Shown in pieces: positions 1 to 64,000 of a stretch of DNA of 64,000 nt. Under the pieces are notes generated by a model. It was not told the origin of the DNA and did no database searches. It saw only the letters and a program-made list of their open reading frames with translations. The translations under genes and the position numbers were made by a program. Each line of letters opens with the position of its first letter. Positions within the stretch are counted from its first letter, which is position 1. This DNA is from Cuneatibacter sp. NSJ-177 (GTDB lineage Bacteria > Bacillota > Clostridia > Lachnospirales > Lachnospiraceae): the NCBI RefSeq assembly GCF_022867805.1, contig NZ_JALIFO010000002.1, forward strand, positions 62,001-126,000, read 5' to 3'.

Positions 1-556
1 ATTCCTTCTTCTGCGGGTTGAACAAAGGCGTCACCCAGCAGGCCGTGTTGAAATCAATGGCATAACAGCCGGTGAGGCGATAATACAGGTAGCTGTGAGC
101 ATAAAAAAGCTTTCTCACTTTCCCGTATTCTTCCGGCTCATTCTCCCGAACCCAGAGAAGGCGCGGAATAATATAGGTACTCTTCTCACAATGATCCCAC
201 GGCGTCACGCCAAAATCGAAAAGCGTGTGTTCCGGCTCCCGGATATCCGACTGGGTGATCCCGTTTCTCAAAGGACGGCCTTCCTCATCGGTTAGCCCGA
301 TGGAAGGGCACATGCCGCTGACCATGATGGATCTCACTCCCTCCGGCCGGACGCCGGAATCCTCCATAAGCCGGCGGATGATCCGGACAGCATCCAGCCA
401 CCAGTTCTGTTCCATGTCATGTTCCGCCCATCCAGGCTGTGGGCTTTGAACCAGATGGCCGATTGAATGGCTGGAAAGCAATCTGCCGCCGGCATCCATC
501 AGCGCCCCTTTGGTGTTGGTGGTCCCAATATCCACACTGATAAACAGTTCTGTCAA
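1..556 (-). CDS. FGGY-family carbohydrate kinase, N-terminal part (cut by window edge)
   Basis: The protein begins MTELFISVDIGTTNTKGAL, the ATP-phosphate loop (DxGTT) of the FGGY sugar-kinase superfamily (xylulokinase, glycerol kinase, LsrK), and later reads WAEHDMEQNW, also typical of the family. About 185 residues are in the window; the rest lies to the left. The start is a TTG at 556, chosen because the DxGTT loop must be inside the protein and a GGGAGGAAGAG site sits just upstream. It lies 24 bp downstream of the aldolase, in the same direction, so the two are probably co-transcribed: phosphorylation of a sugar-like substrate followed by aldol or thiolytic cleavage. Because the neighbour is LsrF-like, an LsrK-like role is possible, but a pentulose kinase fits equally well. 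Confidence 0.82.
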   Translation of the reverse strand, partial: MTELFISVDIGTTNTKGALMDAGGRLLSSHSIGHLVQSPQPGWAEHDMEQNWWLDAVRIIRRLMEDSGVRPEGVRSIMVSGMCPSIGLTDEEGRPLRNGITQSDIREPEHTLFDFGVTPWDHCEKSTYIIPRLLWVRENEPEEYGKVRKLFYAHSYLYYRLTGCYAIDFNTACWVTPLFNPQKKE

Positions 557-580
557 AGACTCTTCCTCCCCTCTGACCGG

Positions 581-1402
581 CTACCGGCCGCAAGTTTCCC
601 GGTAAATCTCCACGGCTTCTTCCACCCCGGCTCCGTGGTGAACCAAAGCCACCAGCCCTTTCGTCATTCCGAGCGGACAAGGGTCCTGCCAAATTTGGCG
701 TCCAAACACGCATCCGGCTGCCCCTGCCTTCAGGGCATCCTGCATCATAACAAACGTATCCCGCGGTGTCGCGCATTTTTTTCCGCCTGCAATGATAATC
801 GGAACTGGGCAAGCCTTTGTCACTGTCTGAAAGCTTTCCACACTCCCGGTATAATCCGTCTTCACCAGATCTGCGCCGAATTCCGAGGCAATCCGTGCCT
901 CAGAAGCCACCACCTCCGGCTCGTAAGGGTCCGCCACGCCGGGCGAAGGGCACGCGTGCATCTCTGCAATGCTGACCAGTCCATAGCGGTCGGACGCCGC
1001 CGCAAGTCCCCCGATGATCCGCAGAGTCTCTGCATCTACCCCGATCCCTGGAAATCCATAGGAGATCACCGCATCGGCTCCGATCCGCAGCGCATCCTCA
1101 ACCTGATACACTTGGTGCCATTCACGGAACTGTTCCCAATCGTCCCTGAACCGGGTCGCCCCTGTATCCATGCGGAGCACCTTGGCCAGATTACCGTCCA
1201 AAAGACTGCGGTAATGCTTCATCACTCCATAAGAAGTCATAATCGCATCGGCCCCGCCCTCGATCGCCGCCTCCATGGCCGGAACCGGATCCTCCAGTCC
1301 CCGGAATATTCCATTCATTCTGGCATGGTCCATCGCCAGCATCACCACCCGGCCGTCCTTGCCGAGAATTCTGCCAACCGCCGGTTTTTTGTCATATTTC
1401 AT
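581..1402 (-). CDS. Class I aldolase, DeoC/FbaB/LsrF family
   Basis: A 273-residue TIM-barrel aldolase of the FbaB/LsrF family. Visible marks are AMDHA (residues 24-28), the Schiff-base lysine in GADLVKTDYTG (K181) and the phosphate-binding loop IIIAGGKK (residues 202-209). FbaB cleaves fructose-1,6-bisphosphate; LsrF thiolyses phosphorylated AI-2; other members act on sulfo- or deoxy-sugar phosphates. The sequence alone does not choose the substrate. The ATG at 1402 is preferred over an upstream in-frame ATG at 1441 because GGAAGGAGGAAGG precedes it by the right distance. It is first gene of an operon with the FGGY kinase and is divergent from a PucR-like regulator, which probably controls it. 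Confidence 0.85.
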   Translation of the reverse strand: MKYDKKPAVGRILGKDGRVVMLAMDHARMNGIFRGLEDPVPAMEAAIEGGADAIMTSYGVMKHYRSLLDGNLAKVLRMDTGATRFRDDWEQFREWHQVYQVEDALRIGADAVISYGFPGIGVDAETLRIIGGLAAASDRYGLVSIAEMHACPSPGVADPYEPEVVASEARIASEFGADLVKTDYTGSVESFQTVTKACPVPIIIAGGKKCATPRDTFVMMQDALKAGAAGCVFGRQIWQDPCPLGMTKGLVALVHHGAGVEEAVEIYRETCGR

Positions 1403-1731
1403 TTTGCCTTCCTCCTTCCCAAACCTTGTCTGTGTATTCATCTTCCTTCCACGGCCGCTGGTAGGAAGTGTTTAAAATTATAGCAGAGATTATTTTTCCC
1501 GTATATGTCACACGCTTTTAAACTTTATCCTTCAAAATGTGCTATAGATACAATTTGTTTATTTTTTATCTTTTTATTCTTTTATTCTTTTTTATTTTTT
1601 CTGCTTATATATTATTATTTTTTAATTTTTCTTTGATTTAGGTACAATTACATTTAAATCCTTTGCCTATCCTGTTAATTATTTTTGTGTTTTTATACCA
1701 ATACCCTGTTTCTTCTACTATTACCGTTGAA
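1403..1731. other. AT-rich intergenic region between aldolase and PucR-like regulator
   Basis: No gene is visible. The stretch 1540-1650 is almost only A and T (long T runs with short A interruptions), unlike the rest of the window. For the leftward aldolase a good -10 (TATAAT, 1477-1482 on the minus strand) is present, but I see no matching -35 at 16-18 bp. This would fit a promoter that needs an activator; the divergent PucR-like protein is the obvious candidate. Confidence 0.5.
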
Positions 1732-1760
1732 TTGACAAACAAAAAAATATGTTGTACGAT
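1732..1760 (+). promoter_or_regulatory. Sigma-A promoter of the PucR-like regulator
   Basis: TTGACA (1732-1737), 17-bp spacer, TACGAT (1755-1760), about 40 bp upstream of the regulator start. The -35 is consensus and the -10 has two mismatches. Confidence 0.6.
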
Positions 1761-1801
1761 AGGAAGCATAAAGCGGATCGTTCTTTCCGGAGGTATCGAA
1801 T

Positions 1802-3358
1802 ATGGATGTTTCTGATCTCATTAACGAGCTATCTTCCTACCATCCCCTAGCTCTCAATATGTGCGACCACTGCCGTTCCTTCTCACAGGTCATGAAAATC
1901 CCGGAGTCCAGGGAAAACTTCCAGGAGGATACCCTCTACATCGGCACGGTATCCCAGGCCAAACGGCATCTCTCCAACATCAATTTCCTGCTGCTCCTCC
2001 TCATACGGGACCAAGAATCCATTCCTTCCGGCTGGGTCCCCGGCAATACGATTTACCTGTTCGACCGGATGTTAGACAGCGAAAAACTTTTGCTTCAATG
2101 CCGTTCCATTCTCAAGACATACGATGCCTATCTGCACCATTCCAGCAATCTTCTAAACCTGATGTTGACCGGTTCCTCTTTGGAAAGTATGGTGGATGCG
2201 GCAGCCCTTATCCTGCAAAATCCTCTTGTGGTCGTGGACCTCAACTTTAAAATCCTGGCATTCTCCCATGAGCAGCCACTGAGTAACCACCAATGGCTTC
2301 GAGCCATCAGCAGAGGCTACTGCTCCTTTGAATTCATCGCTGAATTCCAGCAGTCACGCCAGGTCCAGGAAGCATCCTCCTCCAAACGCCCTTTTTCCGT
2401 TCTCCTATCGGATGGAATGCAAATATGCGTCAGTAAAATGATGTTTCAACAGCAGCATTCCGGATATCTGATCGCTTTTGAACATAAATCGCCCTTTAGC
2501 TGGATGAACACGGACCTGATGGTGCTGGCCAGCAATGTGATTTCCTACATTGTAAAGACGCAAAATGAGCTGGACCGGACGATCCACGGCTATTATGGGG
2601 AGCATATCATCATTGAATGTCTGATGGGAGAATTCAAGAACCGTCAAGGTTTTCAGGAACGGATCCGGAATACAGAATTTGAGCAGCCGGCCCTTTACCG
2701 GGTGATTGTGATCGATGTGGAGCATTATCAAAATTTTGATCCCAAAAAAGAAGTGTTAAAAGAACAATTTTCCAAAATGTTTCTATCTTCGTGGACGATC
2801 TGGTGTATGGGGCATGTAGTCTGCGTGGTCAACACCAGCGAAATGGAGGATACCTTCCCGGAAATCCTGGAAGCGGAGCGGGAATTTTTCCTGGACAAGC
2901 ATCTCCGGCTGGGAATCAGCGACACTTTTTCCGATCTGTATGAGATAGCCGCCTACGATAAGCAAAGTCTGAGAACTCTGGATCTGTCCGCCAAGCTCCG
3001 GCCGGAACACTGGTTCTGTTTTTACGACGATTACAAATTTTATGATTTGATTCAAAGCACATCCCACACAAGAATTGAGAACTTTTTCTCCGTCGCGTTT
3101 CGGAAGGTCCAAAATTATGATCAGGAAAATCACACAGACTATCTGGAGACCATCTATGAGTACCTGATCTGCGGAAAAAACCTGAACAAGACCGCCAACA
3201 AACTTTACGTTCACAAAAATACGGTCTCCTACCGCATCGGTAAAGCAAAGGAGTTGTTCGGTATTGACTTGGCCAATACCCGGATCAGCGTCTATTTCCT
3301 CTACTCTTACTGGATGATGCAGATGTTGGATTTACAAATGCTGGAGGAGGTGAAATAG
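1802..3358 (+). CDS. PucR/CdaR-type transcriptional regulator
   Basis: 518 residues with the PucR C-terminal helix-turn-helix at about residues 455-505 (ETIYEYLICGKNLNKTA, then KLYVHKNTVSYRIGKAKEL). This 'sparse' HTH with an HKNTVxYRI recognition segment is diagnostic of the PucR/CdaR family. The preceding 450 residues contain a probable sensory region with no catalytic motif that I can recognise. The ATG at 1802 follows TTTCCGGAGG. The gene is divergent from the aldolase-kinase operon, which suggests it senses a substrate of that pathway and activates it. PucR proteins are usually activators; the poor -35 of the target promoter agrees with that, but it is inference. Confidence 0.85.
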   Translation: MDVSDLINELSSYHPLALNMCDHCRSFSQVMKIPESRENFQEDTLYIGTVSQAKRHLSNINFLLLLLIRDQESIPSGWVPGNTIYLFDRMLDSEKLLLQCRSILKTYDAYLHHSSNLLNLMLTGSSLESMVDAAALILQNPLVVVDLNFKILAFSHEQPLSNHQWLRAISRGYCSFEFIAEFQQSRQVQEASSSKRPFSVLLSDGMQICVSKMMFQQQHSGYLIAFEHKSPFSWMNTDLMVLASNVISYIVKTQNELDRTIHGYYGEHIIIECLMGEFKNRQGFQERIRNTEFEQPALYRVIVIDVEHYQNFDPKKEVLKEQFSKMFLSSWTIWCMGHVVCVVNTSEMEDTFPEILEAEREFFLDKHLRLGISDTFSDLYEIAAYDKQSLRTLDLSAKLRPEHWFCFYDDYKFYDLIQSTSHTRIENFFSVAFRKVQNYDQENHTDYLETIYEYLICGKNLNKTANKLYVHKNTVSYRIGKAKELFGIDLANTRISVYFLYSYWMMQMLDLQMLEEVK

Positions 3359-3392
3359 GCACGTATCCCCCTCTTTCCAGCCGGTTCTATGT

Positions 3393-3447
3393 ATGGAGAC
3401 CCAAAATACCGCAGGCTTTCACAGCCTGCGGTATTTTGGGTCTCCAT
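3393..3447. terminator. Strong bidirectional terminator hairpin
   Basis: Perfect 25-bp inverted repeat: arms 3393-3417 and 3423-3447 with a 5-nt loop (TTCAC). It lies between the converging regulator (+) and aldo/keto reductase (-) and probably stops transcription from both sides. The T-tract after the right arm is interrupted. Confidence 0.75.
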
Positions 3448-3464
3448 GTTAATACTTTCTTTTA

Positions 3465-4289
3465 TCACCCATTAAACGTCAGAGGATCCAATCCCATATG
3501 CCCATTGCATTCCAGCCCGCGCATGGCTTCCATCTCCGTCTCTGTCAGGCTGAAATCGAAGACATCGGCATTCTCTCTAATGCGCTCTGCATGGCCGGAT
3601 TTGGGAATCGGCACCGTTCCCCGTTGCAGATGCCAGCGCAGGATCACCTGGCTTGGCGTTTTCCCGTATTTCCCGCTCAGGCTCTTGATCGTCTCATTGT
3701 CCTGATAACGCCCGCGCCCGATCGGGCTGTAGGCGATCCTGACAATGCCCCGCTCTTTGCAGAAATCCTGAAGATCGTTCTGCTGGTAACCCGGATGCAC
3801 TTCCATCTCATTGATGGCAGGATAAGCTCCGAATTGACGGCGAACCACCTCGATCTGATCTTCTTGGAAGTTGGATACCCCGACGGTCCGAATGAGCCCC
3901 CGCTCCCTCAGATTCAGCAAGACCTCATAGGCTCTCAGCCTCCTGGCCTCGTCGGTTCCGGGCCAGTGCAGCAGCATGGCGTCCAGATACTCCACGCCCA
4001 ATTCCTTCATGGAGGTTACAACGGCTTCCTCTGCCGCATCGTAGGCGGTCGGCCAGACCTTAGAGAGTACGAACAAGTCTTCCCTTTTCCCGGCAAACTG
4101 CTTCAGCGCAGCACCGACCTCCGCCTCATTCCCGTACCGGGCCGCAGAATCGATATAGCGGTATCCGGTTTCAATCGCCGTAGCCACGGCCTTGGTGATT
4201 TCATCCCCATAAGAATTATAGCAGCCAAATCCAAAGACCGGCATCTCCCTGCCATCCAGCAGCTCTGTCTGATCCGTAATTGTCATCAT
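3465..4289 (-). CDS. Aldo/keto reductase (AKR5-like)
   Basis: 274 residues with the complete AKR catalytic tetrad: D47 and Y52 in IDSAARYGN, K77 in VLSKVWP, and H108 in MLLHWPG. The C-terminal half has the NADPH-binding GTVPIPKSGHAERI segment. Such enzymes reduce small aldehydes, ketones or 2,5-diketo-D-gluconate with NADPH in the cytoplasm; the true substrate is not visible. The start is ATG-ATG with GGAGTG upstream. It lies 18 bp downstream of the shikimate kinase gene in the same direction, probably one transcript without an evident pathway link. Confidence 0.9.
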   Translation of the reverse strand: MMTITDQTELLDGREMPVFGFGCYNSYGDEITKAVATAIETGYRYIDSAARYGNEAEVGAALKQFAGKREDLFVLSKVWPTAYDAAEEAVVTSMKELGVEYLDAMLLHWPGTDEARRLRAYEVLLNLRERGLIRTVGVSNFQEDQIEVVRRQFGAYPAINEMEVHPGYQQNDLQDFCKERGIVRIAYSPIGRGRYQDNETIKSLSGKYGKTPSQVILRWHLQRGTVPIPKSGHAERIRENADVFDFSLTETEMEAMRGLECNGHMGLDPLTFNG

Positions 4290-4307
4290 TTTTCACACTC
4301 CTTCATT

Positions 4308-4805
4308 TTATTTTCCGCAGGCTTCTTTGATCTTCCTTACCACGTCCCGGAGCATCAAGCCTGTCCCATCCACGGTCACATGTGCGTATCGCTCGTAGAG
4401 AGGAACCCGTTCGTCGTAGAGATCCCGCAGGGACTGATCCTCCCGGACCGAGACGCCTCTCTGCGCCAGATCTCCCAGCCGCTCCTCGATCTCCTCATAG
4501 GTCAGCCTCAGGTACACCACGGTTCCGATGTTCCTCAGATGTTCCATGGCTTTGCACCCGTACACTACGCTTCCCCCTGTGGCAATGATGGATCGCTCGG
4601 CTTCGATGGAGGCATTGACTTCCTCCTCGATCTGATTGAAACGTATCAGTCCCTCCTGCTCAATGATTTCACACAGAAGCCGTTTTTCCCTGGCCTGGAT
4701 CAGCAGATCGGAATCGATAAACTCATAGCCCAGATTTTTGGCCAATACCACGCCAACGGTGCTCTTCCCGCATCCCGGCATTCCGATTAAAACAATGTTG
4801 TCCAC
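4308..4805 (-). CDS. aroK: Shikimate kinase
   Basis: A 165-residue P-loop kinase that phosphorylates shikimate at the 3-hydroxyl in aromatic amino acid synthesis. It has the Walker A loop GMPGCGKST (residues 8-16), the DSD magnesium/substrate motif (31-33), and a GGS motif near residue 78. I chose the GTG at 4805, since AAAGGAGG lies 6 nt upstream and the family normally starts just before the NIVLIG strand. An in-frame ATG at 4886 would add 27 residues but has no ribosome site. Length matches AroK. The other aro genes are not in the window. Confidence 0.88.
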   Translation of the reverse strand: MDNIVLIGMPGCGKSTVGVVLAKNLGYEFIDSDLLIQAREKRLLCEIIEQEGLIRFNQIEEEVNASIEAERSIIATGGSVVYGCKAMEHLRNIGTVVYLRLTYEEIEERLGDLAQRGVSVREDQSLRDLYDERVPLYERYAHVTVDGTGLMLRDVVRKIKEACGK

Positions 4806-5003
4806 GTCCGCCTCCTTTGTCAATATTTTATCATCATACAATATTCTGCGTTCAAAATCAATGGGGACTTCTCTCCCGTTTTTCATCGAGTGATTGAAAA
4901 AGAAGAGAGGATTGCGGTTTCCAAAATAGAAAACGCTGTCCTCTCCTCTTTTCCTTTCATCCGCCTTCTTCTGTACCCATCTCTGCGGCCGGATAAAAAC
5001 CGG

Positions 5004-5819
5004 TTAGGCTGCGCCGCCTGCCAGCTGATCCAGGGATTTAAATTGGTATCCCATCTCCTCCCATTTCGTCAAAAGCTCATCCATGATCTCCGCGTTGGTC
5101 TGGGAAGTGCTGTGCAGCAGGACGACGGCGCCGGGGTGAATCCGGCCGAGCAGCTTTTTAAACGCTTCCTCCTTGGTCGGCTGCTGATCCTGATACCAGT
5201 CCACATAGGCCAAGCTCCAGAAAAACGTCTGATATCCCATCTCCTTTGCCATAGAAAGATTGGATTCGCTGTATTTTCCCTGGGGCGGCCGGTAATATTT
5301 CGTCATCGGGGCTCCGACGATCTGTTCATACAGGGTTTCTACATCCTGAAGCTCCTTGGCAAAAGCTTCTTTCGTAGAAATCTTGGACATGTCCGGGTGG
5401 GTGTAGGTATGATTTCCGATGGTATGGCCCTCCTCGACGATCCGACGGATCAGATCCGGGTCGGATTTCATCAAAGTCCCGACTACGAAAAAGGTTGCCG
5501 GAGCATTGTGTTTTTTCAGCGCATCCAAAATGGCCGGCATATTTCCATTCTCATACCCACAGTCAAAGGTGAGATACAGCACTTTTTCCGTCGTATCCTC
5601 GGCATAGTAGGCATTATACTGCTTGAGCTCCTCAAAGCTGGCATTGGCAACCGGAGGTTCGCCTTCCTGCTGAAAACTCAATCCCCAGTCCCCCTCGGCC
5701 GCCGCGGGAACCGCTTCCGGCTGAAAATATTCGACGCCCCGCGCCGTCAGATCCCCGGCCAGGAAAGCCGCGGCAAAGAGGAGGAGCACCCTCGCTCCCT
5801 TTACAATCTTCCGTTTCAT
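5004..5819 (-). CDS. pdaA: Polysaccharide deacetylase, PdaA-like
   Basis: 271 residues. An N-terminal hydrophobic segment (about residues 10-22) acts as signal peptide or anchor, followed by a NodB-fold deacetylase. Metal and catalytic residues are visible: D86 in LTFDCGYE, and H137/H141 in NHTYTHPDMS; YYRPPQGKYSE is the conserved substrate-side motif. The TFDCGYENG form is that of PdaA, which removes acetyl groups from muramic acid and is needed for muramic-delta-lactam in spore cortex. A sporulating relative would fit, but a general peptidoglycan or chitooligosaccharide deacetylase cannot be excluded. It seems to be transcribed alone. Confidence 0.83.
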   Translation of the reverse strand: MKRKIVKGARVLLLFAAAFLAGDLTARGVEYFQPEAVPAAAEGDWGLSFQQEGEPPVANASFEELKQYNAYYAEDTTEKVLYLTFDCGYENGNMPAILDALKKHNAPATFFVVGTLMKSDPDLIRRIVEEGHTIGNHTYTHPDMSKISTKEAFAKELQDVETLYEQIVGAPMTKYYRPPQGKYSESNLSMAKEMGYQTFFWSLAYVDWYQDQQPTKEEAFKKLLGRIHPGAVVLLHSTSQTNAEIMDELLTKWEEMGYQFKSLDQLAGGAA

Positions 5820-5960
5820 ATACGACCACCAATCAGAGTTTGTATTAAATATATGGATTCGGCTGGCTTTTATGCCAGGCTTTTTGTTCCGTTTCCTCTT
5901 CCCGGCATAGGATTCCCTACCATCCCTAGTTGATCCAGCAGATCAATGGATCTTGTCCAT

Positions 5961-6000
5961 AGCAAAAAGCAGTCCCCGGATCCCGGAAACTGCTTTTGCT
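5961..6000 (-). terminator. Terminator of the tRNA operon
   Basis: Near-perfect inverted repeat AGCAAAAGCAGTTTCCGG ... CCGGGGACTGCTTTTTGCT on the minus strand, 23 bp after the last tRNA. The run of T lies within the second arm. Confidence 0.65.
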
Positions 6001-6022
6001 GTCAGCGGCATGTTTCATTTTC

Positions 6023-6104
6023 TGCGGATAATGGGACTTGAACCCATACCTCGTGAGAGACAGGAACCTAAATCCTGCGTGTCTGCCAATTCCACCATAT
6101 CCGC
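6023..6104 (-). tRNA. tRNA-Leu (TAG)
   Basis: 82-nt type II tRNA without encoded CCA. Acceptor GCGGATA pairs with TATCCGC (discriminator A); the anticodon loop TTTAGGT gives TAG, reading CUA/CUN leucine codons. A long variable arm and GGTTCAAGTCC T-loop are present. Last gene of the tRNA operon. Confidence 0.95.
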
Positions 6105-6152
6105 GCAATTTCTGATAGAAAAAACAAGCTTGAATATCAAGCCTGTTTCAAA

Positions 6153-6226
<74 letters not shown>

Positions 6227-6252
6227 TGATTCTGCCATATTTATGGGCAACT

Positions 6253-6337
6253 GCCGGCAACCGGAATCGAACCGGTACGAGTGTCGCCACCCGCAGGATT
6301 TTAAGTCCTGTGCGTCTGCCAGTTCCGCCATGCCGGC
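6253..6337 (-). tRNA. tRNA-Leu (TAA)
   Basis: 85-nt type II tRNA. Acceptor GCCGGCA/TGCCGGC; anticodon stem CAGGA/TCCTG with loop CTTAAAA gives TAA (UUA/UUG leucine). No CCA encoded. Confidence 0.95.
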
Positions 6338-6358
6338 ATGGAAGCTGTATGCGACCAA

Positions 6359-6432
6359 CGACCCGAATGGGACTCGAACCCACGACCTCCGCCGTGACAG
6401 GGCGGCGCTCTAACCAACTGAGCCATCGGGCC
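6359..6432 (-). tRNA. tRNA-Asp (GTC)
   Basis: 74-nt tRNA. Acceptor GGCCCGA/TCGGGTC with one G-T pair and discriminator G; anticodon stem CCGCC/GGCGG with loop CTGTCAC gives GTC. Confidence 0.95.
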
Positions 6433-6465
6433 AAACAAAAATTTTCACACCCGGAGGATGCGCAA

Positions 6466-6539
6466 TGGACCTTCGGGGACTCGAACCCAGGACCGACCGG
6501 TTATGAGCCGGTTGCTCTAACCAACTGAGCTAAAGGTCC
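6466..6539 (-). tRNA. tRNA with CAT anticodon, probably tRNA-Ile2 (lysidine), else elongator Met
   Basis: 74-nt tRNA. Acceptor GGACCTT/AAGGTCC, anticodon stem ACCGG/CCGGT with loop CTCATAA, anticodon CAT. The acceptor carries C4-G69 and C5-G68, which are known positive determinants for TilS, the enzyme that turns C34 into lysidine and makes the tRNA read AUA as isoleucine. Elongator tRNA-Met usually lacks these pairs. It is not the initiator, since its first pair G1-C72 is intact. The isoleucine call is inference. Confidence 0.85.
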
Positions 6540-6547
6540 AAGCGAAG

Positions 6548-6619
6548 TGACTCCGACGGGAATCGAACCCGTGTTACCGCCGTGAAAGGGCGATGTCTTA
6601 ACCGCTTGACCACGGAGCC
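6548..6619 (-). tRNA. tRNA-Glu (TTC)
   Basis: 72-nt tRNA. Acceptor GGCTCCG/CGGAGTC with one G-T pair, discriminator A; anticodon loop CTTTCAC gives TTC. First gene of the six-tRNA operon. Confidence 0.95.
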
Positions 6620-6653
6620 AAAAGCATTCCCCGGTAAGGGACTGACCTAAAAT

Positions 6654-6682
6654 AGAATATCACATTTACCAGGGAAATGCAA
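6654..6682 (-). promoter_or_regulatory. Promoter of the tRNA operon
   Basis: On the minus strand TTGCAT (6682-6677), 17-bp spacer, TATTCT (6659-6654), about 35 bp before tRNA-Glu. Confidence 0.6.
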
Positions 6683-6781
6683 GGACTTTTTCGCAAGGAT
6701 TTTTTACAAATTTCATGATCCGCCGCAGCCTTCTTCCCGGCAAACTGCGCTTTCAAAAATGCAGGGAAGACCGGGCTATAT

Positions 6782-7576
6782 TTAGGACAGCATCATCCGG
6801 TCGTTGGCAAAGTTTCCGCCGCTGGCCTGCTCGAATTTCTCCAGGAGGTCCGAAACCTTCAGTTTCTTCTTCTCCTCTCCCGCGACATCGTAGATGATTC
6901 TTCCCTCGTACATCATCACCAACCGGTTTCCGTGGGCGATGGCGTCCTTCATATTATGGGTGATCATGATGGCGGTCAGATGATCCTTCGCAATGATCCG
7001 GTCCGTCGCGTCCAACACTTTAGCCGCGGTCTTCGGATCCAGGGCCGCTGTGTGCTCATCCAAGAGCAGCAGCTTCGGTTTTTTTAATGTCGCCATCAAA
7101 AGCGTCAGCGCCTGGCGCTGTCCGCCGGAGAGCAGGCCAACCTTCGAGGTGAGCCGGTCTTCCAAGCCCAGATCCAAAATCCGCAGCTGCTCCTGAAACA
7201 GCGTCCGCTCCTTGTGGGTGATCCCTGGACGGAGGGTCCGAAGCGCCCCTCTGCGGGAGGCTAAAGCCATATTCTCTTCGATCTGCATGCTGGCGGCGGT
7301 CCCGGTCATGGGATCCTGGAACACGCGGCCCAGATAACGGGCCCGCTTAAATTCGGGTAGACGCGTCACATTGATCCCATCGATCTCGATTCTTCCCTCG
7401 TCCACCGGCCAGACGCCGGCCACTGCGTTGAGCATTGTGGATTTTCCCGCGCCGTTTCCGCCGATGACCGTGACAAAATCGCCGTCCTCCAGGTGAAGAG
7501 ACAGGCCGTTCAGCGCTGTCTTTTCATTGACGGTTCCCACATTAAAGGTTTTACTGATTTCTTTGATATTAAGCAC
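6782..7576 (-). CDS. ABC transporter ATP-binding protein (TrpZ-like)
   Basis: 264 residues of a single ABC ATPase domain: Walker A GGNGAGKST (about 39-47), signature LSGGQRQALT, Walker B LLLLDEHTAALD and H-loop ITHNM. It energises the permease encoded just upstream; the GTG start overlaps the permease stop by 8 bp. The operon order (binding protein, permease, ATPase) and the PF04392-type binding protein match the TrpXYZ/TyrXYZ importer group, for which aromatic amino acids have been predicted as substrates in other Firmicutes. No T-box or other ligand-specific leader was recognised here, so the substrate is open. Confidence 0.88.
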   Translation of the reverse strand: MLNIKEISKTFNVGTVNEKTALNGLSLHLEDGDFVTVIGGNGAGKSTMLNAVAGVWPVDEGRIEIDGINVTRLPEFKRARYLGRVFQDPMTGTAASMQIEENMALASRRGALRTLRPGITHKERTLFQEQLRILDLGLEDRLTSKVGLLSGGQRQALTLLMATLKKPKLLLLDEHTAALDPKTAAKVLDATDRIIAKDHLTAIMITHNMKDAIAHGNRLVMMYEGRIIYDVAGEEKKKLKVSDLLEKFEQASGGNFANDRMMLS

Positions 7577-8513
7577 GGGAAGCGCCTCCTTTTTTCAACG
7601 ATTTCACAGGCTTGGAGAAATACTTTCCTTTGATATAAGGGATCGCCAAAAACACAGCGACGACCAGAGCGGAAAGCAGCTTCAAATCATTGGAATTTAG
7701 GCCGAGCCACAGGACTATCTGGAGAACCAGATAATAAAGAATTGCGCCCAGGGCCACCGAGAGCAGCTTAAATGCGAAATTCCCGGAGATCTTTCCGAAC
7801 ACAACCTGTCCGATGATCACGGCGGCCAGACCGATGACAATGGCGCCTCTTCCCATGTTCACATCGGCAAAGCCCTGATATTGGGCGTACAGACCGCTGG
7901 CAAAAGCCACGATGCCGTTGGAGAGCATCAGGCCCAGGATCTTGCTGAAATTGGTATTGATCCCCTGGGCCCGCGACATGTTGGGATTGGAGCCCGTCGC
8001 ACGGATCGAGCAGCCGAGCTCGGTGCCGAAGAACCAGTATAAAATTCCGATCAGGACAAGAATGATCAGCGCGACGATGAAAATGGTGTTCTGATAAAAC
8101 GGAACATCCTTCACATTGCGCAGGGATACCAGCAGAGGATACTTGTCCACACTGATGGCTTGATTAGCCTTGCCTCCCATAATCCGAAGATTGATGGAAT
8201 AAAGGCCAAGCTGAGTCAAGATGCCCGCCAGGATGGCCGGGATCCCCATGGTTGTATGGAACAGCCCCGTCACCAGTCCGGCCAGCATTCCGGCTCCAAA
8301 GGCGCACAGCAGAGAAAAGCCAACGGAATGGCCGTCCAGCATCAGCATGATACAGACCGCGCCGCCGGTGCACATGGTCCCATCCACAGTCAGATCCGCC
8401 AGATCCAAAACTTTGTAGGTAATGTACACGCCGATGGCCATGATGCCCCAGATCAGTCCCTGGGCGCACGCCCCCGGCAGCGCGTTGAACAGTGCAGTAA
8501 TATCGAGATTCAC
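7569..8513 (-). CDS. ABC transporter permease (TrpY-like, BPD_transp_2 family)
   Basis: A 314-residue membrane protein with about 8-9 hydrophobic segments. LADLTVDGTMCTGGAV near the N-terminus and QGFADVNMGRGAIVIGLAAVIIG in the second half are typical of this permease group. The start is a GTG at 8513 with GGGAGG 8 nt upstream. A longer frame reaching a TTG at 8582 lacks a ribosome site and would add a hydrophilic extension before the first membrane segment. It forms the channel of the importer with the ATPase that overlaps its 3' end. Confidence 0.87.
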   Translation of the reverse strand: MNLDITALFNALPGACAQGLIWGIMAIGVYITYKVLDLADLTVDGTMCTGGAVCIMLMLDGHSVGFSLLCAFGAGMLAGLVTGLFHTTMGIPAILAGILTQLGLYSINLRIMGGKANQAISVDKYPLLVSLRNVKDVPFYQNTIFIVALIILVLIGILYWFFGTELGCSIRATGSNPNMSRAQGINTNFSKILGLMLSNGIVAFASGLYAQYQGFADVNMGRGAIVIGLAAVIIGQVVFGKISGNFAFKLLSVALGAILYYLVLQIVLWLGLNSNDLKLLSALVVAVFLAIPYIKGKYFSKPVKSLKKGGASRA

Positions 8514-8543
8514 ACTACTATCCTCCCATTCTCCAATAATCGC

Positions 8544-8592
8544 TTTCGATCGAAATACCATCCCAATCAGAGTAAAGTGCAAAAATGGGATG
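8544..8592 (-). other. Intercistronic palindrome and hairpin between binding protein and permease
   Basis: Contains a perfect 12-bp palindrome TTTCGATCGAAA (8544-8555) and a 7-bp stem CATCCCA/TGGGATG (8559-8565 with 8586-8592; 20-nt loop). It could stabilise the upstream mRNA or dampen read-through into the permease gene. There is no T-tract, so it is not a clear terminator. Confidence 0.4.
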
Positions 8593-8625
8593 CTGCAAAA
8601 ACGCCCGGTCGGATGTTACTGCCGC

Positions 8626-9711
8626 CTATTCCTCAATGGCCACATAATCATCCGGCACCGTGATGTTCAGCGCTTCGCAGTTCGCCTTATTGTATTTCTT
8701 GACCACCTTGGGAGCGAACTCAACCGGCATGGCGGAAATATCCGCATTGTTTACCAGAATCTCGTAAGCCATCTCGCCGGCTTTGTAGCCGATATCGTAG
8801 TAGTCGATGGACAGAGTAGCTGCGCCGCAGCCCTTGCAGATTCCCTCTTCACCGGCGACAACAGGAATCCCGGCGGGCTGGCAGATGTTATTGATGATCT
8901 CGGTGTTGTTGGCCGCCGTGTTGTCCGTAGGCACGTAGAGAACTTCGCATTCAGAGACAGCCGTGGTCGTGATGGAGGCGATATCGTTGGAATCCGCAAA
9001 GGTGTAGGTCTTGCAGGTATATCCCAGCTTTTCCAGTTCCGCCTTCACGACATTCACCTGGTAGGTGGAGTTCGGCTCAGCCGAACAATACAGAAGGCCG
9101 ACGGTCTTCGCATCCGGGAACAGCTCATGAAGCATGGCCGCCTGATCCGCCAGAGGAGCCAGATCCGAGGTACCGGAGATGTTTGTCCCGGTGGTGCCGT
9201 TCCAGTTGTCGATCTCCAGAGCCGTCGCATAGTCGGTGATGGAGGTTCCCAAAATTGGAATCTCGTTGGTGCCCGCCGCGGCTGCCTGAAGGGAAGCGGT
9301 GGCGTTGGCAAGGATCAGATCCACGTTTCCGGAAACAAACTGATTGATGATCGTCGCACACGTCGAAGAATCTCCGGACGCATTCTGCAAATCAAAGGTT
9401 ACATGATCCTCTCCGAGGAGGTCGGTCAATGCCTTCTGGAACCCTTCCGTGGCGGAATCCAATGCCACATGTTGGGTCAGCTGGCAGATTCCAATCTTGT
9501 AAACCTTGCCGTCCGCAACTGCCCCGGTCGACTCCGCTCCGCTGGAAGCAGCCGGCGCAGTTGTCTCCGCAGCAGTCGTGGCCTCCGCCTTTGTGGTAGC
9601 CGCTTCGGTCGTCCCGGCCGCCGCCGTCGTGGTTCCGGAGCCAGAACCGCACCCCGTCAGTGTTGCCATTGCCATGACCAATGCCATGGCAAGCGCCGCC
9701 ATTTTTTTCAT
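8626..9711 (-). CDS. ABC transporter substrate-binding lipoprotein (PF04392 family)
   Basis: 361 residues. Lipoprotein signal with lipobox LTGC (Cys21), then a Thr/Ala/Glu-rich linker (about residues 22-60), then the PF04392 fold starting KVYKIGICQLTQHVALD. Later marks are GTSITDYA, DLAPLADQAAMLHELFPDAKTVGLLYCSAEPNS, and VVAGEEGICKGCGAATLSIDY, all usual for this family. It captures the ligand at the outer face of the membrane and passes it to the permease. ATG start with GGGAGGAAAAG upstream. A strong sigma-A promoter sits before it, making it the first gene of the operon. Confidence 0.88.
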   Translation of the reverse strand: MKKMAALAMALVMAMATLTGCGSGSGTTTAAAGTTEAATTKAEATTAAETTAPAASSGAESTGAVADGKVYKIGICQLTQHVALDSATEGFQKALTDLLGEDHVTFDLQNASGDSSTCATIINQFVSGNVDLILANATASLQAAAAGTNEIPILGTSITDYATALEIDNWNGTTGTNISGTSDLAPLADQAAMLHELFPDAKTVGLLYCSAEPNSTYQVNVVKAELEKLGYTCKTYTFADSNDIASITTTAVSECEVLYVPTDNTAANNTEIINNICQPAGIPVVAGEEGICKGCGAATLSIDYYDIGYKAGEMAYEILVNNADISAMPVEFAPKVVKKYNKANCEALNITVPDDYVAIEE

Positions 9712-9748
9712 AACTCTTTTCCTCCCATTGCTTTAATCCTGCCACGCT

Positions 9749-9768
9749 TTAACGCGTGCAAGCGTTAA
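9749..9768. promoter_or_regulatory. Palindrome in the leader of the PF04392 ABC operon
   Basis: TTAACGC-6 nt-GCGTTAA, a perfect 7+7 inverted repeat just downstream of the predicted transcription start. Placement fits a repressor operator or a 5' stabilising hairpin. No regulator gene is adjacent. Confidence 0.45.
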
Positions 9769-9781
9769 TGATAATAAGTAG

Positions 9782-9810
9782 ACTATACCTCGAACCCTCT
9801 GCTTCGTCAA
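9782..9810 (-). promoter_or_regulatory. Strong sigma-A promoter of the PF04392 ABC operon
   Basis: Minus strand TTGACG (9810-9805), 17-bp spacer, TATAGT (9787-9782). Predicted leader of about 65 nt before the ATG at 9711. Confidence 0.7.
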
Positions 9811-9955
9811 GCAGAAAATTCTATAATTTTCCTTTCTTTTCGAAACAACAGCCGGTTTTGACACTTTTGTCCTCTTTTTTCTTTGTACAATGAGAAATAG
9901 CGGCTACAGCGGAGCCCACCGGAGTATAAGCTCAAGGGCCTTGGCTCGCGGCGAT

Positions 9956-10022
9956 AAAAAAGTGCGGAAACCTGATCTTTTTGATCCTCCAAAGAAGAGT
10001 CCAAAAAAATCGGATTTCCGCA
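9956..10022 (-). terminator. Terminator of the TRAP/SDR operon
   Basis: Minus strand stem GTGCGGAAATCCGAT pairing with ATCAGGTTTCCGCAC (one wobble, one mismatch) across a loop of about 34 nt, followed by TTTTTT. It lies 60 bp after the last gene of the TRAP cluster. Confidence 0.7.
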
Positions 10023-10080
10023 CGGATTCCTTTCTCTCATTTCCCGGATGCCTGCCCGGCAAAAGCCGCGCGCCCGGCTG

Positions 10081-10845
10081 TTACAGGTACCAGCCTCCGG
10101 TGATATTTACCGTGTCCCCGGTGATATAGGCGGACTTTTCCGAGGCCAGGAACACAAAGAGATCCGCCACCTCTTCCACCGTTCCGAACCGCTTCATAGG
10201 AATCAGCTTGTGGTGCAGGTCATTATAATATTGGTTGTTGGCAGCCGACATCTCAGTCTCGATCCGCCCGGCGGCCACGGCGTTCACCGTGACCCCGAAA
10301 GGGGCCAGCTCATAGGCCAACGCGCGGGTCAGGCCCACGACGCCGGTTTTGGAAACCGTATAGCAGGCGGAAGCCGGCCCGTGCTCGCTGGAGGTCAGGC
10401 CCACCACCGAGGACATGTTAAGAATCCTGCCGTATTTTTGCTCCATCATCCCCTTCGCGGCCGCCTTGGAAAAATAAAACATGGAATTCAGGTTCACATC
10501 GATCACCCGCTGCCACTGTTCCACGGTGATGTCATAGAACGGAAGTTTCATTCCACCCTCGGCTTTCGGCGAAATGCCCGCGATATTTGCTAAGATATCG
10601 ATGCCGCCTAAAAATTCCGCCGCCGCCCGGACGGTCTGCTCCGCCTGCGCCGGATCCGCCACATCGCAGACAAACGCCTTGGCCCGCACCCCAAGGTCCA
10701 AAAGCTCCGCCTCAGACGCTTTCAGCTTTTCCTCATTGGTGCCGCAGATGACGACGTCCGCCTTATTTTTTGCAAAAGCCAGGGCCACGGCCTTTCCGAT
10801 TCCTCTCGTGCCGCCGGTCACCAGGGCTCTTTTTTTCTCTAACAT
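10081..10845 (-). CDS. SDR-family oxidoreductase
   Basis: 254-residue classical short-chain dehydrogenase. The NAD(P) loop is VTGGTRGIGKAVA (residues 9-21), NIAG is present, and the catalytic triad is visible in NMSSVVG and CYTVSKTG (Ser, Tyr, Lys). Close to FabG-like or gluconate/hexuronate dehydrogenase types. It is last in the TRAP operon, 9 bp after DctM, which suggests it oxidises or reduces a hydroxyl group of the imported organic or sugar acid. The substrate cannot be read from sequence. Confidence 0.87.
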   Translation of the reverse strand: MLEKKRALVTGGTRGIGKAVALAFAKNKADVVICGTNEEKLKASEAELLDLGVRAKAFVCDVADPAQAEQTVRAAAEFLGGIDILANIAGISPKAEGGMKLPFYDITVEQWQRVIDVNLNSMFYFSKAAAKGMMEQKYGRILNMSSVVGLTSSEHGPASACYTVSKTGVVGLTRALAYELAPFGVTVNAVAAGRIETEMSAANNQYYNDLHHKLIPMKRFGTVEEVADLFVFLASEKSAYITGDTVNITGGWYL

Positions 10846-10854
10846 TTTATCCTC

Positions 10855-12135
10855 CTACTTTACATACCCCAACAAAGAGGGCAGGAACATGGTCAACGGT
10901 TTCCATGCACAGGTTACCACAAGAGTCAGCGCATTGCAAGCCACAAAGGGAAGGGCTGCCCGGAACAGCCGGAAGATGTCCACCTTGGCAATGCCCGAAC
11001 CGATAAAGAGGCAATTTCCAACCGGAGGCGTCGTCAGACCGATTCCCAGGTTAATGGTCAAAATACAGCCAAACTGGATGGGATCGATCCCGTAAGCCTG
11101 CACCACCGGCAGTAAAATCGGGGCGAACAAGATCATGGCCGGAACCAGGTCCATCACACAGCCGACCAGGAAGAGGAACAGGTTGATCAGCAGGATCACC
11201 AGGATCCCATTGTCCAAGGTCTCTGAGAAAAAGTGGACCAGCAGCGCCGGGATCTGTTCCATATTAATAATCCACGCAACCACCGTGGCCACCCCGACAA
11301 TCAAAAGCGCTACGGAGGTCGTGACCGCCGAGCGGATCAAAAGCTTGGGAAGCTGGCTGATCTTGTATTCCTTATAGATGAACACGCCGAGGAACAGAGC
11401 GTAGAGAACGGCCACCACGCCAACCTCAGAAGCCGTAGCAATGCCAAGACCGCAGCCCAGCAGAATGATCAGCGGCAGCACCAAGGCCAGACAGCTTTCT
11501 TTAAACGCAACGCAGATCTCCCGGAAGCTGGCGCGCGGGGAGCAGGGATAGCCGCGCTTTTTCGAAATGAAATAGGCCACGATCATCTGGGTAACGCCCA
11601 CCATGATGCCGGGGAGCAGGCCGCCGATGAACAGCGCTCCGATGGAGACGCCGGCACAAAGCCCATAAATGCACTGGGGGATGCTGGGCGGAATCAAGAC
11701 GCCGATGGTCGAGGAAGCCACTGTGATTCCGGCCGCATATTCCGCATCATATCCTTCCTCCACCATGGAAGGGATCATCAAACCGCCGATAGCCGCGGTA
11801 TCCGCCACCGCGGAGCCGCTGATGCCGCCGAAAAACATGCTGGCCAGCACATTGACCAGGCCGCTGCCTCCGGGGATATGGCCCACCAGGGCTGTGGAAA
11901 ACCGCACCAGACGTTTGGCAAGCCCGGTCTCTCCGCAGAGGTTGCCGGCAATGATATAGAGCGGCACTGCGATCATGCTGAACGAGTTGACACCATTCAC
12001 CATCTTGTGAGTAAACGTTACCATCTGAAAATCACTGTTGAAGATCGCCACGATGGCCGCCGTGCCCAGAGCAAACGCAATCGGAGCGCCCATGATAATC
12101 AAAAGAAAAAAGAGTCCCATCAAAATTGCCGTCAT
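10855..12135 (-). CDS. TRAP transporter large permease (DctM)
   Basis: 426-residue integral membrane protein with many hydrophobic segments, of the DctM/SiaM class that carries the sodium-coupled translocation step. MTAILMGLFFLLIIMGAPIAFALG at the N-terminus and GGISGSAVADTAAIGGLMIP (with the GSA/DTA motif) are hallmarks. The ATG overlaps the DctQ stop as ATGA, so the two are translationally coupled. Works with DctQ and the DctP binding protein to import a carboxylate. Confidence 0.93.
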   Translation of the reverse strand: MTAILMGLFFLLIIMGAPIAFALGTAAIVAIFNSDFQMVTFTHKMVNGVNSFSMIAVPLYIIAGNLCGETGLAKRLVRFSTALVGHIPGGSGLVNVLASMFFGGISGSAVADTAAIGGLMIPSMVEEGYDAEYAAGITVASSTIGVLIPPSIPQCIYGLCAGVSIGALFIGGLLPGIMVGVTQMIVAYFISKKRGYPCSPRASFREICVAFKESCLALVLPLIILLGCGLGIATASEVGVVAVLYALFLGVFIYKEYKISQLPKLLIRSAVTTSVALLIVGVATVVAWIINMEQIPALLVHFFSETLDNGILVILLINLFLFLVGCVMDLVPAMILFAPILLPVVQAYGIDPIQFGCILTINLGIGLTTPPVGNCLFIGSGIAKVDIFRLFRAALPFVACNALTLVVTCAWKPLTMFLPSLLGYVK

Positions 12136-12620
12136 AGTTCCTTAACCTCCTTTCCCATCAGGCGGGCGGTATAGCCCACCGCCATCAGCACGCTGGAAAG
12201 CGGCAGATTGATATACCAAAACGCATATGAAATCTTAATAGCCTCCGATAAGCTCCGGATATTTTCTTTCACCAAAACCGATCCATAGTAAAACACCACC
12301 ACGATAAAAACATAGACGGACAGATGCGAAAGAAAGCGGAAGACAAGCTCCAGCCAGCTGGGAAAATGAAGCCTGGAAATATCTAACTGCACGTGCATTC
12401 CATTTCGGAGAGCAATGGCTGCGCCCCAAAATACCACCCAAACCAGCATCAGCTGGCAGAGCTCCGTGCTCCAGCGGGGGGAGTTGTTCAGAAGATACCG
12501 AAATGCCACCTGTATCGTGACGGAAACAATCAGTACGATTGTTGCAAGGCAGACCACCCAATTTGCGATCCGAAACATCCAGTCATCCAAGAAAAAGAGC
12601 ACTTTCCTGCATGCTTTCAT
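12132..12620 (-). CDS. TRAP transporter small permease (DctQ)
   Basis: 162 residues with four hydrophobic segments, the usual DctQ layout; PRWSTELCQLMLVWVVFWGAAIALR contains the conserved W-x-E-E-like region of the family. It forms the membrane complex with DctM. ATG start with AGGAGG 8 nt upstream; its stop overlaps the dctM start. Confidence 0.9.
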   Translation of the reverse strand: MKACRKVLFFLDDWMFRIANWVVCLATIVLIVSVTIQVAFRYLLNNSPRWSTELCQLMLVWVVFWGAAIALRNGMHVQLDISRLHFPSWLELVFRFLSHLSVYVFIVVVFYYGSVLVKENIRSLSEAIKISYAFWYINLPLSSVLMAVGYTARLMGKEVKEL

Positions 12621-12671
12621 TGGTTTTCCTCCTGTTGATTTTTCTATTCTTGCCTATCAAACAAGCGAAAC

Positions 12672-12695
12672 GGGCGGGCCGCAGTCCGCCCGCCC
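12672..12695 (-). other. GC-rich hairpin between DctP and DctQ genes
   Basis: Perfect 8-bp stem GGGCGGGC/GCCCGCCC with an 8-nt loop. Like the hairpins after the other two binding-protein genes here, it probably raises the amount of binding-protein mRNA over permease mRNA, either as a 3' stabiliser or as a leaky terminator. Confidence 0.5.
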
Positions 12696-12712
12696 ATACC
12701 GCCTCTTTGCTT

Positions 12713-13825
12713 CTAATCCGCCAATGCCTGAATGTCAGCCACCAGTTGTTTAGAGAAATCGTCCACCAGGTAATCCGGCCAAACTTTTTCCATCACGACA
12801 TCCTTCATCTTGGCTACTTCTTCCGCCGGCATTTCCGTGACTTCCATCTTTTCCTTCAACTCCGCAAGGAGCTCCGAGTTCCTTTTGGTATTCTCCTCCC
12901 CGGCCACATCGCAGGCGTATTTGCCCGCCTCGGCCAGCGCTTCCTGCACGTCCGCAGGATAGGTATCCCAGACTTTTTTCGAGAATTGGAGCTGATCGCA
13001 GATCGTGGAATGGTTGGTCACGCACAGATAATCCTGCACCTCATAAAACGCGCTGGTGGAAATCAGCTGGTACGGGTTCTCCTGGGCATCCACCACCTTG
13101 GTCTGAAGCGCCGTGTACAATTCGCTGAAATCCAGCGGCGTCGGGTTGGCTCCCCAGGCGGAGAACGAATCCATCAGTACCGGCGTATTGGGGGTCCGGA
13201 TCACCAGCCCTTTCAAATCTTCCATCTTCTCGATCTTCCGGCTGGAAGTAATCTGTCGGAAACCAGCCTCAAACATGCCAAGCATCTTGATTCCGGCGCT
13301 GTCGAAACACTCCGCCACGCGCTCCCTGACGCTTGCACCCTCGTCGCCTCTTAAAACCTTGGTCATATGCTCGTCGCTGGAAAACAGATACGGAAGGTTC
13401 AGCACGTCCAGGCGGGAATCAATCTGGGAATGCCGCCCAAAAGCCACCGCATCCAGGGTTCCCATCTGCATTGCCTCGATCATCTCGGTCTGAGTCCCCA
13501 GAACCGCATTCGGGTAAATGATGACCTCCACCCGGTCCGCTCCCAGCAGTTCCACCGCCTTATCCCGGAACGCCTCGGCGCAGACCTGATAAATATTGTC
13601 CTCCGACATGGAATGGCCGATCCGGATGGTAATCTTTTCTCCGCCGCCCGACTCGCTCGAAGGCGCCTCGGTGGCTGCTGCGGCAGCTGTGGTCCCTCCT
13701 GCCGCGCTAGTGCCGTCCGCAGCCGCCGTGGTGGAAGTATTTCCCCCTCCGCAGCCGCTGAGTATCAATCCCGCCGCCATGGCTGCGCTCAATACCAAAG
13801 ACAGTCCCCGATTTCTTTTCTTCAT
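12713..13825 (-). CDS. TRAP transporter substrate-binding lipoprotein (DctP)
   Basis: 370 residues. Signal with lipobox LSGC (Cys25), a Thr/Ala/Ser-rich linker to about residue 60, then a DctP fold starting KITIRIGHSMSEDN. The carboxylate-binding arginine is in DLKGLVIRTPNTPV, and QTKVVDAQENPYQLI is the usual second motif. DctP proteins bind mono- and dicarboxylates, sialic acid, uronates or keto acids. Ribosome site AAGGAG before the ATG. The accompanying SDRs, isomerase and Gfo/Idh enzyme point to a sugar acid or related compound. Confidence 0.92.
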   Translation of the reverse strand: MKKRNRGLSLVLSAAMAAGLILSGCGGGNTSTTAAADGTSAAGGTTAAAAATEAPSSESGGGEKITIRIGHSMSEDNIYQVCAEAFRDKAVELLGADRVEVIIYPNAVLGTQTEMIEAMQMGTLDAVAFGRHSQIDSRLDVLNLPYLFSSDEHMTKVLRGDEGASVRERVAECFDSAGIKMLGMFEAGFRQITSSRKIEKMEDLKGLVIRTPNTPVLMDSFSAWGANPTPLDFSELYTALQTKVVDAQENPYQLISTSAFYEVQDYLCVTNHSTICDQLQFSKKVWDTYPADVQEALAEAGKYACDVAGEENTKRNSELLAELKEKMEVTEMPAEEVAKMKDVVMEKVWPDYLVDDFSKQLVADIQALAD

Positions 13826-13883
13826 ACTTTAATCTCCTTCCCTTTTGAATGGGTTATCCCCATCTTCTCAAAACCATCCGGAT

Positions 13884-15095
13884 CTACACGAAATCGATCC
13901 GCCTTCCCTCTTCCGCCGACTGGTAAGCTGCATAGAGAACCTGCGTCGCCAATTTCGCCAGCCCGATCCCGGACTCCGCCGGCCTTCCTTCCGCCGCGGC
14001 CAGAAGAAAATCCTGCATTTCTTCCGCATATCCGTAGATGCTTTCCTTTAAAATCTCCGGCTGGGTCCAGCCCAGTTTCGTCGAGAGCATCATGGCCAAA
14101 GGCTCCTCCTCCATCCCGCGCTCATCGGCCAGATATAGATTCATCAAATCGGTGGGGCCGATCTTACAGTGCATGACCGTATCATTGCAGTAAACTTCGA
14201 CATAATCCTTCATCCCGCCCAGCACCGTATCGGTGGAGAGCACCACCGCTTTGGTTCCGTCCAGAAAGGTAACGGTCACATTGGCGAAGTCCTCCACATC
14301 ATCCGGTCTTGCATGGATGTAGCGGTGTTCCCACTCCGACAGGCATTCGGTGGCCCGGCCGGTGTCGGCCAGCACGCTCCGAATGCCGAATTCCTCACCC
14401 CGGCACCGGCTCTCCCATTGTTTCAGATACAAAATCCCGGTCAGTGGGTGCGTCCCGCAGCGGATCAGCGTCCCGCCTCCGGTTTTCTTCCAGGTACCGG
14501 CGGCCAGGGAGGTGGACCCTTTCAGGCTGGTCTCCCCCTTTAGAAAAAGGATCTTGCTCTTCCGCTTTTCCAGAATCGACTTTGCTTTTTGGACCGCCGG
14601 TGCATAGATGAAATTTTCCGCATAGAAAAATTGTTTTCCGCTCTCTGCAATCAGCTGCTCCAGCTCTTTTAAATCCTCATCAATCTTCCGCCGCATCCGG
14701 CCGCAGGGAACCCGCATGCCGACCGGAGCCGGATCCCCGGCCTGGCCGAAATAACCCGTCAGCGGTTTTTCGCAGATCACATGTTTCCCGGCCCGCAGGG
14801 CATGGCAGATAAAAGGAAAATGCAGATACGGAGGCGTAAGAATATCGATGAGATCAATCTCCGGATCTTTCAACATTTCTTCAAAGCTTGCCGTCGCCTG
14901 CTCATAGCCGTACTCCCCCTTCAATTCCTCGGCCCGTCTCTGATCCGTGTCACAGACGGTTTTCAGCCGGAACGGCACCCCTGATACCTTTTTCAAAGCC
15001 TCTGCGTGCAGTCTGGCGGCAAATCCGCTGCCCACGGTCCCGATGACGAGGGGGCGGAGTCCGTTCCTATTAATATTGGAGCCCTCCATTGACAT
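13884..15095 (-). CDS. Gfo/Idh/MocA-family oxidoreductase
   Basis: 403 residues. N-terminal Rossmann fold with VGSGFAARLHAEAL (about 20-33), then the EKPLTG motif that marks the family, followed by the C-terminal alpha/beta domain. Such enzymes oxidise sugars, inositols or their acids with NAD(P). After EKPLTGYFG comes a segment rich in Gly, Pro and Arg (roughly residues 115-135) that looks less conserved than the rest; it might be a family-specific insertion. ATG with GGGGAGG upstream; overlaps the SDR stop by 26 bp, so the genes are coupled. Confidence 0.87.
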   Translation of the reverse strand: MSMEGSNINRNGLRPLVIGTVGSGFAARLHAEALKKVSGVPFRLKTVCDTDQRRAEELKGEYGYEQATASFEEMLKDPEIDLIDILTPPYLHFPFICHALRAGKHVICEKPLTGYFGQAGDPAPVGMRVPCGRMRRKIDEDLKELEQLIAESGKQFFYAENFIYAPAVQKAKSILEKRKSKILFLKGETSLKGSTSLAAGTWKKTGGGTLIRCGTHPLTGILYLKQWESRCRGEEFGIRSVLADTGRATECLSEWEHRYIHARPDDVEDFANVTVTFLDGTKAVVLSTDTVLGGMKDYVEVYCNDTVMHCKIGPTDLMNLYLADERGMEEEPLAMMLSTKLGWTQPEILKESIYGYAEEMQDFLLAAAEGRPAESGIGLAKLATQVLYAAYQSAEEGRRIDFV

Positions 15096-15822
15096 CTAAA
15101 ACCTCCCCTGTGGTCCAGGCGGCGTCGTCGCTGGCCAGGTAGGCGATGGCGGCCGCTGCCTCCGAAACCTTCCCCAACCGGTGAATTCGCGTGCCTTCTT
15201 TCAGACGCTCGATGTGCTCCTGCGTCAGGGAAGACAGCATCCGGCCTGCCAGAGGTCCCGGCGCCACACAGTTCACAGTGATGTTCCACGGGCCCAGCTC
15301 ATATCCAAGGAGCTGTGTCATGCCCACCAGACCGGCTTTGGACGCCGCATAGTTGACGCCGACGCCGGGTCGGCCGCGGCGGCCTCCGATGGAGGACACC
15401 AACACGATCCGGCCATAGTTTTGTTCCTTCATGATCGGAACGGCGGCTTTCACACAGTAAAACACGCTGGTGATATTGACGTCCATGACTTTGTGCCACT
15501 CCTCCGTGGTCAGAACATCGATGGGCTTATGGATCAGAATTCCCTGGGAGCAGACCAGAACATCCAAGCGCCCATATGTCTTTTGGATCGTCTCGGCGGT
15601 CTTCACGCAGCCTTCATAGTCCAGAGCGTCCCCCGCCAGATAGTGGATCCGGCCCTCATAGCCTTTTTCCTCCAATTTCCGGCATTCTTCGCCAAGGCGC
15701 TCTTCGGAGCGGCTGCTTAAAATCACGGTCGCCCCTTCCTCCAAAAGGCGCTCCGCCGTTGCACAGGCAATATCGCCGCTGCCCCCTGTGATCCATACAA
15801 TTTTCCCCTCATACCGTTCCAT
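15070..15822 (-). CDS. SDR-family oxidoreductase
   Basis: 250-residue classical SDR: cofactor loop ITGGSGDIACATAE (residues 12-25), VCSQG in place of NNAG, and the catalytic residues in LVSSIGG and NYAASKAG (Ser, Tyr, Lys). C-terminal GEVLDVNGGLQY is typical. Second SDR of the cluster and not closely similar to the one at 10081-10845, so they probably act on different steps. AAAGGAG precedes the ATG. Confidence 0.87.
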   Translation of the reverse strand: MERYEGKIVWITGGSGDIACATAERLLEEGATVILSSRSEERLGEECRKLEEKGYEGRIHYLAGDALDYEGCVKTAETIQKTYGRLDVLVCSQGILIHKPIDVLTTEEWHKVMDVNITSVFYCVKAAVPIMKEQNYGRIVLVSSIGGRRGRPGVGVNYAASKAGLVGMTQLLGYELGPWNITVNCVAPGPLAGRMLSSLTQEHIERLKEGTRIHRLGKVSEAAAAIAYLASDDAAWTTGEVLDVNGGLQY

Positions 15823-15836
15823 GACAATTTCTCCTT

Positions 15837-16640
15837 TTATTCAAAATTTTTCTTGGCATATTCCAGGGCTCTTCTGGCGTGTTCTTCCAGGCCGATCTCC
15901 CCCAGCCGTTCCAGATGAGGCACCTCGATCCCCCGCGAGACGCCGGGCAGTTTTTTCAGGACTCCGGCGATGTCAATCTCACCCTCGCCGGGATACAGAC
16001 GTTCCGCCCGTCCCGTATGTACCAGTGCTTCCTCCTCCTCCGGAATCTCCTTGTATGTATCGCAGAGATGAACGTAGTTGAACCATTCTCTCGGCATCGA
16101 GTCAAACTCTTCCAGCTTGCAGCGGGAACGGTGGAAATGCAGCAGGTCCACCACCACGCCGACATTCTTCTTTCCCGAACGAAGCAGCAGCTCTTTTACC
16201 GTCTTCATGTCCTTTACGCTGGCCCAGGTGACGAATTCCACGTTCACCGTCATATCGTATTTCTCAGCCAGCTCGCAGAGCTCGCAGAATTTCTCCGTGT
16301 AATAATCGGAATCCGGGGTCCAGATATTCGTCAGGATGTGATGAACGCCCAGACGGGAAATCGCTTCCAGCGCCGGTTCATAGGCTGCGATGTCGACGCC
16401 GTCATAGATCCTGGCGTTCTCCGTGTCGTTGATAAAAATCCCCGTATCCTTTAGCGCCTGCTCGGTATCCCGAAAGAGCTGTTTGTCCGCCGCAATATCG
16501 TGGGGGACTTCGCCTTTCAGACCCATCGGGATCGTCCGCAGGCTGACGCACTGATAGCCCGCCTTTGCCGCAGCATGTATGAATTTCGGCGGTGGACAGG
16601 TGATATCGCTCAGATGTACCAGAGAATAAACGGTTTCCAT
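15837..16640 (-). CDS. Sugar phosphate isomerase/epimerase-like TIM barrel (AP-endonuclease 2 family)
   Basis: 267 residues of the PF01261 fold shared by xylose isomerase, IolE/IolI and hydroxypyruvate isomerase. Candidate metal ligands are visible: E in MTVNVEFVTW, D/H in VGVVVDLLHFHRS, H in NYVHLCDTYKE, and E near GEGEIDIAGVLKKL. First gene of the TRAP operon. ATG at 16640 is preferred over TTG at 16646 because GGAGGAG then has a 7-nt spacing. Probably isomerises or dehydrates the imported sugar-like compound. Confidence 0.83.
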   Translation of the reverse strand: METVYSLVHLSDITCPPPKFIHAAAKAGYQCVSLRTIPMGLKGEVPHDIAADKQLFRDTEQALKDTGIFINDTENARIYDGVDIAAYEPALEAISRLGVHHILTNIWTPDSDYYTEKFCELCELAEKYDMTVNVEFVTWASVKDMKTVKELLLRSGKKNVGVVVDLLHFHRSRCKLEEFDSMPREWFNYVHLCDTYKEIPEEEEALVHTGRAERLYPGEGEIDIAGVLKKLPGVSRGIEVPHLERLGEIGLEEHARRALEYAKKNFE

Positions 16641-16698
16641 AGTCAATCTCCTCCTACTGTTTTGTGAATTATTTTTACTTTTCCTTCCATATAATCCG

Positions 16699-16728
16699 AT
16701 TATACTTTCTCTTCCGTCACGTTGCCAA
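16699..16728 (-). promoter_or_regulatory. Promoter of the TRAP catabolic operon
   Basis: Minus strand TTGGCA (16728-16723), 18-bp spacer, TATAAT (16704-16699), about 60 bp upstream of the first gene. The -35 touches the LysR-type box to its right. Confidence 0.65.
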
Positions 16729-16750
16729 TGTTATATTTACATCTTAACAT
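16728..16750. promoter_or_regulatory. LysR-type operator (T-N11-A box)
   Basis: Perfect inverted repeat ATGTTA-11 nt-TAACAT. LysR-type regulators bind T-N11-A motifs, and this one abuts the -35 of the TRAP operon promoter and lies upstream of the divergent LysR gene. The position fits the primary recognition site for activation of the operon. Confidence 0.65.
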
Positions 16751-16789
16751 GGCCAAAATTCATATTTTCCAGTCAGCGCGCTCTTGCAC

Positions 16790-16818
16790 TTGATGGAAAT
16801 ATGCGCCTTTGCTATAAT
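16790..16818 (+). promoter_or_regulatory. Candidate promoter of the LysR regulator
   Basis: TTGATG (16790-16795), 17-bp spacer, TATAAT (16813-16818). It would give a leader of about 250 nt before the GTG start. Between 16819 and 17058 I see no convincing gene or structured element. Confidence 0.5.
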
Positions 16819-17074
16819 ACAAGTGTTATCCAAATCAGCAGTGTTTCTGGCGGCCTTGCTGGCTATCTTTCATGCGCCGAGCATATCCTCTGCACGCGGA
16901 GGTAAATTTACCCAGTCAGCAATCAAGATTAGCGCTGGACCATTTCTGTCTTCAAGGCCGGCATGGGGATCTGCCCTGTTTTCTCTTATAATTCTAATCA
17001 CCGCATTTCATAAAATCGGGTTTCATGACGCGCCAATGATTCATCATCCGCCGCCATGATCAAAGGAGGCTCTT

Positions 17075-17965
17075 GTGAATTTACAGCAACTATATTATTT
17101 TCAGGCCATTGTCAAAGAAGGTAGCTACACCAAAGCAGCGGAGAAACTGAGAATCACCCAGTCCAGCCTCAGCCATTCCATGGCCAATCTGGAGCAGGAG
17201 CTAAAGCTGGAGCTCTTTGAAAAACAGGGGCATCAAATCCGTCCGACCCCGTTTGGAAGACAATTTTTAGATCATGCCGGCCGGGCCATCAAAGAAGTGG
17301 AGGCAATCCGGGAAGAAGCAGAAGCCGCGGTCAATCCCAGGCATGGCCGGATCCGGCTCTCCGTGGCCCACACGATGACCTTTGGTTTTCTGCCCAATAT
17401 GCTGCGGTATTTCCGCCAAATTCCGGAAAATGAAGAGATTCAGTTTGATTTTGTGGAAATGGAATCCAGTTTGGAAGCCATGAAGCAGATCGAGGAGGGT
17501 ACGATTGATCTGGCCTTCGGCGCTAAGATTTTAAAGCCTGGATTTCGCTTTTTTGAAGTGATGCGGGAAGAATTGATTGCGATTGTGATAAAAAATCATC
17601 CGCTGGCGGAGCGGGAAAACGTCAGTTTAAGAGAACTTTTGGCCTATCCTCTGGTCACCTACAGCTATTCCTGCGGCACCAGGCTGATCATTGACCAGAT
17701 TCTCCTGAACCATGGAGTCACCCCTCCTGCCATCAAGGAAGTCAAAAATGAAAAAATGATTGCAAGTATCGTCTCCGCCGGTCTCGGCGTGGGGATCATT
17801 CCGCGGCAGCCGGAGCTGGATTTGTATGATATCTCGGCCGTCACACTGGAAAATCACGCGCTGCGCCGTTCCCTTTACATGATGTGGAATATCAACCAGC
17901 CCATGCCCACAGCGGTGAAAAACTTTCGGGATTTTATTCTGGACGTCCTGAAAACAGAGGATTAG
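17075..17965 (+). CDS. LysR-family transcriptional regulator
   Basis: 296 residues. N-terminal winged HTH MNLQQLYYFQAIVKEGSYTKAAEKL...SQSSLSHS (residues 1-60), then a coiled linker and an effector-binding domain of two subdomains starting near residue 90. Starts at GTG 17075 with AAAGGAGG 6 nt upstream; there is no in-frame ATG near. Divergent from the TRAP operon, so it most likely senses the transported compound or a breakdown product and binds the T-N11-A box at 16728-16750. Confidence 0.92.
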   Translation: MNLQQLYYFQAIVKEGSYTKAAEKLRITQSSLSHSMANLEQELKLELFEKQGHQIRPTPFGRQFLDHAGRAIKEVEAIREEAEAAVNPRHGRIRLSVAHTMTFGFLPNMLRYFRQIPENEEIQFDFVEMESSLEAMKQIEEGTIDLAFGAKILKPGFRFFEVMREELIAIVIKNHPLAERENVSLRELLAYPLVTYSYSCGTRLIIDQILLNHGVTPPAIKEVKNEKMIASIVSAGLGVGIIPRQPELDLYDISAVTLENHALRRSLYMMWNINQPMPTAVKNFRDFILDVLKTED

Positions 17966-17972
17966 CGTTTCG

Positions 17973-18197
17973 TTATATCCCGTTCAGCTGATAGAATTCC
18001 AATATGTGATCCACAAAACGGCTGCATACCTGGGAGCGGAGTTCTCGCTTCGGGGCAATGATAGCCGTATTTCTTTCTATCGGCACCTCCATGCTGACCG
18101 CACAGATATGAGGGCTCTCGATGACCATCCGGCGGGAAAGAATGGAAATGCCGAAGTTTTCAAGGAGAAGAAGCACATTGTCGTGGACGCATGGTAA
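17973..18197 (-). pseudogene. 3' fragment of a second LysR-type regulator
   Basis: The minus strand encodes PCVHDNVLLLLENFGISIL, SRRMVIESPHICAVSMEVPI, then ERNTAIIAPKRELRSQ and RFVDHILEF. This is the last 65-75 residues of a LysR effector domain (the 'G-I-S-I-L-SRR' stretch and 'ERNTAII' strand are family-typical). Directly upstream a TAG is in frame and no HTH domain follows, so the 5' three quarters are gone. It is not a duplicate of the neighbouring intact LysR protein, whose C-terminus differs. Confidence 0.7.
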
Positions 18198-18333
18198 AAA
18201 AACCTATACCACCGGTGTCTTAGTCGTGGGAGGGTGTGAAAAATTCTCAGCAGAACAAAAAACGAATCAAATGGTAAAAACTGCATTTGGAAGCACCTCG
18301 TGCAGTTTACCGCGCAGTCTGCTGGCATGGTAT

Positions 18334-19257
18334 CTATTGTACCTTTCTCTCCGCCGCCCGAATGGTTCTGTGCAGTTCACGGAACAGGACATTGATATCC
18401 ACTGGCTTTGATACAAAGCCGGACATACCTGCAGCCAGGGCCGCATCTACATTTTCCTGAAAAGAGTTGGCAGTCATTGCAATGATCGGTATCGTTTGGG
18501 CGTCAGAACGATCCAGGCTTCGGATGGCTTTTGCTGCATTCAGCCCGTTCATCTCCGGCATCTGGATGTCCATGAGAATTGCCTGAAATTCTCATGGAGT
18601 GCTTGCTTCAAAGCGTTCCACCGCCAATTTTCCGTTTTCCACCCGCTGTATACCGGCTCCCTGGGCTCCCAAAAGTTCCATGGCGATCTCTGCACTCAGA
18701 TCATTGTCTTCCGCAAAAAGAATCCTGACACCGTGCAGAGTCATGTCCGTTTTTTGGCACAGCTCAGGCTGCTGACTATGCTCCCCAAAAGGAAGGGTAA
18801 TCGTAAAATAAAAGGTACTGCCCCGGCCCAGTTCGCTGTACAAAAGCAAATCACCGCCCATGAGCCGCACAATGCTTCGGCTGATGGGAAGCCCCAAGCC
18901 GGTTCCCATGCTCTTGGAGGTGCTGGTTCCCACCTGCTCAAAGCTCTGGAACACACGCTCCTGGCTTTCGGGTGCGATTCCCACGCCGGTATCAATCACC
19001 TGGACCGTCAGCGCCTGATCAGTCCGGCCGGCGGGTGCGCCGTCTACACGAAGCGTAACGCTGCCGCCCTCATAGGTAAACTTGAACGCATTGGACAGCA
19101 GATTCAAAATCACCTGCCTCAAACGGACATTGTCGCCCAGATAAGTTTCCGCACGCACGTTATTCTCGATCTGAAACTCTAAACCACGGCGTTCCGCGTC
19201 CATAGCCAGCATACTTTCAATATTTTCCAGTAGTTCGTCCATGGAGAAGGGCGCACA
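18334..19257 (-). pseudogene. Hybrid histidine kinase remnant, 5'-truncated and interrupted by TGA
   Basis: The minus strand encodes the HATPase half of a sensor kinase (DNVRLRQVILNLLSNAFKF = N box; VIDTGVGI = G1; MGTGLGLPIS = G2), then a receiver domain beginning VRILFAEDNDLSAEIAMELL. In the receiver an in-frame TGA (18594-18592) separates FEASTP from EFQAILMDIQMPEMNG, which carries the phosphoacceptor Asp. The frame then continues through PIIAMTANSFQ and FVSKPVD to the stop. There is no frameshift, only this nonsense codon. Upstream, another in-frame TGA precedes NCAPFSMDELL and no sensor or HisKA domain follows, so the gene is also cut at the 5' end. Confidence 0.85.
18569..18598. repeat. 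Perfect inverted repeat containing the nonsense codon of the kinase remnant
   Basis: 12-bp arms TCCATGAGAATT (18569-18580) and AATTCTCATGGA (18587-18598) around a 6-nt spacer. The TGA stop codon lies inside the right arm; the left arm encodes the conserved LMD of the receiver domain. If the ancestral codon was GGA, the arms would have had exactly one mismatch. Confidence 0.8.
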
Positions 19258-19293
19258 GTTTCATACTCCCCACAAAGTTTAATACACCATTTA

Positions 19294-20343
19294 TTATTCT
19301 GCCTTAATATACCGTGCGCTCCGCGCCTGACCGATCCGCTTAATACTTCCGCTTTTCACCATAGCGCCCAGCACAGCTTCCACCGTAGTTGGGCTGACAT
19401 CCGGCAAGATTTGACAGACTTCTGCCTTGGAAATGGGCGTAAGGCTGTTCAGCACGGTTGCCTCCACACGGGCCTTCTTCGTGATTTTCTTCCCATGCAC
19501 AACGGCAAACCGCTTGTCCAGCTCCTTATAGCACATATACAGCGTGGAAAGAAAGTTTTCTATAAAAGGAAAGTAGCTGTTTTCGTTATTTTCCCAACCT
19601 TCTGAAGATTGACGTAAGGCTTCGTAATAGTAAGCTTTATAGCTGTTAATCTGCGCCTCGAAAGAAACATACTTTCCAGCATCATAGCCGTTTTTATAAA
19701 GCAGAAGCAGGGAAAGTAACCGGGACATTCTTCCATTACCGTCCCGGAACGGGTGGATACATAGAAAATCCAAAATCACACAGGGAATAAGAAGAAGCTG
19801 GTTGATATTGGCGTCATTTCTGGCTTCCAGATACGCCAGTTCCAGCTGCTCCATCGCCTGAGATGTTTCCGCCGCAGGCGTGGGACGAAAACGCACCCGC
19901 CTCTGGCCCTGGGCGTCCACCTCCAGAATCACGTTGTCATCAGTCTTATATTGACCGCCGTACTCATATCCGGCAATGGACATCATCATTTCGTGAAGCC
20001 GTAAAATATCGCTCTGTCGAAAATCCAAATGTTTGTATCCCAGATGGATAGTATTCAGCGCATCCCTGTATCCGGCAATCTCGGCTTCGTTATGATTTAA
20101 GGGAGCACTGTTTTGGTTGACAATCGCGTTGATACGCTCGTCGCTGGTGACAATGCCCTCGATAGCATTGGAGCTTTTGACCGACTGCACCTTGGCAATG
20201 GCCTCCAGTTCTGTAAAAATCCGCGTATACTCCTCCTTCCGCACACCCGCCATGGTTTTCAGCGATGCGATGCTGGAAGTCAGGTTGATAAAGTTTGCAG
20301 GTAGCAAACCATTGTTTAAAAAGGAATAATCAAATATCCTCAT
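19294..20343 (-). CDS. Fic-domain protein with C-terminal winged helix
   Basis: 349 residues. Fic core with the active-site loop HPFRDGNGR (H197-R205), which transfers AMP (or another nucleotide part) onto target hydroxyls. A class II inhibitory motif is present near the N-terminus: SNAIEG (S58-G63), matching S/TxxxE(G/N), so the enzyme is probably self-inhibited. The last ~70 residues (KARVEATVLNSLTPISKAEV onward) look like a winged helix. ATG with GGAGG upstream. It appears intact although both flanks carry gene debris. The palindromic sites in its promoter suggest autoregulation through the winged helix. Confidence 0.9.
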   Translation of the reverse strand: MRIFDYSFLNNGLLPANFINLTSSIASLKTMAGVRKEEYTRIFTELEAIAKVQSVKSSNAIEGIVTSDERINAIVNQNSAPLNHNEAEIAGYRDALNTIHLGYKHLDFRQSDILRLHEMMMSIAGYEYGGQYKTDDNVILEVDAQGQRRVRFRPTPAAETSQAMEQLELAYLEARNDANINQLLLIPCVILDFLCIHPFRDGNGRMSRLLSLLLLYKNGYDAGKYVSFEAQINSYKAYYYEALRQSSEGWENNENSYFPFIENFLSTLYMCYKELDKRFAVVHGKKITKKARVEATVLNSLTPISKAEVCQILPDVSPTTVEAVLGAMVKSGSIKRIGQARSARYIKAE

Positions 20344-20360
20344 TCCATAGCCTCCATTTT

Positions 20361-20394
20361 TCCTGCATATAATTTTACCATATTATATGCAGGA
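20361..20394. promoter_or_regulatory. Palindromic operator over the Fic gene promoter
   Basis: Perfect 12-bp arms TCCTGCATATAA (20361-20372) and TTATATGCAGGA (20383-20394) with a 10-nt spacer; the minus-strand -10 TATAAT (20387-20382) lies in the right arm. A further half-site TTCTGCATATATTA follows at 20417-20430. A bound protein would cover the promoter. Confidence 0.6.
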
Positions 20395-20457
20395 ATTCAA
20401 GCAGTTACACTCTTTTTCTGCATATATTATTTTAAAATATATTCAATAGGCTATGTA

Positions 20458-20560
20458 AAAGGGGCTGTTGCAAAATGACGGATATTCCGTCATGATATGC
20501 TCCCTTCTAGGTAGACAAGTAAAATAATAAAAACTTGTCACTTAGGAGGGAGTATATTTT
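20458..20560 (+). mobile_element. Possible solo insertion-sequence end (IS1182-like)
   Basis: GGGGCTGTTGCAAAATGA followed by an 8-bp palindrome (ATGACGGA/TCCGTCAT, 20475-20493), a second inverted repeat (GACAAGT/ACTTGTC, 20514-20539) and TTAGGAGGGAGTATAT, which looks like a ribosome site with no gene after it. The layout resembles the left end and leader of an IS1182-type element as I remember them, but no transposase or second end is present. Identification from memory only. Confidence 0.35.
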
Positions 20561-20566
20561 TCACTT

Positions 20567-20602
20567 CAAAAAAACCCACAAACATAATGTCTGTGGGTTT
20601 TC
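20567..20602 (-). terminator. Terminator of the rplM-rpsI operon
   Basis: Minus strand AAAACCCACAGACATTATG then TTTGTGGGTTTTTTT: a 9-bp stem with a T-tract, 25 bp after the rpsI stop. Confidence 0.8.
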
Positions 20603-20625
20603 TATACATTGCAATATGCAGCTGA

Positions 20626-21015
20626 TTATCGTTTGCTGAACTGCGGTGCGCGACGTGCAGCTTTGAGGCCGTACTTCTTTCTCTCTTTCATACGAGGGTC
20701 TCTGGTCAGATAGCCTGCTTTTTTCAGGATCGGACGGAACTCCGAGTCTACCTGCAGCAGTGCGCGGGACAGGCCGTGACGGATTGCGCCCGCCTGGCCG
20801 GTAAAACCGCCACCGTGTACGTTTACGACCACGTCGAACTTGTCGCCGGTGCTGGTCGCTTCCAGAGGCTGACGAACCACTACCTTTAAGGTCTCCAGAC
20901 CAAAGTACTCGTCAATGCTTCTCTTGTTGATCGTGATATTTCCATTTCCCGGAACCAGATAAACGCGAGCAATGCTCTTTTTTCTTCTGCCGGTGCCATA
21001 GCATTTGTTAGCCAT
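20626..21015 (-). CDS. rpsI: 30S ribosomal protein S9
   Basis: 129 residues, the normal bacterial length. [17 protein letters not shown] near the N-terminus and the C-terminal tail [14 protein letters not shown], which reaches into the ribosomal P site, are diagnostic. It follows rplM by 24 bp, the conserved order in bacteria. Confidence 0.98.
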
Positions 21016-21039
21016 TGTATTTTCCTCCTTCTACCCTGA

Positions 21040-21468
21040 TTAGATTTCCAGCGCTTCCGGCTTCTGAGCCTGCTGCTCATGCTCCGGTCCGGCATATACG
21101 TGAAGCTTCGTCAGCATCTGAGCTCCCAGGGGTCCCTTGGGAAGCATGCCCTTCACTGCCAGTTCCACAACCTTCTCCGGCTTTTTCGCCATCATCTCGC
21201 GAAGGGTGGTCTCCTTCATTCCGCCAACGTACTCGGAATGTCTACGGTAAATCTTCTGATCCAGCTTCTTGCCGGTTACCGTAACCTTGGCAGCGTTTAC
21301 AACAATCACATAATCTCCGGTGTCTATATGAGGAGTGAAAATCGGTTTCTTCTTACCTCTCAATACATTGGCAACTTCCGATGCCAAACGACCTAACGTT
21401 TTTCCCTCGGCGTCGACGACATACCATTTTCTCTCAATTGTCGACGGGCTGGCCATAAAAGTCTTCAT
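21040..21468 (-). CDS. rplM: 50S ribosomal protein L13
   Basis: 142 residues: [18 protein letters not shown] at the N-terminus, YRHSEY-type segment [11 protein letters not shown], and [24 protein letters not shown] near the end. The ATG at 21468 with AAGGAGG is preferred over an upstream in-frame start at 21546 that would add 26 unconserved residues lying in the mRNA leader. Confidence 0.97.
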
Positions 21469-21578
21469 GGGGTGAGCCTCCTTAATTTTATCTTTTCTTC
21501 CTATAAAGTGCCTATCATGAAGTGGTTCCGCCCGTTTCCGGGGCATTGGATTTCTGGCGTCTCCACCTGATGCCGCAG
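21469..21578 (-). ncRNA. Structured leader of rplM-rpsI (L13-leader-like)
   Basis: Between promoter and rplM the minus strand can fold with an outer helix ATCA-GGTGG pairing with CCAC-TTCATGAT and an inner stem CCCG-GAAA-CGGG capped by a GNRA tetraloop. L13 in Firmicutes represses its own operon through such a leader. Fold drawn by eye; Rfam match not tested. Confidence 0.5.
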
Positions 21579-21584
21579 TAATAA

Positions 21585-21613
21585 ATTATATTACACTTCG
21601 CGGTGTGTGTCAA
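21585..21613 (-). promoter_or_regulatory. Promoter of rplM-rpsI
   Basis: Consensus sigma-A promoter on the minus strand: TTGACA (21613-21608), 17-bp spacer, TATAAT (21590-21585). Confidence 0.85.
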
Positions 21614-21641
21614 TCCCTTTTTGTGGAAAAAGTGAGGTAAA

Positions 21642-22394
21642 TCACGGGTTGGGGGGATTTTTCAGCTTGATTTCCATCAGGCACAGCCCTTCTGCCGGAG
21701 CCTTGGGACCGGCGAAGGTCCGATCCCTTTTTCCCAAGATTTCTCCGACCTCATCCGGCGTCCAATACCCGGTTCCCACCCGGATCAAAGTCCCCGCGAT
21801 GATCCGCACCATATTATACAGAAAGCCTGTCCCGCTGACGCGGATTTTAATCAAAGGCCCTTCTTTTTTTACATCCAGATCCAAAATCGTCCGGACCGTG
21901 GTCTCCACCTGGGAGCCAGCCGAGCAGAAACTCTGAAAGTCATGTTCTCCGATCAGGTATTCGGCTCCCTCCTTCATCGCCTCCACGTTTAAAGGCGTAT
22001 AAAAAAAATAGGAATACAGGCGGAACACCGGATTGGGGAGTCTTCCGTTATAAATCGTATACTCGTAAGTCTTTACACTGTCACATTTTCTCGGATGAAA
22101 CCGCGGGGGCACCTCCTCGGATTTTTGCACCGCGATATCCGATGGCAGACTTTGATTCACCGCATAACAGATCTTTTCCGCGGGGATTTTGGTCTCGGTG
22201 TCAAACACACAGAGGTTTCCCATCGCGTGAACGCCGGAATCCGTCCGGCTCGCGCCCTGCACCTTGACCGGCTCTTTGAGGAGCCTTGTCAGTTCCCGGT
22301 TCAAAACCTCCTCAATCGTGATGCCGTTGGGCTGAATCTGCCAGCCGCAGTAATGGGTGCCGTCATAGGCAACCGTCAGCATAATCCGCTTCAT
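21642..22394 (-). CDS. truA: tRNA pseudouridine synthase A
   Basis: 250 residues. Makes pseudouridine at positions 38-40 of the anticodon stem-loop. The catalytic aspartate is D52 in GASRTDSGVHAMG, and YDGTHYCGWQIQPN is the N-terminal family motif. The start overlaps the stop of the upstream thioesterase gene as ATGA, so the two are coupled. Confidence 0.95.
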   Translation of the reverse strand: MKRIMLTVAYDGTHYCGWQIQPNGITIEEVLNRELTRLLKEPVKVQGASRTDSGVHAMGNLCVFDTETKIPAEKICYAVNQSLPSDIAVQKSEEVPPRFHPRKCDSVKTYEYTIYNGRLPNPVFRLYSYFFYTPLNVEAMKEGAEYLIGEHDFQSFCSAGSQVETTVRTILDLDVKKEGPLIKIRVSGTGFLYNMVRIIAGTLIRVGTGYWTPDEVGEILGKRDRTFAGPKAPAEGLCLMEIKLKNPPNP

Positions 22395-22831
22395 TGCCCT
22401 GCCCCCCTCCCCTTCGCTTCCGCAGCCCGGAACAGTTCATCGAATTTTGGCGCGCTTCGTTTCAGGGAAACTGGCCGGCCTTCCCGGTTGAGAAAGCAAT
22501 GGCTGCTTGCGCCCAAACAACGCAGTTCGCCGCTTGCCGCATCTTCCACCCGGTAAGAAAGCGTCATCTTCACCCCATTGTATTGCTGAAGGCACAGGCG
22601 GACTGTCACCGTATCACCGAAGTGAACCATGGATTTATACTCCGCTTCGACGGAAAGTACCGGGCTGACGATTCCCTGGGCTTCCATGACATCATAGCCG
22701 AAACCAATCTGATTCATAAAATCGATTCTGGCTTCCTCGAACCAACGGATATAATTGGAATGATGGATGATTCCCATCTGATCGGTTTCATAATACTGCG
22801 CTTTATGCTGATAAGGGACATACGTCTCCAC
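22391..22831 (-). CDS. Acyl-CoA thioesterase, 4HBT/YbgC family
   Basis: 146-residue hotdog-fold protein. The family motif YETDQMGIIHHSNYIRWFEEAR carries the catalytic Asp (D17) and the following His/Asn-Tyr pattern. Hydrolyses acyl-CoA or 4-hydroxybenzoyl-CoA-like thioesters; the physiological acyl group is unknown. GTG start at 22831 with GAAGGAG upstream. First gene of an operon with truA. Confidence 0.87.
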   Translation of the reverse strand: METYVPYQHKAQYYETDQMGIIHHSNYIRWFEEARIDFMNQIGFGYDVMEAQGIVSPVLSVEAEYKSMVHFGDTVTVRLCLQQYNGVKMTLSYRVEDAASGELRCLGASSHCFLNREGRPVSLKRSAPKFDELFRAAEAKGRGAGQ

Positions 22832-22872
22832 GGTAGTTCTCCTTCTGTTCGTTTCTAAAGAATCCGTTTTCT

Positions 22873-22901
22873 ATCCTACCATATAATTTTTGATTTCTCA
22901 A
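22873..22901 (-). promoter_or_regulatory. Promoter of thioesterase-truA
   Basis: Minus strand TTGAGA (22901-22896), 17-bp spacer, TAGGAT (22878-22873). Arranged back to back with the promoter of the aminopeptidase gene. Confidence 0.5.
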
Positions 22902-22920
22902 CGGTTTTTGGCGTCCTTCC

Positions 22921-22950
22921 TTGCGCAGGGCTCCCAAAATAGGGTATAAT
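22921..22950 (+). promoter_or_regulatory. Promoter of the aminopeptidase P gene
   Basis: TTGCGC (22921-22926), 18-bp spacer, TATAAT (22945-22950), 55 bp upstream of the start codon. Confidence 0.55.
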
Positions 22951-23004
22951 AGGAACAAAACCACTTGGCCGGAAGGCCGATGTAAACTCACGGGAGGGTG
23001 TTAC

Positions 23005-24789
23005 ATGAAGAAGGAACTATTGCGCTTGCGGGAGGCCATGGAAAAAAGAGGATTGGATGCCTATCTGATTCCCACCGCAGATTTCCATGGCTCAGAGTAT
23101 GTCAGTGAACATTTTCAGTTCAGAAAATATGTCTCCGGCTTCTCCGGCTCCGCCGGGACTTTGGTCGTCACGCCGGAAGCCGCGGGTCTGTGGACCGACG
23201 GCCGGTATTTTCTCCAGGCCGGGCAGCAGCTTGCCGGGACCGGAATTGATCTTTACCGGATGGGGACCCCAAATACCGAATCCATCCACGAATTTTTAGG
23301 GAGGCGGATGCCGGAAGGCGGCTGTCTGGGGATGGACGGCAGAACCGTATCCTTCCAGATGGGCCGCCACCTGGAAAACATGTTGGAATACAAAAAAATC
23401 ACGCTGGCTTATGAGGAAGACCTGGCCGATGAAATCTGGGAAGACCGCCCGCCGGTTCTGCCGCAGCCGGTCTGGTCTCTGCCGCTCTCCTCCGCCGGAG
23501 AATCCAGAAAAGAGAAACTGGCGAAGGTACGGCAAAAAGTCCAGGACAGCGGGGCCAATTCCCATCTCATCACCGGTCTGGACGACATTGCCTGGCTGTT
23601 CAATCTCCGCGGGAACGACATTCCCTGCAATCCGGTTTTCTTCTCTTACTGCCTGCTGACCCCGGAGAAGACAGAGCTGTTTCTCTATCCGCAGGCGCTT
23701 CCGGAGGAGGTACGCCGGGAGCTGACGGAGGATGGAATTGGTATCCGCTCTTACGAGGAGATCTACCGTGCTTTAGAGGAGCTTCCTTCCTCCTGCCGCC
23801 TTCTCCTTGACAATTCCCGCGTCAATTACCGCCTGAAAAAAACAATCCCCAAGCCAATCCACCGGGTTTTCGGGCCGAATCCGTCCACGCTCCTAAAGGC
23901 GGTAAAAAATCCTACTGAAATTGCCTGCCTGAAGGAAGCCAACCGGAAAGACGGCGCCGCCATGGTGAAATTCCTTTGCTGGCTGAAAGAGACCGTCGGC
24001 AAGGAGCCGGTGACCGAACTCTCGGCAGCCGCCCGCCTGGAAGAATTCCGCCGGGAGCAGGAAGGCTTTCTGGAGCCAAGCTTTGACACAATCGCCGGTT
24101 ACGGTCCCCACGCGTCGGTGATTCACTATAAAGCCACCCCAGAATCAGATTCCCCGCTGGAACCCGAAGGCTTTTTCCTTGTGGATTCCGGCGGACACTA
24201 TCTGGAGGGCACCACCGATATCACCCGCACCATCGTCCTGGGGCCGCTGACGGATGAGAAGCGGGCCCGTTATACCACCGTTCTGAGGAGTATGCTAAAC
24301 CTGGCCGGCGCGCAATTTCCTTATGGCTGCCGGGGGGAGCATCTGGACGTTTTGGCGCGCCGTCCTCTCTGGGAGCAGGGATTGGATTACCGCCACGGAA
24401 CCGGACACGGAGTCGGTTTTCTTTTGAATGTCCACGAAGGCCCCAACCGCTTTGCCTATAACACAGACCCGGAAAGGCCGAGCTGCGTGCTGGAACCCGG
24501 CATGGTGACCACCGATGAACCCGGCTACTATGAGGACGGAGCCTTCGGAATCCGGATCGAAAACGATTTGCTCTGCGTCTCCGGGCCGGAAACCGCCTAT
24601 GGCCGTTTTCTCGCCTTGGAGCCTCTGACGCTCTGCCCTATCGATACGGAAGCCGTTGACCCCTCCCTGATGTCCCGCCGGGAGATCAGCCTGCTGAATC
24701 AATACCATGCGCTGGTATGGGAGCAGCTCTCCGGCCTTCTGCCGGAAAAAGAAAGAGCCTGGCTGCAAGAAGCAACCAGACCCATTTGA
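23005..24789 (+). CDS. Xaa-Pro aminopeptidase (M24, aminopeptidase P family)
   Basis: 594 residues with two creatinase-like N-terminal domains and a C-terminal pita-bread metallopeptidase. The five metal ligands are present: two Asp in LVDSGGHYLEGTTDITRT, His in GTGHGVGF, Glu in TTDEPGYYEDG, and Glu in GIRIENDLL. It removes an N-terminal residue ahead of proline. The three-domain length is that of cytosolic APP1-type enzymes, not the short PepQ. ATG at 23005 with GGGAGG upstream; a longer frame back to 22921 would run into the promoter. Confidence 0.93.
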   Translation: MKKELLRLREAMEKRGLDAYLIPTADFHGSEYVSEHFQFRKYVSGFSGSAGTLVVTPEAAGLWTDGRYFLQAGQQLAGTGIDLYRMGTPNTESIHEFLGRRMPEGGCLGMDGRTVSFQMGRHLENMLEYKKITLAYEEDLADEIWEDRPPVLPQPVWSLPLSSAGESRKEKLAKVRQKVQDSGANSHLITGLDDIAWLFNLRGNDIPCNPVFFSYCLLTPEKTELFLYPQALPEEVRRELTEDGIGIRSYEEIYRALEELPSSCRLLLDNSRVNYRLKKTIPKPIHRVFGPNPSTLLKAVKNPTEIACLKEANRKDGAAMVKFLCWLKETVGKEPVTELSAAARLEEFRREQEGFLEPSFDTIAGYGPHASVIHYKATPESDSPLEPEGFFLVDSGGHYLEGTTDITRTIVLGPLTDEKRARYTTVLRSMLNLAGAQFPYGCRGEHLDVLARRPLWEQGLDYRHGTGHGVGFLLNVHEGPNRFAYNTDPERPSCVLEPGMVTTDEPGYYEDGAFGIRIENDLLCVSGPETAYGRFLALEPLTLCPIDTEAVDPSLMSRREISLLNQYHALVWEQLSGLLPEKERAWLQEATRPI

Positions 24790-24805
24790 TCATTCCTTTT
24801 CCCGT

Positions 24806-25528
24806 CTAACCTCTTTTCAGTACCCGAAGGGCGTCCGCATAGCCAAGCCCCATCCGGCGCCGGACCCCCTCCGGGGAAAAATCCAATGTTCCGTCAAAAA
24901 AATCTCCGATGCTCTCGCTGGGCCGGATCACCAAAAATTCCGCACCGGGAAATTTTTTCTCCGGGACCTCGGCGTGATCCGACAGTAATACAGCGATCAG
25001 TTTTCGATATCCTTTTTCATATAAAGGCCTCACCGGCAGGTTATCCGCCACGCCCCCGTCAATAAAGGGCTGCCCATTGATCTCCACCGGCGGGCAGACG
25101 CCGGGAAAGGCGGAGGAGGCCAGCAAAATCGCGCGACGTTCCGCGCTGCTTTTATCGTTCAGGCAAAAATAGCGGCATTCCTTCGTACCGGCCGGGCAGG
25201 CATTGGCGTAAACTTCAACGGCCCAGCCGGAACTCTCCGGGCCGCCGACTGCCTCTCCCATCCTTCCGATCAGAGCGCCCAAATCCTCCATCGTCACGGC
25301 CTGTTTTGGATCTCCCGTCTGCCTCAGCGGTTTTAAATTCTTCCACGTCTGTTCCGCCCGCTCCAGGTCGCCGCCAGCAAAAAATGCGGCGTTCAGCGCA
25401 CCGATGGACGCTCCGGAGACCGCCTGAATCCGGCCGGTAAAACCGCATTGTTCCATTGCTTTCATTGCGCCGATCTGGTAAGCGCCTTTTCCGCCGCCGC
25501 CGGCCAGCACCAATCCATAAGAATCCAT
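24806..25528 (-). CDS. Patatin-like phospholipase
   Basis: 240 residues. The oxyanion loop GGGGKGAYQIG (10-20), the nucleophile serine S41 in SGASIG (GxSxG) and the dyad aspartate in FIDGGVADNLPV (about residue 156) are all present, so it should be an active Ser-Asp lipid acyl hydrolase. Cytoplasmic, no signal peptide. ATG with AGGAGG. It lies between convergent pepP and the co-directional P-type ATPase; both membrane-related neighbours may be coincidence. Confidence 0.88.
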   Translation of the reverse strand: MDSYGLVLAGGGGKGAYQIGAMKAMEQCGFTGRIQAVSGASIGALNAAFFAGGDLERAEQTWKNLKPLRQTGDPKQAVTMEDLGALIGRMGEAVGGPESSGWAVEVYANACPAGTKECRYFCLNDKSSAERRAILLASSAFPGVCPPVEINGQPFIDGGVADNLPVRPLYEKGYRKLIAVLLSDHAEVPEKKFPGAEFLVIRPSESIGDFFDGTLDFSPEGVRRRMGLGYADALRVLKRG

Positions 25529-25576
25529 TGAAATCCTCCTGTCAGCCGGCTCTGCATTCTCTGCGGGCAGAACCGT

Positions 25577-27907
25577 CTATTTCCCTCGCTTTTCCAAAAA
25601 CCCGGAGGTCAGCGACAGCAGCAGCAGGAACAGCGCCGTGGCAGCCGCTCCCAGGGGCAGCAAAAGCCCAACCATCCGGAACGTAATCCATTCCAGTGAA
25701 AACAATTGTCCCAGGAACAAAAAGGCCAGGACAAACGCCGTCCCCACTGCGCCGAAAAGCAGCACTCGCTGCCAGGTAAACGGAATACATACCTTAAACA
25801 AAATCATCATGCCGGTATACCCCAAAAGCACAACCGCCATAGTGGAAATCTGCGCGGTGGAAAAGTGCATGTTCCGCGCTAAAAGCACCAGTAAAATCGT
25901 ATTGAACACGTTGGTCAGCGCCCCTGGAATCGCTTTCCGGATGATATTCCAAAGGAATTTCCCACGGACCCGTTCCCGGTTGGGCTCCAGCGCAAGAATA
26001 AAGGAAGGCGCCCCGATGGTCAATGAGCTGATCAGGGTGAACTGAATGGGCTCAAAGGGGTAGGTAGCGTGAAGGAAGATAAAAATCACTGCCAGGATCG
26101 CGCTGAAAAACGTTTTTACCAAGAACAAGGAGGCCGACCGTTGCAGATTGTTAATCGAACGCCGTCCTTCCGCCACGATATGGGGCATGGAGGCAAAGTT
26201 GGAGTCCAACAAAACCAACTGGCTGACCGTGCGGGCCGCGTCGCTGCCGGAAGCCATCGCAATGCTGCAATCGCTTTCTTTCAGCGCCAGCACATCGTTC
26301 ACGCCGTCCCCGGTCATGGCTACGGTGTGGCCCTCGGCTTTCAGCCCCTGCACCAGCTGTAATTTTTGCTGCGGCGTCACCCGGCCGAACACGGTGTACT
26401 TTTTCGCAGCCTCCTGGACCTCTTCCACACTGTGAAGCGTCGTGGCGTCCACATAACGGTCCGCGCCGGGCAGGCCGACCCGCCGGGCAATACAGGCCAC
26501 GGTTCTCGCGTTGTCTCCGGAAATCACTTTAAGATCCACTCCCTGCTCCACAAAATAACTCAGGGTCTTCTCCGCATTTTCCCGGATCGTATCGCTGACA
26601 AAAAGCAGGGCAACCGGCTCCAGCCCTCGTGGAAGCTCCTGGCCGCGGAACCGTTCCCGGCTTGCCGCAAGCACCAGCACCCGCTGTCCCTTAGAGGCCG
26701 CCTCGTCAATCTGGCCGCGGAAGGGCTCCAGCCCTTTCTTCAGCACAAACTGTTCTGCTCCCACCACATAAGTGCCGTGTCCCGGAAATTCAACGCCGCT
26801 CCATTTTCTGGACGAAGAAAAAGGAACCATCGCTCCTGGTTTCCACCCCGGCGATTTCGGGCAGAACTTCCGCATAGCCTGGGCCGTCGGGTTATGGTCC
26901 GGCAGAGAAGCCACAATGGAGGCAATCGCATTTCTGGCTTCCTCCTTCGTATGGCCTGCCAGGGGATGCAGGCGATCCACCTGCATGTCCCCGGTGGTGA
27001 TGGTTCCGGTCTTATCCAGACAGAGCACATCCACCCGCGCCAGAGTCTCGATGGAGTAGAGCTCCTGAACCAACGCATTTTTCCTTCCCAGACGGATCAC
27101 GCCGACCGCCAGCACCACGCTGGTCAGCAATACCAGACCTTCCGGGATCATGCCGACCAGAGCCGCCACCGTGCTGACAATGGCTTTTTCCTTGGTCATC
27201 GCCCCGAAGAAAACCTGTTTGCAAAACAGGGCGATGCCCACCGGGATAATCGAAAATCCGATCACCTTGATGATTTTATTGATACTGTCCATAATCTCCG
27301 AGTTGGGCCGCTTCAGATATTTGGCGTTCCGGCTGATCTGGGACGCATAGTTTTCTTCTCCGACATGGACTACCTTGGACCATGCGGTTCCGGAAACCAC
27401 AAAGCTTCCGGAAAGAACCGAGTCCCCCGCGGTCTTTAAAATCGGGTTGGGTTCCCCGGTGATCAGAGATTCGTTGACTTCGCAGCTCCCGGAGAGGAGG
27501 ATACTGTCCGCACAAATCTGGTTTCCGGCCTCCAGGACCATCACGTCATCCTTCACCAGTCCTTCGACCGGGATCACCTGTGTCTTCCCGTCCCTCCGGA
27601 CATGGGCCTTCGGCGCCGCAATCAAGGACAGCTTGTCGATCAGCCGCTTGGCCCGGATTTCCTGTACGGTGCCGATCACCGCATTGCAGATGATCACTCC
27701 CATAAACAGCATATTTTTATAGGATCCCACCATCAAAATCAGCGATGCCAAAATCACATTTAGAATGTTGAACGGGGTCACAACATTGTTCCAAAGGATT
27801 TCTCCAAAGCTTTTGCTTCGGATTTCCTCCTCCCCGTTCACCAAGCCTTTTTCTATCCGCTCCTGAACCTCCCGGCTCGTCAGACCGGTCAGGCCGTCTC
27901 CCTCCAT
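25577..27907 (-). CDS. Cation-translocating P-type ATPase (CtpE-like)
   Basis: 776 residues. Actuator motif TGEP (about 150), phosphorylation site DKTGTIT (about 293-299), and hinge GDGVNDVLALKESD (about 532-545). Two N-terminal, two central and about six C-terminal membrane segments can be seen. No N-terminal metal-binding domain and no CPC motif, so it is not a copper or zinc pump. The overall pattern resembles the CtpE group of Ca2+ (or Mg2+) ATPases in Gram-positives. TGEP instead of TGES occurs in that group as far as I recall. ATG with GAGGAG upstream. Confidence 0.87.
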   Translation of the reverse strand: MEGDGLTGLTSREVQERIEKGLVNGEEEIRSKSFGEILWNNVVTPFNILNVILASLILMVGSYKNMLFMGVIICNAVIGTVQEIRAKRLIDKLSLIAAPKAHVRRDGKTQVIPVEGLVKDDVMVLEAGNQICADSILLSGSCEVNESLITGEPNPILKTAGDSVLSGSFVVSGTAWSKVVHVGEENYASQISRNAKYLKRPNSEIMDSINKIIKVIGFSIIPVGIALFCKQVFFGAMTKEKAIVSTVAALVGMIPEGLVLLTSVVLAVGVIRLGRKNALVQELYSIETLARVDVLCLDKTGTITTGDMQVDRLHPLAGHTKEEARNAIASIVASLPDHNPTAQAMRKFCPKSPGWKPGAMVPFSSSRKWSGVEFPGHGTYVVGAEQFVLKKGLEPFRGQIDEAASKGQRVLVLAASRERFRGQELPRGLEPVALLFVSDTIRENAEKTLSYFVEQGVDLKVISGDNARTVACIARRVGLPGADRYVDATTLHSVEEVQEAAKKYTVFGRVTPQQKLQLVQGLKAEGHTVAMTGDGVNDVLALKESDCSIAMASGSDAARTVSQLVLLDSNFASMPHIVAEGRRSINNLQRSASLFLVKTFFSAILAVIFIFLHATYPFEPIQFTLISSLTIGAPSFILALEPNRERVRGKFLWNIIRKAIPGALTNVFNTILLVLLARNMHFSTAQISTMAVVLLGYTGMMILFKVCIPFTWQRVLLFGAVGTAFVLAFLFLGQLFSLEWITFRMVGLLLPLGAAATALFLLLLSLTSGFLEKRGK

Positions 27908-27982
27908 GGCTCACTCCTCGTTTCTATGTAAAATCATTTCTGTATCTCAGAATCCATATCCCAATCTGACAACCGTCCCGGA

Positions 27983-28006
27983 GACCGCCTATGCCAAAAG
28001 GCGGTC
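27983..28006. other. Hairpin upstream of the P-type ATPase gene
   Basis: 8-bp stem GACCGCCT/AGGCGGTC in the gap between the foldase-like gene and the ATPase gene. No T-tract on either strand close by; function unclear. Confidence 0.35.
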
Positions 28007-28127
28007 CCTCCTTCCCGTATGACGGAAATTTCCTGGGATGAAAGAAGAGCTGCCACAGGAGTCGGAAAACAGACTCCCTCCTGGGAATACTCTTCTCCTG
28101 CTCCTGTAACAGCCCTCTCCTCGTCTC

Positions 28128-29381
28128 TTAGTTAGCCGCCGTAGTCTCTGCCTGCGTCGTAGTCTCCGCCGCGGTCGTTTCCGCTTCGCTCGTCCCGGCC
28201 GCCGTGGTGCTCTCCTGTCCGGCCGCGGTGGTTGCCGCAGACGTGGTCTCCGCCGCAGTGGTCTCACCGGCTGCGGCCGTCGAGGCCTCCGTGGTCTCTC
28301 CCGCTTCCGTGGTGGCGTCGCCGGCAGCCGATGTCGATTCGGCCGTGGTGGCTTCCGTCGGCTTCTCCACGTAAATCATCTGATCCACCTTCAGGTCATC
28401 CCAGGCCTTCTGCACTTCATATTCTGGTGCAGCGGCCGCCCATTCGGCGTAAACGGAGTTAAAGTATTCTTCCCTCTTGGAATCCTCCACCTCCGCGCGT
28501 TTCTTCTCGGTGGCCTCCTCATCCAAATCCGAAGTACACTGAATCACATACCAGCCGGTCTCTGCAGTTACCTTCTTGATCTCTCCGGTCTTCATCGTGG
28601 AGCCTTCCTGATACAAAACCGATGTATTTTCCGGATCCACCTTCAGATAACTCTGGGTTGAACTGCTCGTCCCAAGCTCCTCTGCGAAATCGCTGAACTT
28701 CTTTCCTTCATTCAGCCTTTTTTCCATCTCATCCGCCAGCGCCTCGCCGGTCAGCTTTTCCGTATCGGATGCTTCCGTGCTCTCGGTGCTGTCCGTGCCG
28801 GAGCTGTTGCTGACGAACACATACTCCAGCGTAAATTCCTGGGACTCTTCGTCGGAGACGGTGACCTCTGTCTCCTGTTTCACTGCATCCCACACCTTAA
28901 CGGCTAAAGCGTTCTTTTCCATCCAGCCTTGAATGCTCTCGTCACTGGCATCCGAGTATTCTTTGAACTCCTCCGCAAAGGCGTCCCGGAATTTCGCGAT
29001 CTGCTCCGTGACCTTCGTCTTGTCCTCGTCGGTCAGGCTGATGCCCTTCTCTTCCGCGTGATCATTCAGGATGCAGGTCTGGATCAACTGCGCCATCACG
29101 TCTTCCTTCATCTGCTGGGACAGCGTCTTATTCCCGTCGATCGAAGCTTCCCACATATTGGCGTAGCCGTAATACTGGTACATCAGGCCGTACTGTGCTT
29201 CCGTGGCCCACTGTTCATACCGCAGCCAGAAATTGGCTTCATCCAGATACACCGTCTGATCTCCATACTTGAGCGCCGGCGTGGTCGCATATTCATCCAT
29301 GGATGTGGAACATCCTGCCGCGGTCCCTACCATCAAAGCAGCCGCCAACAGCGCTCCAATCCCTTTTTTCCATCCCTTCAT
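28128..29381 (-). CDS. PrsA/SurA-like foldase lipoprotein with Thr/Ala/Glu-rich tail
   Basis: 417 residues. Lipobox AAGC (Cys24 counted from the ATG at 29381), a SurA-N-like helical region (about 35-170), and a weak parvulin-like region (about 175-310: FTLEYVFVSNS, LNEGKKFSDFAEEL, GWYVIQCTSDLDEE). This resembles PrsA-type chaperones that help secreted proteins fold at the outer membrane face. Key parvulin histidines are not obvious, so isomerase activity is doubtful. The last ~75 residues are a TTAA/ETTA repeat tail, unusual at a C-terminus. ATG is preferred over an upstream TTG because GGAGG lies right before it. Confidence 0.78.
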   Translation of the reverse strand: MKGWKKGIGALLAAALMVGTAAGCSTSMDEYATTPALKYGDQTVYLDEANFWLRYEQWATEAQYGLMYQYYGYANMWEASIDGNKTLSQQMKEDVMAQLIQTCILNDHAEEKGISLTDEDKTKVTEQIAKFRDAFAEEFKEYSDASDESIQGWMEKNALAVKVWDAVKQETEVTVSDEESQEFTLEYVFVSNSSGTDSTESTEASDTEKLTGEALADEMEKRLNEGKKFSDFAEELGTSSSTQSYLKVDPENTSVLYQEGSTMKTGEIKKVTAETGWYVIQCTSDLDEEATEKKRAEVEDSKREEYFNSVYAEWAAAAPEYEVQKAWDDLKVDQMIYVEKPTEATTAESTSAAGDATTEAGETTEASTAAAGETTAAETTSAATTAAGQESTTAAGTSEAETTAAETTTQAETTAAN

Positions 29382-29458
29382 ATCTGCCTCCAAAGGTTAT
29401 ATTCTCCGGTTTTTGCCGGACGCGCCAAAAAGTACGCAGTTTTTGACACACTAAGGGT

Positions 29459-29487
29459 ATTATAAAACCTTTTTCCTTTTCTAGCAA
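29459..29487 (-). promoter_or_regulatory. Promoter of the foldase-like lipoprotein gene
   Basis: Minus strand TTGCTA (29487-29482), 17-bp spacer, TATAAT (29464-29459); leader about 75 nt. Confidence 0.7.
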
Positions 29488-29527
29488 CAATTTTATTGGA
29501 AATCACGAATTTTTCATGATTCCGTAA

Positions 29528-29710
29528 GAATCAAAAAATGCGCGCGGGGATGGCCTGCTGACCATCACCCACCACATGCAGAAAGAGGCGCTGGAGCTAT
29601 ACGATGAAATCATCTACATGGATCAGGGACGAATCGTCGAAATGGGCTCTTTTGAGGAATTGATGGAGCGCCGGGGCGGATTTTACGAATTTTTCCGCCT
29701 GAAAAAATAG
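29528..29710 (+). pseudogene. 3' end of an ABC exporter ATPase gene
   Basis: The plus strand encodes DGLLTITHHMQKEALELYDE, then IIYMDQGRIVEMGSFEELME and RRGGFYEFFRLKK, ending at TAG. This is the H-loop and C-terminus of an ABC exporter of the CydC/MsbA type. In frame, a TAA occurs at 29525-29527 and nothing of Walker A, signature or membrane domain is found upstream, so more than 90% of the gene is missing. It lies between the foldase promoter and the MFS gene. Confidence 0.8.
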
Positions 29711-29731
29711 CCCTTCCGGAAACCCGTTCCG

Positions 29732-30973
29732 TCAGTCCTCGATTTTGCTAAAAACCCGTTTAGAATACAGTCCGATCAGTAAGGATACCACAGCCGCCCC
29801 AATCATTACCACCCATTCGCTTCCCGCGAACCGGTCAAACAGCACTCCGTAGAGAGCCTGCCCCACCGGCTGGGCGCACATGGAAATCGAGATCATAGCA
29901 GCAAGAATCTTTCCCACCAGATGGGCCGGGCTCTCCCTCTGAACCAATGTAAACATCTGCACCGAGAACAAAGTCGCCGCCCCCATGGCCGCAAAGCTGA
30001 GTCCGGTAATCACCCAGTAGCAGGCTTCTGCCGGGAGTCCCGCCATCAGGGCGAGGCCCACGATGCCAACCGCCAGGGAACAGGCGGCAAGTAAGAGCGG
30101 GGAATCTTTCAGATGAAGCCTCTGGGACAGAACCGCCGCCAAGAGTCCTCCGACCAGGCCGCCCAGGGCCAGCGCCGCTTCGGCCAGGCCCATCCGCATG
30201 TCGCTCATCCCCAGAACCTGGACCACCAGCACCGGAATTCCAATCATCATCACAGCAGACAGCACCAGATTAAATGCCGCCACCAAAAAGACCACCGTGA
30301 AGAAAATTGGTTTCTCTGTCCTGACGAATCGATAGCTTTCCGCCAAATCCTCTCTGGCCACTCGAAAAATCCCCTGGGTCCGCGGCTGACGCTGATGAGG
30401 AATATGGATGAAAATCTCCATGACCGCGGAGACCGCAAAGCAGACAATGCTGACCAGGAGGATCGGAAAGATCCCGGCCGCCCCAAAGATCGCGCCGCCG
30501 ATCACCGGCCCCAAAAGTCCGGACAGCGTGCTGACCTGATTGATCACCGCATTTCCCGCCATCAGATTCTCATCGGACACCAGCGCCGGGATACTGGCCT
30601 GCACAGCCGGCTGGTAGGTGCCCGATATCCCGTACAGCAGCATCAAGACCACAATAAACAGCGGCACGGTCGGCACTTTTCCAAGAGACAGGTAAAAAAC
30701 TGTAATCAAAATCGCCGTGGAAAAGTCTAAAATCACCATGATGTTTCTTTTATTGACCCGGTCGGCCAGGATGCCTCCGATCAGGGAAAGCACGATCATC
30801 GGAATCATCGAGCAGGCCGTCACCGCCCCGAAAAGGGATGAGGAGCCCGTCTCCCGAAGCAGGTAGAGCGGCAGGGCGAACCGCAGGATCGCATTGCCGA
30901 ACAGAGAGATAATCTGCCCGATTACTACGAGGGTAAAGTCCCTCCGGAATAGTTTCTGGGTATTGGTTTTCAT
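29732..30973 (-). CDS. MFS transporter (drug-efflux type)
   Basis: 413 residues with about 12 membrane segments. Marks are DFTLVVIGQIISLFGNAILRFALPLYLL at the N-terminus, the loop-2/3 motif GGILADRVNKRNIMV, and a second-half GGLVGGLLAAVLSQR. Similar to the MFS_3/macrolide-type efflux proteins. The neighbouring TetR gene, with matching operators in front of both genes, supports a role as inducible exporter of a toxic compound. The substrate is unknown. ATG with AAAGGAGG. Confidence 0.87.
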   Translation of the reverse strand: MKTNTQKLFRRDFTLVVIGQIISLFGNAILRFALPLYLLRETGSSSLFGAVTACSMIPMIVLSLIGGILADRVNKRNIMVILDFSTAILITVFYLSLGKVPTVPLFIVVLMLLYGISGTYQPAVQASIPALVSDENLMAGNAVINQVSTLSGLLGPVIGGAIFGAAGIFPILLVSIVCFAVSAVMEIFIHIPHQRQPRTQGIFRVAREDLAESYRFVRTEKPIFFTVVFLVAAFNLVLSAVMMIGIPVLVVQVLGMSDMRMGLAEAALALGGLVGGLLAAVLSQRLHLKDSPLLLAACSLAVGIVGLALMAGLPAEACYWVITGLSFAAMGAATLFSVQMFTLVQRESPAHLVGKILAAMISISMCAQPVGQALYGVLFDRFAGSEWVVMIGAAVVSLLIGLYSKRVFSKIED

Positions 30974-30989
30974 CGTATCCTCCTTTTAT

Positions 30990-31008
30990 CAAACCAACCG
31001 TCGGTTTG
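30990..31008. promoter_or_regulatory. TetR operator in front of the MFS gene
   Basis: 19-bp near-palindrome CAAACCAACCGTCGGTTTG (one mismatched pair), sharing the CCGTCGG core with the site at 31713-31729. Confidence 0.7.
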
Positions 31009-31021
31009 TATAATGGTAAAA

Positions 31022-31047
31022 TAAAATCCGTTTTCCCGGATTTTACT
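31022..31047 (-). terminator. Terminator of tetR-family gene
   Basis: Minus strand AAAATCCG-GGAAAA-CGGATTTT followed by ATTTTA; it overlaps the stop codon and separates the regulator from the MFS gene, which therefore needs its own promoter. Confidence 0.65.
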
Positions 31048-31699
31048 CCTTCTTTCCTTCCTGCTGAACCCGGCAGTACTCCTTGTACTGGTTGATGATC
31101 TCCTCATCCTCCAGATCAATCCCGGCGCCCTGCAGCAACCTGGCAAAGACCAGGCAGCGCCGTCCCATCGTCTCCTCGTCGGCAGGATAAATCAGCGGGT
31201 TCAGCCAGATATTGCTCAGAATAATCATGGCTTCCGCCAGCTCCCCCGGCGCTTCCGTTTGAATCGAACCGTCCGCAATGCCCTGCTCGATCACCGGCTT
31301 CACATACTGGGGGGCAACCATCTCATAAATCTCCTGGATCTGGGCCGCCAGAAAACGGGGATTTTCCAGCAGATTTGGAGCAATCCGAACCAGGGACCTC
31401 TGATTTCCATTGGAAACGGCCGCGCGGAACAGTTCCCGCAGCTTATCTTCCCCATTCAGGGAAGCATCGTCGCGGATTTTCGAGAGCAACTGTACATTTT
31501 CCTCTCCCATCCGGTCGCAGACCGCCTCAAAGATATCTTCCTTGGAGCCAAAATGATGATAGATCGCTCCTTTTGATAACTTTGTCTCATCGATTATATC
31601 CTGGAGCGAGGCACCGTCGTACCCCTTTTCCAGAAACAGATGGGCTGCCGCATCCAATATCTTCCGGACCGTCTCCTCCGGATATTTGTTTCTTGCCAT
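31043..31699 (-). CDS. TetR-family transcriptional regulator
   Basis: 218 residues. N-terminal HTH: ILDAAAHLFLEKGYDGASLQ, then DIIDETKLSKGAIYHHFGSKEDIF (about residues 12-58). The C-terminal part is a ligand-binding helical domain of unknown specificity. ATG at 31699 with GGAGG; longer frames run into the operator and promoter. A perfect operator over its own start site and a similar one before the MFS gene indicate that it represses both itself and the pump until an inducer binds. Confidence 0.92.
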   Translation of the reverse strand: MARNKYPEETVRKILDAAAHLFLEKGYDGASLQDIIDETKLSKGAIYHHFGSKEDIFEAVCDRMGEENVQLLSKIRDDASLNGEDKLRELFRAAVSNGNQRSLVRIAPNLLENPRFLAAQIQEIYEMVAPQYVKPVIEQGIADGSIQTEAPGELAEAMIILSNIWLNPLIYPADEETMGRRCLVFARLLQGAGIDLEDEEIINQYKEYCRVQQEGKKE

Positions 31700-31712
31700 C
31701 CCCAACCTCCAA

Positions 31713-31729
31713 ACAGACCGTCGGTCTGT
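31713..31729. promoter_or_regulatory. TetR operator in the tetR-family gene promoter
   Basis: Perfect 17-bp palindrome ACAGACCGTCGGTCTGT between the -10 box and the start codon. Confidence 0.75.
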
Positions 31730-31733
31730 ATAA

Positions 31734-31762
31734 AAGATACCACAGGGATGCCCTCTTGTCAA
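31734..31762 (-). promoter_or_regulatory. Promoter of the TetR-family gene
   Basis: Minus strand TTGACA (31762-31757), 17-bp spacer, TATCTT (31739-31734). The operator starts 4 bp downstream of the -10. Confidence 0.7.
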
Positions 31763-31778
31763 GCAATATTTCCCTTGC

Positions 31779-34700
31779 TTACCGAGGACATCCGGCCTCC
31801 TCCAGCAGTGCCTTTAAATCCCCAAGAATGCTGCGGACCGTCTCCAACATTTTCACTGGATCCGTATTCCGTTTCCGCTGATCCCGGTAAGTAAAACAAG
31901 GATTCTTTCCGGCCGATACCCGGAGGTCTCCCTTGTACTTTCCGATCATCGGCGCAATCCGGGACGGATCTACCGGCGCTTCCGCAAACATCGTAAATTT
32001 CAATTCTTCCTGATTGCCCGACACTTCGGTCACATACGCCTCGTGGGCCAGCGACTTTAACAGCGACACCCGGAGCAGGTTCTGCACCGGCTTCGGCAGT
32101 TCCCCGAACCTGTCGATCAGTTCGTCCTGCATATCCATATAGTCTTCGTCGTTCTCGATCCCGGCGATCCGCTTATAGAGGTTCATCTTCTGCGCCTCAT
32201 TGCGGACATAACCGGCGGGCAGATAGGCGTCGATTTCCAGATCGATTTCCGTTTCGAAATCCGCCGTGCTCTTCTTCTCACCCTTTGCCTCCTGGACGGC
32301 TGTTCCCAGCAGCTTGCAGTAGAGATCATACCCCACCGCTTCCATGTGGCCGTGCTGCTCCGCACCCAAAAGGTTCCCGGCGCCGCGAAGCTCCAGATCC
32401 CGCATGGCAATCCGGATGCCGGATCCCAGCTCCGTATACTCCCGGATCGCCTGGAGCCGCTTTTCCGCGATCTCTGGCAACATCTTGTCCCGGCGGTACA
32501 TTAAAAACGCATAGGCGGTCCGGCTGGAGCGGCCCACGCGGCCCCGCAGCTGATAGAGCTGGGACAGGCCGAACCGGTCGGCGTCGTGGATGATAATCGT
32601 GTTGACATTGGATATATCCAGGCCGGTCTCGATAATCGTTGTGGAGACCAGCACATCGATCTCCCCGTTGATAAAGTCCAGCATGATCCGTTCCAATTCA
32701 TGCTCCCGCATCTGCCCGTGGGCAAAAACCACATTGGCCTCCGGCACCAAGGACGCGATATGGTTCGTCATATCCGAAATATTTTTCACCTGGTTATAGA
32801 CATAATAAACCTGGCCGCCCCGGTCCAGCTCTCTCTGGATGGCCTCCCGCACCAGTTCGTCGTTGAACTCCATCACATAGGTCTGGATCGCCACCCGGTC
32901 CATCGGTGCTTCTTCCAGTACACTCATATCCCGGATCCCGATCAGGCTCATATGCAGCGTCCGGGGGATCGGCGTTGCCGTCAAGGTCAGAACATCGATA
33001 TTTTCCTTCAGCTGCTTGATCTTTTCTTTGTCGGAAACGCCGAAGCGCTGTTCCTCGTCAATGATCAGCAATCCCAGATCCTTAAACCGGACATCCTTGG
33101 AAAGCAGGCGGTGCGTCCCGATCACAATGTCCACCATGCCCCGTTTTAATCCCTCGATGGTCTTTTTCTGTTCCCCCGGCGTCCGGAACCGGCAGAGCAG
33201 GTCCACTTGAACCGGGTATTCCTTCATCCGCTGGACAAAGGTATTGTAGTGCTGCTGGGCCAGGATCGTCGTGGGCACCAGGTAAGCCACCTGTTTTCCG
33301 TCCTGCACGGCTTTAAACGCCGCCCGGATCGCCACCTCGGTCTTGCCGTATCCCACGTCGCCGCAGATCAGCCGGTCCATGATCTTTCCGTGCTCCATAT
33401 CGCTTTTGACCGCTTCGATGGCGCGCATCTGATCCTCGGTCTCCTCATAGGGAAACTGTTCCTCAAACTCTTTCTGCCAGACCGAATCCTCGCTGTAGAC
33501 GAACCCTTTCTCATTCTGCCTAGCCGCATACAGGCGCACCAAATCCTGCGCGATCTCCCGGACCGCCCCGCGCACTTTAGTCTTGGTCTTATGCCACTCG
33601 GCACCGCCAAGCCGGTTCAGTTTCGGCACCTTTTCCGCATCGGACCCGGCATATTTTTGAACCAGATTCATCTGAGTGACGGGAATATACAGGTTGCCGC
33701 CGTCCCCGTAGGTGATTTTCATGTAGTCTTTGGCTACGCCGCTCACCTCGATCCGTTCGGTTCCCTTATAAACGCCTAGCCCGTGATTTTCATGGATCAC
33801 ATAATCCCCGACGGCGAGCTGGGAAAACTCCTGAATCTTCCGCCCCTCATAAGCGGTCTTTTTCTTCTTCTTTTTCTGGTTTTTGCCGAACAAGTCCCCC
33901 TCGGCCAGAACCAGGAAACGAAGCATCGGATAAGAGAAGCCCTTGTGAATGCTGCCGCAGGTCACCAACACCTGGCCGGGATGAACCGTCTTATTCTCCT
34001 CCTCCGAGAAAAAAGCGGCCAATCCGTATTCCTGGAGGTTGGTCGAAAGGCGCGCCCCGCGGGTCCGGGATCCGGAGAGCAGAACCACCCGGTAGTTCTC
34101 TCTTTTCCAGCGCTTCAAATCCGCAATCAGGGTCTCAAAGCTATCCTGGTAGGAATGAAGGGTCTGGGCCTGAATCTGATAGCGCCCTTCTACTTTTAGG
34201 CTGCCGCCCTTTTGCTCCAGGCCGGTCAGCGCCACCGCCCTTTTACGGCCCAGCAGGGAAAAGACCTCCCCAGCCGACAAAAGGGAGGGGATTTTGCCCG
34301 CGTCCTCCAGCCCGTTTTCCAGCCGGTGTACCATGCTCTCCTGGAATTCCTTTGCCACGCCGCCTGCCTTTTCCTCCAGCCGCGCAGGCTCATCCAGAAA
34401 GAACAGCGAGTCTTCCGGAAAATATTCCAAAAACGGGATCGTCGGAGCCTTCTCCTCCTCCCACTCATCTTCCGCCGGATAAATCCGCACCGACTCCAAA
34501 TTTTCCATGGAACGCTGGCTTTCGATGTCAAAGCTCCGGATGGAATCAATCTCATCGCCCCAAAGCTCGATCCGGACCGGCACTTCCTCGGTCAGCGGGA
34601 AGATGTCGAGTATTCCTCCCCGGACGGCAAATTGGCCGGAGCCCTCCACCTGGGCCTCCCTCTCATATCCCATCTCCGCCAGTTTTTTCCCAAACCTGGT

Positions 34701-35144
34701 CAGATCCAGCTGCTGGCCGACTTCCAAGGATAGGATGCGCTGCTTCAGCTCCTTTGCATCCGCAATCCGGTCCATACAGCCGTCCACAGTGGTGACGATG
34801 ATCCCCCGTCCTTCTTCCAGCATCTGCTTCCAGACCGCCATCCGCTGCTGCACCAGCAGATTTCCGTGAATATCCGCCTGATAAAACAGCAAATCCTTGG
34901 CCGGGTAGAAAAAAACGGCGTCAGAAAAACACCGGGCATCCTCGCAGATCTCTTTTGCCCGCGAATCATTGTAGGTCACGATCAGGGAAAGCGGAGAAGA
35001 TTCCGCCAGCCGGCAGGCCAGATGAACCTTCTGCGAGTCCACACAGCCGCTGATTAAGAGCGGCCCCCGCCCCGTGGCCAATGAATTTTTGATCTCTTCA
35101 TACTCCTTTAGTTCCTCCAAAGGACAATCAAAGCTCGCCGCCAT
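31779..35144 (-). CDS. mfd: Transcription-repair coupling factor
   Basis: 1121 residues, full length. UvrB-homology region in the N-terminal third, the RNA-polymerase interacting domain near residue 440 ([20 protein letters not shown]), helicase Walker [12 protein letters not shown] (about 592-602), DEEQRFGV (about 693-700), GRVGRS, and a C-terminal TRCF domain (about 990-1090). It removes RNA polymerase stalled at lesions and recruits UvrA. The start overlaps the pth stop by 17 bp, the usual pth-mfd order in Firmicutes. Confidence 0.98.
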
Positions 35145-35721
35145 TTTCTTCCTTTCTCTTGAACGCGTTAAACCGGTTCATTGCCTCCTTCACCCCGTCG
35201 GTGAGGATGAATTCCGCAGCCTCCGCAGCCAGCTTTACCGACTCTTTTATCGCCGCCTGCTCCTCTCTGCTGAAATGTCCCAGCACATAGTCGGCCAGAT
35301 CCATCTGCTCCGGCTTCCCGCCAACTCCCACTTTGATCCGCGGAAATTCCTGGGTGCCCAGATGGCCGATGATGCTCTTCATGCCGTTGTGGCCTCCTGC
35401 GCTTCCCTTGGCGCGGATCCGGATCTGCCCGATCTCCAGGCTGATGTCGTCGTAAATCACCAATAGCTCGGACGGCTCCAATTTATAATAATCCATCAAG
35501 GGGCGGATACATTCGCCGCTCAGATTCATAAATGTCAGCGGTTTCACCAATAAAACCTTTTCGCCGCCGATGATCCCGGCGCCGCACAATCCTCTCTGCC
35601 GGTTTGTGTTCACTCGTATAGAATATTTTTCCGCCAGCCGGTCAATGACTGCAAATCCGGTATTATGCCTGGTTCCTTCATATTTTGCAGCCGGATTTCC
35701 CAGCCCTGCAATGATTTTCAT
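35128..35721 (-). CDS. pth: Peptidyl-tRNA hydrolase
   Basis: 197 residues. Frees tRNA from prematurely released peptidyl-tRNA. Catalytic His19 in KYEGTRHNTGF, the GLGNP loop at the N-terminus (residues 6-10), and GSAGGHNGMKSI are the classic motifs. ATG with GGAGGG upstream. First gene of the pth-mfd operon. Confidence 0.97.
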   Translation of the reverse strand: MKIIAGLGNPAAKYEGTRHNTGFAVIDRLAEKYSIRVNTNRQRGLCGAGIIGGEKVLLVKPLTFMNLSGECIRPLMDYYKLEPSELLVIYDDISLEIGQIRIRAKGSAGGHNGMKSIIGHLGTQEFPRIKVGVGGKPEQMDLADYVLGHFSREEQAAIKESVKLAAEAAEFILTDGVKEAMNRFNAFKRKEENGGEL

Positions 35722-35780
35722 GATTCCCTCCGTTAATCTGTCCTGCGGCAGCGATATCGTAACGCTGCCAAATCGTTTCT

Positions 35781-35809
35781 ATTGTAACAAAGGGCCGGGC
35801 GGCGGTCAA
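35781..35809 (-). promoter_or_regulatory. Promoter of pth-mfd
   Basis: Minus strand TTGACC (35809-35804), 17-bp spacer, TACAAT (35786-35781). Confidence 0.6.
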
Positions 35810-35828
35810 GCCGAGGAATCCTTTTGTT

Positions 35829-35857
35829 TTGACAAAGATTCGAAGGATGGCTATACT
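35829..35857 (+). promoter_or_regulatory. Promoter of the ketopantoate-reductase-like gene
   Basis: TTGACA (35829-35834), 17-bp spacer, TATACT (35852-35857), 27 bp before the start codon: a near-consensus sigma-A site. Confidence 0.75.
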
Positions 35858-35883
35858 AAAAATAGTAAAAGGAGGAAGATCCG

Positions 35884-36804
35884 ATGAAACAGATTCTCCA
35901 CGCAGTGCTTGTCGGCCTGGGAGCCGTCGGCATCATGTACGGAAAACAAATCGTAGACCATCTGGGGCCGGAGTCTCTGACCGTCATGGCGGATGCCGAA
36001 CGGGTTCAGCGCTATCGAACCGGAGGCATCCTGGCCAACGGAGAACCCTGTCCGTTCCGCTACCGTTCCTGGGAAGAGGCGGAGGGGCCGGCCGACGCTG
36101 TCTTTTTTGCCACGAAATATACCACGTTTGCCGATGCGGCGGACCGTGCGGCGGCCGTGATCGGCCCGGACACGATTTTGGTCTCGCTGTTAAACGGGAT
36201 TGTCAGTGAAGAGGATCTGGCCCGCCGCTATGGCGAGAAAAATCTGATCTACTGCTCGGTCCAGGGCATGGACGCCACGAGAACCGGGAATCACGTAACG
36301 TATCAAAACCTGGGCTATGCCGCCGTCGGGGAAAAGGATGGTTCGCAGAGCGAAAACTTGCTGGCCGTCCGGGATTTCCTCGCCTCCGCCGGACTGGACT
36401 GCCGGATTCCGGAGGACATCCGGCATCACCAATGGAGCAAAATGATGCTGAACACCGGCATCAACCAGGTGACCGCCGTCTATGGAACCACCTACGGCGG
36501 CGTCATGTCGGATCCAAAGCTCACCGCCCTGACCAGGGCAGCGATGAAAGAGGTGCAGGCCGTGGCCGAGCCGGAGGGCGTCCACTTGACCGATGAGGAG
36601 ATCGACGATTGGCTGAAACTGGTGGCCAGCCTGGCTCCCGACGGCACCTCCTCCATGTGCCAGGACACCAGGAGCCGCCGGAAAACCGAAGTCGGCTTGT
36701 TCGGCGGGACCGCGGTCCGTCTGGGAAGGAAACATCACATTCCGACTCCGGTGAACGACGAACTGGTGAAAAGGATCCATGAGATCGAGGCTTCGTGGGA
36801 GTAA
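35884..36804 (+). CDS. Ketopantoate reductase (PanE/ApbA) family protein
   Basis: 306 residues. Rossmann loop VGLGAVGIMYG (about 10-20), AVFFATKYT with the family lysine, LLNGI, the helical domain HHQWSKMMLNTGINQ, and SSMCQDTRSRRKTEVGLFGG with the conserved Glu. PanE reduces 2-dehydropantoate with NADPH in pantothenate synthesis. No panB or panC is nearby and the gene is transcribed alone, so it could be one of the many PanE paralogues with other substrates. ATG with AAAGGAGG. Confidence 0.85.
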   Translation: MKQILHAVLVGLGAVGIMYGKQIVDHLGPESLTVMADAERVQRYRTGGILANGEPCPFRYRSWEEAEGPADAVFFATKYTTFADAADRAAAVIGPDTILVSLLNGIVSEEDLARRYGEKNLIYCSVQGMDATRTGNHVTYQNLGYAAVGEKDGSQSENLLAVRDFLASAGLDCRIPEDIRHHQWSKMMLNTGINQVTAVYGTTYGGVMSDPKLTALTRAAMKEVQAVAEPEGVHLTDEEIDDWLKLVASLAPDGTSSMCQDTRSRRKTEVGLFGGTAVRLGRKHHIPTPVNDELVKRIHEIEASWE

Positions 36805-36835
36805 AAAGAAATATTAGCATTTATCTGTAAAAATA

Positions 36836-36874
36836 CGGGTTCCGGCCCTGGCTGACGCCAAGGGCCGGAACCCG
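36836..36874. terminator. Bidirectional terminator between PanE-like gene and glgD
   Basis: 14-bp perfect arms CGGGTTCCGGCCCT/AGGGCCGGAACCCG, followed by CTTTTC on the plus strand and TATTTTTA on the minus strand. Placed between convergent genes. Confidence 0.8.
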
Positions 36875-36924
36875 CTTTTCACTTAAAAGAACTCATTTTT
36901 GATCAACCCAAACGCCACTCCCTG

Positions 36925-38025
36925 TTAATGGGTTACAATCCGAACGGCTCCTTCCTCTCCCTTGATCTGGGTTCCCGCCATAATCTTGGTCCGGGACTCC
37001 ACGATACAGTTCTCCAGAGCCACCCCGTCCCCGATGGAAACATCGTTCAGGATGATGCAGTTCCGGATATGGCAGTTTCCGCCGACAAACACTTTTTTAA
37101 AGATCACGGAATCCTTTATTGTGCCGTTGATGATGGTTCCGCTGGCCACCAGACTGTTTTCCACAAAGGATCCCGGATTAAATTTAGCTGGCGGATTGTC
37201 GTCCACCTTGGTGTAAATCTCAGGAAAACCATAGAAGAATTCCTGGCGCACCTCCGGCTTTAGGAAGTCCATATTGCACTGGTAGAAGGCGTCCACCGTC
37301 GCAATGTTTGCCCAATACCCTTTCAGATTATAGGCGTAAATCCGCTTCGCCTTCCGCTGGCGCATCAGCACGTCCCGCACGAAATCGAACCACTCCATCT
37401 CCTCGCACTGCTCCAAAAGAGAGATCAGGAGGCGGCGGCGGATGATATAGATGCCGCAGGAAACCGTATTCAGTTCGCTGATCACCGGCTTCTCCTCAAA
37501 CCCGGTAATCCGCATGTCCTCATCCAGTTCCACAACACCGAAACGGCTGACATCCGTCCCGGCCGGGAGCTTTTTGCAGACCACGGTGATATCGGCTTCC
37601 TTCTGCATGTGGTATTCGATCACTTTGTTGTAATCCACTTTATAGACCCCGTCCCCCGGAGCAATCACCACATAGGGCTCATGGCTGTCCCGCAGGAAAT
37701 TCAGGTTCTGCGCCAGAGCATCCGCGGTTCCCCGGTACCACTCATTGTTCTGAGGAGTGATTGTCGGGTTAAAGACGAACAAACCGCCCTGTTTCCGGCC
37801 AAAATCCCACCATTTGGAGGAACTCAGGTGCTCGTTGAGGGAGCGGGAACTATACTGGGTGATGACCGCAACCTTGCCGATCTGAGAATTTGTCATGTTG
37901 CTGAGCACAAAATCAATCGCCCGGTAGCTCCCGGCCACTGGCATCGCGGCCACGGCCCGCTTGTTGCTGAGTTCCCTCATCCTGCGGCCGTTTCCGCCGG
38001 CTAAAATGATTCCTAATGCTTTCAT
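36925..38025 (-). CDS. glgD: Glucose-1-phosphate adenylyltransferase subunit GlgD
   Basis: 366 residues. Nucleotidyltransferase domain beginning [18 protein letters not shown], then a left-handed beta-helix C-terminal part with hexapeptide repeats. In Firmicutes GlgD has weak or no catalysis itself and activates GlgC as heteromeric partner for ADP-glucose synthesis (glycogen). The usual catalytic/phosphate residues of the GGxGxRL loop are altered here (GGNGRRM), as expected for GlgD. The start overlaps the glgC stop (ATGA). Confidence 0.95.
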
Positions 38026-39296
38026 CCCATCTCACCTGCCTTCACAATGTATCCTCCGTCTTCCAGACGTCCGTTCGGGTAATCCTCCAGCTCCGTACAA
38101 CCGGATATGGCCGTATTCTTTCCAACCGATACTCCGGCCGGGATAGAAGAATTCTCATCTACCGTCACAAGATCGCTGCAATACACCCTGGGATCCAGCT
38201 TGCTCTCCGCATAATTCCCCTGGCCCAGGACTGCATTCTCGCCGACCGCAGTATTGTCCGCGATAATCGCTTTTTCCACTCTGGCGTTCTTGCCGATCTT
38301 TACGCCGCTCATCACAATGGAGTCTTGGATCACGGCCCCTTCCTCCACCAGCACGTTCGGCCCCAGGACCGAATGGATCACAGTCCCATAGATCGAAGAG
38401 CCCTCGCCGATGATGGAACGCTCCGCCCGTGCGCCCGAAGCCATGTAAAGAGGCGGAAGCGCGGCCTCCCTGGTATAGATTTTCCAGAACTCCTCATAGA
38501 GATTAAATTCGGGCACCAAGTCCACCAGGCCCATATTGGCCTCCCAATAGGAGCTCAATGTGCCCACGTCCTTCCAATAGCCGTTGAACTCATAGGTGTA
38601 AAGGTTATTGGTCTTTTCAAAACAGTAGGGAATGATATGCTTTCCAAAATCGCATCCCTGCACGTCTTTCAGCGAAATCAGCGCTTCTCTGAGGATTTCC
38701 CAGTTAAAAATATAGATACCCATCGAAGCCAGGTTGCTCCTGGGATTCGCAGGTTTTTCCTCAAATGCCGTGATCTTCCGGTTCTCGTCGGTCACGACGA
38801 TCCCGAACCGGCTGGCCTCCTCCCAGGGCACGGGCATCGAGGCGATGGTCGCATCGGCGCCGTTCCTCTGGTGGCATTCCAGCATTTCCTCATAATCCAT
38901 CTTATAGATATGGTCGCCGGAAAGGATCAGCACATACTCCGGATGATGCTGCTCCATGTATTCCAGGTTCTGATAGATGGCATTGGCTGTTCCGGTATAC
39001 CACTCGCTGTCCTCGCTCTTTTCATATGGCGGCAACACCGTCACTCCTCCGTCACGCTTGTCCAAATCCCAAGGAAGTCCGGTTCCAATGTGGCTGTTCA
39101 GCCGCAGAGGCTGATACTGAGTCAGGACACCCACCGTGTCCACCCCGGAATTCACACAGTTGCTCAAGGGAAAATCAATGATCCGGTACTTTCCTCCGAA
39201 CGCCACCGCCGGCTTTGCGACTTTCGCCGTCAAAACACCGAGGCGGCTTCCCTGCCCTCCCGCCAGCAGCATGGCAATCATTTTCTTTTTCATCAC
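38022..39296 (-). CDS. glgC: Glucose-1-phosphate adenylyltransferase GlgC
   Basis: 424 residues. Makes ADP-glucose from ATP and glucose-1-phosphate, the committed step of glycogen synthesis. Catalytic loop [15 protein letters not shown], substrate motifs [10 protein letters not shown] and FEEKP, plus beta-helix domain. It begins an operon with glgD; the other glycogen genes are outside the window. ATG start preceded by AGGGAGGGAAG. Confidence 0.96.
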
Positions 39297-39427
39297 AGCT
39301 TCCCTCCCTTTCTAACAAGTACATAAATCCCTCCGATTTTCTCCTCATTCCTCAAAAATGCTCATTTTTCCGGAACGAGGTTCGGTATGTACTTGAAAAT
39401 CTTTGCTAATTCTATAAATTTACAGAT

Positions 39428-39456
39428 ATTATACCACAGGATTTCCGACTTGAAAA
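39428..39456 (-). promoter_or_regulatory. Promoter of glgC-glgD
   Basis: Minus strand TTTTCA (39456-39451), 17-bp spacer, TATAAT (39433-39428). It predicts a leader of about 130 nt that includes a small inverted repeat CCGGAACGAGGTTCGG (39370-39385). Together with the divergent promoter at 39523 this accounts for the 39297-39598 gap. Confidence 0.55.
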
Positions 39457-39522
39457 GCATGTTGCTAATACATTTTTCCTATAATCGTTTTTTGATAAAT
39501 CGTGGAAATCTGCGAAATCCAG

Positions 39523-39551
39523 TTGAAGACAACCCTTAAATCTACTATAAT
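39523..39551 (+). promoter_or_regulatory. Promoter of the YhaO-YhaN-like pair
   Basis: TTGAAG (39523-39528), 17-bp spacer, TATAAT (39546-39551), about 48 bp upstream of the start. Confidence 0.65.
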
Positions 39552-39598
39552 CGGGATAGGCAACTTTTATGACAAGTTTTTTTGAAGGAGGTACTATT

Positions 39599-40651
39599 TT
39601 GCGTTTTCTGCACACCGCCGATATTCATCTGGGCGCCGTCCCCGACGCCGGAAAACCCTGGAGCAAGGAGCGGGCGGACGCCATCGGCGCCACCTTCCGC
39701 AAAATCCTGCAGGACGCCGTAGACAAAGAGGCGGATCTGCTCCTGATTGCCGGCGATCTCTTCCACCGGCAGCCCCTGAAGCGGGAATTAAAGGACATCA
39801 ACTATTTATTCTCCAAGCTGACGCACACTCAAGTCGTGCTGATTGCAGGAAACCACGACTATCTTTCCGAAACCTCCTCCTATCTCGACTATCCCTGGGC
39901 GGAAAATGTACATTTCCTGACCTCCGCATCCATGACATCCGTCTATTTGGAGGACATCAACACCGAGGTCCACGGTCTCAGCTATCACCGGCCGGAGATC
40001 CGGGAACCGCTCTATGACGGCTGCCGGGCGCCTTCGGACGGGCGTTATCACATCCTTCTGGCCCATGGAGGGGACGCGCTGCATATTCCGTTCCGCCCCA
40101 CTGCTTTTACCGGCTCCGGTTTTCGGTATGTGGCCCTTGGACATATCCACCAGCCGCAGGTTTTTGAGGAAGTGCCTGCCGCCTATCCTGGCTCACCGGA
40201 ACCCTTGGACCGCACGGACACCGGCCCCCGCGGATATATCTTCGGCGAAATCCTTCGGGATAAAACCAGGCTGGACTGGGTGCCCGCCGCCTCGGCCCAA
40301 TATGTGCCGCTGTCCATAACGACCGACCGGAATACCACGACGCCCCAGATTCTCGATATCATCCGCCCCGAACTAACAAGGCATCCCGGCGATATCTACA
40401 AGCTGCGCCTGACCGGGTTCCGGGATCCGGAAATCACATTTGACACGGAAAGTTTGAAAAATGCCGGGAGAATCGTGGAAGTCATCGACGGCACGGAACC
40501 GGAATACGATCTGGAGGCTCTTGAGAGGGACCATGCCAATGATTTGATCGGCTACTATATCCGCGCGCTGTCGTCCGGGGAAGAAGACCCTATCCGGAAA
40601 AAAGCGCTCTATTACGGGCTGCAGGCTCTGTGCAGCACCGAAAACAGATAA
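39599..40651 (+). CDS. Metallophosphoesterase/DNA repair exonuclease, SbcD/Mre11-like (YhaO type)
   Basis: 350 residues. Mre11 nuclease motifs in order: TADIHLG, AGDLFHR, GNHDY, LAHGGD, and GHIHQ. GDLFHR has His in place of the usual Asp of GDxxD but otherwise the metal centre looks complete. The start is TTG at 39599 with GAAGGAGG upstream; an ATG at 39569 would place ten unconserved residues before the first strand. It is followed 10 bp later by a Rad50-like ATPase, as in the YhaO-YhaN pair of Bacillus, so it probably processes DNA ends or hairpins with it. Confidence 0.88.
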   Translation: MRFLHTADIHLGAVPDAGKPWSKERADAIGATFRKILQDAVDKEADLLLIAGDLFHRQPLKRELKDINYLFSKLTHTQVVLIAGNHDYLSETSSYLDYPWAENVHFLTSASMTSVYLEDINTEVHGLSYHRPEIREPLYDGCRAPSDGRYHILLAHGGDALHIPFRPTAFTGSGFRYVALGHIHQPQVFEEVPAAYPGSPEPLDRTDTGPRGYIFGEILRDKTRLDWVPAASAQYVPLSITTDRNTTTPQILDIIRPELTRHPGDIYKLRLTGFRDPEITFDTESLKNAGRIVEVIDGTEPEYDLEALERDHANDLIGYYIRALSSGEEDPIRKKALYYGLQALCSTENR

Positions 40652-40661
40652 GGAGTTTTCT

Positions 40662-42512
40662 TTGAAGATTCGTCGCATTCACATCAATCATTTTGGAAAA
40701 CTGGAAAATCAGACCATCTCCTTCTCACAGGGAATCCATGTGATTTCCGGGGAAAATGAGAGCGGTAAAAGCACCCTGCACGCCTTTTTGCAGGCCATGC
40801 TCTTCGGGATCGAGCGAAGCCGCGGCAGAGGGGCGCGGACCGACGCTTACAGCCGCTATCTGCCCTGGAACGGCAGCAATACCTATGGCGGCGTCATGGA
40901 ACTGGAAAAGGACGGCGTCTGCTATTCCATCCACCGGAATTTTGAGAAGAACGTCCAGCCTTGTACCCTGGTCGATGAAACCCACGCCAAAGAACTGACC
41001 CCGTCCGGCGCCAACTTCAGCGAACTGTTCTCCGGCCTGACTCCCGCGCTTTACGCCAACACCCTGTCCGTCGGTCAACTGCGCGCGGCCACCGGCCCGG
41101 AGCTTGCCGACGAGTTACGAAATCACATTGTAAACCTGCGCTCTGCCGGGTCTTCCTCCGTGGATATCTCCCAGGCGCTGCTTTCCCTCAAAAAAGAGAA
41201 GAAGAAACAAGAAAGCGCCTTTTCGCGGGAGGCAGACCATGAGAATGTGGAACTTGGGAAGCGAATTCACATTCTGGAAGAAGAGCTGAAAACCATGCCG
41301 GCCGGCAAGGAAATCCCTTCCCTGGAGCATAAAAAAGATACGCTGGACCGGGAAATCCTGCGTTTGGGAGCCCATCACCAGCAGTTGACCAATATCATCT
41401 CCCGTGGGGAAGAAAGCCTGAAAAATCACCAGATCGCCCAGGAAGCAGACGTGGAAGAAACCCTGGAGCAGGTGAGAGAGCTGGAAGAAGACCGGCAAAA
41501 ATTCCTTTCCCATTACCGGAAGCCTCTGACCGGGGCGCTTCGCCCTCTGGCAGCGGCACTGGGACTCATCCTGGCGGCGGGAGCTCTGGCCGGACTCTGG
41601 TTTTCCTGTACCTTGGTCCTGTCCCGCCACTATCTGCCCGCCATCGGGGTCTTCCTCGGCAGCATTGTCAGCGGCACGCTGGCCGTCCGGCTGGGCCGGA
41701 GGCGGGAGGCATCCTCGGATTACCGGGAAAACTGCCGCATGATGAGAGAAATCTATGAATACCACTTCGGGGAAAACCCGGATGTTCCGGATGAGGAGCT
41801 GGCTTCTCTGCTGGAAGAGAGGCTGAACCACTGCCGGAATCTCTATCAAACCATTGCTCAAAGCCACCAGACTCTGCGCCAGGACATGGACGCTCTGCTG
41901 AAAGCCCAGCAAAAGCAGCCGGCCATCCTGGCCCAGCTGGAACAGGCCCGCCGGCAGCAATGGCTGATGGAGCAAAAAGAAGAAGCGCTCCGCTCCCTGC
42001 AAAACCATCGGGATGCAATCCAGGAAGCAGTCCAGATGAACCGCCGGGTGGAAGAAGAAATCGCCGCGATCACGCTGGCCATGGAAACCATGCAGGAACT
42101 CTCCTCCACGGTATTCGATTCCTTCGGCTTTTTCCTGGAAGAAAAGGCTTCGGAGTTGGTGAAAGGACTGACTGACGGCGCATATGCAGGGCTTGCCATC
42201 GACGAGGATCTCAGTTTGTCCCTGATCCAGGACGGCAAGAGAATTCCTCTGTACCAGGCGAGCACCGGCACTATCGAACAGGTCTATCTGGCGTTTCGGC
42301 TGGCCTGCGTCGAATTCTTGTGGCCGGATGAACAGATGCCGCTTTTCCTGGACGACAGCTTTGCCTACTACGACAGCGAACGGCTTTCCGCCACGCTTCG
42401 GTGGCTTTCAGAGAATTACAGTGGGCAAATCTTCCTCTTCACCTGTCATCAGAGGGAGGAAGAAATCTTGTCCGCCGCAAAAATCCCGTACCACAGAATC
42501 CCCTTATCTTAA
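40662..42512 (+). CDS. SMC/Rad50-like AAA ATPase with membrane hairpin (YhaN type)
   Basis: 616 residues. Walker A SGENESGKST (about 29-38), long charged coiled-coil regions (about 170-285 and 350-490), ABC-like signature STGTIEQVYLAFRLA (about 533) and Walker B LFLDDSFAYYD (about 558-568). Between the coils lie two hydrophobic stretches (about 288-335: LAAALGLILAAGALAGLWF and IGVFLGSIVSGTLAV), the YhaN-type double membrane pass. The zinc-hook CxxC of Rad50 is missing. The start is a TTG with AAGGAG. The product likely ties the partner nuclease to the membrane. Confidence 0.85.
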   Translation: MKIRRIHINHFGKLENQTISFSQGIHVISGENESGKSTLHAFLQAMLFGIERSRGRGARTDAYSRYLPWNGSNTYGGVMELEKDGVCYSIHRNFEKNVQPCTLVDETHAKELTPSGANFSELFSGLTPALYANTLSVGQLRAATGPELADELRNHIVNLRSAGSSSVDISQALLSLKKEKKKQESAFSREADHENVELGKRIHILEEELKTMPAGKEIPSLEHKKDTLDREILRLGAHHQQLTNIISRGEESLKNHQIAQEADVEETLEQVRELEEDRQKFLSHYRKPLTGALRPLAAALGLILAAGALAGLWFSCTLVLSRHYLPAIGVFLGSIVSGTLAVRLGRRREASSDYRENCRMMREIYEYHFGENPDVPDEELASLLEERLNHCRNLYQTIAQSHQTLRQDMDALLKAQQKQPAILAQLEQARRQQWLMEQKEEALRSLQNHRDAIQEAVQMNRRVEEEIAAITLAMETMQELSSTVFDSFGFFLEEKASELVKGLTDGAYAGLAIDEDLSLSLIQDGKRIPLYQASTGTIEQVYLAFRLACVEFLWPDEQMPLFLDDSFAYYDSERLSATLRWLSENYSGQIFLFTCHQREEEILSAAKIPYHRIPLS

Positions 42513-42521
42513 AAGTGCACG

Positions 42522-42556
42522 AAAAAACGGAGTCGTTTCTCACGGCTCCGTTTTTT
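42522..42556. terminator. Terminator after the YhaN-like gene
   Basis: Stem AAAAAACGGAG.CG / CG.CTCCGTTTTTT with a 7-nt loop and T-tracts on both strands; serves the plus-strand operon and perhaps the GH18 gene from the other side. Confidence 0.85.
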
Positions 42557-42657
42557 ACTGTAGACAAAGCCCGTCGCAGCAGGGCTTTTAATCAATTTTT
42601 GACCGCTGATTCCACCGCAGGGCTGTCCGGTGGCAGAAAAAATTCGGGAACAGTCAA

Positions 42658-44331
42658 TCAGGACTGCAGCGCATTCGAGATCAGATCCCATACGCTGTCA
42701 GACTCCATGCCGAGTTTCCAGCCGGCTAATCCGGCCAGGTCAAAGGACTTTACAGCCTCCAGCTTTGCCTTGATCGACTCCTCGTCCTCCAGCCAAATCT
42801 GGTACGTAGTTCCATCCTGATCCATCTCCGCGTAGTTCTGGCCCAATTCCTCCTGCCAGATTACCGTGTACTCCGGACTGTCGGCCAGCGCCTTTGCTTC
42901 GTCCATGCTCTTCACTTCCGAAGTCAGCTCCGCTCCCTCGGTCTTCCAAAGCCGGGTATAGAAAGGAAAAGCCGTCACCACTTTCTCCGCAGGCACTTCC
43001 TTCAATGTGTCTTCCACTCCCTGCCGCACGAAATCCACCGAAGCGGTGGAACCGGCCTCGGATCCATTGTAATGCTCGTCGTAAGCCATGATGATGACAT
43101 AGTCGGCCACCACGCCCTGCTCGGCCCGGTGATAGTGCTCCGTCCAGGCCGAGGGCACATAGTTATCCACGGACAGGATCAATCCCCGTTTCCGGCAGGC
43201 GACGGAAAGTTCGCGGATAAACTGGATATATCCCTCTCCGGCCGAGGAAGGAAGTTTCTCCAAATCCACGTTGATACCGTCGAGATCGTACTCTTCCGCA
43301 TACTGGATCAGGCCGTTGATCAGATTGGTCCGGTGGGAAGTGACGTTCAAAAGCTTTTCCGCGTCGACTCCCTCAATGTTGATATTCTCCACCAGCGCCC
43401 AGATCTGGATCCCCTTATCGTGGGCCTTCTGCACATAGTCATGGTTTGCCCTGGACTCCAGGTTCCCCTCCTCGTCTTTGATGGAAAACCAGGTGGGTGC
43501 CAGTACATTCAGCCCTTTCGCATCGGCCAGCAGAGAATCCAGAGAATTCACACCGGATTCCTCAAACACCTGATGCCAAACCAGGAAAACTTTCTGATCC
43601 AGCGTGGTCCGTGTGTATTCCGGCTGAACCGAAGGACCTTCGTCCGTTTCCGTGCGGACATCCTTCAAGTCTTCCTTCGAAATATAACCGACATATCCGT
43701 CTTTCGTGTAGACCTTGTCCCAGTCCTCGCCCTGCTCCATCACGAGAAGACCGCTTCCCGGCTCCACGTCTGTGAGAATCGGACTCTTCACATCGGCTTC
43801 CGTGCGGACCTGGGCCGTCTCGGCCACATCCGCTCTCGTGCTTTCGCCCCACTGAGTTCGCAGAAATACCCGGTTAGGGTTGGAAAAAGAATCCACCTGA
43901 ATATTTGTATACTGGGCAACATAATCTAAGGATACATAGATGGTATCCTCCCGATTCAGGAAAACCGGCCCGCCTTCAAATATCGTATCCGAAGCAGCCG
44001 TAGCCACCTCGGAGGCGGTCGTCACGACCAGCAGTTTTTCCGTACTGTCCCAATAAAACCGGCTGTTCAATTCCTTTTGTACAATGGAAAGGTCCAGATA
44101 GGCGCGCTTGGCTTCCCAGACCGCGCGGGTTTCCGATAGAACCCCGTTCGATATGACAACAGCCGACCCTTCGGACACCGGATATATTTTACCAAGGTCG
44201 GCCCGCTCCGCTGAGGGCGTGTTCATATGAATCAATTCATAGATGATACCTACAACCAAAACGATGAGGATCAGGGCGGCGACTACCAATACGGGAAGGT
44301 TCTTATTGCGTTTCGCGTTCGTCGAGCTCAT
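42658..44331 (-). CDS. Membrane-anchored glycoside hydrolase family 18 protein with SH3-like domain
   Basis: 557 residues. A short cytoplasmic stretch and one membrane segment (about 14-34), a copper-amine-oxidase-N-like stalk region (about 50-165), an SH3b-like domain (about 170-225: VRTEADVKSPILTDVEPGSG, VYTKDGYVGYISKEDL), then a GH18 barrel with the active-site motif DGINVDLEKL (DxxDxDxE). Such proteins cleave or bind peptidoglycan or chitin-like chains at the cell surface; similar ones act on spore cortex. ATG at 44331 with AAGGAGG; a longer frame lacks one. Confidence 0.87.
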   Translation of the reverse strand: MSSTNAKRNKNLPVLVVAALILIVLVVGIIYELIHMNTPSAERADLGKIYPVSEGSAVVISNGVLSETRAVWEAKRAYLDLSIVQKELNSRFYWDSTEKLLVVTTASEVATAASDTIFEGGPVFLNREDTIYVSLDYVAQYTNIQVDSFSNPNRVFLRTQWGESTRADVAETAQVRTEADVKSPILTDVEPGSGLLVMEQGEDWDKVYTKDGYVGYISKEDLKDVRTETDEGPSVQPEYTRTTLDQKVFLVWHQVFEESGVNSLDSLLADAKGLNVLAPTWFSIKDEEGNLESRANHDYVQKAHDKGIQIWALVENINIEGVDAEKLLNVTSHRTNLINGLIQYAEEYDLDGINVDLEKLPSSAGEGYIQFIRELSVACRKRGLILSVDNYVPSAWTEHYHRAEQGVVADYVIIMAYDEHYNGSEAGSTASVDFVRQGVEDTLKEVPAEKVVTAFPFYTRLWKTEGAELTSEVKSMDEAKALADSPEYTVIWQEELGQNYAEMDQDGTTYQIWLEDEESIKAKLEAVKSFDLAGLAGWKLGMESDSVWDLISNALQS

Positions 44332-44443
44332 GAAATACCTCCTTAACCTCCGACGATTATAACATAACATATGGTAATTTTCAAACGCTCTTCAGGAATC
44401 GCGGAAATTTCTTTTCGGCAGAAGATTCTCCGGCGCATCCGTT

Positions 44444-44677
44444 TCAGATATCGCTCGTTATTTTGTCAAACCGTATTTCTATCAGTTTGCCCCGTTCGTC
44501 CTGAATATAATCTCTCATGTAGGCTCCGGCCTCCCTGAACACACACAAATCGGCAATGTCCTCCGCGGACTTCGCCTTTCCCTCCACGGTCAGGGAGATT
44601 CCTGCCTTTTGATAAGCGAGAAGCGTTTTAAGTAAGATCTGATATTCTTCGTGATATATTAGAGATGATTGCTTCAT
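44444..44677 (-). CDS. Small hypothetical protein
   Basis: 77 residues, no recognised family. The protein starts MKQSSLIYHEEYQILLKTLL and ends EIRFDKITSDI; it is charged, probably alpha-helical first and beta toward the end, with no signal or membrane segment. The start is set at the ATG at 44677, whose ribosome site (AAGGG) is weak; a longer frame extends to 44761. It is divergent from mecA and follows nothing closely, so context gives little help. Confidence 0.5.
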   Translation of the reverse strand: MKQSSLIYHEEYQILLKTLLAYQKAGISLTVEGKAKSAEDIADLCVFREAGAYMRDYIQDERGKLIEIRFDKITSDI

Positions 44678-44921
44678 ACGTAACCCTTGCTCTCGTATTT
44701 TGAGATGAACAAAGACCTTCCCGCATTGGCCCCGGCAAACGCGTTTCATCTCGGAATACATTCTACAAAATTAGACCGTTTTCGTCACGCAATCAGCCGG
44801 TACGAATCGTATCAATTATTGCATAGCGACGACAAAGTACGTTTTTTGTTCTTATCCCCTCTTTTCAAACTTTTTCGGGTATGCAGCTATAAAATTTTAA
44901 CCTTTTTCACATAATATTTCC

Positions 44922-44951
44922 TTTACATTCATAAAGTATTTGGGGTATACT
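44922..44951 (+). promoter_or_regulatory. Promoter of mecA
   Basis: TTTACA (44922-44927), 18-bp spacer, TATACT (44946-44951), 35 bp before the mecA start. Confidence 0.65.
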
Positions 44952-44985
44952 AATGAAAAGACAGAGTTAGATGGGATGTGAGATC

Positions 44986-45687
44986 ATGAAAATAGAACGT
45001 ATCAGTGAAAATCAAATCCGCTGTACTTTAAATCGGAACGATTTGTCCGCCCGTCAGCTGACTCTTCGTGAGCTTGCCTATGGGACAGACAAGGCCCGTG
45101 TGCTGTTTCGGGAGATGATTCAGCGCGCCACGGCAGAAGTAGGTTTCGATGCGGAAGATATCCCGTTGATGATAGAGGCAATTCCTCTCTCCAGCGATGG
45201 GATTATGTTAATCATAACAAAAATTGATGACCCGGAGGAGCTGGACACCCGCTTCGCCAAGTTTACGCCGTCCGACCAGGAGGAGTTCAGCATTCCGGAT
45301 GAGGAGGAAGATTTGGATTTGTCATTCCCTTCCGGAGTCGGCGATATGCTCGACGCCCTGAACCGCTATGTGGAGAATCAGCAGCCGGAGACGTCCGTGC
45401 GGACCCGCTGCTTCCGTTTTTCCAAACTGGACAATGTCATCGAATCCGCCCATGCCCTGCGGGGTCTGGAAATCGGAGCCAATACGCTATATAAGGCGGG
45501 TGACGGGATGTTTTATCTGACCGTCAGTAGCGCCGGCCAGTCGCCGGAGGATTTTACCCGGCTCTGTAACCGGATGCTGGAGTACGGTTCCCCGCTCCGC
45601 ACGGTGAATGGAATCGAGCTCTACTACGAAGAGCACTACGACGCCTTGATCAAAGACAATGCGTTGGAGCTGCTGGCAAATGTGTAA
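44986..45687 (+). CDS. mecA: Adaptor protein MecA
   Basis: 233 residues. N-terminal substrate-binding domain starting MKIERISENQIRCTLNRNDL, an acidic linker around residues 95-120 (FSIPDEEEDLDLSF), and the C-terminal ClpC-binding domain (TRCFRFSKLDNVIESAHAL ... YYEEHYDALIKDNALELL). MecA delivers proteins to ClpCP for degradation, for example ComK in Bacillus. The ATG at 44986 is used rather than an in-frame ATG at 44971, because the family starts MKIERI; the ribosome site is weak for both. Confidence 0.93.
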   Translation: MKIERISENQIRCTLNRNDLSARQLTLRELAYGTDKARVLFREMIQRATAEVGFDAEDIPLMIEAIPLSSDGIMLIITKIDDPEELDTRFAKFTPSDQEEFSIPDEEEDLDLSFPSGVGDMLDALNRYVENQQPETSVRTRCFRFSKLDNVIESAHALRGLEIGANTLYKAGDGMFYLTVSSAGQSPEDFTRLCNRMLEYGSPLRTVNGIELYYEEHYDALIKDNALELLANV

Positions 45688-45717
45688 AAGATAATGAAAA
45701 CCAAATCTGTGAGACAA

Positions 45718-45749
45718 AGTTTGAGCCGCTCTTTGGAGCGGCTCAAACT
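45718..45749. terminator. Bidirectional terminator between mecA and ABC-2 permease
   Basis: Perfect 14-bp arms AGTTTGAGCCGCTC/GAGCGGCTCAAACT with a TTTG loop; the right arm overlaps the stop codon of the permease gene on the other strand. Confidence 0.8.
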
Positions 45750-46957
45750 GCGCCTTTCAGTAAAAGAAGGCAGCATTCCAAAGGCAGCACCGCTGACCAA
45801 ATCCAAATCAGAGACGCCCACGTCCCTACCCCGGCCGCAATCAGCAGCAGAACCAGAGGAACCAGATATTTCCTTGGATGATGCCACAGGTCGCTCTCGG
45901 TTTTCCAGCCGCGGATCGGGCGCATCCATTCCAAAAGAACGGTTAAAACCGCACTTTGCAGGTCAAACAGCGCCGCCGTCCAGATATCCATTCCGCCCAC
46001 GTTGCGGTAGATCAGCTGCCAGCTGCACAGGTATAAAAGATAGAGGAACCCGCTGACCATACAGAGAAACAGGCTGTAACGGCTGCAAAACCGGACGGTT
46101 TGTCCAGGCAGCATTCGGATCGACCGCTCCAGGTTTTGGTCGCTGGAAAGCAGGGTGCCGATGGGGGTATTGATGCTGAGAATAGCAAATCCAAACGGCA
46201 GCATCCTTATCCCTTCGAAGGACCCAAACAGCAGCGGCAAGAAGCAGGCGATGCCGCATAACCCCGCCGTGTTGGCCAGATAGCTCGGATTGGCCGAGAG
46301 ATACCGCGTCAGATAGACAAAGACGCTCCCCTTTCTTCCCTTATGCCGCGCCGGCCGTTTCACCTGGGAAGCCGGGTAAAAAGCGTAGGCGTCCGCGGGG
46401 CGCAGAGATAGCGCCGCGCCGAACCAGCTGAGCAGGGAAACGGCGATAACCGCCGGAGCCTGACGGACAAAAAAAATCACGAAGAAGATACCGGCTATCC
46501 AGACGGCAGGCAGCCCATAATTCTTTTTCTGAAACATTAAAGTGAATGCCGCAGCCAGGAAACAGGCGTTGACTCCGCAGACAAAAGCCGCGGCGATCTC
46601 AAAACCGCTCCACGCTTTGACGACAAAAAACAAAGTCCAGACAGGCAGCGTTTTCGTGAGAATTGTACCTCCCCCTAAAGCCAGGACATAGGAAAACACA
46701 AAGTCCCGGTTCTCAAAGGGAAGCAGAAACATCCCATTAAGAGTTTCCGCTTGGCGGCTCCCGTGAAGCATCTGCCACATGATGCACATGCTGAAACCAG
46801 TGGAAGCAAAGAAAAGGACGTACGGCGCAACCGGCAGTTTGATTTCCGCCGCATAGACTGCGACAAACAAAATCACGCACACTGACAGACTGTGCCTGAT
46901 ACTCTCGTATTTTGCCCCAAAGAGTTGTTTAGTGAAGGCATGCAGCATTTTTTTCAA
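45743..46957 (-). CDS. ABC-2 type exporter permease
   Basis: 404 residues with about 10-12 hydrophobic segments and no catalytic motif, typical of permeases paired with a separate ABC ATPase. The TTG at 46957 (reading MKKMLHAFTKQLFG) is preferred because GGGAGG lies 8 nt upstream; an ATG at 46948 is the alternative. It overlaps the ATPase gene by 29 bp. Together they probably export a peptide or lipid-like compound or give resistance to one; the upstream LytTR two-component genes suggest control by an external signal. Confidence 0.78.
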   Translation of the reverse strand: MKKMLHAFTKQLFGAKYESIRHSLSVCVILFVAVYAAEIKLPVAPYVLFFASTGFSMCIMWQMLHGSRQAETLNGMFLLPFENRDFVFSYVLALGGGTILTKTLPVWTLFFVVKAWSGFEIAAAFVCGVNACFLAAAFTLMFQKKNYGLPAVWIAGIFFVIFFVRQAPAVIAVSLLSWFGAALSLRPADAYAFYPASQVKRPARHKGRKGSVFVYLTRYLSANPSYLANTAGLCGIACFLPLLFGSFEGIRMLPFGFAILSINTPIGTLLSSDQNLERSIRMLPGQTVRFCSRYSLFLCMVSGFLYLLYLCSWQLIYRNVGGMDIWTAALFDLQSAVLTVLLEWMRPIRGWKTESDLWHHPRKYLVPLVLLLIAAGVGTWASLIWIWSAVLPLECCLLLLKGAV

Positions 46958-47651
46958 AGGAAAGCACCTCCCGGATGGTTCCGGCCGCAATTTCTTCGCC
47001 GGTAAAGGTCTGTCTGATCTTCCCCTGCTCCAGCACAAGGACCTGGTCCGAAGTCAGGCAGATGCTCTCTAAGATATGGGAAGAAAATAGAATCGTCCCA
47101 TGTTCTTTATAACTTCCCATCTGCCGGTACAAAAACTCCGTGCTTTGAAAATCCAGGCCATTGACGGGTTCATCCAGTAAAAGCAACTCCGGCTGAAGGG
47201 CAAACGCAGTAATCAAATCTGCTTTTTTCCGGTTCCCGGTGGACAGTTCTTTTAGAAGGACATCGGTGTACGCTTCAAAATGGAAGCCTTCGATCCACTC
47301 GGAAGCATCCGGCAAGGGAACGCCGTAGGATGCGGCCACATACGAAAGATACTCCCGAAAGGTGAAATACGGAAACGAGCGGCCTTCCGCAAACACGATA
47401 AAACGTTCTTTTTTAAAGGCTCTGTCGCGGAAAGAAAACGGACGCCCATGCCAGGCAGCGCCGCTCAGCCGGAAACCGTTCAAAAGACCGGCCACTGTTT
47501 TGATCAAAGTGGTTTTTCCGGCTCCGTTTAGCCCGATCAGCCCCACCACTTCCTTTTCCCTCAAATCCAGAGAAAGATCCGAAAGGACAGGCTGATCCGG
47601 CGCGTACCAAACACTGAGATTTTGGAGGGAGAGAAGGGTTGTGCCGTTCAT
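46929..47651 (-). CDS. ABC transporter ATP-binding protein (exporter type)
   Basis: 240 residues: Walker A GLNGAGKTT (about 39-47), signature LSTGNRKKADL (usual for bacitracin/lantibiotic-type ABC-2 ATPases, where the standard LSGGQ is altered), Walker B LLLLDEPVNGLD, and H-loop SSHIL. ATG with GGAGG 9 nt upstream. It follows the small membrane protein by 6 bp and overlaps the permease gene, so all three are in one operon. Confidence 0.88.
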   Translation of the reverse strand: MNGTTLLSLQNLSVWYAPDQPVLSDLSLDLREKEVVGLIGLNGAGKTTLIKTVAGLLNGFRLSGAAWHGRPFSFRDRAFKKERFIVFAEGRSFPYFTFREYLSYVAASYGVPLPDASEWIEGFHFEAYTDVLLKELSTGNRKKADLITAFALQPELLLLDEPVNGLDFQSTEFLYRQMGSYKEHGTILFSSHILESICLTSDQVLVLEQGKIRQTFTGEEIAAGTIREVLSFEKNAACLH

Positions 47652-47657
47652 GTGAAA

Positions 47658-47828
47658 TCACCTCCGATTGTCTTTATTTTTCTTCCAGAGCGAATAAGCG
47701 GAGAGTAAAAACACGCCTCCAAGAACAAGGTACATCAGCGCGAAGGGGATATTCGCGGTGAAGAAGCTGTAAATCATGCAGGCCAGAAAGACGATGCCGA
47801 GAATCAGGCGGAAATAAATGTGACGCAT
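47658..47828 (-). CDS. Small membrane protein (56 aa)
   Basis: Starts MRHIYFRLILGIVFLACMIY, then a second hydrophobic stretch (ALMYLVLGGVFLLSAYSLW) and a basic tail KKNKDNRR. Two membrane helices, both ends probably cytoplasmic. ATG at 47828 with AGGAGG 7 nt upstream. It sits between the sensor kinase and the ABC ATPase genes. Could be a transporter accessory subunit or an immunity-type protein; it has no leader or double-glycine site that would make it a signal peptide. Confidence 0.65.
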   Translation of the reverse strand: MRHIYFRLILGIVFLACMIYSFFTANIPFALMYLVLGGVFLLSAYSLWKKNKDNRR

Positions 47829-47979
47829 AATCAAACCTCCTATCCGAAGAACTTGTAATCGTTTCGATGAAGAAAGCATACACCAAAATCACAGGTTCTG
47901 CGGAAATGTCCGCAAACAGCAGGTTTTTGACCACGAAAACAAAGCGGACCCCAAATGGAGCCCGCCTGAGAGCAAAAGA

Positions 47980-49269
47980 CTAGATTCGTTTCACAGGATG
48001 AAAGGACAAAGTGGCGACGGACCGGAACACGCCGCCGGCGTAGTCCGTATCGACCGAGCCGTCATAGCGCTCCACGGCGGTGCGGACGCTTTTTAGTCCC
48101 CAGCCGTGCATGGCGGCATCCTCTTTGGAAGTCAAAAGCCGCCCTTCTTCTTGAACCGGCGCTTGCCCGCATCCATTTTCCACTTTGATGATGAGCATAT
48201 TATTAATGCGGCGGATGGTCAGGTTCAAAAAGCGCAGATGCTCCGGAGCCGTTCCGGCCGCTTCTACGGCATTGTCCAATAGATTTCCCAAAATCGTCGT
48301 CAGGTCAACGTTTCGGATGTTGGTGTTGCGGGGAAATTCGATATTTACCTTGGTCCTAACCTGCCTCTGCTCTGCTAGCGCCACTTTACTGCTGATCAGA
48401 TAATCCACGGCCCGGTCGCCGGTCCAGACGGTCTCTGCAATCTCCTTCATGGGCGTACGCAAATCCTCGCAGTATTGCAGGGCCGCTTCCACTTCCCCCT
48501 GCTTTAGCGTTTGATAGATCGCTTCTATATGGTTGTGCAGGTCGTGGTACAGTTTTGCATTGGCCGAGTAGGTCCGGCTCAATGTCTGAAAATCCCGTTC
48601 CAGGATTTCCGCCTGTTCTTCTTTCAGGCGCGCGATTTCCGCTTCCATATCTCTCTGCCGTCCCATACGGTAGAATAAAATCGCAAACAGCAGCAGCATC
48701 GACAGGATAACCCAGGCGCCGGTCCTATCGTCGCCGATGGGCAGGATGGTTTGTTCCGACAGGGTAACCGTGCCGAAGAGCCCCAGCATGGCAAGGATCG
48801 AAACGACCCGGAACGCTTGTGGATTTCCCGGATTCCAGCGTTTGGCAAACAGCACGGCGAGTACGGCCAGGAACAGACGCGTCAGCCAGACGCCGGCCAG
48901 GGATTCCGGCGCTCCTGCATCCAGAAACGCTGCGGTCCGGAACAAGATCCCGAAGGCAGCCGAAAATAGAAACTCCCACAGCGCTACGCCGACTTCATAG
49001 AAAAAGATCAAAAACAGGCAGATTCGCAGCCGTTCCCGCAGGGAATACCAGGAAACCGCGGCCACGAGAAGGATTTCTGCGGCGATCAAACCGGCCGCAG
49101 GCACATAAGCCGCGCCGAAAATCGTGACGGCAGCTTCCCCAAAAACGGCCAGAATCCATGCGTTCCGGGGCAGCGAAACATTCAGCAGCTTCGTCAAAAG
49201 AAACAGCCCAAAAAACAACCGCAATTCGTTGGTCAGCAGACCGGACAGGACTTGATACCATTCGCTCAT
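47980..49269 (-). CDS. Sensor histidine kinase, GHKL type (AgrC/LytS-like)
   Basis: 429 residues. About six membrane segments in the first ~215 residues, then a dimerisation helix with HDLHNHIEAIYQTL (His near residue 241), and a GHKL ATPase domain with NLLDNAVEAAG (N box) and GWGLKSVRTAVERYDG (G box). This layout is that of AgrC-like kinases which pair with LytTR regulators and often sense peptides. The ATG overlaps the stop of the regulator gene (ATGA). No peptide-precursor gene was found in the operon. Confidence 0.88.
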   Translation of the reverse strand: MSEWYQVLSGLLTNELRLFFGLFLLTKLLNVSLPRNAWILAVFGEAAVTIFGAAYVPAAGLIAAEILLVAAVSWYSLRERLRICLFLIFFYEVGVALWEFLFSAAFGILFRTAAFLDAGAPESLAGVWLTRLFLAVLAVLFAKRWNPGNPQAFRVVSILAMLGLFGTVTLSEQTILPIGDDRTGAWVILSMLLLFAILFYRMGRQRDMEAEIARLKEEQAEILERDFQTLSRTYSANAKLYHDLHNHIEAIYQTLKQGEVEAALQYCEDLRTPMKEIAETVWTGDRAVDYLISSKVALAEQRQVRTKVNIEFPRNTNIRNVDLTTILGNLLDNAVEAAGTAPEHLRFLNLTIRRINNMLIIKVENGCGQAPVQEEGRLLTSKEDAAMHGWGLKSVRTAVERYDGSVDTDYAGGVFRSVATLSFHPVKRI

Positions 49270-49985
49270 ATGTGCGCCCCCCAGAACCGGTTGATCTGCT
49301 GTTTGACTTCGGACAGATGGGAACGGCTGATCGGAAGCCGCTCCCCATTTTTTAAAACCGCCGTCCCGCCGCTGATCTTCATGACCTGAATGATATTGAC
49401 AATATACCCGCGGTCAATAAAGAGAAATTCCGGAGCATTCAATTCCTCGTAGACTTGCTGCAGGCTCTTTCTGACCTTCGAGGTTCCGGCGCGGGAGATA
49501 ATGCTGGCGTTCTTCCCGTCCCGCTCGATATAGTAGATATCCTTGAAGGGAATCTTCTCCATACGGCTGCTGGTCTGAATGGTATATTCCTGCCCGGCCT
49601 CCAGCTCGATCCATTTTGCGGCGTCCGTCACTGCGGCGGCCAGCTTCTGATCCAAATTGTTTTTGGGGACATAGCGGAAGACCGACAGCTCGTAGGCGTC
49701 TATGGCATATTCGATGTGCGAAGTCACAAAGATGATTTTGACGTTTGGCAAAAATGCCCGGATCTTCTCCGGAATCTCCATTCCGCTGATCCCCGGCATC
49801 TCGATATCCAGCAAGATCAGATCATAGAAAAAATGATCATCCGCAATATCATCGATCAGATTGCTGCTCCTGGTATAGGCAGTGATTTCGTAACCGATTC
49901 CGCACTGCTGTAAGCTGCGTTTCACAACTTCCTCATCCAGGGCGATGGCCTTTTCCTCATCGTCACAGATTGCAATTTTGATCAC
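49266..49985 (-). CDS. LytTR-family response regulator
   Basis: 239 residues. Receiver domain with IAICDDEEKA and phosphoacceptor Asp in LILLDIEMPGISG (about residue 57), then a LytTR DNA-binding domain (about 140-238: EYTIQTSSRMEKIPFKDIYYIE ... FLFIDRGYIVNI ... LPISRSHLSEVKQQ). The GTG at 49985 with GGGAGG is chosen since receivers begin at the first beta-strand; an in-frame TTG at 50045 also has GGGAGG and would add 20 residues. Partner of the GHKL kinase; likely controls the downstream ABC genes. Confidence 0.88.
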   Translation of the reverse strand: MIKIAICDDEEKAIALDEEVVKRSLQQCGIGYEITAYTRSSNLIDDIADDHFFYDLILLDIEMPGISGMEIPEKIRAFLPNVKIIFVTSHIEYAIDAYELSVFRYVPKNNLDQKLAAAVTDAAKWIELEAGQEYTIQTSSRMEKIPFKDIYYIERDGKNASIISRAGTSKVRKSLQQVYEELNAPEFLFIDRGYIVNIIQVMKISGGTAVLKNGERLPISRSHLSEVKQQINRFWGAHI

Positions 49986-50163
49986 AGCCGTCACCTCCCT
50001 TCTCTCTGTCCACTTAAAATATTTGATTAATCCCTGATCAGCCAAGGGCTCACCTCCCTGCCGGCTGTCCTGATCTGATCTCTTTTTCCAACGACCGCTT
50101 TCATTTTCGTTTTTCCGCGGAAAATCTCCCTTTCACCTGTCGAAACAACACGATGACATTTTC

Positions 50164-50193
50164 TTGCTTTCTCTCTTCCTTTTGTCATATAAT
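50164..50193 (+). promoter_or_regulatory. Promoter of the MerR-like gene
   Basis: TTGCTT (50164-50169), 18-bp spacer, TATAAT (50188-50193), leader about 58 nt. Confidence 0.55.
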
Positions 50194-50257
50194 GAAGGAG
50201 GCGGAGGCCTGTCCTCCCCCATCAGCAATAGGTCACAGGAACCGGAAAGGGGACAAG

Positions 50258-50839
50258 ATGGAAGAACAACGCTATCTGATATCCGAGGCCTCCAAAATCA
50301 CAGGCACAGAGGCACATGTTTTACGGTACTGGGAAGATGAGCTGGCATTAAAAATACCAAGGAACGAATTAGGACATCGCTATTATACGGAGGAGCACAT
50401 CCGGTTATTCCAGGAAATTCAGGAGCTGAAAAATAAAGGCTACCAGCTTCGGGTCATCAAAGACCTGTTAGGCGGCGATAAGATCCTGCCCGACACCAAG
50501 GAGCTTGCGCTCCCCTCCGAGGAGGACGTCCAACAGATCCAAGCCGCGAAGATGGAGCAGTTCCAGAATATCATGACCAACATCATGGCCGAGGCCCTGG
50601 CCAGAAACAATGACACTCTCAGCAAAGAGGTCAGCAATCAGGTCGGGGACAAGCTGGTCAAGGAGATGAATTATGTGCTCCGGGAGCGGGAAGAGCAGGA
50701 GGAGGAACGCTTTAAGCGCCTCGACGAATCTCTTCGCGCCATGCAGCAAAAAAACAAAGTGCGCGCCGAAGCGGCGGCGGCCAAAGCACCCGTTGTCAAG
50801 CTGAAAAAGAAACGCTTTCCCTTTCGAAAGCAAAAGTAA
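50258..50839 (+). CDS. MerR-family HTH protein with coiled coil
   Basis: 193 residues. MerR-type winged helix: YLISEASKITGTEAHVLRYW, with RYYTEEHIRLFQEIQELKNKGYQLRVIKDLL (residues 6-72). The rest is a long charged helix (about 85-170) and a strongly basic tail KLKKKRFPFRKQK. No cysteines for metal sensing and no effector domain, so it is not a classic MerR activator; RacA-like or nucleoid-associated roles are possible. ATG at 50258 with GAAAGGGG; longer frames include the promoter. Confidence 0.8.
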   Translation: MEEQRYLISEASKITGTEAHVLRYWEDELALKIPRNELGHRYYTEEHIRLFQEIQELKNKGYQLRVIKDLLGGDKILPDTKELALPSEEDVQQIQAAKMEQFQNIMTNIMAEALARNNDTLSKEVSNQVGDKLVKEMNYVLREREEQEEERFKRLDESLRAMQQKNKVRAEAAAAKAPVVKLKKKRFPFRKQK

Positions 50840-50846
50840 AAGGAAT

Positions 50847-50876
50847 CGCTGTGCAGGCTCTTGCGCAGCGTTTTCC
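50847..50876 (+). terminator. Terminator of the MerR-like gene
   Basis: Stem CGCTGTGC/GCGCAGCG (one G-T pair) with an 8-nt loop followed by TTTTCC, 8 bp after the stop. Confidence 0.65.
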
Positions 50877-50919
50877 TACTTTATAGGGGATTTTTCCGGA
50901 ATTTCCCATCAAACAAAAA

Positions 50920-50966
50920 AACTGTCTCACAGCGATGCCAAATCACTCATGCGACAGTCTTTTTAT
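50920..50966 (-). terminator. Terminator of the ferredoxin gene
   Basis: Minus strand ACTGTC ... GACAGTTTTTTT with a structured loop of about 26 nt; the plus strand also ends in CTTTTTAT, so it may work both ways. Confidence 0.5.
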
Positions 50967-51066
50967 GATCATTTTTCCATGTATTGACCGGTATTTTGTT
51001 CCCATTCGTCCGCTTCAAAAATCCCCGGACCGGGAACAACCGGCATTCACGGCGTCAGCTGAATCA

Positions 51067-51237
51067 TCAGCCCTCGGAAATCGCGCCGTTCGGGCAGGTA
51101 GCTGCACAGGTACCGCAGTCGATGCAGGTGTCCGCGTCAATTACATATTTGTCATCGCCCTCGGAAATTGCGTTAACCGGACATTCTGCTTCGCAGGCGC
51201 CGCAGCTTACACACTCGTCAGAAATCACGTATGCCAT
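51067..51237 (-). CDS. 2[4Fe-4S] ferredoxin
   Basis: 56 residues. Begins MAYVISDECVSCGACEAECP and has a second cluster motif CIDCGTCAATCP, so there are two CxxCxxCxxxCP sets binding two [4Fe-4S] clusters, as in clostridial ferredoxin. Low-potential electron carrier of the cytoplasm for hydrogenase, PFOR or similar. ATG with AGGAGG 8 nt upstream. It is short enough to be missed by simple gene length cutoffs. Monocistronic, with its own promoter and terminator. Confidence 0.95.
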   Translation of the reverse strand: MAYVISDECVSCGACEAECPVNAISEGDDKYVIDADTCIDCGTCAATCPNGAISEG

Positions 51238-51270
51238 AACTATATCCTCCTAAAAGATTGATTTTAGGAT

Positions 51271-51299
51271 ATTGTAATACAAGCTCCTTCAGAATTCAA
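51271..51299 (-). promoter_or_regulatory. Promoter of the ferredoxin gene
   Basis: Minus strand TTGAAT (51299-51294), 17-bp spacer, TACAAT (51276-51271). In the short leader CCTAAAA/TTTTAGG forms a hairpin that reaches the ribosome site. Confidence 0.6.
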
Positions 51300-51468
51300 G
51301 TGAAAGTTTCATTTTCTGATAAAATTTTGTTTTTCCCCTGGGACGCCGATCCAAAGCGGGAAAAAACCGGAAACAAGCTTCCAAAATTTCTCTGAATAAG
51401 ACTTTGGTTTTTCCATAAACTATCCCCGATAAGCCGGCTTTCCGGCTTCGCTTTTCACTGGACAATCC

Positions 51469-51497
51469 TCCTGCTCTATGCTATACTGATACCGGAG
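51469..51497 (+). promoter_or_regulatory. Promoter of the DUF1858 gene
   Basis: TGGACA (51469-51474), 17-bp spacer, TATACT (51492-51497), leader about 55 nt. A small hairpin AAGCCGG/CCGGCTT (51431-51448) lies upstream. The remaining part of the 51238-51558 gap shows nothing else. Confidence 0.55.
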
Positions 51498-51558
51498 CCG
51501 GAAGGCTTATGTACAGCGGAAATCCCGCCGAGACAAGGAAAAAAGGAGGAACTAATCC

Positions 51559-51774
51559 ATGGCTTTAACCATTAATAAAGATATGCTGATCGGTGAAATT
51601 CTTCAAAAGGATATCAGCATCGCTCCGATCCTGATGGCAGCCGGAATGCACTGCATCGGCTGCCCCTCCTCTCAGGGCGAATCCCTGGAAGAGGCCTGCA
51701 TGGTACACGGAATGGACTGCGACCAGCTGGTAAACACGGTCAACGAGTACCTGGCCAATAAAGAGAACGCATAA
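51559..51774 (+). CDS. DUF1858-domain protein
   Basis: 71 residues: [18 protein letters not shown] at the start, [18 protein letters not shown] in the middle. The C-x2-C pair and the helix arrangement match DUF1858, small proteins often linked to hybrid-cluster or iron-sulfur and nitrosative-stress proteins. Function is not established. It stands alone between a ferredoxin (divergent) and an asparaginase gene. ATG with AAAGGAGG. Confidence 0.88.
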
Positions 51775-51818
51775 ATAGGGTGCTGGATTCCATTTCCGGT
51801 CCTAATGCCGAAACGAGT

Positions 51819-51849
51819 CAAAAGGGAGCGTGGATGCGCTCCCTTTTCT
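51819..51849 (+). terminator. Terminator after the DUF1858 gene
   Basis: Perfect 10-bp stem AAAGGGAGCG/CGCTCCCTTT with a 6-nt loop followed by TCTTTT. It separates the gene from the asparaginase gene. Confidence 0.8.
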
Positions 51850-51931
51850 TTTCCCGATTTGCTGCGTAATCACGCCAAAACCGAAGCAGGTATGCTCCGG
51901 TTTCCCATCATCCCGAAAGGAGAATCATCCC

Positions 51932-52918
51932 GTGGACCATTCCCACCACATTCATCTTCTGGCCACCGGCGGCACCATCGCCGGAAAAGGAAAGGCAGGA
52001 AAGACCAGCGGCTATGAAGCCGGGAGCCTGCCTCCGGACAGCTTGCTTGAGACGCTGCCGCCCCTTCCCTCTTCCATTCATCTGACCGTGGAGCAGATTT
52101 GCAGCATCGACAGCAATGAGGTCGACGATCAGCTCTGGCTGACCCTGGTCCGGAGAATCAACGAACTGTCCCAAACGGATATCGACGGCTTCGTCATCAC
52201 CCATGGCACCGATACTATGGATGAAACCGCCTATTTCCTGAACTTGACGGTGAAGACGGAAAAACCGGTGATCCTGACCGGAGCCATGCGACCTTCCACC
52301 GCAGCCAGCGCCGACGGACCGCTGAACCTGTACCAGGCCATCCACCTGGCCGACAAGCCGGAAGCTTCCGGCAAAGGAGTGCTGGTTTGCTTCTGCGACA
52401 GCATCTATTCCGGCCGGGACGTACAGAAGATCAACACCTACAAGACCGATGCGTTCAACGAACAGGACCTTTCCTGCCTCGGCTACATGCGCGATGAGGA
52501 ATGCTATTTTATGAATGAAAGCCTGGCGATCCATACCACGGCCAGCTGCTTTGACGTCAGCCGGCTGGACCGTCTGCCGCGGGTGGATATTCTTTTTTTC
52601 TATGCCGGAGCCCCGGCCGACGCGCTGGACTATCATGCCTCCAAGGCCCAGGGACTTGTGATCGCCGGGACAGGCAGCGGAAACTACAGTCCGGAATGGA
52701 AGAACAAGATCAGCGAACTGGCCGCCCGCCGGATCCCCGTGGTGCGGGCTTCCCGGATCGGCCACGGGATCGTCAGCCGGGATATTCATTTTGAAGGCTC
52801 TGAGAACTGTTTCCCGGCCTATACGCTGCCGCCCCAGAAAGCGCGCATCCTGCTCTCCCTGGCTCTGACGGTGACGGATTCCTATGAGGAGATGGAAAAA
52901 CTGTTCCGGACCTACTAA
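51932..52918 (+). CDS. Asparaginase (bacterial type, L-asparaginase family)
   Basis: 328 residues. Both active-site triads are visible: T12 and T15 in LLATGGTIAGKG, and T/D in FVITHGTDTMDETAY (about 90-95), with the lysine in VILTGAMRPSTAASADGP. Hydrolyses L-asparagine (perhaps glutamine) to aspartate and ammonia. No signal peptide at the chosen start, a GTG at 51932 with AAAGGAG; a longer frame covers the preceding terminator. It lies next to the amide/peptide hydrolase cluster, convergent to its regulator, which might or might not be meaningful. Confidence 0.92.
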   Translation: MDHSHHIHLLATGGTIAGKGKAGKTSGYEAGSLPPDSLLETLPPLPSSIHLTVEQICSIDSNEVDDQLWLTLVRRINELSQTDIDGFVITHGTDTMDETAYFLNLTVKTEKPVILTGAMRPSTAASADGPLNLYQAIHLADKPEASGKGVLVCFCDSIYSGRDVQKINTYKTDAFNEQDLSCLGYMRDEECYFMNESLAIHTTASCFDVSRLDRLPRVDILFFYAGAPADALDYHASKAQGLVIAGTGSGNYSPEWKNKISELAARRIPVVRASRIGHGIVSRDIHFEGSENCFPAYTLPPQKARILLSLALTVTDSYEEMEKLFRTY

Positions 52919-52979
52919 AAAGAATTTCGCTCTGCGAAATTTATGCGCCGCAAATGTGCCACATCCTGTGGTAGAAAAG

Positions 52980-53016
52980 AGCTGCCGTAAAATTATGAGA
53001 TTTTACGGCAGCTTTT
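52980..53016. terminator. Bidirectional terminator between asparaginase and regulator
   Basis: Perfect 13-bp arms AGCTGCCGTAAAA/TTTTACGGCAGCT around an 8-nt loop, followed by TTTCTATTTTT on the plus strand. A second small repeat AATTTCGC/GCGAAATT lies at 52923-52941. Confidence 0.85.
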
Positions 53017-54351
53017 CTATTTTTCTTCCATACAAATCCGGTAAATATTCACCGGCCGTCCCTTCAGCCCAAGGCGTTTCTGCCCTACGATCTGCGCGGC
53101 CCCGCCTTCCTCCAGGTGGGATAAAATTTTATTGGCCGTGCGCAGGGAGACACCCAGCCGGTTGGTCAGGATTTCCGAGGTCAGTTCCTCATTGCCGCTG
53201 CTGCGGGAAAATTCCAGGATCTTCAAAACATTTTCCGAAGACAGGCGGCAGCGGGATGCTACCTTTTCCACGAAGTCCGAGGAGACCGCCTCCGTCTGAC
53301 CGTCCCCTTTCCGGACCCGGTGGTTGGCCAGGAGAATAATATTGTTTTGATTGTTGATCAGATAACTTTGAAAAACCCCCTCCGAAGCCCGGCGCGCCGA
53401 CAGAGCCGCCGCCTCATAGGCATTTTCTCTGGCCTGCTGGAGGCTGATGCCGATCCCATAACCCACGCCGCCTTTAAAACGCAGCTCCTGGCGCAGATAT
53501 TCGTACAGGGGGCTTCTCGTGAAATTCTCCGTCATCTGCTGCACGGTTTGAGCGTCTGTATAAATCTCAAAATCCGTCTGAACCGGCTTCAAAATCAGGT
53601 TATATCCGGTCTTCTGGCTGAAATTGTATATGGCCTGCTGGAATTTCAAACTTCTCTCTTCCCCACGGGCCCCAGCCTCCTCGGAACGCATATCAAAATA
53701 GATCAGAGCGGTCAGACCGTTTTTCATGGTCTGAAGTTCCAGCCCTTTTCTCAGCAGGTCAATCTTATAGAGGATTTCGTTCCGGGTCGGCTCAATGAAA
53801 TGGTAGGGTACCCCCCGCTCCTCAAACATCCGGATCGCAACTACCGAACGGGTCACGAAAAAACGGATCCTCCCCTCCTCAATGGCTCTGCGGTGACGGG
53901 TCACCATCTCCTGCTCGTAAGTGATGGTCTGATCCTCCGTAAAATTCCGCACCATCACCACCTCGTCCGTCATCATCTGCTCTAAACGATTGTGGAGTAC
54001 GATTTCCCTCAGATCATCCTGCTCTCCCATCAAATCCAGGCGGATGCTGCCCAGATCCAACCCCGGACTCAAGACGCTTTTTTCCAGCAGATAGCGGTAA
54101 TAGCTCTCCACCGTCGTGTTGAAATATTCCTGCGGCACATCCCGGCGCGGGGACAGCAGAGATATAAACCGGTCAGAAAATACGCCGGAGCTCAAAAAAC
54201 CGTCGTATTCCTTTTCCGTAGCCAAAAAAGCTTCCTTTAAGTCCATCAAGGAATCGACATAGTAATAATCAACCCGCAGGCCCGGAAATTGTTCCTTTAC
54301 GATCTTCCCCTCCGTCTGCAGACGGCTGTAAAATGCAACCTTGTATTCCAT
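53017..54351 (-). CDS. Transcriptional regulator with degenerate GGDEF-like region and C-terminal winged helix
   Basis: 444 residues. The N-terminal ~200 residues begin MEYKVAFYSRLQTEGKIVKE and resemble sensory modules of the PrpR-N type. The middle (about 215-340) ends in GGVGYGIGISLQQARENAYE, then AAALSARRASEG, similar to the degenerate GGDEF region of PucR/CdaR-like regulators. The last ~75 residues form a winged HTH (SSENVLKILEFSRSSGNEEL, TSEILTNRLGVSLRTANKIL). I do not recognise a named family. Placement directly after the hydrolase-ABC operon suggests it controls that operon. Confidence 0.68.
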   Translation of the reverse strand: MEYKVAFYSRLQTEGKIVKEQFPGLRVDYYYVDSLMDLKEAFLATEKEYDGFLSSGVFSDRFISLLSPRRDVPQEYFNTTVESYYRYLLEKSVLSPGLDLGSIRLDLMGEQDDLREIVLHNRLEQMMTDEVVMVRNFTEDQTITYEQEMVTRHRRAIEEGRIRFFVTRSVVAIRMFEERGVPYHFIEPTRNEILYKIDLLRKGLELQTMKNGLTALIYFDMRSEEAGARGEERSLKFQQAIYNFSQKTGYNLILKPVQTDFEIYTDAQTVQQMTENFTRSPLYEYLRQELRFKGGVGYGIGISLQQARENAYEAAALSARRASEGVFQSYLINNQNNIILLANHRVRKGDGQTEAVSSDFVEKVASRCRLSSENVLKILEFSRSSGNEELTSEILTNRLGVSLRTANKILSHLEEGGAAQIVGQKRLGLKGRPVNIYRICMEEK

Positions 54352-54468
54352 AAACCTTCTCTCTCATCCCCCGCTGTCTTTCCTCGCGTTTCCAGCAACT
54401 ATTAAAACTTTACCACAATCTGGACCGAAGTTCAATCTCTGTCGCTTTCCATCCGCCAAACAAAAAGA

Positions 54469-54553
54469 GCGCTGCAAAATTCGTTCAGCCGAGGCTTTCG
54501 GCCTGCCCAACCGGCAGACTTTCTGCTCTGTGACCCTTCGTATTTTGCAGCGC
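54469..54553 (-). terminator. Long branched hairpin, terminator of the hydrolase-ABC operon
   Basis: 12-bp perfect outer stem (GCGCTGCAAAAT at 54469-54480, ATTTTGCAGCGC at 54542-54553) enclosing about 61 nt with two smaller stems, GCCGA/TCGGC (54488-54502) and CTGCC/GGCAG (54503-54517). On the minus strand TCTTTTTG follows, as for a terminator. The branched interior is unusual for a plain terminator. Confidence 0.6.
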
Positions 54554-54600
54554 GTCTTCCTTTTCTCTATCTACTTTCTCTCCCACTCCGAAAATAGCTT

Positions 54601-56142
54601 CTAATCCTCAACCACTCCGGTCAAAAACGCGTCCGTACTCTCCATAAAGCTGCAGTTCCTAGTATGCTCCACAAAAATCCCGTTTCCCACAAAGCGGATC
54701 CGCAGAGTGTTGATATAAGAGGTTTCCTCAAAGCAGAGTTTCAGGCAGTAACTCCCATCTTCCTTCCAGGCCCCGCTTGCCGCCACCTTCTCAAACAGGA
54801 TGGAAATGTCCGTGTCCGTATCCTTTGTCTTTACCGAGGTTTCCCCCTCGGCCCAACAGTCAAACCCGATCGGGGCGGTAAACACGCCTTCCCGGCTTTC
54901 CAGCGTAAAGGAATCCTTCCCTTCCTCCGAAAAGTGGAAGGTCAGAGCATTCCAGTTCAGCCGGTTATCCCCCAGGCGGTAGCGCCTTCCGGAATAAGCA
55001 AGACGCTCTTCGGCTCCGGAGGGGCGTCCCGCGGGAACCGGAATGCGGAACCCGGAAATCCGCTTCCGCTCTTCCTCCCAAAGGGCTTCCCCCTGCACCA
55101 TTCCTGTCTTTCCCAGGGCTTCAGACGACTCCTTCATTCCCGGAACCAGAACCTCCCAGACCAGATTTTCAATGGCTTGGCGCTCCGGCCCATTGGCGCC
55201 CGCCGTGTAAACCACCACGGCTCCCAGTTCCGGGAACACGGTGCAGATCTGACCGCAGGCTCCGCGAAGGGAAAACGCATTTTCCCTGGAATCCACCCAG
55301 ATCTGGTAGCCGTAGCCAGCCATGTCAGGGTTCGCCTTCGAGTGCATGGGAATCTGCACGGTTGTGGCCCGGTTCACCCAATCCTCGCTTAAGAGCTGCC
55401 GGTCTTTCCAGCGTCCTTTCTGCATCAGGAAAATTCCGGTTTTCAGCAGATCTTCGGTCTTAACCATCAAACCCCAGCCGCCGACATCATACCCCTTCGG
55501 GTCCAGCTCCCAGGTAGCTCCCGTGATGCCAAGAGGTCCGAACAGCTTTTCTTCCAAATATTCCAGTATGGTTCTCCCGGTCGCAAGCTGCACGATCACC
55601 GAGAGCATGTAGGTGCCGTGGGTACAGTAGACAAACTCTGTTCCCGGCTCATAGGCCACATAGTGGTGAAAGAAATTCCGGACCCAGTCAATGTCGTCCA
55701 GGATCTTTTCCTCGTGGAAGCAGCCGGGGCTCCGGGCCAGAACATCGTCGGGCCGCGGCCAGTTAAAATCATGGGGATCCGCGGCAAATCCGGTGCTCAT
55801 GGTCAGGAGATGCCGCACCGTCATCTTTTCCATATTTTCACAGGTCTTAGCCGGAAGGCGGTCCTGAAAAAAGGAAACCACCGACTGGTCCAAAGACAAT
55901 ACCCCTTCCTCCACGGCAAAACCTACCGCAAGGCCGGTATAGGTTTTGCTGGCGGAAAACAGCGTGTGGCCCAGTTCCCTCCGGTAAGGCTCCCAGTAAG
56001 CTTCCGCCGCGATCCCGCCGTTCTTGTAGACCAAAAAGGAGTGAAGGCCCAGTTCGGGATCCTCCAGCTTCCGATACAATTCCGCCAACGAGGCGGGGGA
56101 AATCCCCGCCTCGTCCGCCGTAATCCGTTTAAATTCACTCAT
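54601..56142 (-). CDS. Serine hydrolase, class C beta-lactamase fold
   Basis: 513 residues. The catalytic SxxK motif is S63-A-S-K66 in LFSASKTYTG. The second motif, usually YSN/YAN, is Y172-C-T here (FVYCTHGTYML), so the Asn is replaced by Thr. The N-terminal ~340 residues are the penicillin-binding/esterase fold; the ~150 C-terminal residues are beta-rich and probably an accessory domain. No signal peptide, so it acts in the cytoplasm. Relatives include D-aminopeptidases, esterases and amide hydrolases. Three bp after the ABC permease stop, it is the last gene of that operon and likely works on the imported compound. Confidence 0.83.
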   Translation of the reverse strand: MSEFKRITADEAGISPASLAELYRKLEDPELGLHSFLVYKNGGIAAEAYWEPYRRELGHTLFSASKTYTGLAVGFAVEEGVLSLDQSVVSFFQDRLPAKTCENMEKMTVRHLLTMSTGFAADPHDFNWPRPDDVLARSPGCFHEEKILDDIDWVRNFFHHYVAYEPGTEFVYCTHGTYMLSVIVQLATGRTILEYLEEKLFGPLGITGATWELDPKGYDVGGWGLMVKTEDLLKTGIFLMQKGRWKDRQLLSEDWVNRATTVQIPMHSKANPDMAGYGYQIWVDSRENAFSLRGACGQICTVFPELGAVVVYTAGANGPERQAIENLVWEVLVPGMKESSEALGKTGMVQGEALWEEERKRISGFRIPVPAGRPSGAEERLAYSGRRYRLGDNRLNWNALTFHFSEEGKDSFTLESREGVFTAPIGFDCWAEGETSVKTKDTDTDISILFEKVAASGAWKEDGSYCLKLCFEETSYINTLRIRFVGNGIFVEHTRNCSFMESTDAFLTGVVED

Positions 56143-56145
56143 CTC

Positions 56146-57408
56146 CTATACCTCTTCACTCTTTTTCTTCCGGTCCACGCGGGATCTCCAGGCATGGAGG
56201 ATCAGGGCGACGGCAATGATGCCATAGCAGGCCACCATCCGGAAGTATCCTCCGACCATGGAATTGGAGAACATGTTCTGGGCCGCCAGAGGGCTGACGT
56301 TGAACAGCAGATGGAACAAAAGCGTGCCTAAAATCGCCTGCCCGATCGTGGCCTTCTGCACCGAGGCTCCGCCGATCAAAATGGCGGCGACGCAGTAGGT
56401 TCCCACTTTTTCATGGCCGTAGTAGGTATCCATGGTTCCCAGGTTCTGGTAGAAGATAATCTGTCCCAGAGCGGCAATCACCGTGGAAAGGATGATCGCC
56501 TGGATCCTTACCTTATCCACCCGGATCCCGGCGGAGGCAGCCACCTTGCGGTCATGGCCGACCGCCCGCATATCCTGGCCCAGCTTCGTCTTCATAAACG
56601 CCTGGATCAAAATGCAGACTCCGATGATGACCAGATACGTCGGGATCGGCACCCGCACCATCATCTTATACATGACGAGGGCAGGCAGATTGTATCCCAC
56701 CGCGCCGGCCACGATCAGGGCGGCGCTGATGCCAAGGCGGATCCGGTATTTCTTTTCCCGGTTCTTTTTGACCAGAACGCGGAAGAGATAGTAAAGCAGG
56801 AACAATGCTCCAAAGAACATCATAGCCGTAAACAGATCCACCTTCGTGCTGACGCCGAAGATCTTAATGTCATCCAGGGCGTACTGCATGGAATCCAGGG
56901 CAATCGTATTTTTGATGCCGATTCCGCTGGAAAGCAGCAGATCTGAGGAAAATTTGATCACGCCGCCTGCGATGAACAGGAAGATAAACTGATAGATTCC
57001 ATTGGCAAAGAAGCCAAGGATCATGCTGGTGATCATTTCCTGCCCTTTGGTCTGGTTCAGCATCTTTCCGGCCAGGAAGCCGCAGAAGGAGGCCACCACC
57101 ATCGCGATCAGCATGGCGATCAGGATCGCAGGCAGCCCCTGGATCTTCCAGATGCTGACCAGGATCAGCCCCACCTGACCGCTCATGGCGCCGAGGACAA
57201 TACCGAAGTTCAGGCCCATGCCGCTGATGACCGGCAGGATCAAAGAGAGCACCAGGAGGGCGTTCCGGTCAAACCGGTTCACTAAATCCGACAGGATGGT
57301 CGGTATGCCGGTTCCCGAATAATAGACGCCGACCGCACAGAAACAGGCAAACAGCAGAGGGACAATGTTTTTTCCCAGGAAGCCCCTGACTTTTCCGTTC
57401 TTTCCCAT
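56146..57408 (-). CDS. ABC transporter permease 2 (BPD_transp_2/RbsC family)
   Basis: 420 residues with about 9-10 membrane segments; GMGLNFGIVLGAMSGQVGLILV near the N-terminus and GHDRKVAASAGIRVDKVRIQAIILS in the long loop are typical of sugar/nucleoside-type permeases. The ATG overlaps the stop of the first permease (TAATG). Works as a heterodimer with it. Confidence 0.9.
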   Translation of the reverse strand: MGKNGKVRGFLGKNIVPLLFACFCAVGVYYSGTGIPTILSDLVNRFDRNALLVLSLILPVISGMGLNFGIVLGAMSGQVGLILVSIWKIQGLPAILIAMLIAMVVASFCGFLAGKMLNQTKGQEMITSMILGFFANGIYQFIFLFIAGGVIKFSSDLLLSSGIGIKNTIALDSMQYALDDIKIFGVSTKVDLFTAMMFFGALFLLYYLFRVLVKKNREKKYRIRLGISAALIVAGAVGYNLPALVMYKMMVRVPIPTYLVIIGVCILIQAFMKTKLGQDMRAVGHDRKVAASAGIRVDKVRIQAIILSTVIAALGQIIFYQNLGTMDTYYGHEKVGTYCVAAILIGGASVQKATIGQAILGTLLFHLLFNVSPLAAQNMFSNSMVGGYFRMVACYGIIAVALILHAWRSRVDRKKKSEEV

Positions 57409-58448
57409 TATCTTTCACCTCCTGCCTGAGACAGCGCGTACAAAATGATACCGTTGGATACGATGATCCGGAATACCTCGGACAGATTTCCGTCCGGAAG
57501 CAGCATGTTGGCCACCGGGAGCGCCGCGGTCAGCATGGTCTGGAACAGCAAGGTTCCGATGATTGCATGCCAGACGCTGACCTTTTTCATTGTAGCGCCG
57601 CCTAAAAGCACCGCTGCCATCGGGGTAAAGGACATGGTAAGCGGGGCTTCGTACATCGAATAAAAGCCATAGCTCTGCGCGTAAACCACAATGCCGAGGG
57701 CGCCCAGGGCCGTCGAGAGGGACGCGCCGATGATCCGGCAGCGGTTCACGTGGATTCCCGAAGAATTGGCGTACTCCGGGTTGTCCCCGGCTGCCTGGAG
57801 CGTCACGCCCACCTTGCTCTTACAGAAAATCCGGATGATCCAGCAGATGCCAAACACAAACAGAAATAGCCCGGTTGGGATCGTAACGCCGCCGATCTGA
57901 AATGACAGAAAATTATTGAGCACATGCTCGTAGTATCCGCTTAAGGTGACCGTGGAGCGGACACCGTCGCCGCCCATGGGCCAGATGATCGCCGGATTCT
58001 TAAAGGGCGCGATAAACCAGAACATACAGAGCAGATAGACCACCGCATAGCCCAGATAGTTTCCGATCAGCATCTCTGATCCTTTAACCCCGTTTAGAAT
58101 CCGACCGTAAAGGACGCCGACGGCGCTCCCGATCACCAGGGCGATCAGGCTGGCGCAGGCGATGCCGACCCAGGAGGTCAGTCCCATCTCAATGCTGACG
58201 AGGCCGCCGAACAGGCCGCAGACGATGCCGATGGCAAGGCCCATGTTGAGGCCGATGCCGGAGAGAATCGCAGGCATCATGGCCAGCGCAAAAATCAAGT
58301 TCATCCCAAAGCGGACCAGGGAGTCGCTGACCAGCTGCTTCATATCCTGCCCCTGCAAAAAGGCGCCGATGAAGATCAGGATGATAAAGGCAATGATGAT
58401 GATGCGGGGCAGCCCCAGCTGGTGCATCCGTTTTTTAACCGTTTCCAT
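57408..58448 (-). CDS. ABC transporter permease 1 (BPD_transp_2/RbsC family)
   Basis: 346 residues with about 8-9 membrane segments; AAGDNPEYANSSGIHVNRCRIIGASLS is the conserved cytoplasmic coupling region. It starts 12 bp after the ATPase stop, with GAGGTG as ribosome site. Two different permeases with one double-domain ATPase is the layout of the nucleoside/BMP importers. Confidence 0.9.
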   Translation of the reverse strand: METVKKRMHQLGLPRIIIIAFIILIFIGAFLQGQDMKQLVSDSLVRFGMNLIFALAMMPAILSGIGLNMGLAIGIVCGLFGGLVSIEMGLTSWVGIACASLIALVIGSAVGVLYGRILNGVKGSEMLIGNYLGYAVVYLLCMFWFIAPFKNPAIIWPMGGDGVRSTVTLSGYYEHVLNNFLSFQIGGVTIPTGLFLFVFGICWIIRIFCKSKVGVTLQAAGDNPEYANSSGIHVNRCRIIGASLSTALGALGIVVYAQSYGFYSMYEAPLTMSFTPMAAVLLGGATMKKVSVWHAIIGTLLFQTMLTAALPVANMLLPDGNLSEVFRIIVSNGIILYALSQAGGER

Positions 58449-58460
58449 AGTATCACCTCT

Positions 58461-60035
58461 CTACTTTCCGCCCATGGCAAGGCCAAATTCCTCGTTGGTC
58501 GCATCCGGCGGCAGAATGTCCGCCACTTTACCGCCTGAGACAATGGCGATCCGGTCGCAGACCTGGCGCAGCTCCCCAAGCTCCGAGGACGTGAACAGAA
58601 TGGTGACGCCAGTCTCCTCATTGATCCGGGAGATCGTCTCCAGCACGATGGATTTCGCGCCGATGTCGATGCCTCTGGTCGGTTCCGAGACCAAGAGTAC
58701 GTCCGGCTGCAGCAGAATTGCCTTCGCAATACAAACTTTCTGCTGGTTTCCGCCGGAAAGGCTCTTCACCTCCTGTTTCGGCCCGGTGCAGCGGATTTGA
58801 AATTCTTCTATGTATTTCTTCGCGGTCTCCTCCACCTTTTTCTTGTCGATCTGGTGGAAAGGCCCGAATTTCCGAAAGAACTCATCGTGGTTTACCATGG
58901 CCGGAATCACCATGTTCATCTCGATAGAAAGATCCGGCGCAAATCCTTGCTGCTTCCGGTCCTCAGACACAAAAGCAAATTTTGCCCCGATGGAACTTTT
59001 CGGGGAATTCAGCTTTAAAGGCTTTCCGAATACGGTGATCTCCCCGAAAGTCGGATAGATTCCCATGATTCCGTTGGCAACGCCCAGTTTTCCCTGTCCG
59101 GCCAGGCCGCCGATACCGAGGATTTCCCCTTTATATACATCCAGATTGATGCCGCTGACCCGCTCCCCCGGCATATCCACCCGGAGGTTTTTGATCGACA
59201 CGGCAATCTCTTTGTTTTCCGATTCGTCCCGGTCGCGCTGCTTTACGGCGACCAGCTCTCTGCCCACCATCAGCTCGGCGATCTCGCCGGCCGTGGTATC
59301 CGCAATTTTCATGGTCTTCACATTCAGTCCGTCCCGCAGGATCGTGACCGTATCCGCCACGTACATAATCTCGCCGATCCGGTGGGTGATCAGCAAGACG
59401 GCGATGCCAAGTTTCGACAGCCGCTTGATGATATCCAGGACGATCTCCGCTTCGGACTCCGCCAATACCGCCGTGGGTTCATCCAGGATCAATAACTTTA
59501 CGTTACTCTTATCCAGCTCGCGTGCGATTTCTACAAACTGCATGTAGCCGACCGGAAGGGTTTCCACGTCGGCGTGGGGATCCAGCTCCACCCCCAGCCG
59601 GTCCAGGGATGCCTCGGCATCCTTTTCGATCTGTTCAAAATCCACATTGCGGAGCTGCTTGCCGAAAACGCGGCTCAATGCGCCGTTTTTCAGGGGTTCC
59701 CGGTTCAGCTTGATGTTCTCTCCGACCGTAAAGCCGGGGATCAGCATGAACTCCTGGTGAACCATGCCGATGCCGTAGGCAATGGCTTCCTGAGGTTTTT
59801 TGATCTGCACTTCCTTCCCGTCGATCAGGACCTTTCCCGTATATCCCCCGGTGGACGAGATCACCGGCATTCCAAACAGGATATTCATCAGCGTGGATTT
59901 TCCTGCGCCGTTCTCCCCGCAGAGCGCGTAGATCTCTCCGGGCATAATATCCAGTGAAACATCCTGAAGCACCTGGTTGCCGGAAAATGCTTTTCCGATA
60001 TTTTTCATGGAAAGCACTGGTGTAATTTCAGCCAT
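58461..60035 (-). CDS. ABC transporter ATPase with two ABC domains (RbsA/MglA-like)
   Basis: 524 residues. First domain: Walker A GENGAGKST (about 40-48), Walker B LLILDEPTAVL, H-loop ITHRI. Second domain: degenerate Walker A GGLAGQGKLGVA (about 293-304), signature LSGGNQQKVCIAKA, Walker B VLLVSEPTRGID. This tandem form is usual for sugar and nucleoside importers. A terminator-like hairpin separates it from the binding protein gene. Confidence 0.93.
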   Translation of the reverse strand: MAEITPVLSMKNIGKAFSGNQVLQDVSLDIMPGEIYALCGENGAGKSTLMNILFGMPVISSTGGYTGKVLIDGKEVQIKKPQEAIAYGIGMVHQEFMLIPGFTVGENIKLNREPLKNGALSRVFGKQLRNVDFEQIEKDAEASLDRLGVELDPHADVETLPVGYMQFVEIARELDKSNVKLLILDEPTAVLAESEAEIVLDIIKRLSKLGIAVLLITHRIGEIMYVADTVTILRDGLNVKTMKIADTTAGEIAELMVGRELVAVKQRDRDESENKEIAVSIKNLRVDMPGERVSGINLDVYKGEILGIGGLAGQGKLGVANGIMGIYPTFGEITVFGKPLKLNSPKSSIGAKFAFVSEDRKQQGFAPDLSIEMNMVIPAMVNHDEFFRKFGPFHQIDKKKVEETAKKYIEEFQIRCTGPKQEVKSLSGGNQQKVCIAKAILLQPDVLLVSEPTRGIDIGAKSIVLETISRINEETGVTILFTSSELGELRQVCDRIAIVSGGKVADILPPDATNEEFGLAMGGK

Positions 60036-60101
60036 GTGTTTCCTCCTCTCAATTCTTTTCCCATGGATAACTGCAAGACTTTTTCTTTACGCTGATTCGC
60101 A

Positions 60102-60136
60102 AAAAGCACCATAGAGTGCCCCCTTATGGTGCTTTT
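60102..60136 (-). terminator. Hairpin/attenuator between binding protein and ABC ATPase
   Basis: Perfect 12-bp stem AAAAGCACCATA/TATGGTGCTTTT with T-tract on the minus strand, 30 bp after the binding protein stop. Since the next genes clearly belong to the same importer, it is likely a leaky terminator that keeps the binding protein in excess. Confidence 0.65.
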
Positions 60137-60166
60137 CGCGTCAGCCAAAAGGCGATCGATACCGGA

Positions 60167-61402
60167 TTACAGGGTTACGAAATCCATCAGGAAGGCAAAA
60201 TACTGCGGGTAGGTCGTCCCGTTATTTTCCCATTCGGTCAGATAGACGTTCACATCCATACCGGCCATCTCATCAGCCCGCTTGTCGATGAGGTCGGTCA
60301 TCGCTTTGATATCGGTTTTCTCCGTGATCGTGCCCTCGGCATAAGCGCAGGCATAATCATAGATTGCATAGAAGTAAAGTGCGGAAGAAGCGACCGGCCA
60401 GGTCGCGGTGCGCCCGGTCATGCCAAGCTCCGCCATCTTTGCCTTGATCTGCTCCACAGCATACTGGGCGTCGTTGGACTTGTCGTCCGGGATCTGGATA
60501 CCCAGGCCGCTGATGAATCCCTGGAACGGGCTGGGGTCACAGGTGGAAGGAAGCATGGCTCCGCTCTCCACGGTGGCCTTCACGATCACGTCCATCATGG
60601 CCGTGTTGGTTCCAAAGAACGCGGTATCTTTGCCGTACTCGGTTACCTTCTTCGGGATGTCCTCCAGGATAAACTGCTGGGTTCCGGTTACACCGGCGTC
60701 GCCCATGGGATCCGGGGAGGTCTCTTCCACGAACTTGATGCCAAGCTCCTCACATTTCGCCTTCATGATGTCGCGGCGGTTTGCCAGAAGCTCCATGGCC
60801 ATATGGCGCGGGAAAGAATAATGTACAAATGTGGTGGCTCCCATGGCCTTGGCCTGCTCGATAATCGTATTTCCCATGCCGGTCTGGTTCGGGTTCAGCA
60901 TAACGTCGAAGGCGGCAGCCGACACAGCCGGGTCCTCGGCCACAACGCCGCAGGCATACCACACGTCCGGACGGACTTCCTTACAGGCCTTCACAGCCGC
61001 TGCGCAGCCGTCCTGCTCCTGGAAGATCAACAGCGCTTTCACGCTCTCGTCGGAAACCAGAGAAAGCGCCGTGGACATAATGGCTTCCGGCTCCTTGTTC
61101 GGAAGCACCGCGCCGACGATCTTATCGCCGTACTCGGCTTTCAGATTCTCATAGGCACGCACCGGCTCCTCGCCCTGGGAAGAATCCGTGTAAATGATGG
61201 CGATCTTATAATCCGAGGCCGCCTGGGCTCCGGTCGCGTCTGCCGCTGTGGATCCACCGGCCGCCGTTCCAGCTGCCGTCGTGCCGTCCGCTGCGCCTCC
61301 CGCCGCCGTGGTGGTGGTATTGCCGCCGGAACATCCGGCCAGCACAACCATCATTGCGGCCATCGCGATAGCCGCTGCTTTCTTACCTAATCTGAGTTTC
61401 AT
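60167..61402 (-). CDS. DUF3798 substrate-binding lipoprotein
   Basis: 411 residues. Lipobox LAGC (Cys24), a Thr/Ala/Gly-rich linker to about residue 62, then a periplasmic-binding-like domain: DYKIAIIYTDSSQGEEPVRA, FQEQDGCAAAVKACKEVRPD, TTFVHYSFPRHMAMELLANR. I assign it to DUF3798, whose ligand is unknown; the operon partners show it feeds a sugar/nucleoside-type ABC importer. ATG at 61402 with AAAGGAG; upstream extensions are unconserved. First gene of the operon that ends with the serine hydrolase. Confidence 0.85.
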   Translation of the reverse strand: MKLRLGKKAAAIAMAAMMVVLAGCSGGNTTTTAAGGAADGTTAAGTAAGGSTAADATGAQAASDYKIAIIYTDSSQGEEPVRAYENLKAEYGDKIVGAVLPNKEPEAIMSTALSLVSDESVKALLIFQEQDGCAAAVKACKEVRPDVWYACGVVAEDPAVSAAAFDVMLNPNQTGMGNTIIEQAKAMGATTFVHYSFPRHMAMELLANRRDIMKAKCEELGIKFVEETSPDPMGDAGVTGTQQFILEDIPKKVTEYGKDTAFFGTNTAMMDVIVKATVESGAMLPSTCDPSPFQGFISGLGIQIPDDKSNDAQYAVEQIKAKMAELGMTGRTATWPVASSALYFYAIYDYACAYAEGTITEKTDIKAMTDLIDKRADEMAGMDVNVYLTEWENNGTTYPQYFAFLMDFVTL

Positions 61403-61462
61403 GGGATCACGCTCCTTTTCTTGTCTGTTTTTTTCACATTTTCCCAATGTGTCGAACACTCC

Positions 61463-61491
61463 TTGACTTCTCCTTCCGCAGATGTTACTAT
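61463..61491 (+). promoter_or_regulatory. Promoter of the M20 amidohydrolase gene
   Basis: TTGACT (61463-61468), 17-bp spacer, TACTAT (61486-61491; an overlapping TATAAT follows at 61489). About 115 nt upstream of the start codon. No clear -35/-10 pair for the divergent importer operon was recognised. Confidence 0.5.
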
Positions 61492-61608
61492 AATGCTGTA
61501 TTTAAAGAATGCTTTCGGAATGTTCTTAATTATCATAGCATACTTTTTTACCATCCGCAAGTATTACTTGTCGAAAATCTACAACTCATCATAAAAAGGA
61601 GAGAACAG

Positions 61609-62820
61609 ATGGACAACAGAAAAATAGAGGCGGCCGGCTGCATGGCGGATTTGACCCGTTGGTACCGGGACCTGCATCAAATTCCGGAGATCGGTCTGAA
61701 TCTGCCGGAGACTTCCGCCTACATAAAAAAAGAGCTGACGGCCATGGGGTATCAGCCGGTCACTCTCTGCAATCACAGCCTGTGCGCGCTGCTCGCCGGA
61801 TCGCGTCCGGGGCCGACCATACTCCTGCGGGCCGACATGGACGCTCTTCCCATGGAAGAAATCAACGATCTCCCTTTCCGCAGCCAAAAAAAGAATGCGG
61901 CCCACATGTGCGGCCATGACTCCCATATGGCCATGCTCCTCGGCGCGGCCAAACTGCTGAAAGCCCGTCAAACCGAGCTGGCCGGAAACGTCAAATTTAT
62001 GTTCCAGGCCGGGGAGGAGGGGTTCAACGGTGCTCTGGAAATGGTTCAGGCGGGAATTTTGGAGAATCCGAAGGTGGACGCCGCCATGGCCCTTCACTGT
62101 CTCTGCGGAGACCGGTATCCCGCCGGGACCATGCTCTGCGCCGTGGACGGACCGGCCAAGGCTTCTGCGGACACCTTCTCCATCCGCGTCTATGGAACCG
62201 GCTGCCACGGCGCGATGCCGGAGACCGGCGTGGATGTGATCAATATCCTCTGCCATATCCAAAACAATCTCCAGACCATTGTCAGCCGGGAAATCAGCTG
62301 CTTTGCGCCTGCGGTCCTCTCCATCTGCCATATCGACGCCGGCAGCGCCGCCAATATTCTGCCGGAGGAGGGGATGATGGAGGGAACGATCCGCACCTTT
62401 GATGAAGCGGTGCGCAAAAAAATCAAACAGCGCCTTTCGGAGATTGCAGACGCCACAGCAGCTCAGTTCGGAGGCCGGGCAGAAGTGCTTTACGCCGACT
62501 GCCTCGGCGCAACCATCAATGATACAGATCTGGCTGCCGAACTGTTCTCTTATGTGAAGGATCTGTTGGGCCCGGAGCAAACAGACGTCATCGGACCGAT
62601 CATGGGCGCGGAGGACTTTTCGGAAGTCAGCAGCCGGGTTCCCACCGTTTACATGGACTTAAGCTTTGGAAGCATCAAGGAAGGCTATCCCCACCGCGTC
62701 CACAGCCCCTACTTCCGGATCAATGAGGAAGCCCTTCCGGTCGGGGCCGCCTGCTTTGCGGAGTGCGCCATGCGGTATTTAGAGACCCACGGGAAGAAGG
62801 GGGCGGATTCCGCCTCTTAA
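61609..62820 (+). CDS. M20D-family amidohydrolase/aminoacylase
   Basis: 403 residues. Metal and catalytic motifs of the M20D group: ADMDALPMEE, HMCGHDSHMAMLLGAAKLL, FQAGEEGFNGA (the catalytic Glu pair), and a later His in ALHCLCGD; the small lid domain is in the middle (about 175-290). Such enzymes remove acyl groups from N-acyl amino acids, or hydrolyse IAA conjugates and dipeptides. ATG at 61609 with AAAAGGAGAG; a longer frame runs through the promoter. Divergent from the importer operon, convergent to the second amidohydrolase. Confidence 0.9.
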   Translation: MDNRKIEAAGCMADLTRWYRDLHQIPEIGLNLPETSAYIKKELTAMGYQPVTLCNHSLCALLAGSRPGPTILLRADMDALPMEEINDLPFRSQKKNAAHMCGHDSHMAMLLGAAKLLKARQTELAGNVKFMFQAGEEGFNGALEMVQAGILENPKVDAAMALHCLCGDRYPAGTMLCAVDGPAKASADTFSIRVYGTGCHGAMPETGVDVINILCHIQNNLQTIVSREISCFAPAVLSICHIDAGSAANILPEEGMMEGTIRTFDEAVRKKIKQRLSEIADATAAQFGGRAEVLYADCLGATINDTDLAAELFSYVKDLLGPEQTDVIGPIMGAEDFSEVSSRVPTVYMDLSFGSIKEGYPHRVHSPYFRINEEALPVGAACFAECAMRYLETHGKKGADSAS

Positions 62821-62841
62821 ACGCCGGAACTTTTCCACAGA

Positions 62842-62887
62842 AAAAGGAGCGGGAGGATTTTTTTGTCCTTCTGCTCCTTTGCTTTTC
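62842..62887. terminator. Terminator between the two amidohydrolase genes
   Basis: Imperfect long stem: AAAGGAGC-GGGAGGA pairs with TCCTTCT-GCTCCTTT, followed by GCTTTTCC on the plus strand. Confidence 0.6.
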
Positions 62888-62944
62888 CCTTCCTGTTAAC
62901 CGGGCCAAACGATCCGGCGGCAGGCAGCCGCGCCCGCCAATGTC

Positions 62945-64000
62945 CTAAGCCTCGCTCCGGTGAACTTCTTTCCCGCCCATGAATACAACCTTCAACCGGT
63001 TCAGGGCCGTGATGTCCTCCGCCGCATTTCCTTCGACCACGATCAAATCCGCTTGCAATCCCTCCTTCAGCTGGCCGGTCAGGGATTCGATCCCCAGCAC
63101 CCTGGCCGGATTGCCGGTGGCGGTCTGGATCGCCTGCAGCGGAGTGATTCCATACTCCACCATCAAAGATAACTCCCGGTTGATCGGAAGAGGCGGCGCG
63201 TTGTACAGGACCATGTCGCTTCCGGCCAGAACCGTCACGCCGGTATCATACAGCTTTTTGAAATTATTTTTATAGGCAAAGTAGGCGGGCTCAAAGAAGC
63301 CCATATCCCGGATCGCCTTCGCCGCAATGCGGTCGCTGGGATCCGCACCGGAGGCAATGATCTCTTTGGTGAACTCGTACAAAACCGTGTAGGCCGTGAT
63401 GGTCGGATCCCAAGCAATGCCCTTTTCCGCCATCTGCTCCGCCTGCTCCACGGTCAGGAATGTACCGTGCTCGATGGTGTCGAAGCCCGCATCGATACAC
63501 ATCTGGATCGAGGGTGGAATCCCCGCGTGAACCACGCACTTTCTTCCGACCCGGTGGGTTTCATCCACCGCAGCGTCCAGCTCTTCCTGGGTAAATTCCG
63601 GAATCGACGCCCGGTTGCTGGTTAGAATCTTGATCCAGTCCGCGCCGTCGCGGATCTGTTCCCGGATTTTTTTTCGGATCGGCCAGGGCCCGTCTACTTC
63701 CGGAATCCCGTCGTCATGGCCGTGGCCTCCGGTCATGCAGATTCCCGTGTCGGTGTGGAAAATCCGCGGCACCGTGAGATATCCTTTCTCGCCGGCCAGA
63801 CGCAGCTGCTTCATCAGATTGTGGGGGGAAGAAACGTCACGCACCGTGGTAATCCCTAGCCGGATCGCATGCTTGGCCTGCTCCGCCGCATAGTAGGCAA
63901 TCATGAAATCATCAAAATTCGCCTGGTCCGGCTGGCTGTAATAGTAGCCGAAATGGACGTGCATGTCGAACAGGCCGGGAAGCAGGGTAGCGTCCCCATA
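62945..64000 (-). CDS. Amidohydrolase, imidazolonepropionase/prolidase-like (5' end outside window)
   Basis: At least 352 residues, entering from the right edge in frame as YGDATLLPGLFDMHVHFG. The HxH metal motif is MHVHFG; further ligands are K/H in ADWIKILTSN and KCVVHAGIPPS, His in IEHGTFLT, and Asp in VTVLAGSDMVL. This set is typical of the PF01979 group that includes Xaa-Pro and Xaa-Arg/Lys dipeptidases and imidazolonepropionase-like enzymes. With the M20 enzyme and the serine hydrolase it makes three different amide-bond hydrolases around one importer. Confidence 0.88.
   Translation of the reverse strand, partial: YGDATLLPGLFDMHVHFGYYYSQPDQANFDDFMIAYYAAEQAKHAIRLGITTVRDVSSPHNLMKQLRLAGEKGYLTVPRIFHTDTGICMTGGHGHDDGIPEVDGPWPIRKKIREQIRDGADWIKILTSNRASIPEFTQEELDAAVDETHRVGRKCVVHAGIPPSIQMCIDAGFDTIEHGTFLTVEQAEQMAEKGIAWDPTITAYTVLYEFTKEIIASGADPSDRIAAKAIRDMGFFEPAYFAYKNNFKKLYDTGVTVLAGSDMVLYNAPPLPINRELSLMVEYGITPLQAIQTATGNPARVLGIESLTGQLKEGLQADLIVVEGNAAEDITALNRLKVVFMGGKEVHRSEA

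Follow-up and report, generated by a model that had tools for sequence, protein, structure and literature searches.

A conserved cassette of gut Clostridia joins a DUF3798 ABC importer to an M20D amidohydrolase, a serine hydrolase and a regulator of an unnamed family

Escherichia coli takes up and cleaves p-aminobenzoyl-glutamate by means of abgABT-abgR, which brings together an M20-type amide hydrolase, a dedicated transporter and a regulator. CUT2 importers of sugars and AI-2 (Rbs, Xyl, Lsr) combine a type I binding protein, a double ATPase and PF02653 permeases. The locus described here resembles Abg in these three elements, but its transporter is a DUF3798 ABC importer instead of AbgT, its regulator is not of the LysR type, and it has an extra serine hydrolase; Pfam and NCBIfam searches detected neither an AbgT transporter nor a LysR regulator in the cassette. 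Its importer follows the plan of Rbs, Xyl and Lsr, yet the binding protein belongs to DUF3798 and hydrolases stand where those systems have sugar enzymes. We propose, with a probability of about 0.6, that the cassette mediates the regulated uptake and hydrolysis of an amide-linked amino-acid conjugate or small peptide. The outline, an importer plus hydrolases, is ordinary; what sets the cassette apart is a regulator that is conserved but unnamed, together with a predicted operator and a ligand class for DUF3798 that can be tested.

The window, by which we mean the whole 64-kb stretch that was analyzed (C3:62001-126000), comes from a genome of 4.28 Mb that is 99% complete. Every open reading frame named in the first-pass annotation is present in the ORF list of the window at the coordinates given there, and profile searches against Pfam and NCBIfam agree with the families it had assigned to the importer and the three hydrolases. 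On the reverse strand lie genes for the DUF3798 substrate-binding lipoprotein (60167-61402; 411 residues, lipobox LAGC), the double ATP-binding subunit (58461-60035; two ABC_tran stretches in Pfam), two PF02653 permeases (57408-58448 and 56146-57408), a cytoplasmic serine hydrolase of family PF00144 (54601-56142) and the regulator (53017-54351). From the ATPase gene onward the spacing is operon-like: 12 bp before permease 1, a 1-bp overlap between the permease genes and 3 bp before the serine hydrolase. The M20D amidohydrolase gene (61609-62820, forward strand) diverges from this operon, and a PF01979 gene (62945-64000, reverse strand; 118 bits) converges on it and runs off the edge of the window. 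A plausible ribosome site precedes every start in the set. A terminator-like hairpin of 16 pairs follows the M20D gene (62843-62880, forward strand), and a bidirectional one in the gap between the regulator and an asparaginase gene (52977-53016) marks the other edge of the cassette. A longer hairpin separates the serine hydrolase from the regulator (54469-54553, reverse strand; fold z-score -3.7); its arms, 12 bp each, pair perfectly and enclose a structured loop of some 60 bases, and TTTTT follows. We considered a riboswitch in this gap and rejected it: an Rfam search with the hairpin gave no family, and its sequence is not common to the relatives, one of which carries a different hairpin there. 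An Rfam scan of the whole window returned tRNAs only. The hairpin is likely a terminator, and the regulator is therefore probably a separate transcript.

With the DUF3798 protein as query, a scan of 84,980 genomes returned 50 loci, and the cassette is rare: four of them carry it, which makes five with the window. The order M20D, then divergently DUF3798, ATPase, two permeases, serine hydrolase and regulator, is kept in the window and in L021, L022 and L023; L020 has the same order up to a contig edge, where the M20D position falls off. The hosts are gut bacteria; the same-genus relatives of the window genome include Candidatus Pseudolachnospira avium, which marks it as a gut bacterium of Lachnospiraceae type, L021 is labelled as a Lawsonibacter MAG and L022 as a Lachnospiraceae MAG of the RUG (rumen) series. 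Distant members are 61-63% identical to the window in DUF3798, 50-55% in the serine hydrolase, 53-56% in M20D and 34-37% in the regulator, values low enough to argue that conservation does not reflect recent copying. M20D, importer, serine hydrolase and regulator thus constitute one unit.

The first-pass annotation had grouped the importer with M20D, serine hydrolase and PF01979 genes beside an unclassified regulator, and had named co-occurrence in relatives as the check. M20D recurs with the importer and the serine hydrolase wherever the contig reaches, and the regulator travels with them; the PF01979 gene is in none of the relatives L020 to L023. Had an orphan DUF3798 importer merely come to lie beside unrelated hydrolases, one would find importers of this kind elsewhere and hydrolase genes scattered through the genome. 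Both are found: 95 loci of the wider DUF3798 family, though none in the close clade, have the importer without the serine hydrolase and the regulator, and the genome has 13 M20 places and roughly 20 that pass the family cut-off of PF01979. Against such an accident stand the gene order, kept across distantly related hosts, and a common promoter region with a shared motif, and we regard it as scarcely probable for the set as a whole. Accidental grouping is contradicted for M20D, the serine hydrolase and the regulator; it holds for two neighbors. We rejected the PF01979 gene as a cassette member, since it is missing from the relatives, convergent, situated past the M20D terminator-like hairpin and unremarkable in a genome with that many copies; it is a bystander, not the third enzyme of a pathway. 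This gene is complete (401 residues) in L002, and its ORF in the window, which covers 351 of the 401, scores 203 bits against the Xaa-Pro dipeptidase model NF051886, whose equivalog cut-off is 500. Upstream of the PF01979 gene and just outside the window, inspection by eye suggests a likely oleate hydratase beside a TetR-like regulator (L002:12333-14811). The asparaginase was likewise rejected: among cassette loci it occurs in the same-genus ones only and is conserved no further than the genus.

The lipoprotein matches PF12683 (DUF3798) with 294.7 bits against a cut-off of 24.6 (9.2e-88), and the cassette alignment retains the motifs HYSFPRHMAME and PDP. Its AlphaFold model (pLDDT 87.5) has the type I periplasmic binding fold. 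The closest structure is 3qi7, a DUF3798 protein of Clostridioides difficile, which has the same fold (Z 37.7) at an identity of only 24%; its annotation goes no further than a putative regulator, and we know of no ligand for it. Behind it, with Z values near 17-19, stands a group that includes the AI-2 receptor, 4-hydroxybenzoate and p-coumarate binders, LivJ and sugar binders. All these match about equally, so the fold does not decide between a sugar and an amino-acid conjugate, and we dropped a ligand call based on it. The first-pass annotation had likened the importer's architecture to that of nucleoside/sugar transporters, and it is indeed of the CUT2 type: a type I binder, a fused double ATPase and two PF02653 permeases. 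It could accordingly be asked whether the cargo is a sugar or nucleoside from which the hydrolases only strip acyl groups, ester- or amide-linked. The CUT2-like layout fits this, as do an ATPase whose nearest NCBIfam models are xylose, GguA and allose ATPases (all far under cut-off), the many sugar binders among the structural neighbors and the esterases and acyl transferases within PF00144. Yet no cassette contains a recognized sugar or nucleoside catabolic gene, and with the partners of the regulator and of other DUF3798 importers, described below, also against it, an acylated sugar or nucleoside is an unlikely cargo.

The serine hydrolase scores 114.8 bits against PF00144 (cut-off 27), is kept in all five cassette loci and has invariant S63-x-x-K66 and Y172 in the cassette alignment. 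It shares the fold and the SxxK and Tyr catalytic residues of NylB and class C beta-lactamase-like hydrolases but carries an extra C-terminal region of about 170 residues. Among solved structures, those closest to it in sequence include 6-aminohexanoate-dimer hydrolases, enzymes that cleave amides. That all three hydrolases act on amide or peptide bonds, as had been supposed, does not follow for this one: PF00144 also covers esterases and acyl transferases, and the enzyme may have either amidase or esterase activity. TIGR01891 recognizes M20D with 293 bits (curated cut-off 153.75), every specific NCBIfam model leaves it under cut-off, and C101, H103, E136, E137, H163 and H365, the metal and catalytic residues, are invariant in the alignment. 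Its nearest solved relatives, IAA-amino acid hydrolase, YxeP and N-acyl-glutamine aminoacylase, belong to the same family, have the same metal ligands and cleave N-acyl amino acids. Neither hydrolase has an evident signal peptide on reading of the sequence.

Two further readings start from PF00144. The family includes D-aminopeptidase and PBP relatives, and the window has a histidine kinase/LytTR pair at 47980-50045 (by eye, a sensor kinase and response regulator of the AgrC/AgrA kind); the cassette might then recycle or detect peptide signals or cell-wall fragments and have no nutritional role. The other cassettes lack the kinase pair and no murein enzyme is nearby, and we consider such a role quite improbable. 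Alternatively, the substrate could be a bile-acid or other host conjugate, with the serine hydrolase a BAS-suc-like acyl transferase or esterase and M20D an amidate hydrolase. The hosts do live in the gut, and the top NCBIfam model for the serine hydrolase, matched over nearly its full length, is NF045925, the model of BAS-suc, which is of the beta-lactamase type and succinylates cholic acid (PMC11749272). But the match reaches 251.3 of the 800 bits set as cut-off, by which the enzyme is not BAS-suc, and no recognized bile-acid gene lies nearby; a host conjugate of this kind is very unlikely.

DUF3798 is over cut-off in 13 of 150 genomes of the family and 47 of 391 of the class, and its neighbors elsewhere bear on the ligand. 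A peptidase of the M19, M20 or M24 family lies within two genes of the DUF3798 operon in 15 of 95 non-cassette loci, against two among 597 genes farther off, a count that rests on crude gene calling (greedy ORFs), covers a minority of loci and includes several cases from one clade. These are M19 dipeptidases, PepV-like or AbgB-like M20 enzymes and M24 peptidases, and M24 stands beside DUF3798 importers in three bacterial families. The recurrence of three unrelated peptidase families is a lead that favors small peptides or peptide-like compounds as DUF3798 ligands; it speaks against a sugar or nucleoside. A literature search found mentions of DUF3798, none with an assigned function. The wider family varies in other ways. 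In Christensenellales-type loci (L029-L062), the permease 1 ORF has about 620 residues against 346 in the window, some 270 extra. In seven loci of one bacterial family (L153, L155, L168, L171, L173, L174 and L187), a sensor kinase/response regulator pair lies directly upstream of DUF3798. L182 to L185 carry, in constant gene order, a tandem pair of DUF3798-type lipoproteins with no adjoining ABC genes, and DUF3798 may have another role there.

The regulator had been described as of unclear family, an assessment that stands: no Pfam or NCBIfam model is over cut-off, and one relative, in L125, passes just over that of HTH_24. An alignment of 25 loci and a partial model suggest a layout of an N-terminal part, a GGDEF-like middle (about 210-340) and a winged helix (about 358-440). 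Model pLDDT is 60 overall and the N-terminal half is too poor for use; the GGDEF-like assignment draws on weak Foldseek matches of that model to DgcZ, GcbC and Rv2242 (best E 5e-3). A PrpR-type N-terminal sensor, suggested by eye, has an hhalign probability of 3% against one PrpR sequence. A profile built from five copies finds relatives in 21 of 397 genomes of the family and 11 of 391 of the class, the window's own genome being counted in both. We examined the surroundings of 20 of these matches, all in non-cassette loci. In 15, the regulator has an M20 or M42 hydrolase no more than two genes away, compared with one among 171 genes at greater distance (Fisher p 1e-8, which overstates independence because the loci are partly related); in L132 it is three genes away, and in L129 and L130 a contig edge adjoins the regulator. 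The enzymes include the TIGR01891 type, AbgB-like and another M20, and one M42, and the transporters are as varied: DUF5058 with a second membrane protein, two MFS groups, an unassigned membrane protein and a Gate-domain pair. The link between regulator and hydrolase thus persists while enzyme and transporter types change, and the partners belong to a clan of amide hydrolases, against what a sugar or nucleoside cargo would lead one to expect. Regulator-M20D pairs in L119, L120, L126 and L134 are accompanied by a second, Pfam-less membrane protein, with DUF5058 in L120 and L126; these may serve to import N-acyl amino acids or peptides. One distant regulator copy (L138:7561-10464) adjoins, by eye, a tryptophanase/tyrosine phenol-lyase-like gene and no M20 enzyme. 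A literature search returned no paper on such a regulator and no mention of DUF5058; on that search the family is undescribed, and its link to the M20 clan alongside other transporters is new here.

A candidate operator lies in the gap between the divergent DUF3798 and M20D genes, at 61500-61527, with half sites AGAATGCTT and GGAATGTTC 11 bp apart; it is also an imperfect dyad. The repeats were first spotted by eye, partly in the cassette loci, and the motif width was therefore not chosen blind, but the training set was separate: nine intergenic regions between the regulator and TIGR01891-type M20D genes, from non-cassette loci only. An EM search of these yielded a motif of 22 bp whose half sites repeat at 11 bp, with a log-likelihood of 84 where shuffled sets reached 50-55; a de novo search at 9 bp returned the ribosome-binding site, and only the 20-22-bp motif was used. 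Its top match on both strands of the window is 61500-61521 (13.3 bits; next 8.3), and in L021, L022 and L023 the best match likewise falls in the DUF3798/M20D gap, the region scanned being missing from L020. Column-permuted motifs hit the gap in all four loci in none of 500 trials and in the window alone in four of 500. Scores are 13-17 bits in cassettes and 17-26 in the training loci; the motif is absent from regulator loci of the AbgB type, and it is linked to the regulator by position. Candidate promoters, both recognized by consensus match, lie on either side: one for M20D at 61463-61494 (forward; TTGACT, then TACTAT or TATAAT) and one for the importer operon at 61532-61559 (reverse; TTGCGG and TATGAT). 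With the site flanked by the -10-like boxes of these divergent promoters, a single bound protein could govern the two transcripts.

The computed gene set, its conservation, the regulator-M20 linkage and the shared DNA motif lead us to a scheme in which we infer the cargo class, the order of cuts, the sensing and the sign of regulation. The DUF3798 lipoprotein would capture the ligand, and the double ATPase and two PF02653 permeases would carry it into the cytoplasm, where M20D would cleave an N-acyl or peptide amide bond and free an amino acid. The NylB-like serine hydrolase would cut a second bond, amide or ester, either in that compound or in a processed version of it. The regulator may sense the ligand or a product, probably through its N-terminal and GGDEF-like parts, while its winged helix would bind the 11-bp repeats around 61500-61527, which overlap the points where the two divergent transcripts are predicted to start; in the simplest case it would repress both. 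Of the original proposal, the genes, their families and the conserved linkage hold, and an amide-linked small molecule is likely as cargo, given the regulator-M20 link and the peptidases beside other DUF3798 importers; PF01979 membership does not, and amide cleavage does not follow for all three enzymes.

A broader reading, to which we give somewhat less than even odds, is that the regulator founds a family controlling M20/M42-clan hydrolases of Clostridia, in many cases through 11-bp repeats, with the transporter (DUF3798 ABC, DUF5058, MFS or others) swapped freely, and that DUF3798 binds small peptides or N-acyl amino acids. If this is true, such a cargo would be unusual for CUT2-type importers. 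The analysis would supply a testable ligand class for DUF3798, a domain present in about one-eighth to one-twelfth of sampled Clostridia genomes, and a founder, with a predicted operator, for an unnamed regulator family. Gut M20 hydrolases act on conjugates of host and dietary origin and set amino acids free, and the pairing of transporters with these enzymes may help to read gut metabolism from genomes.
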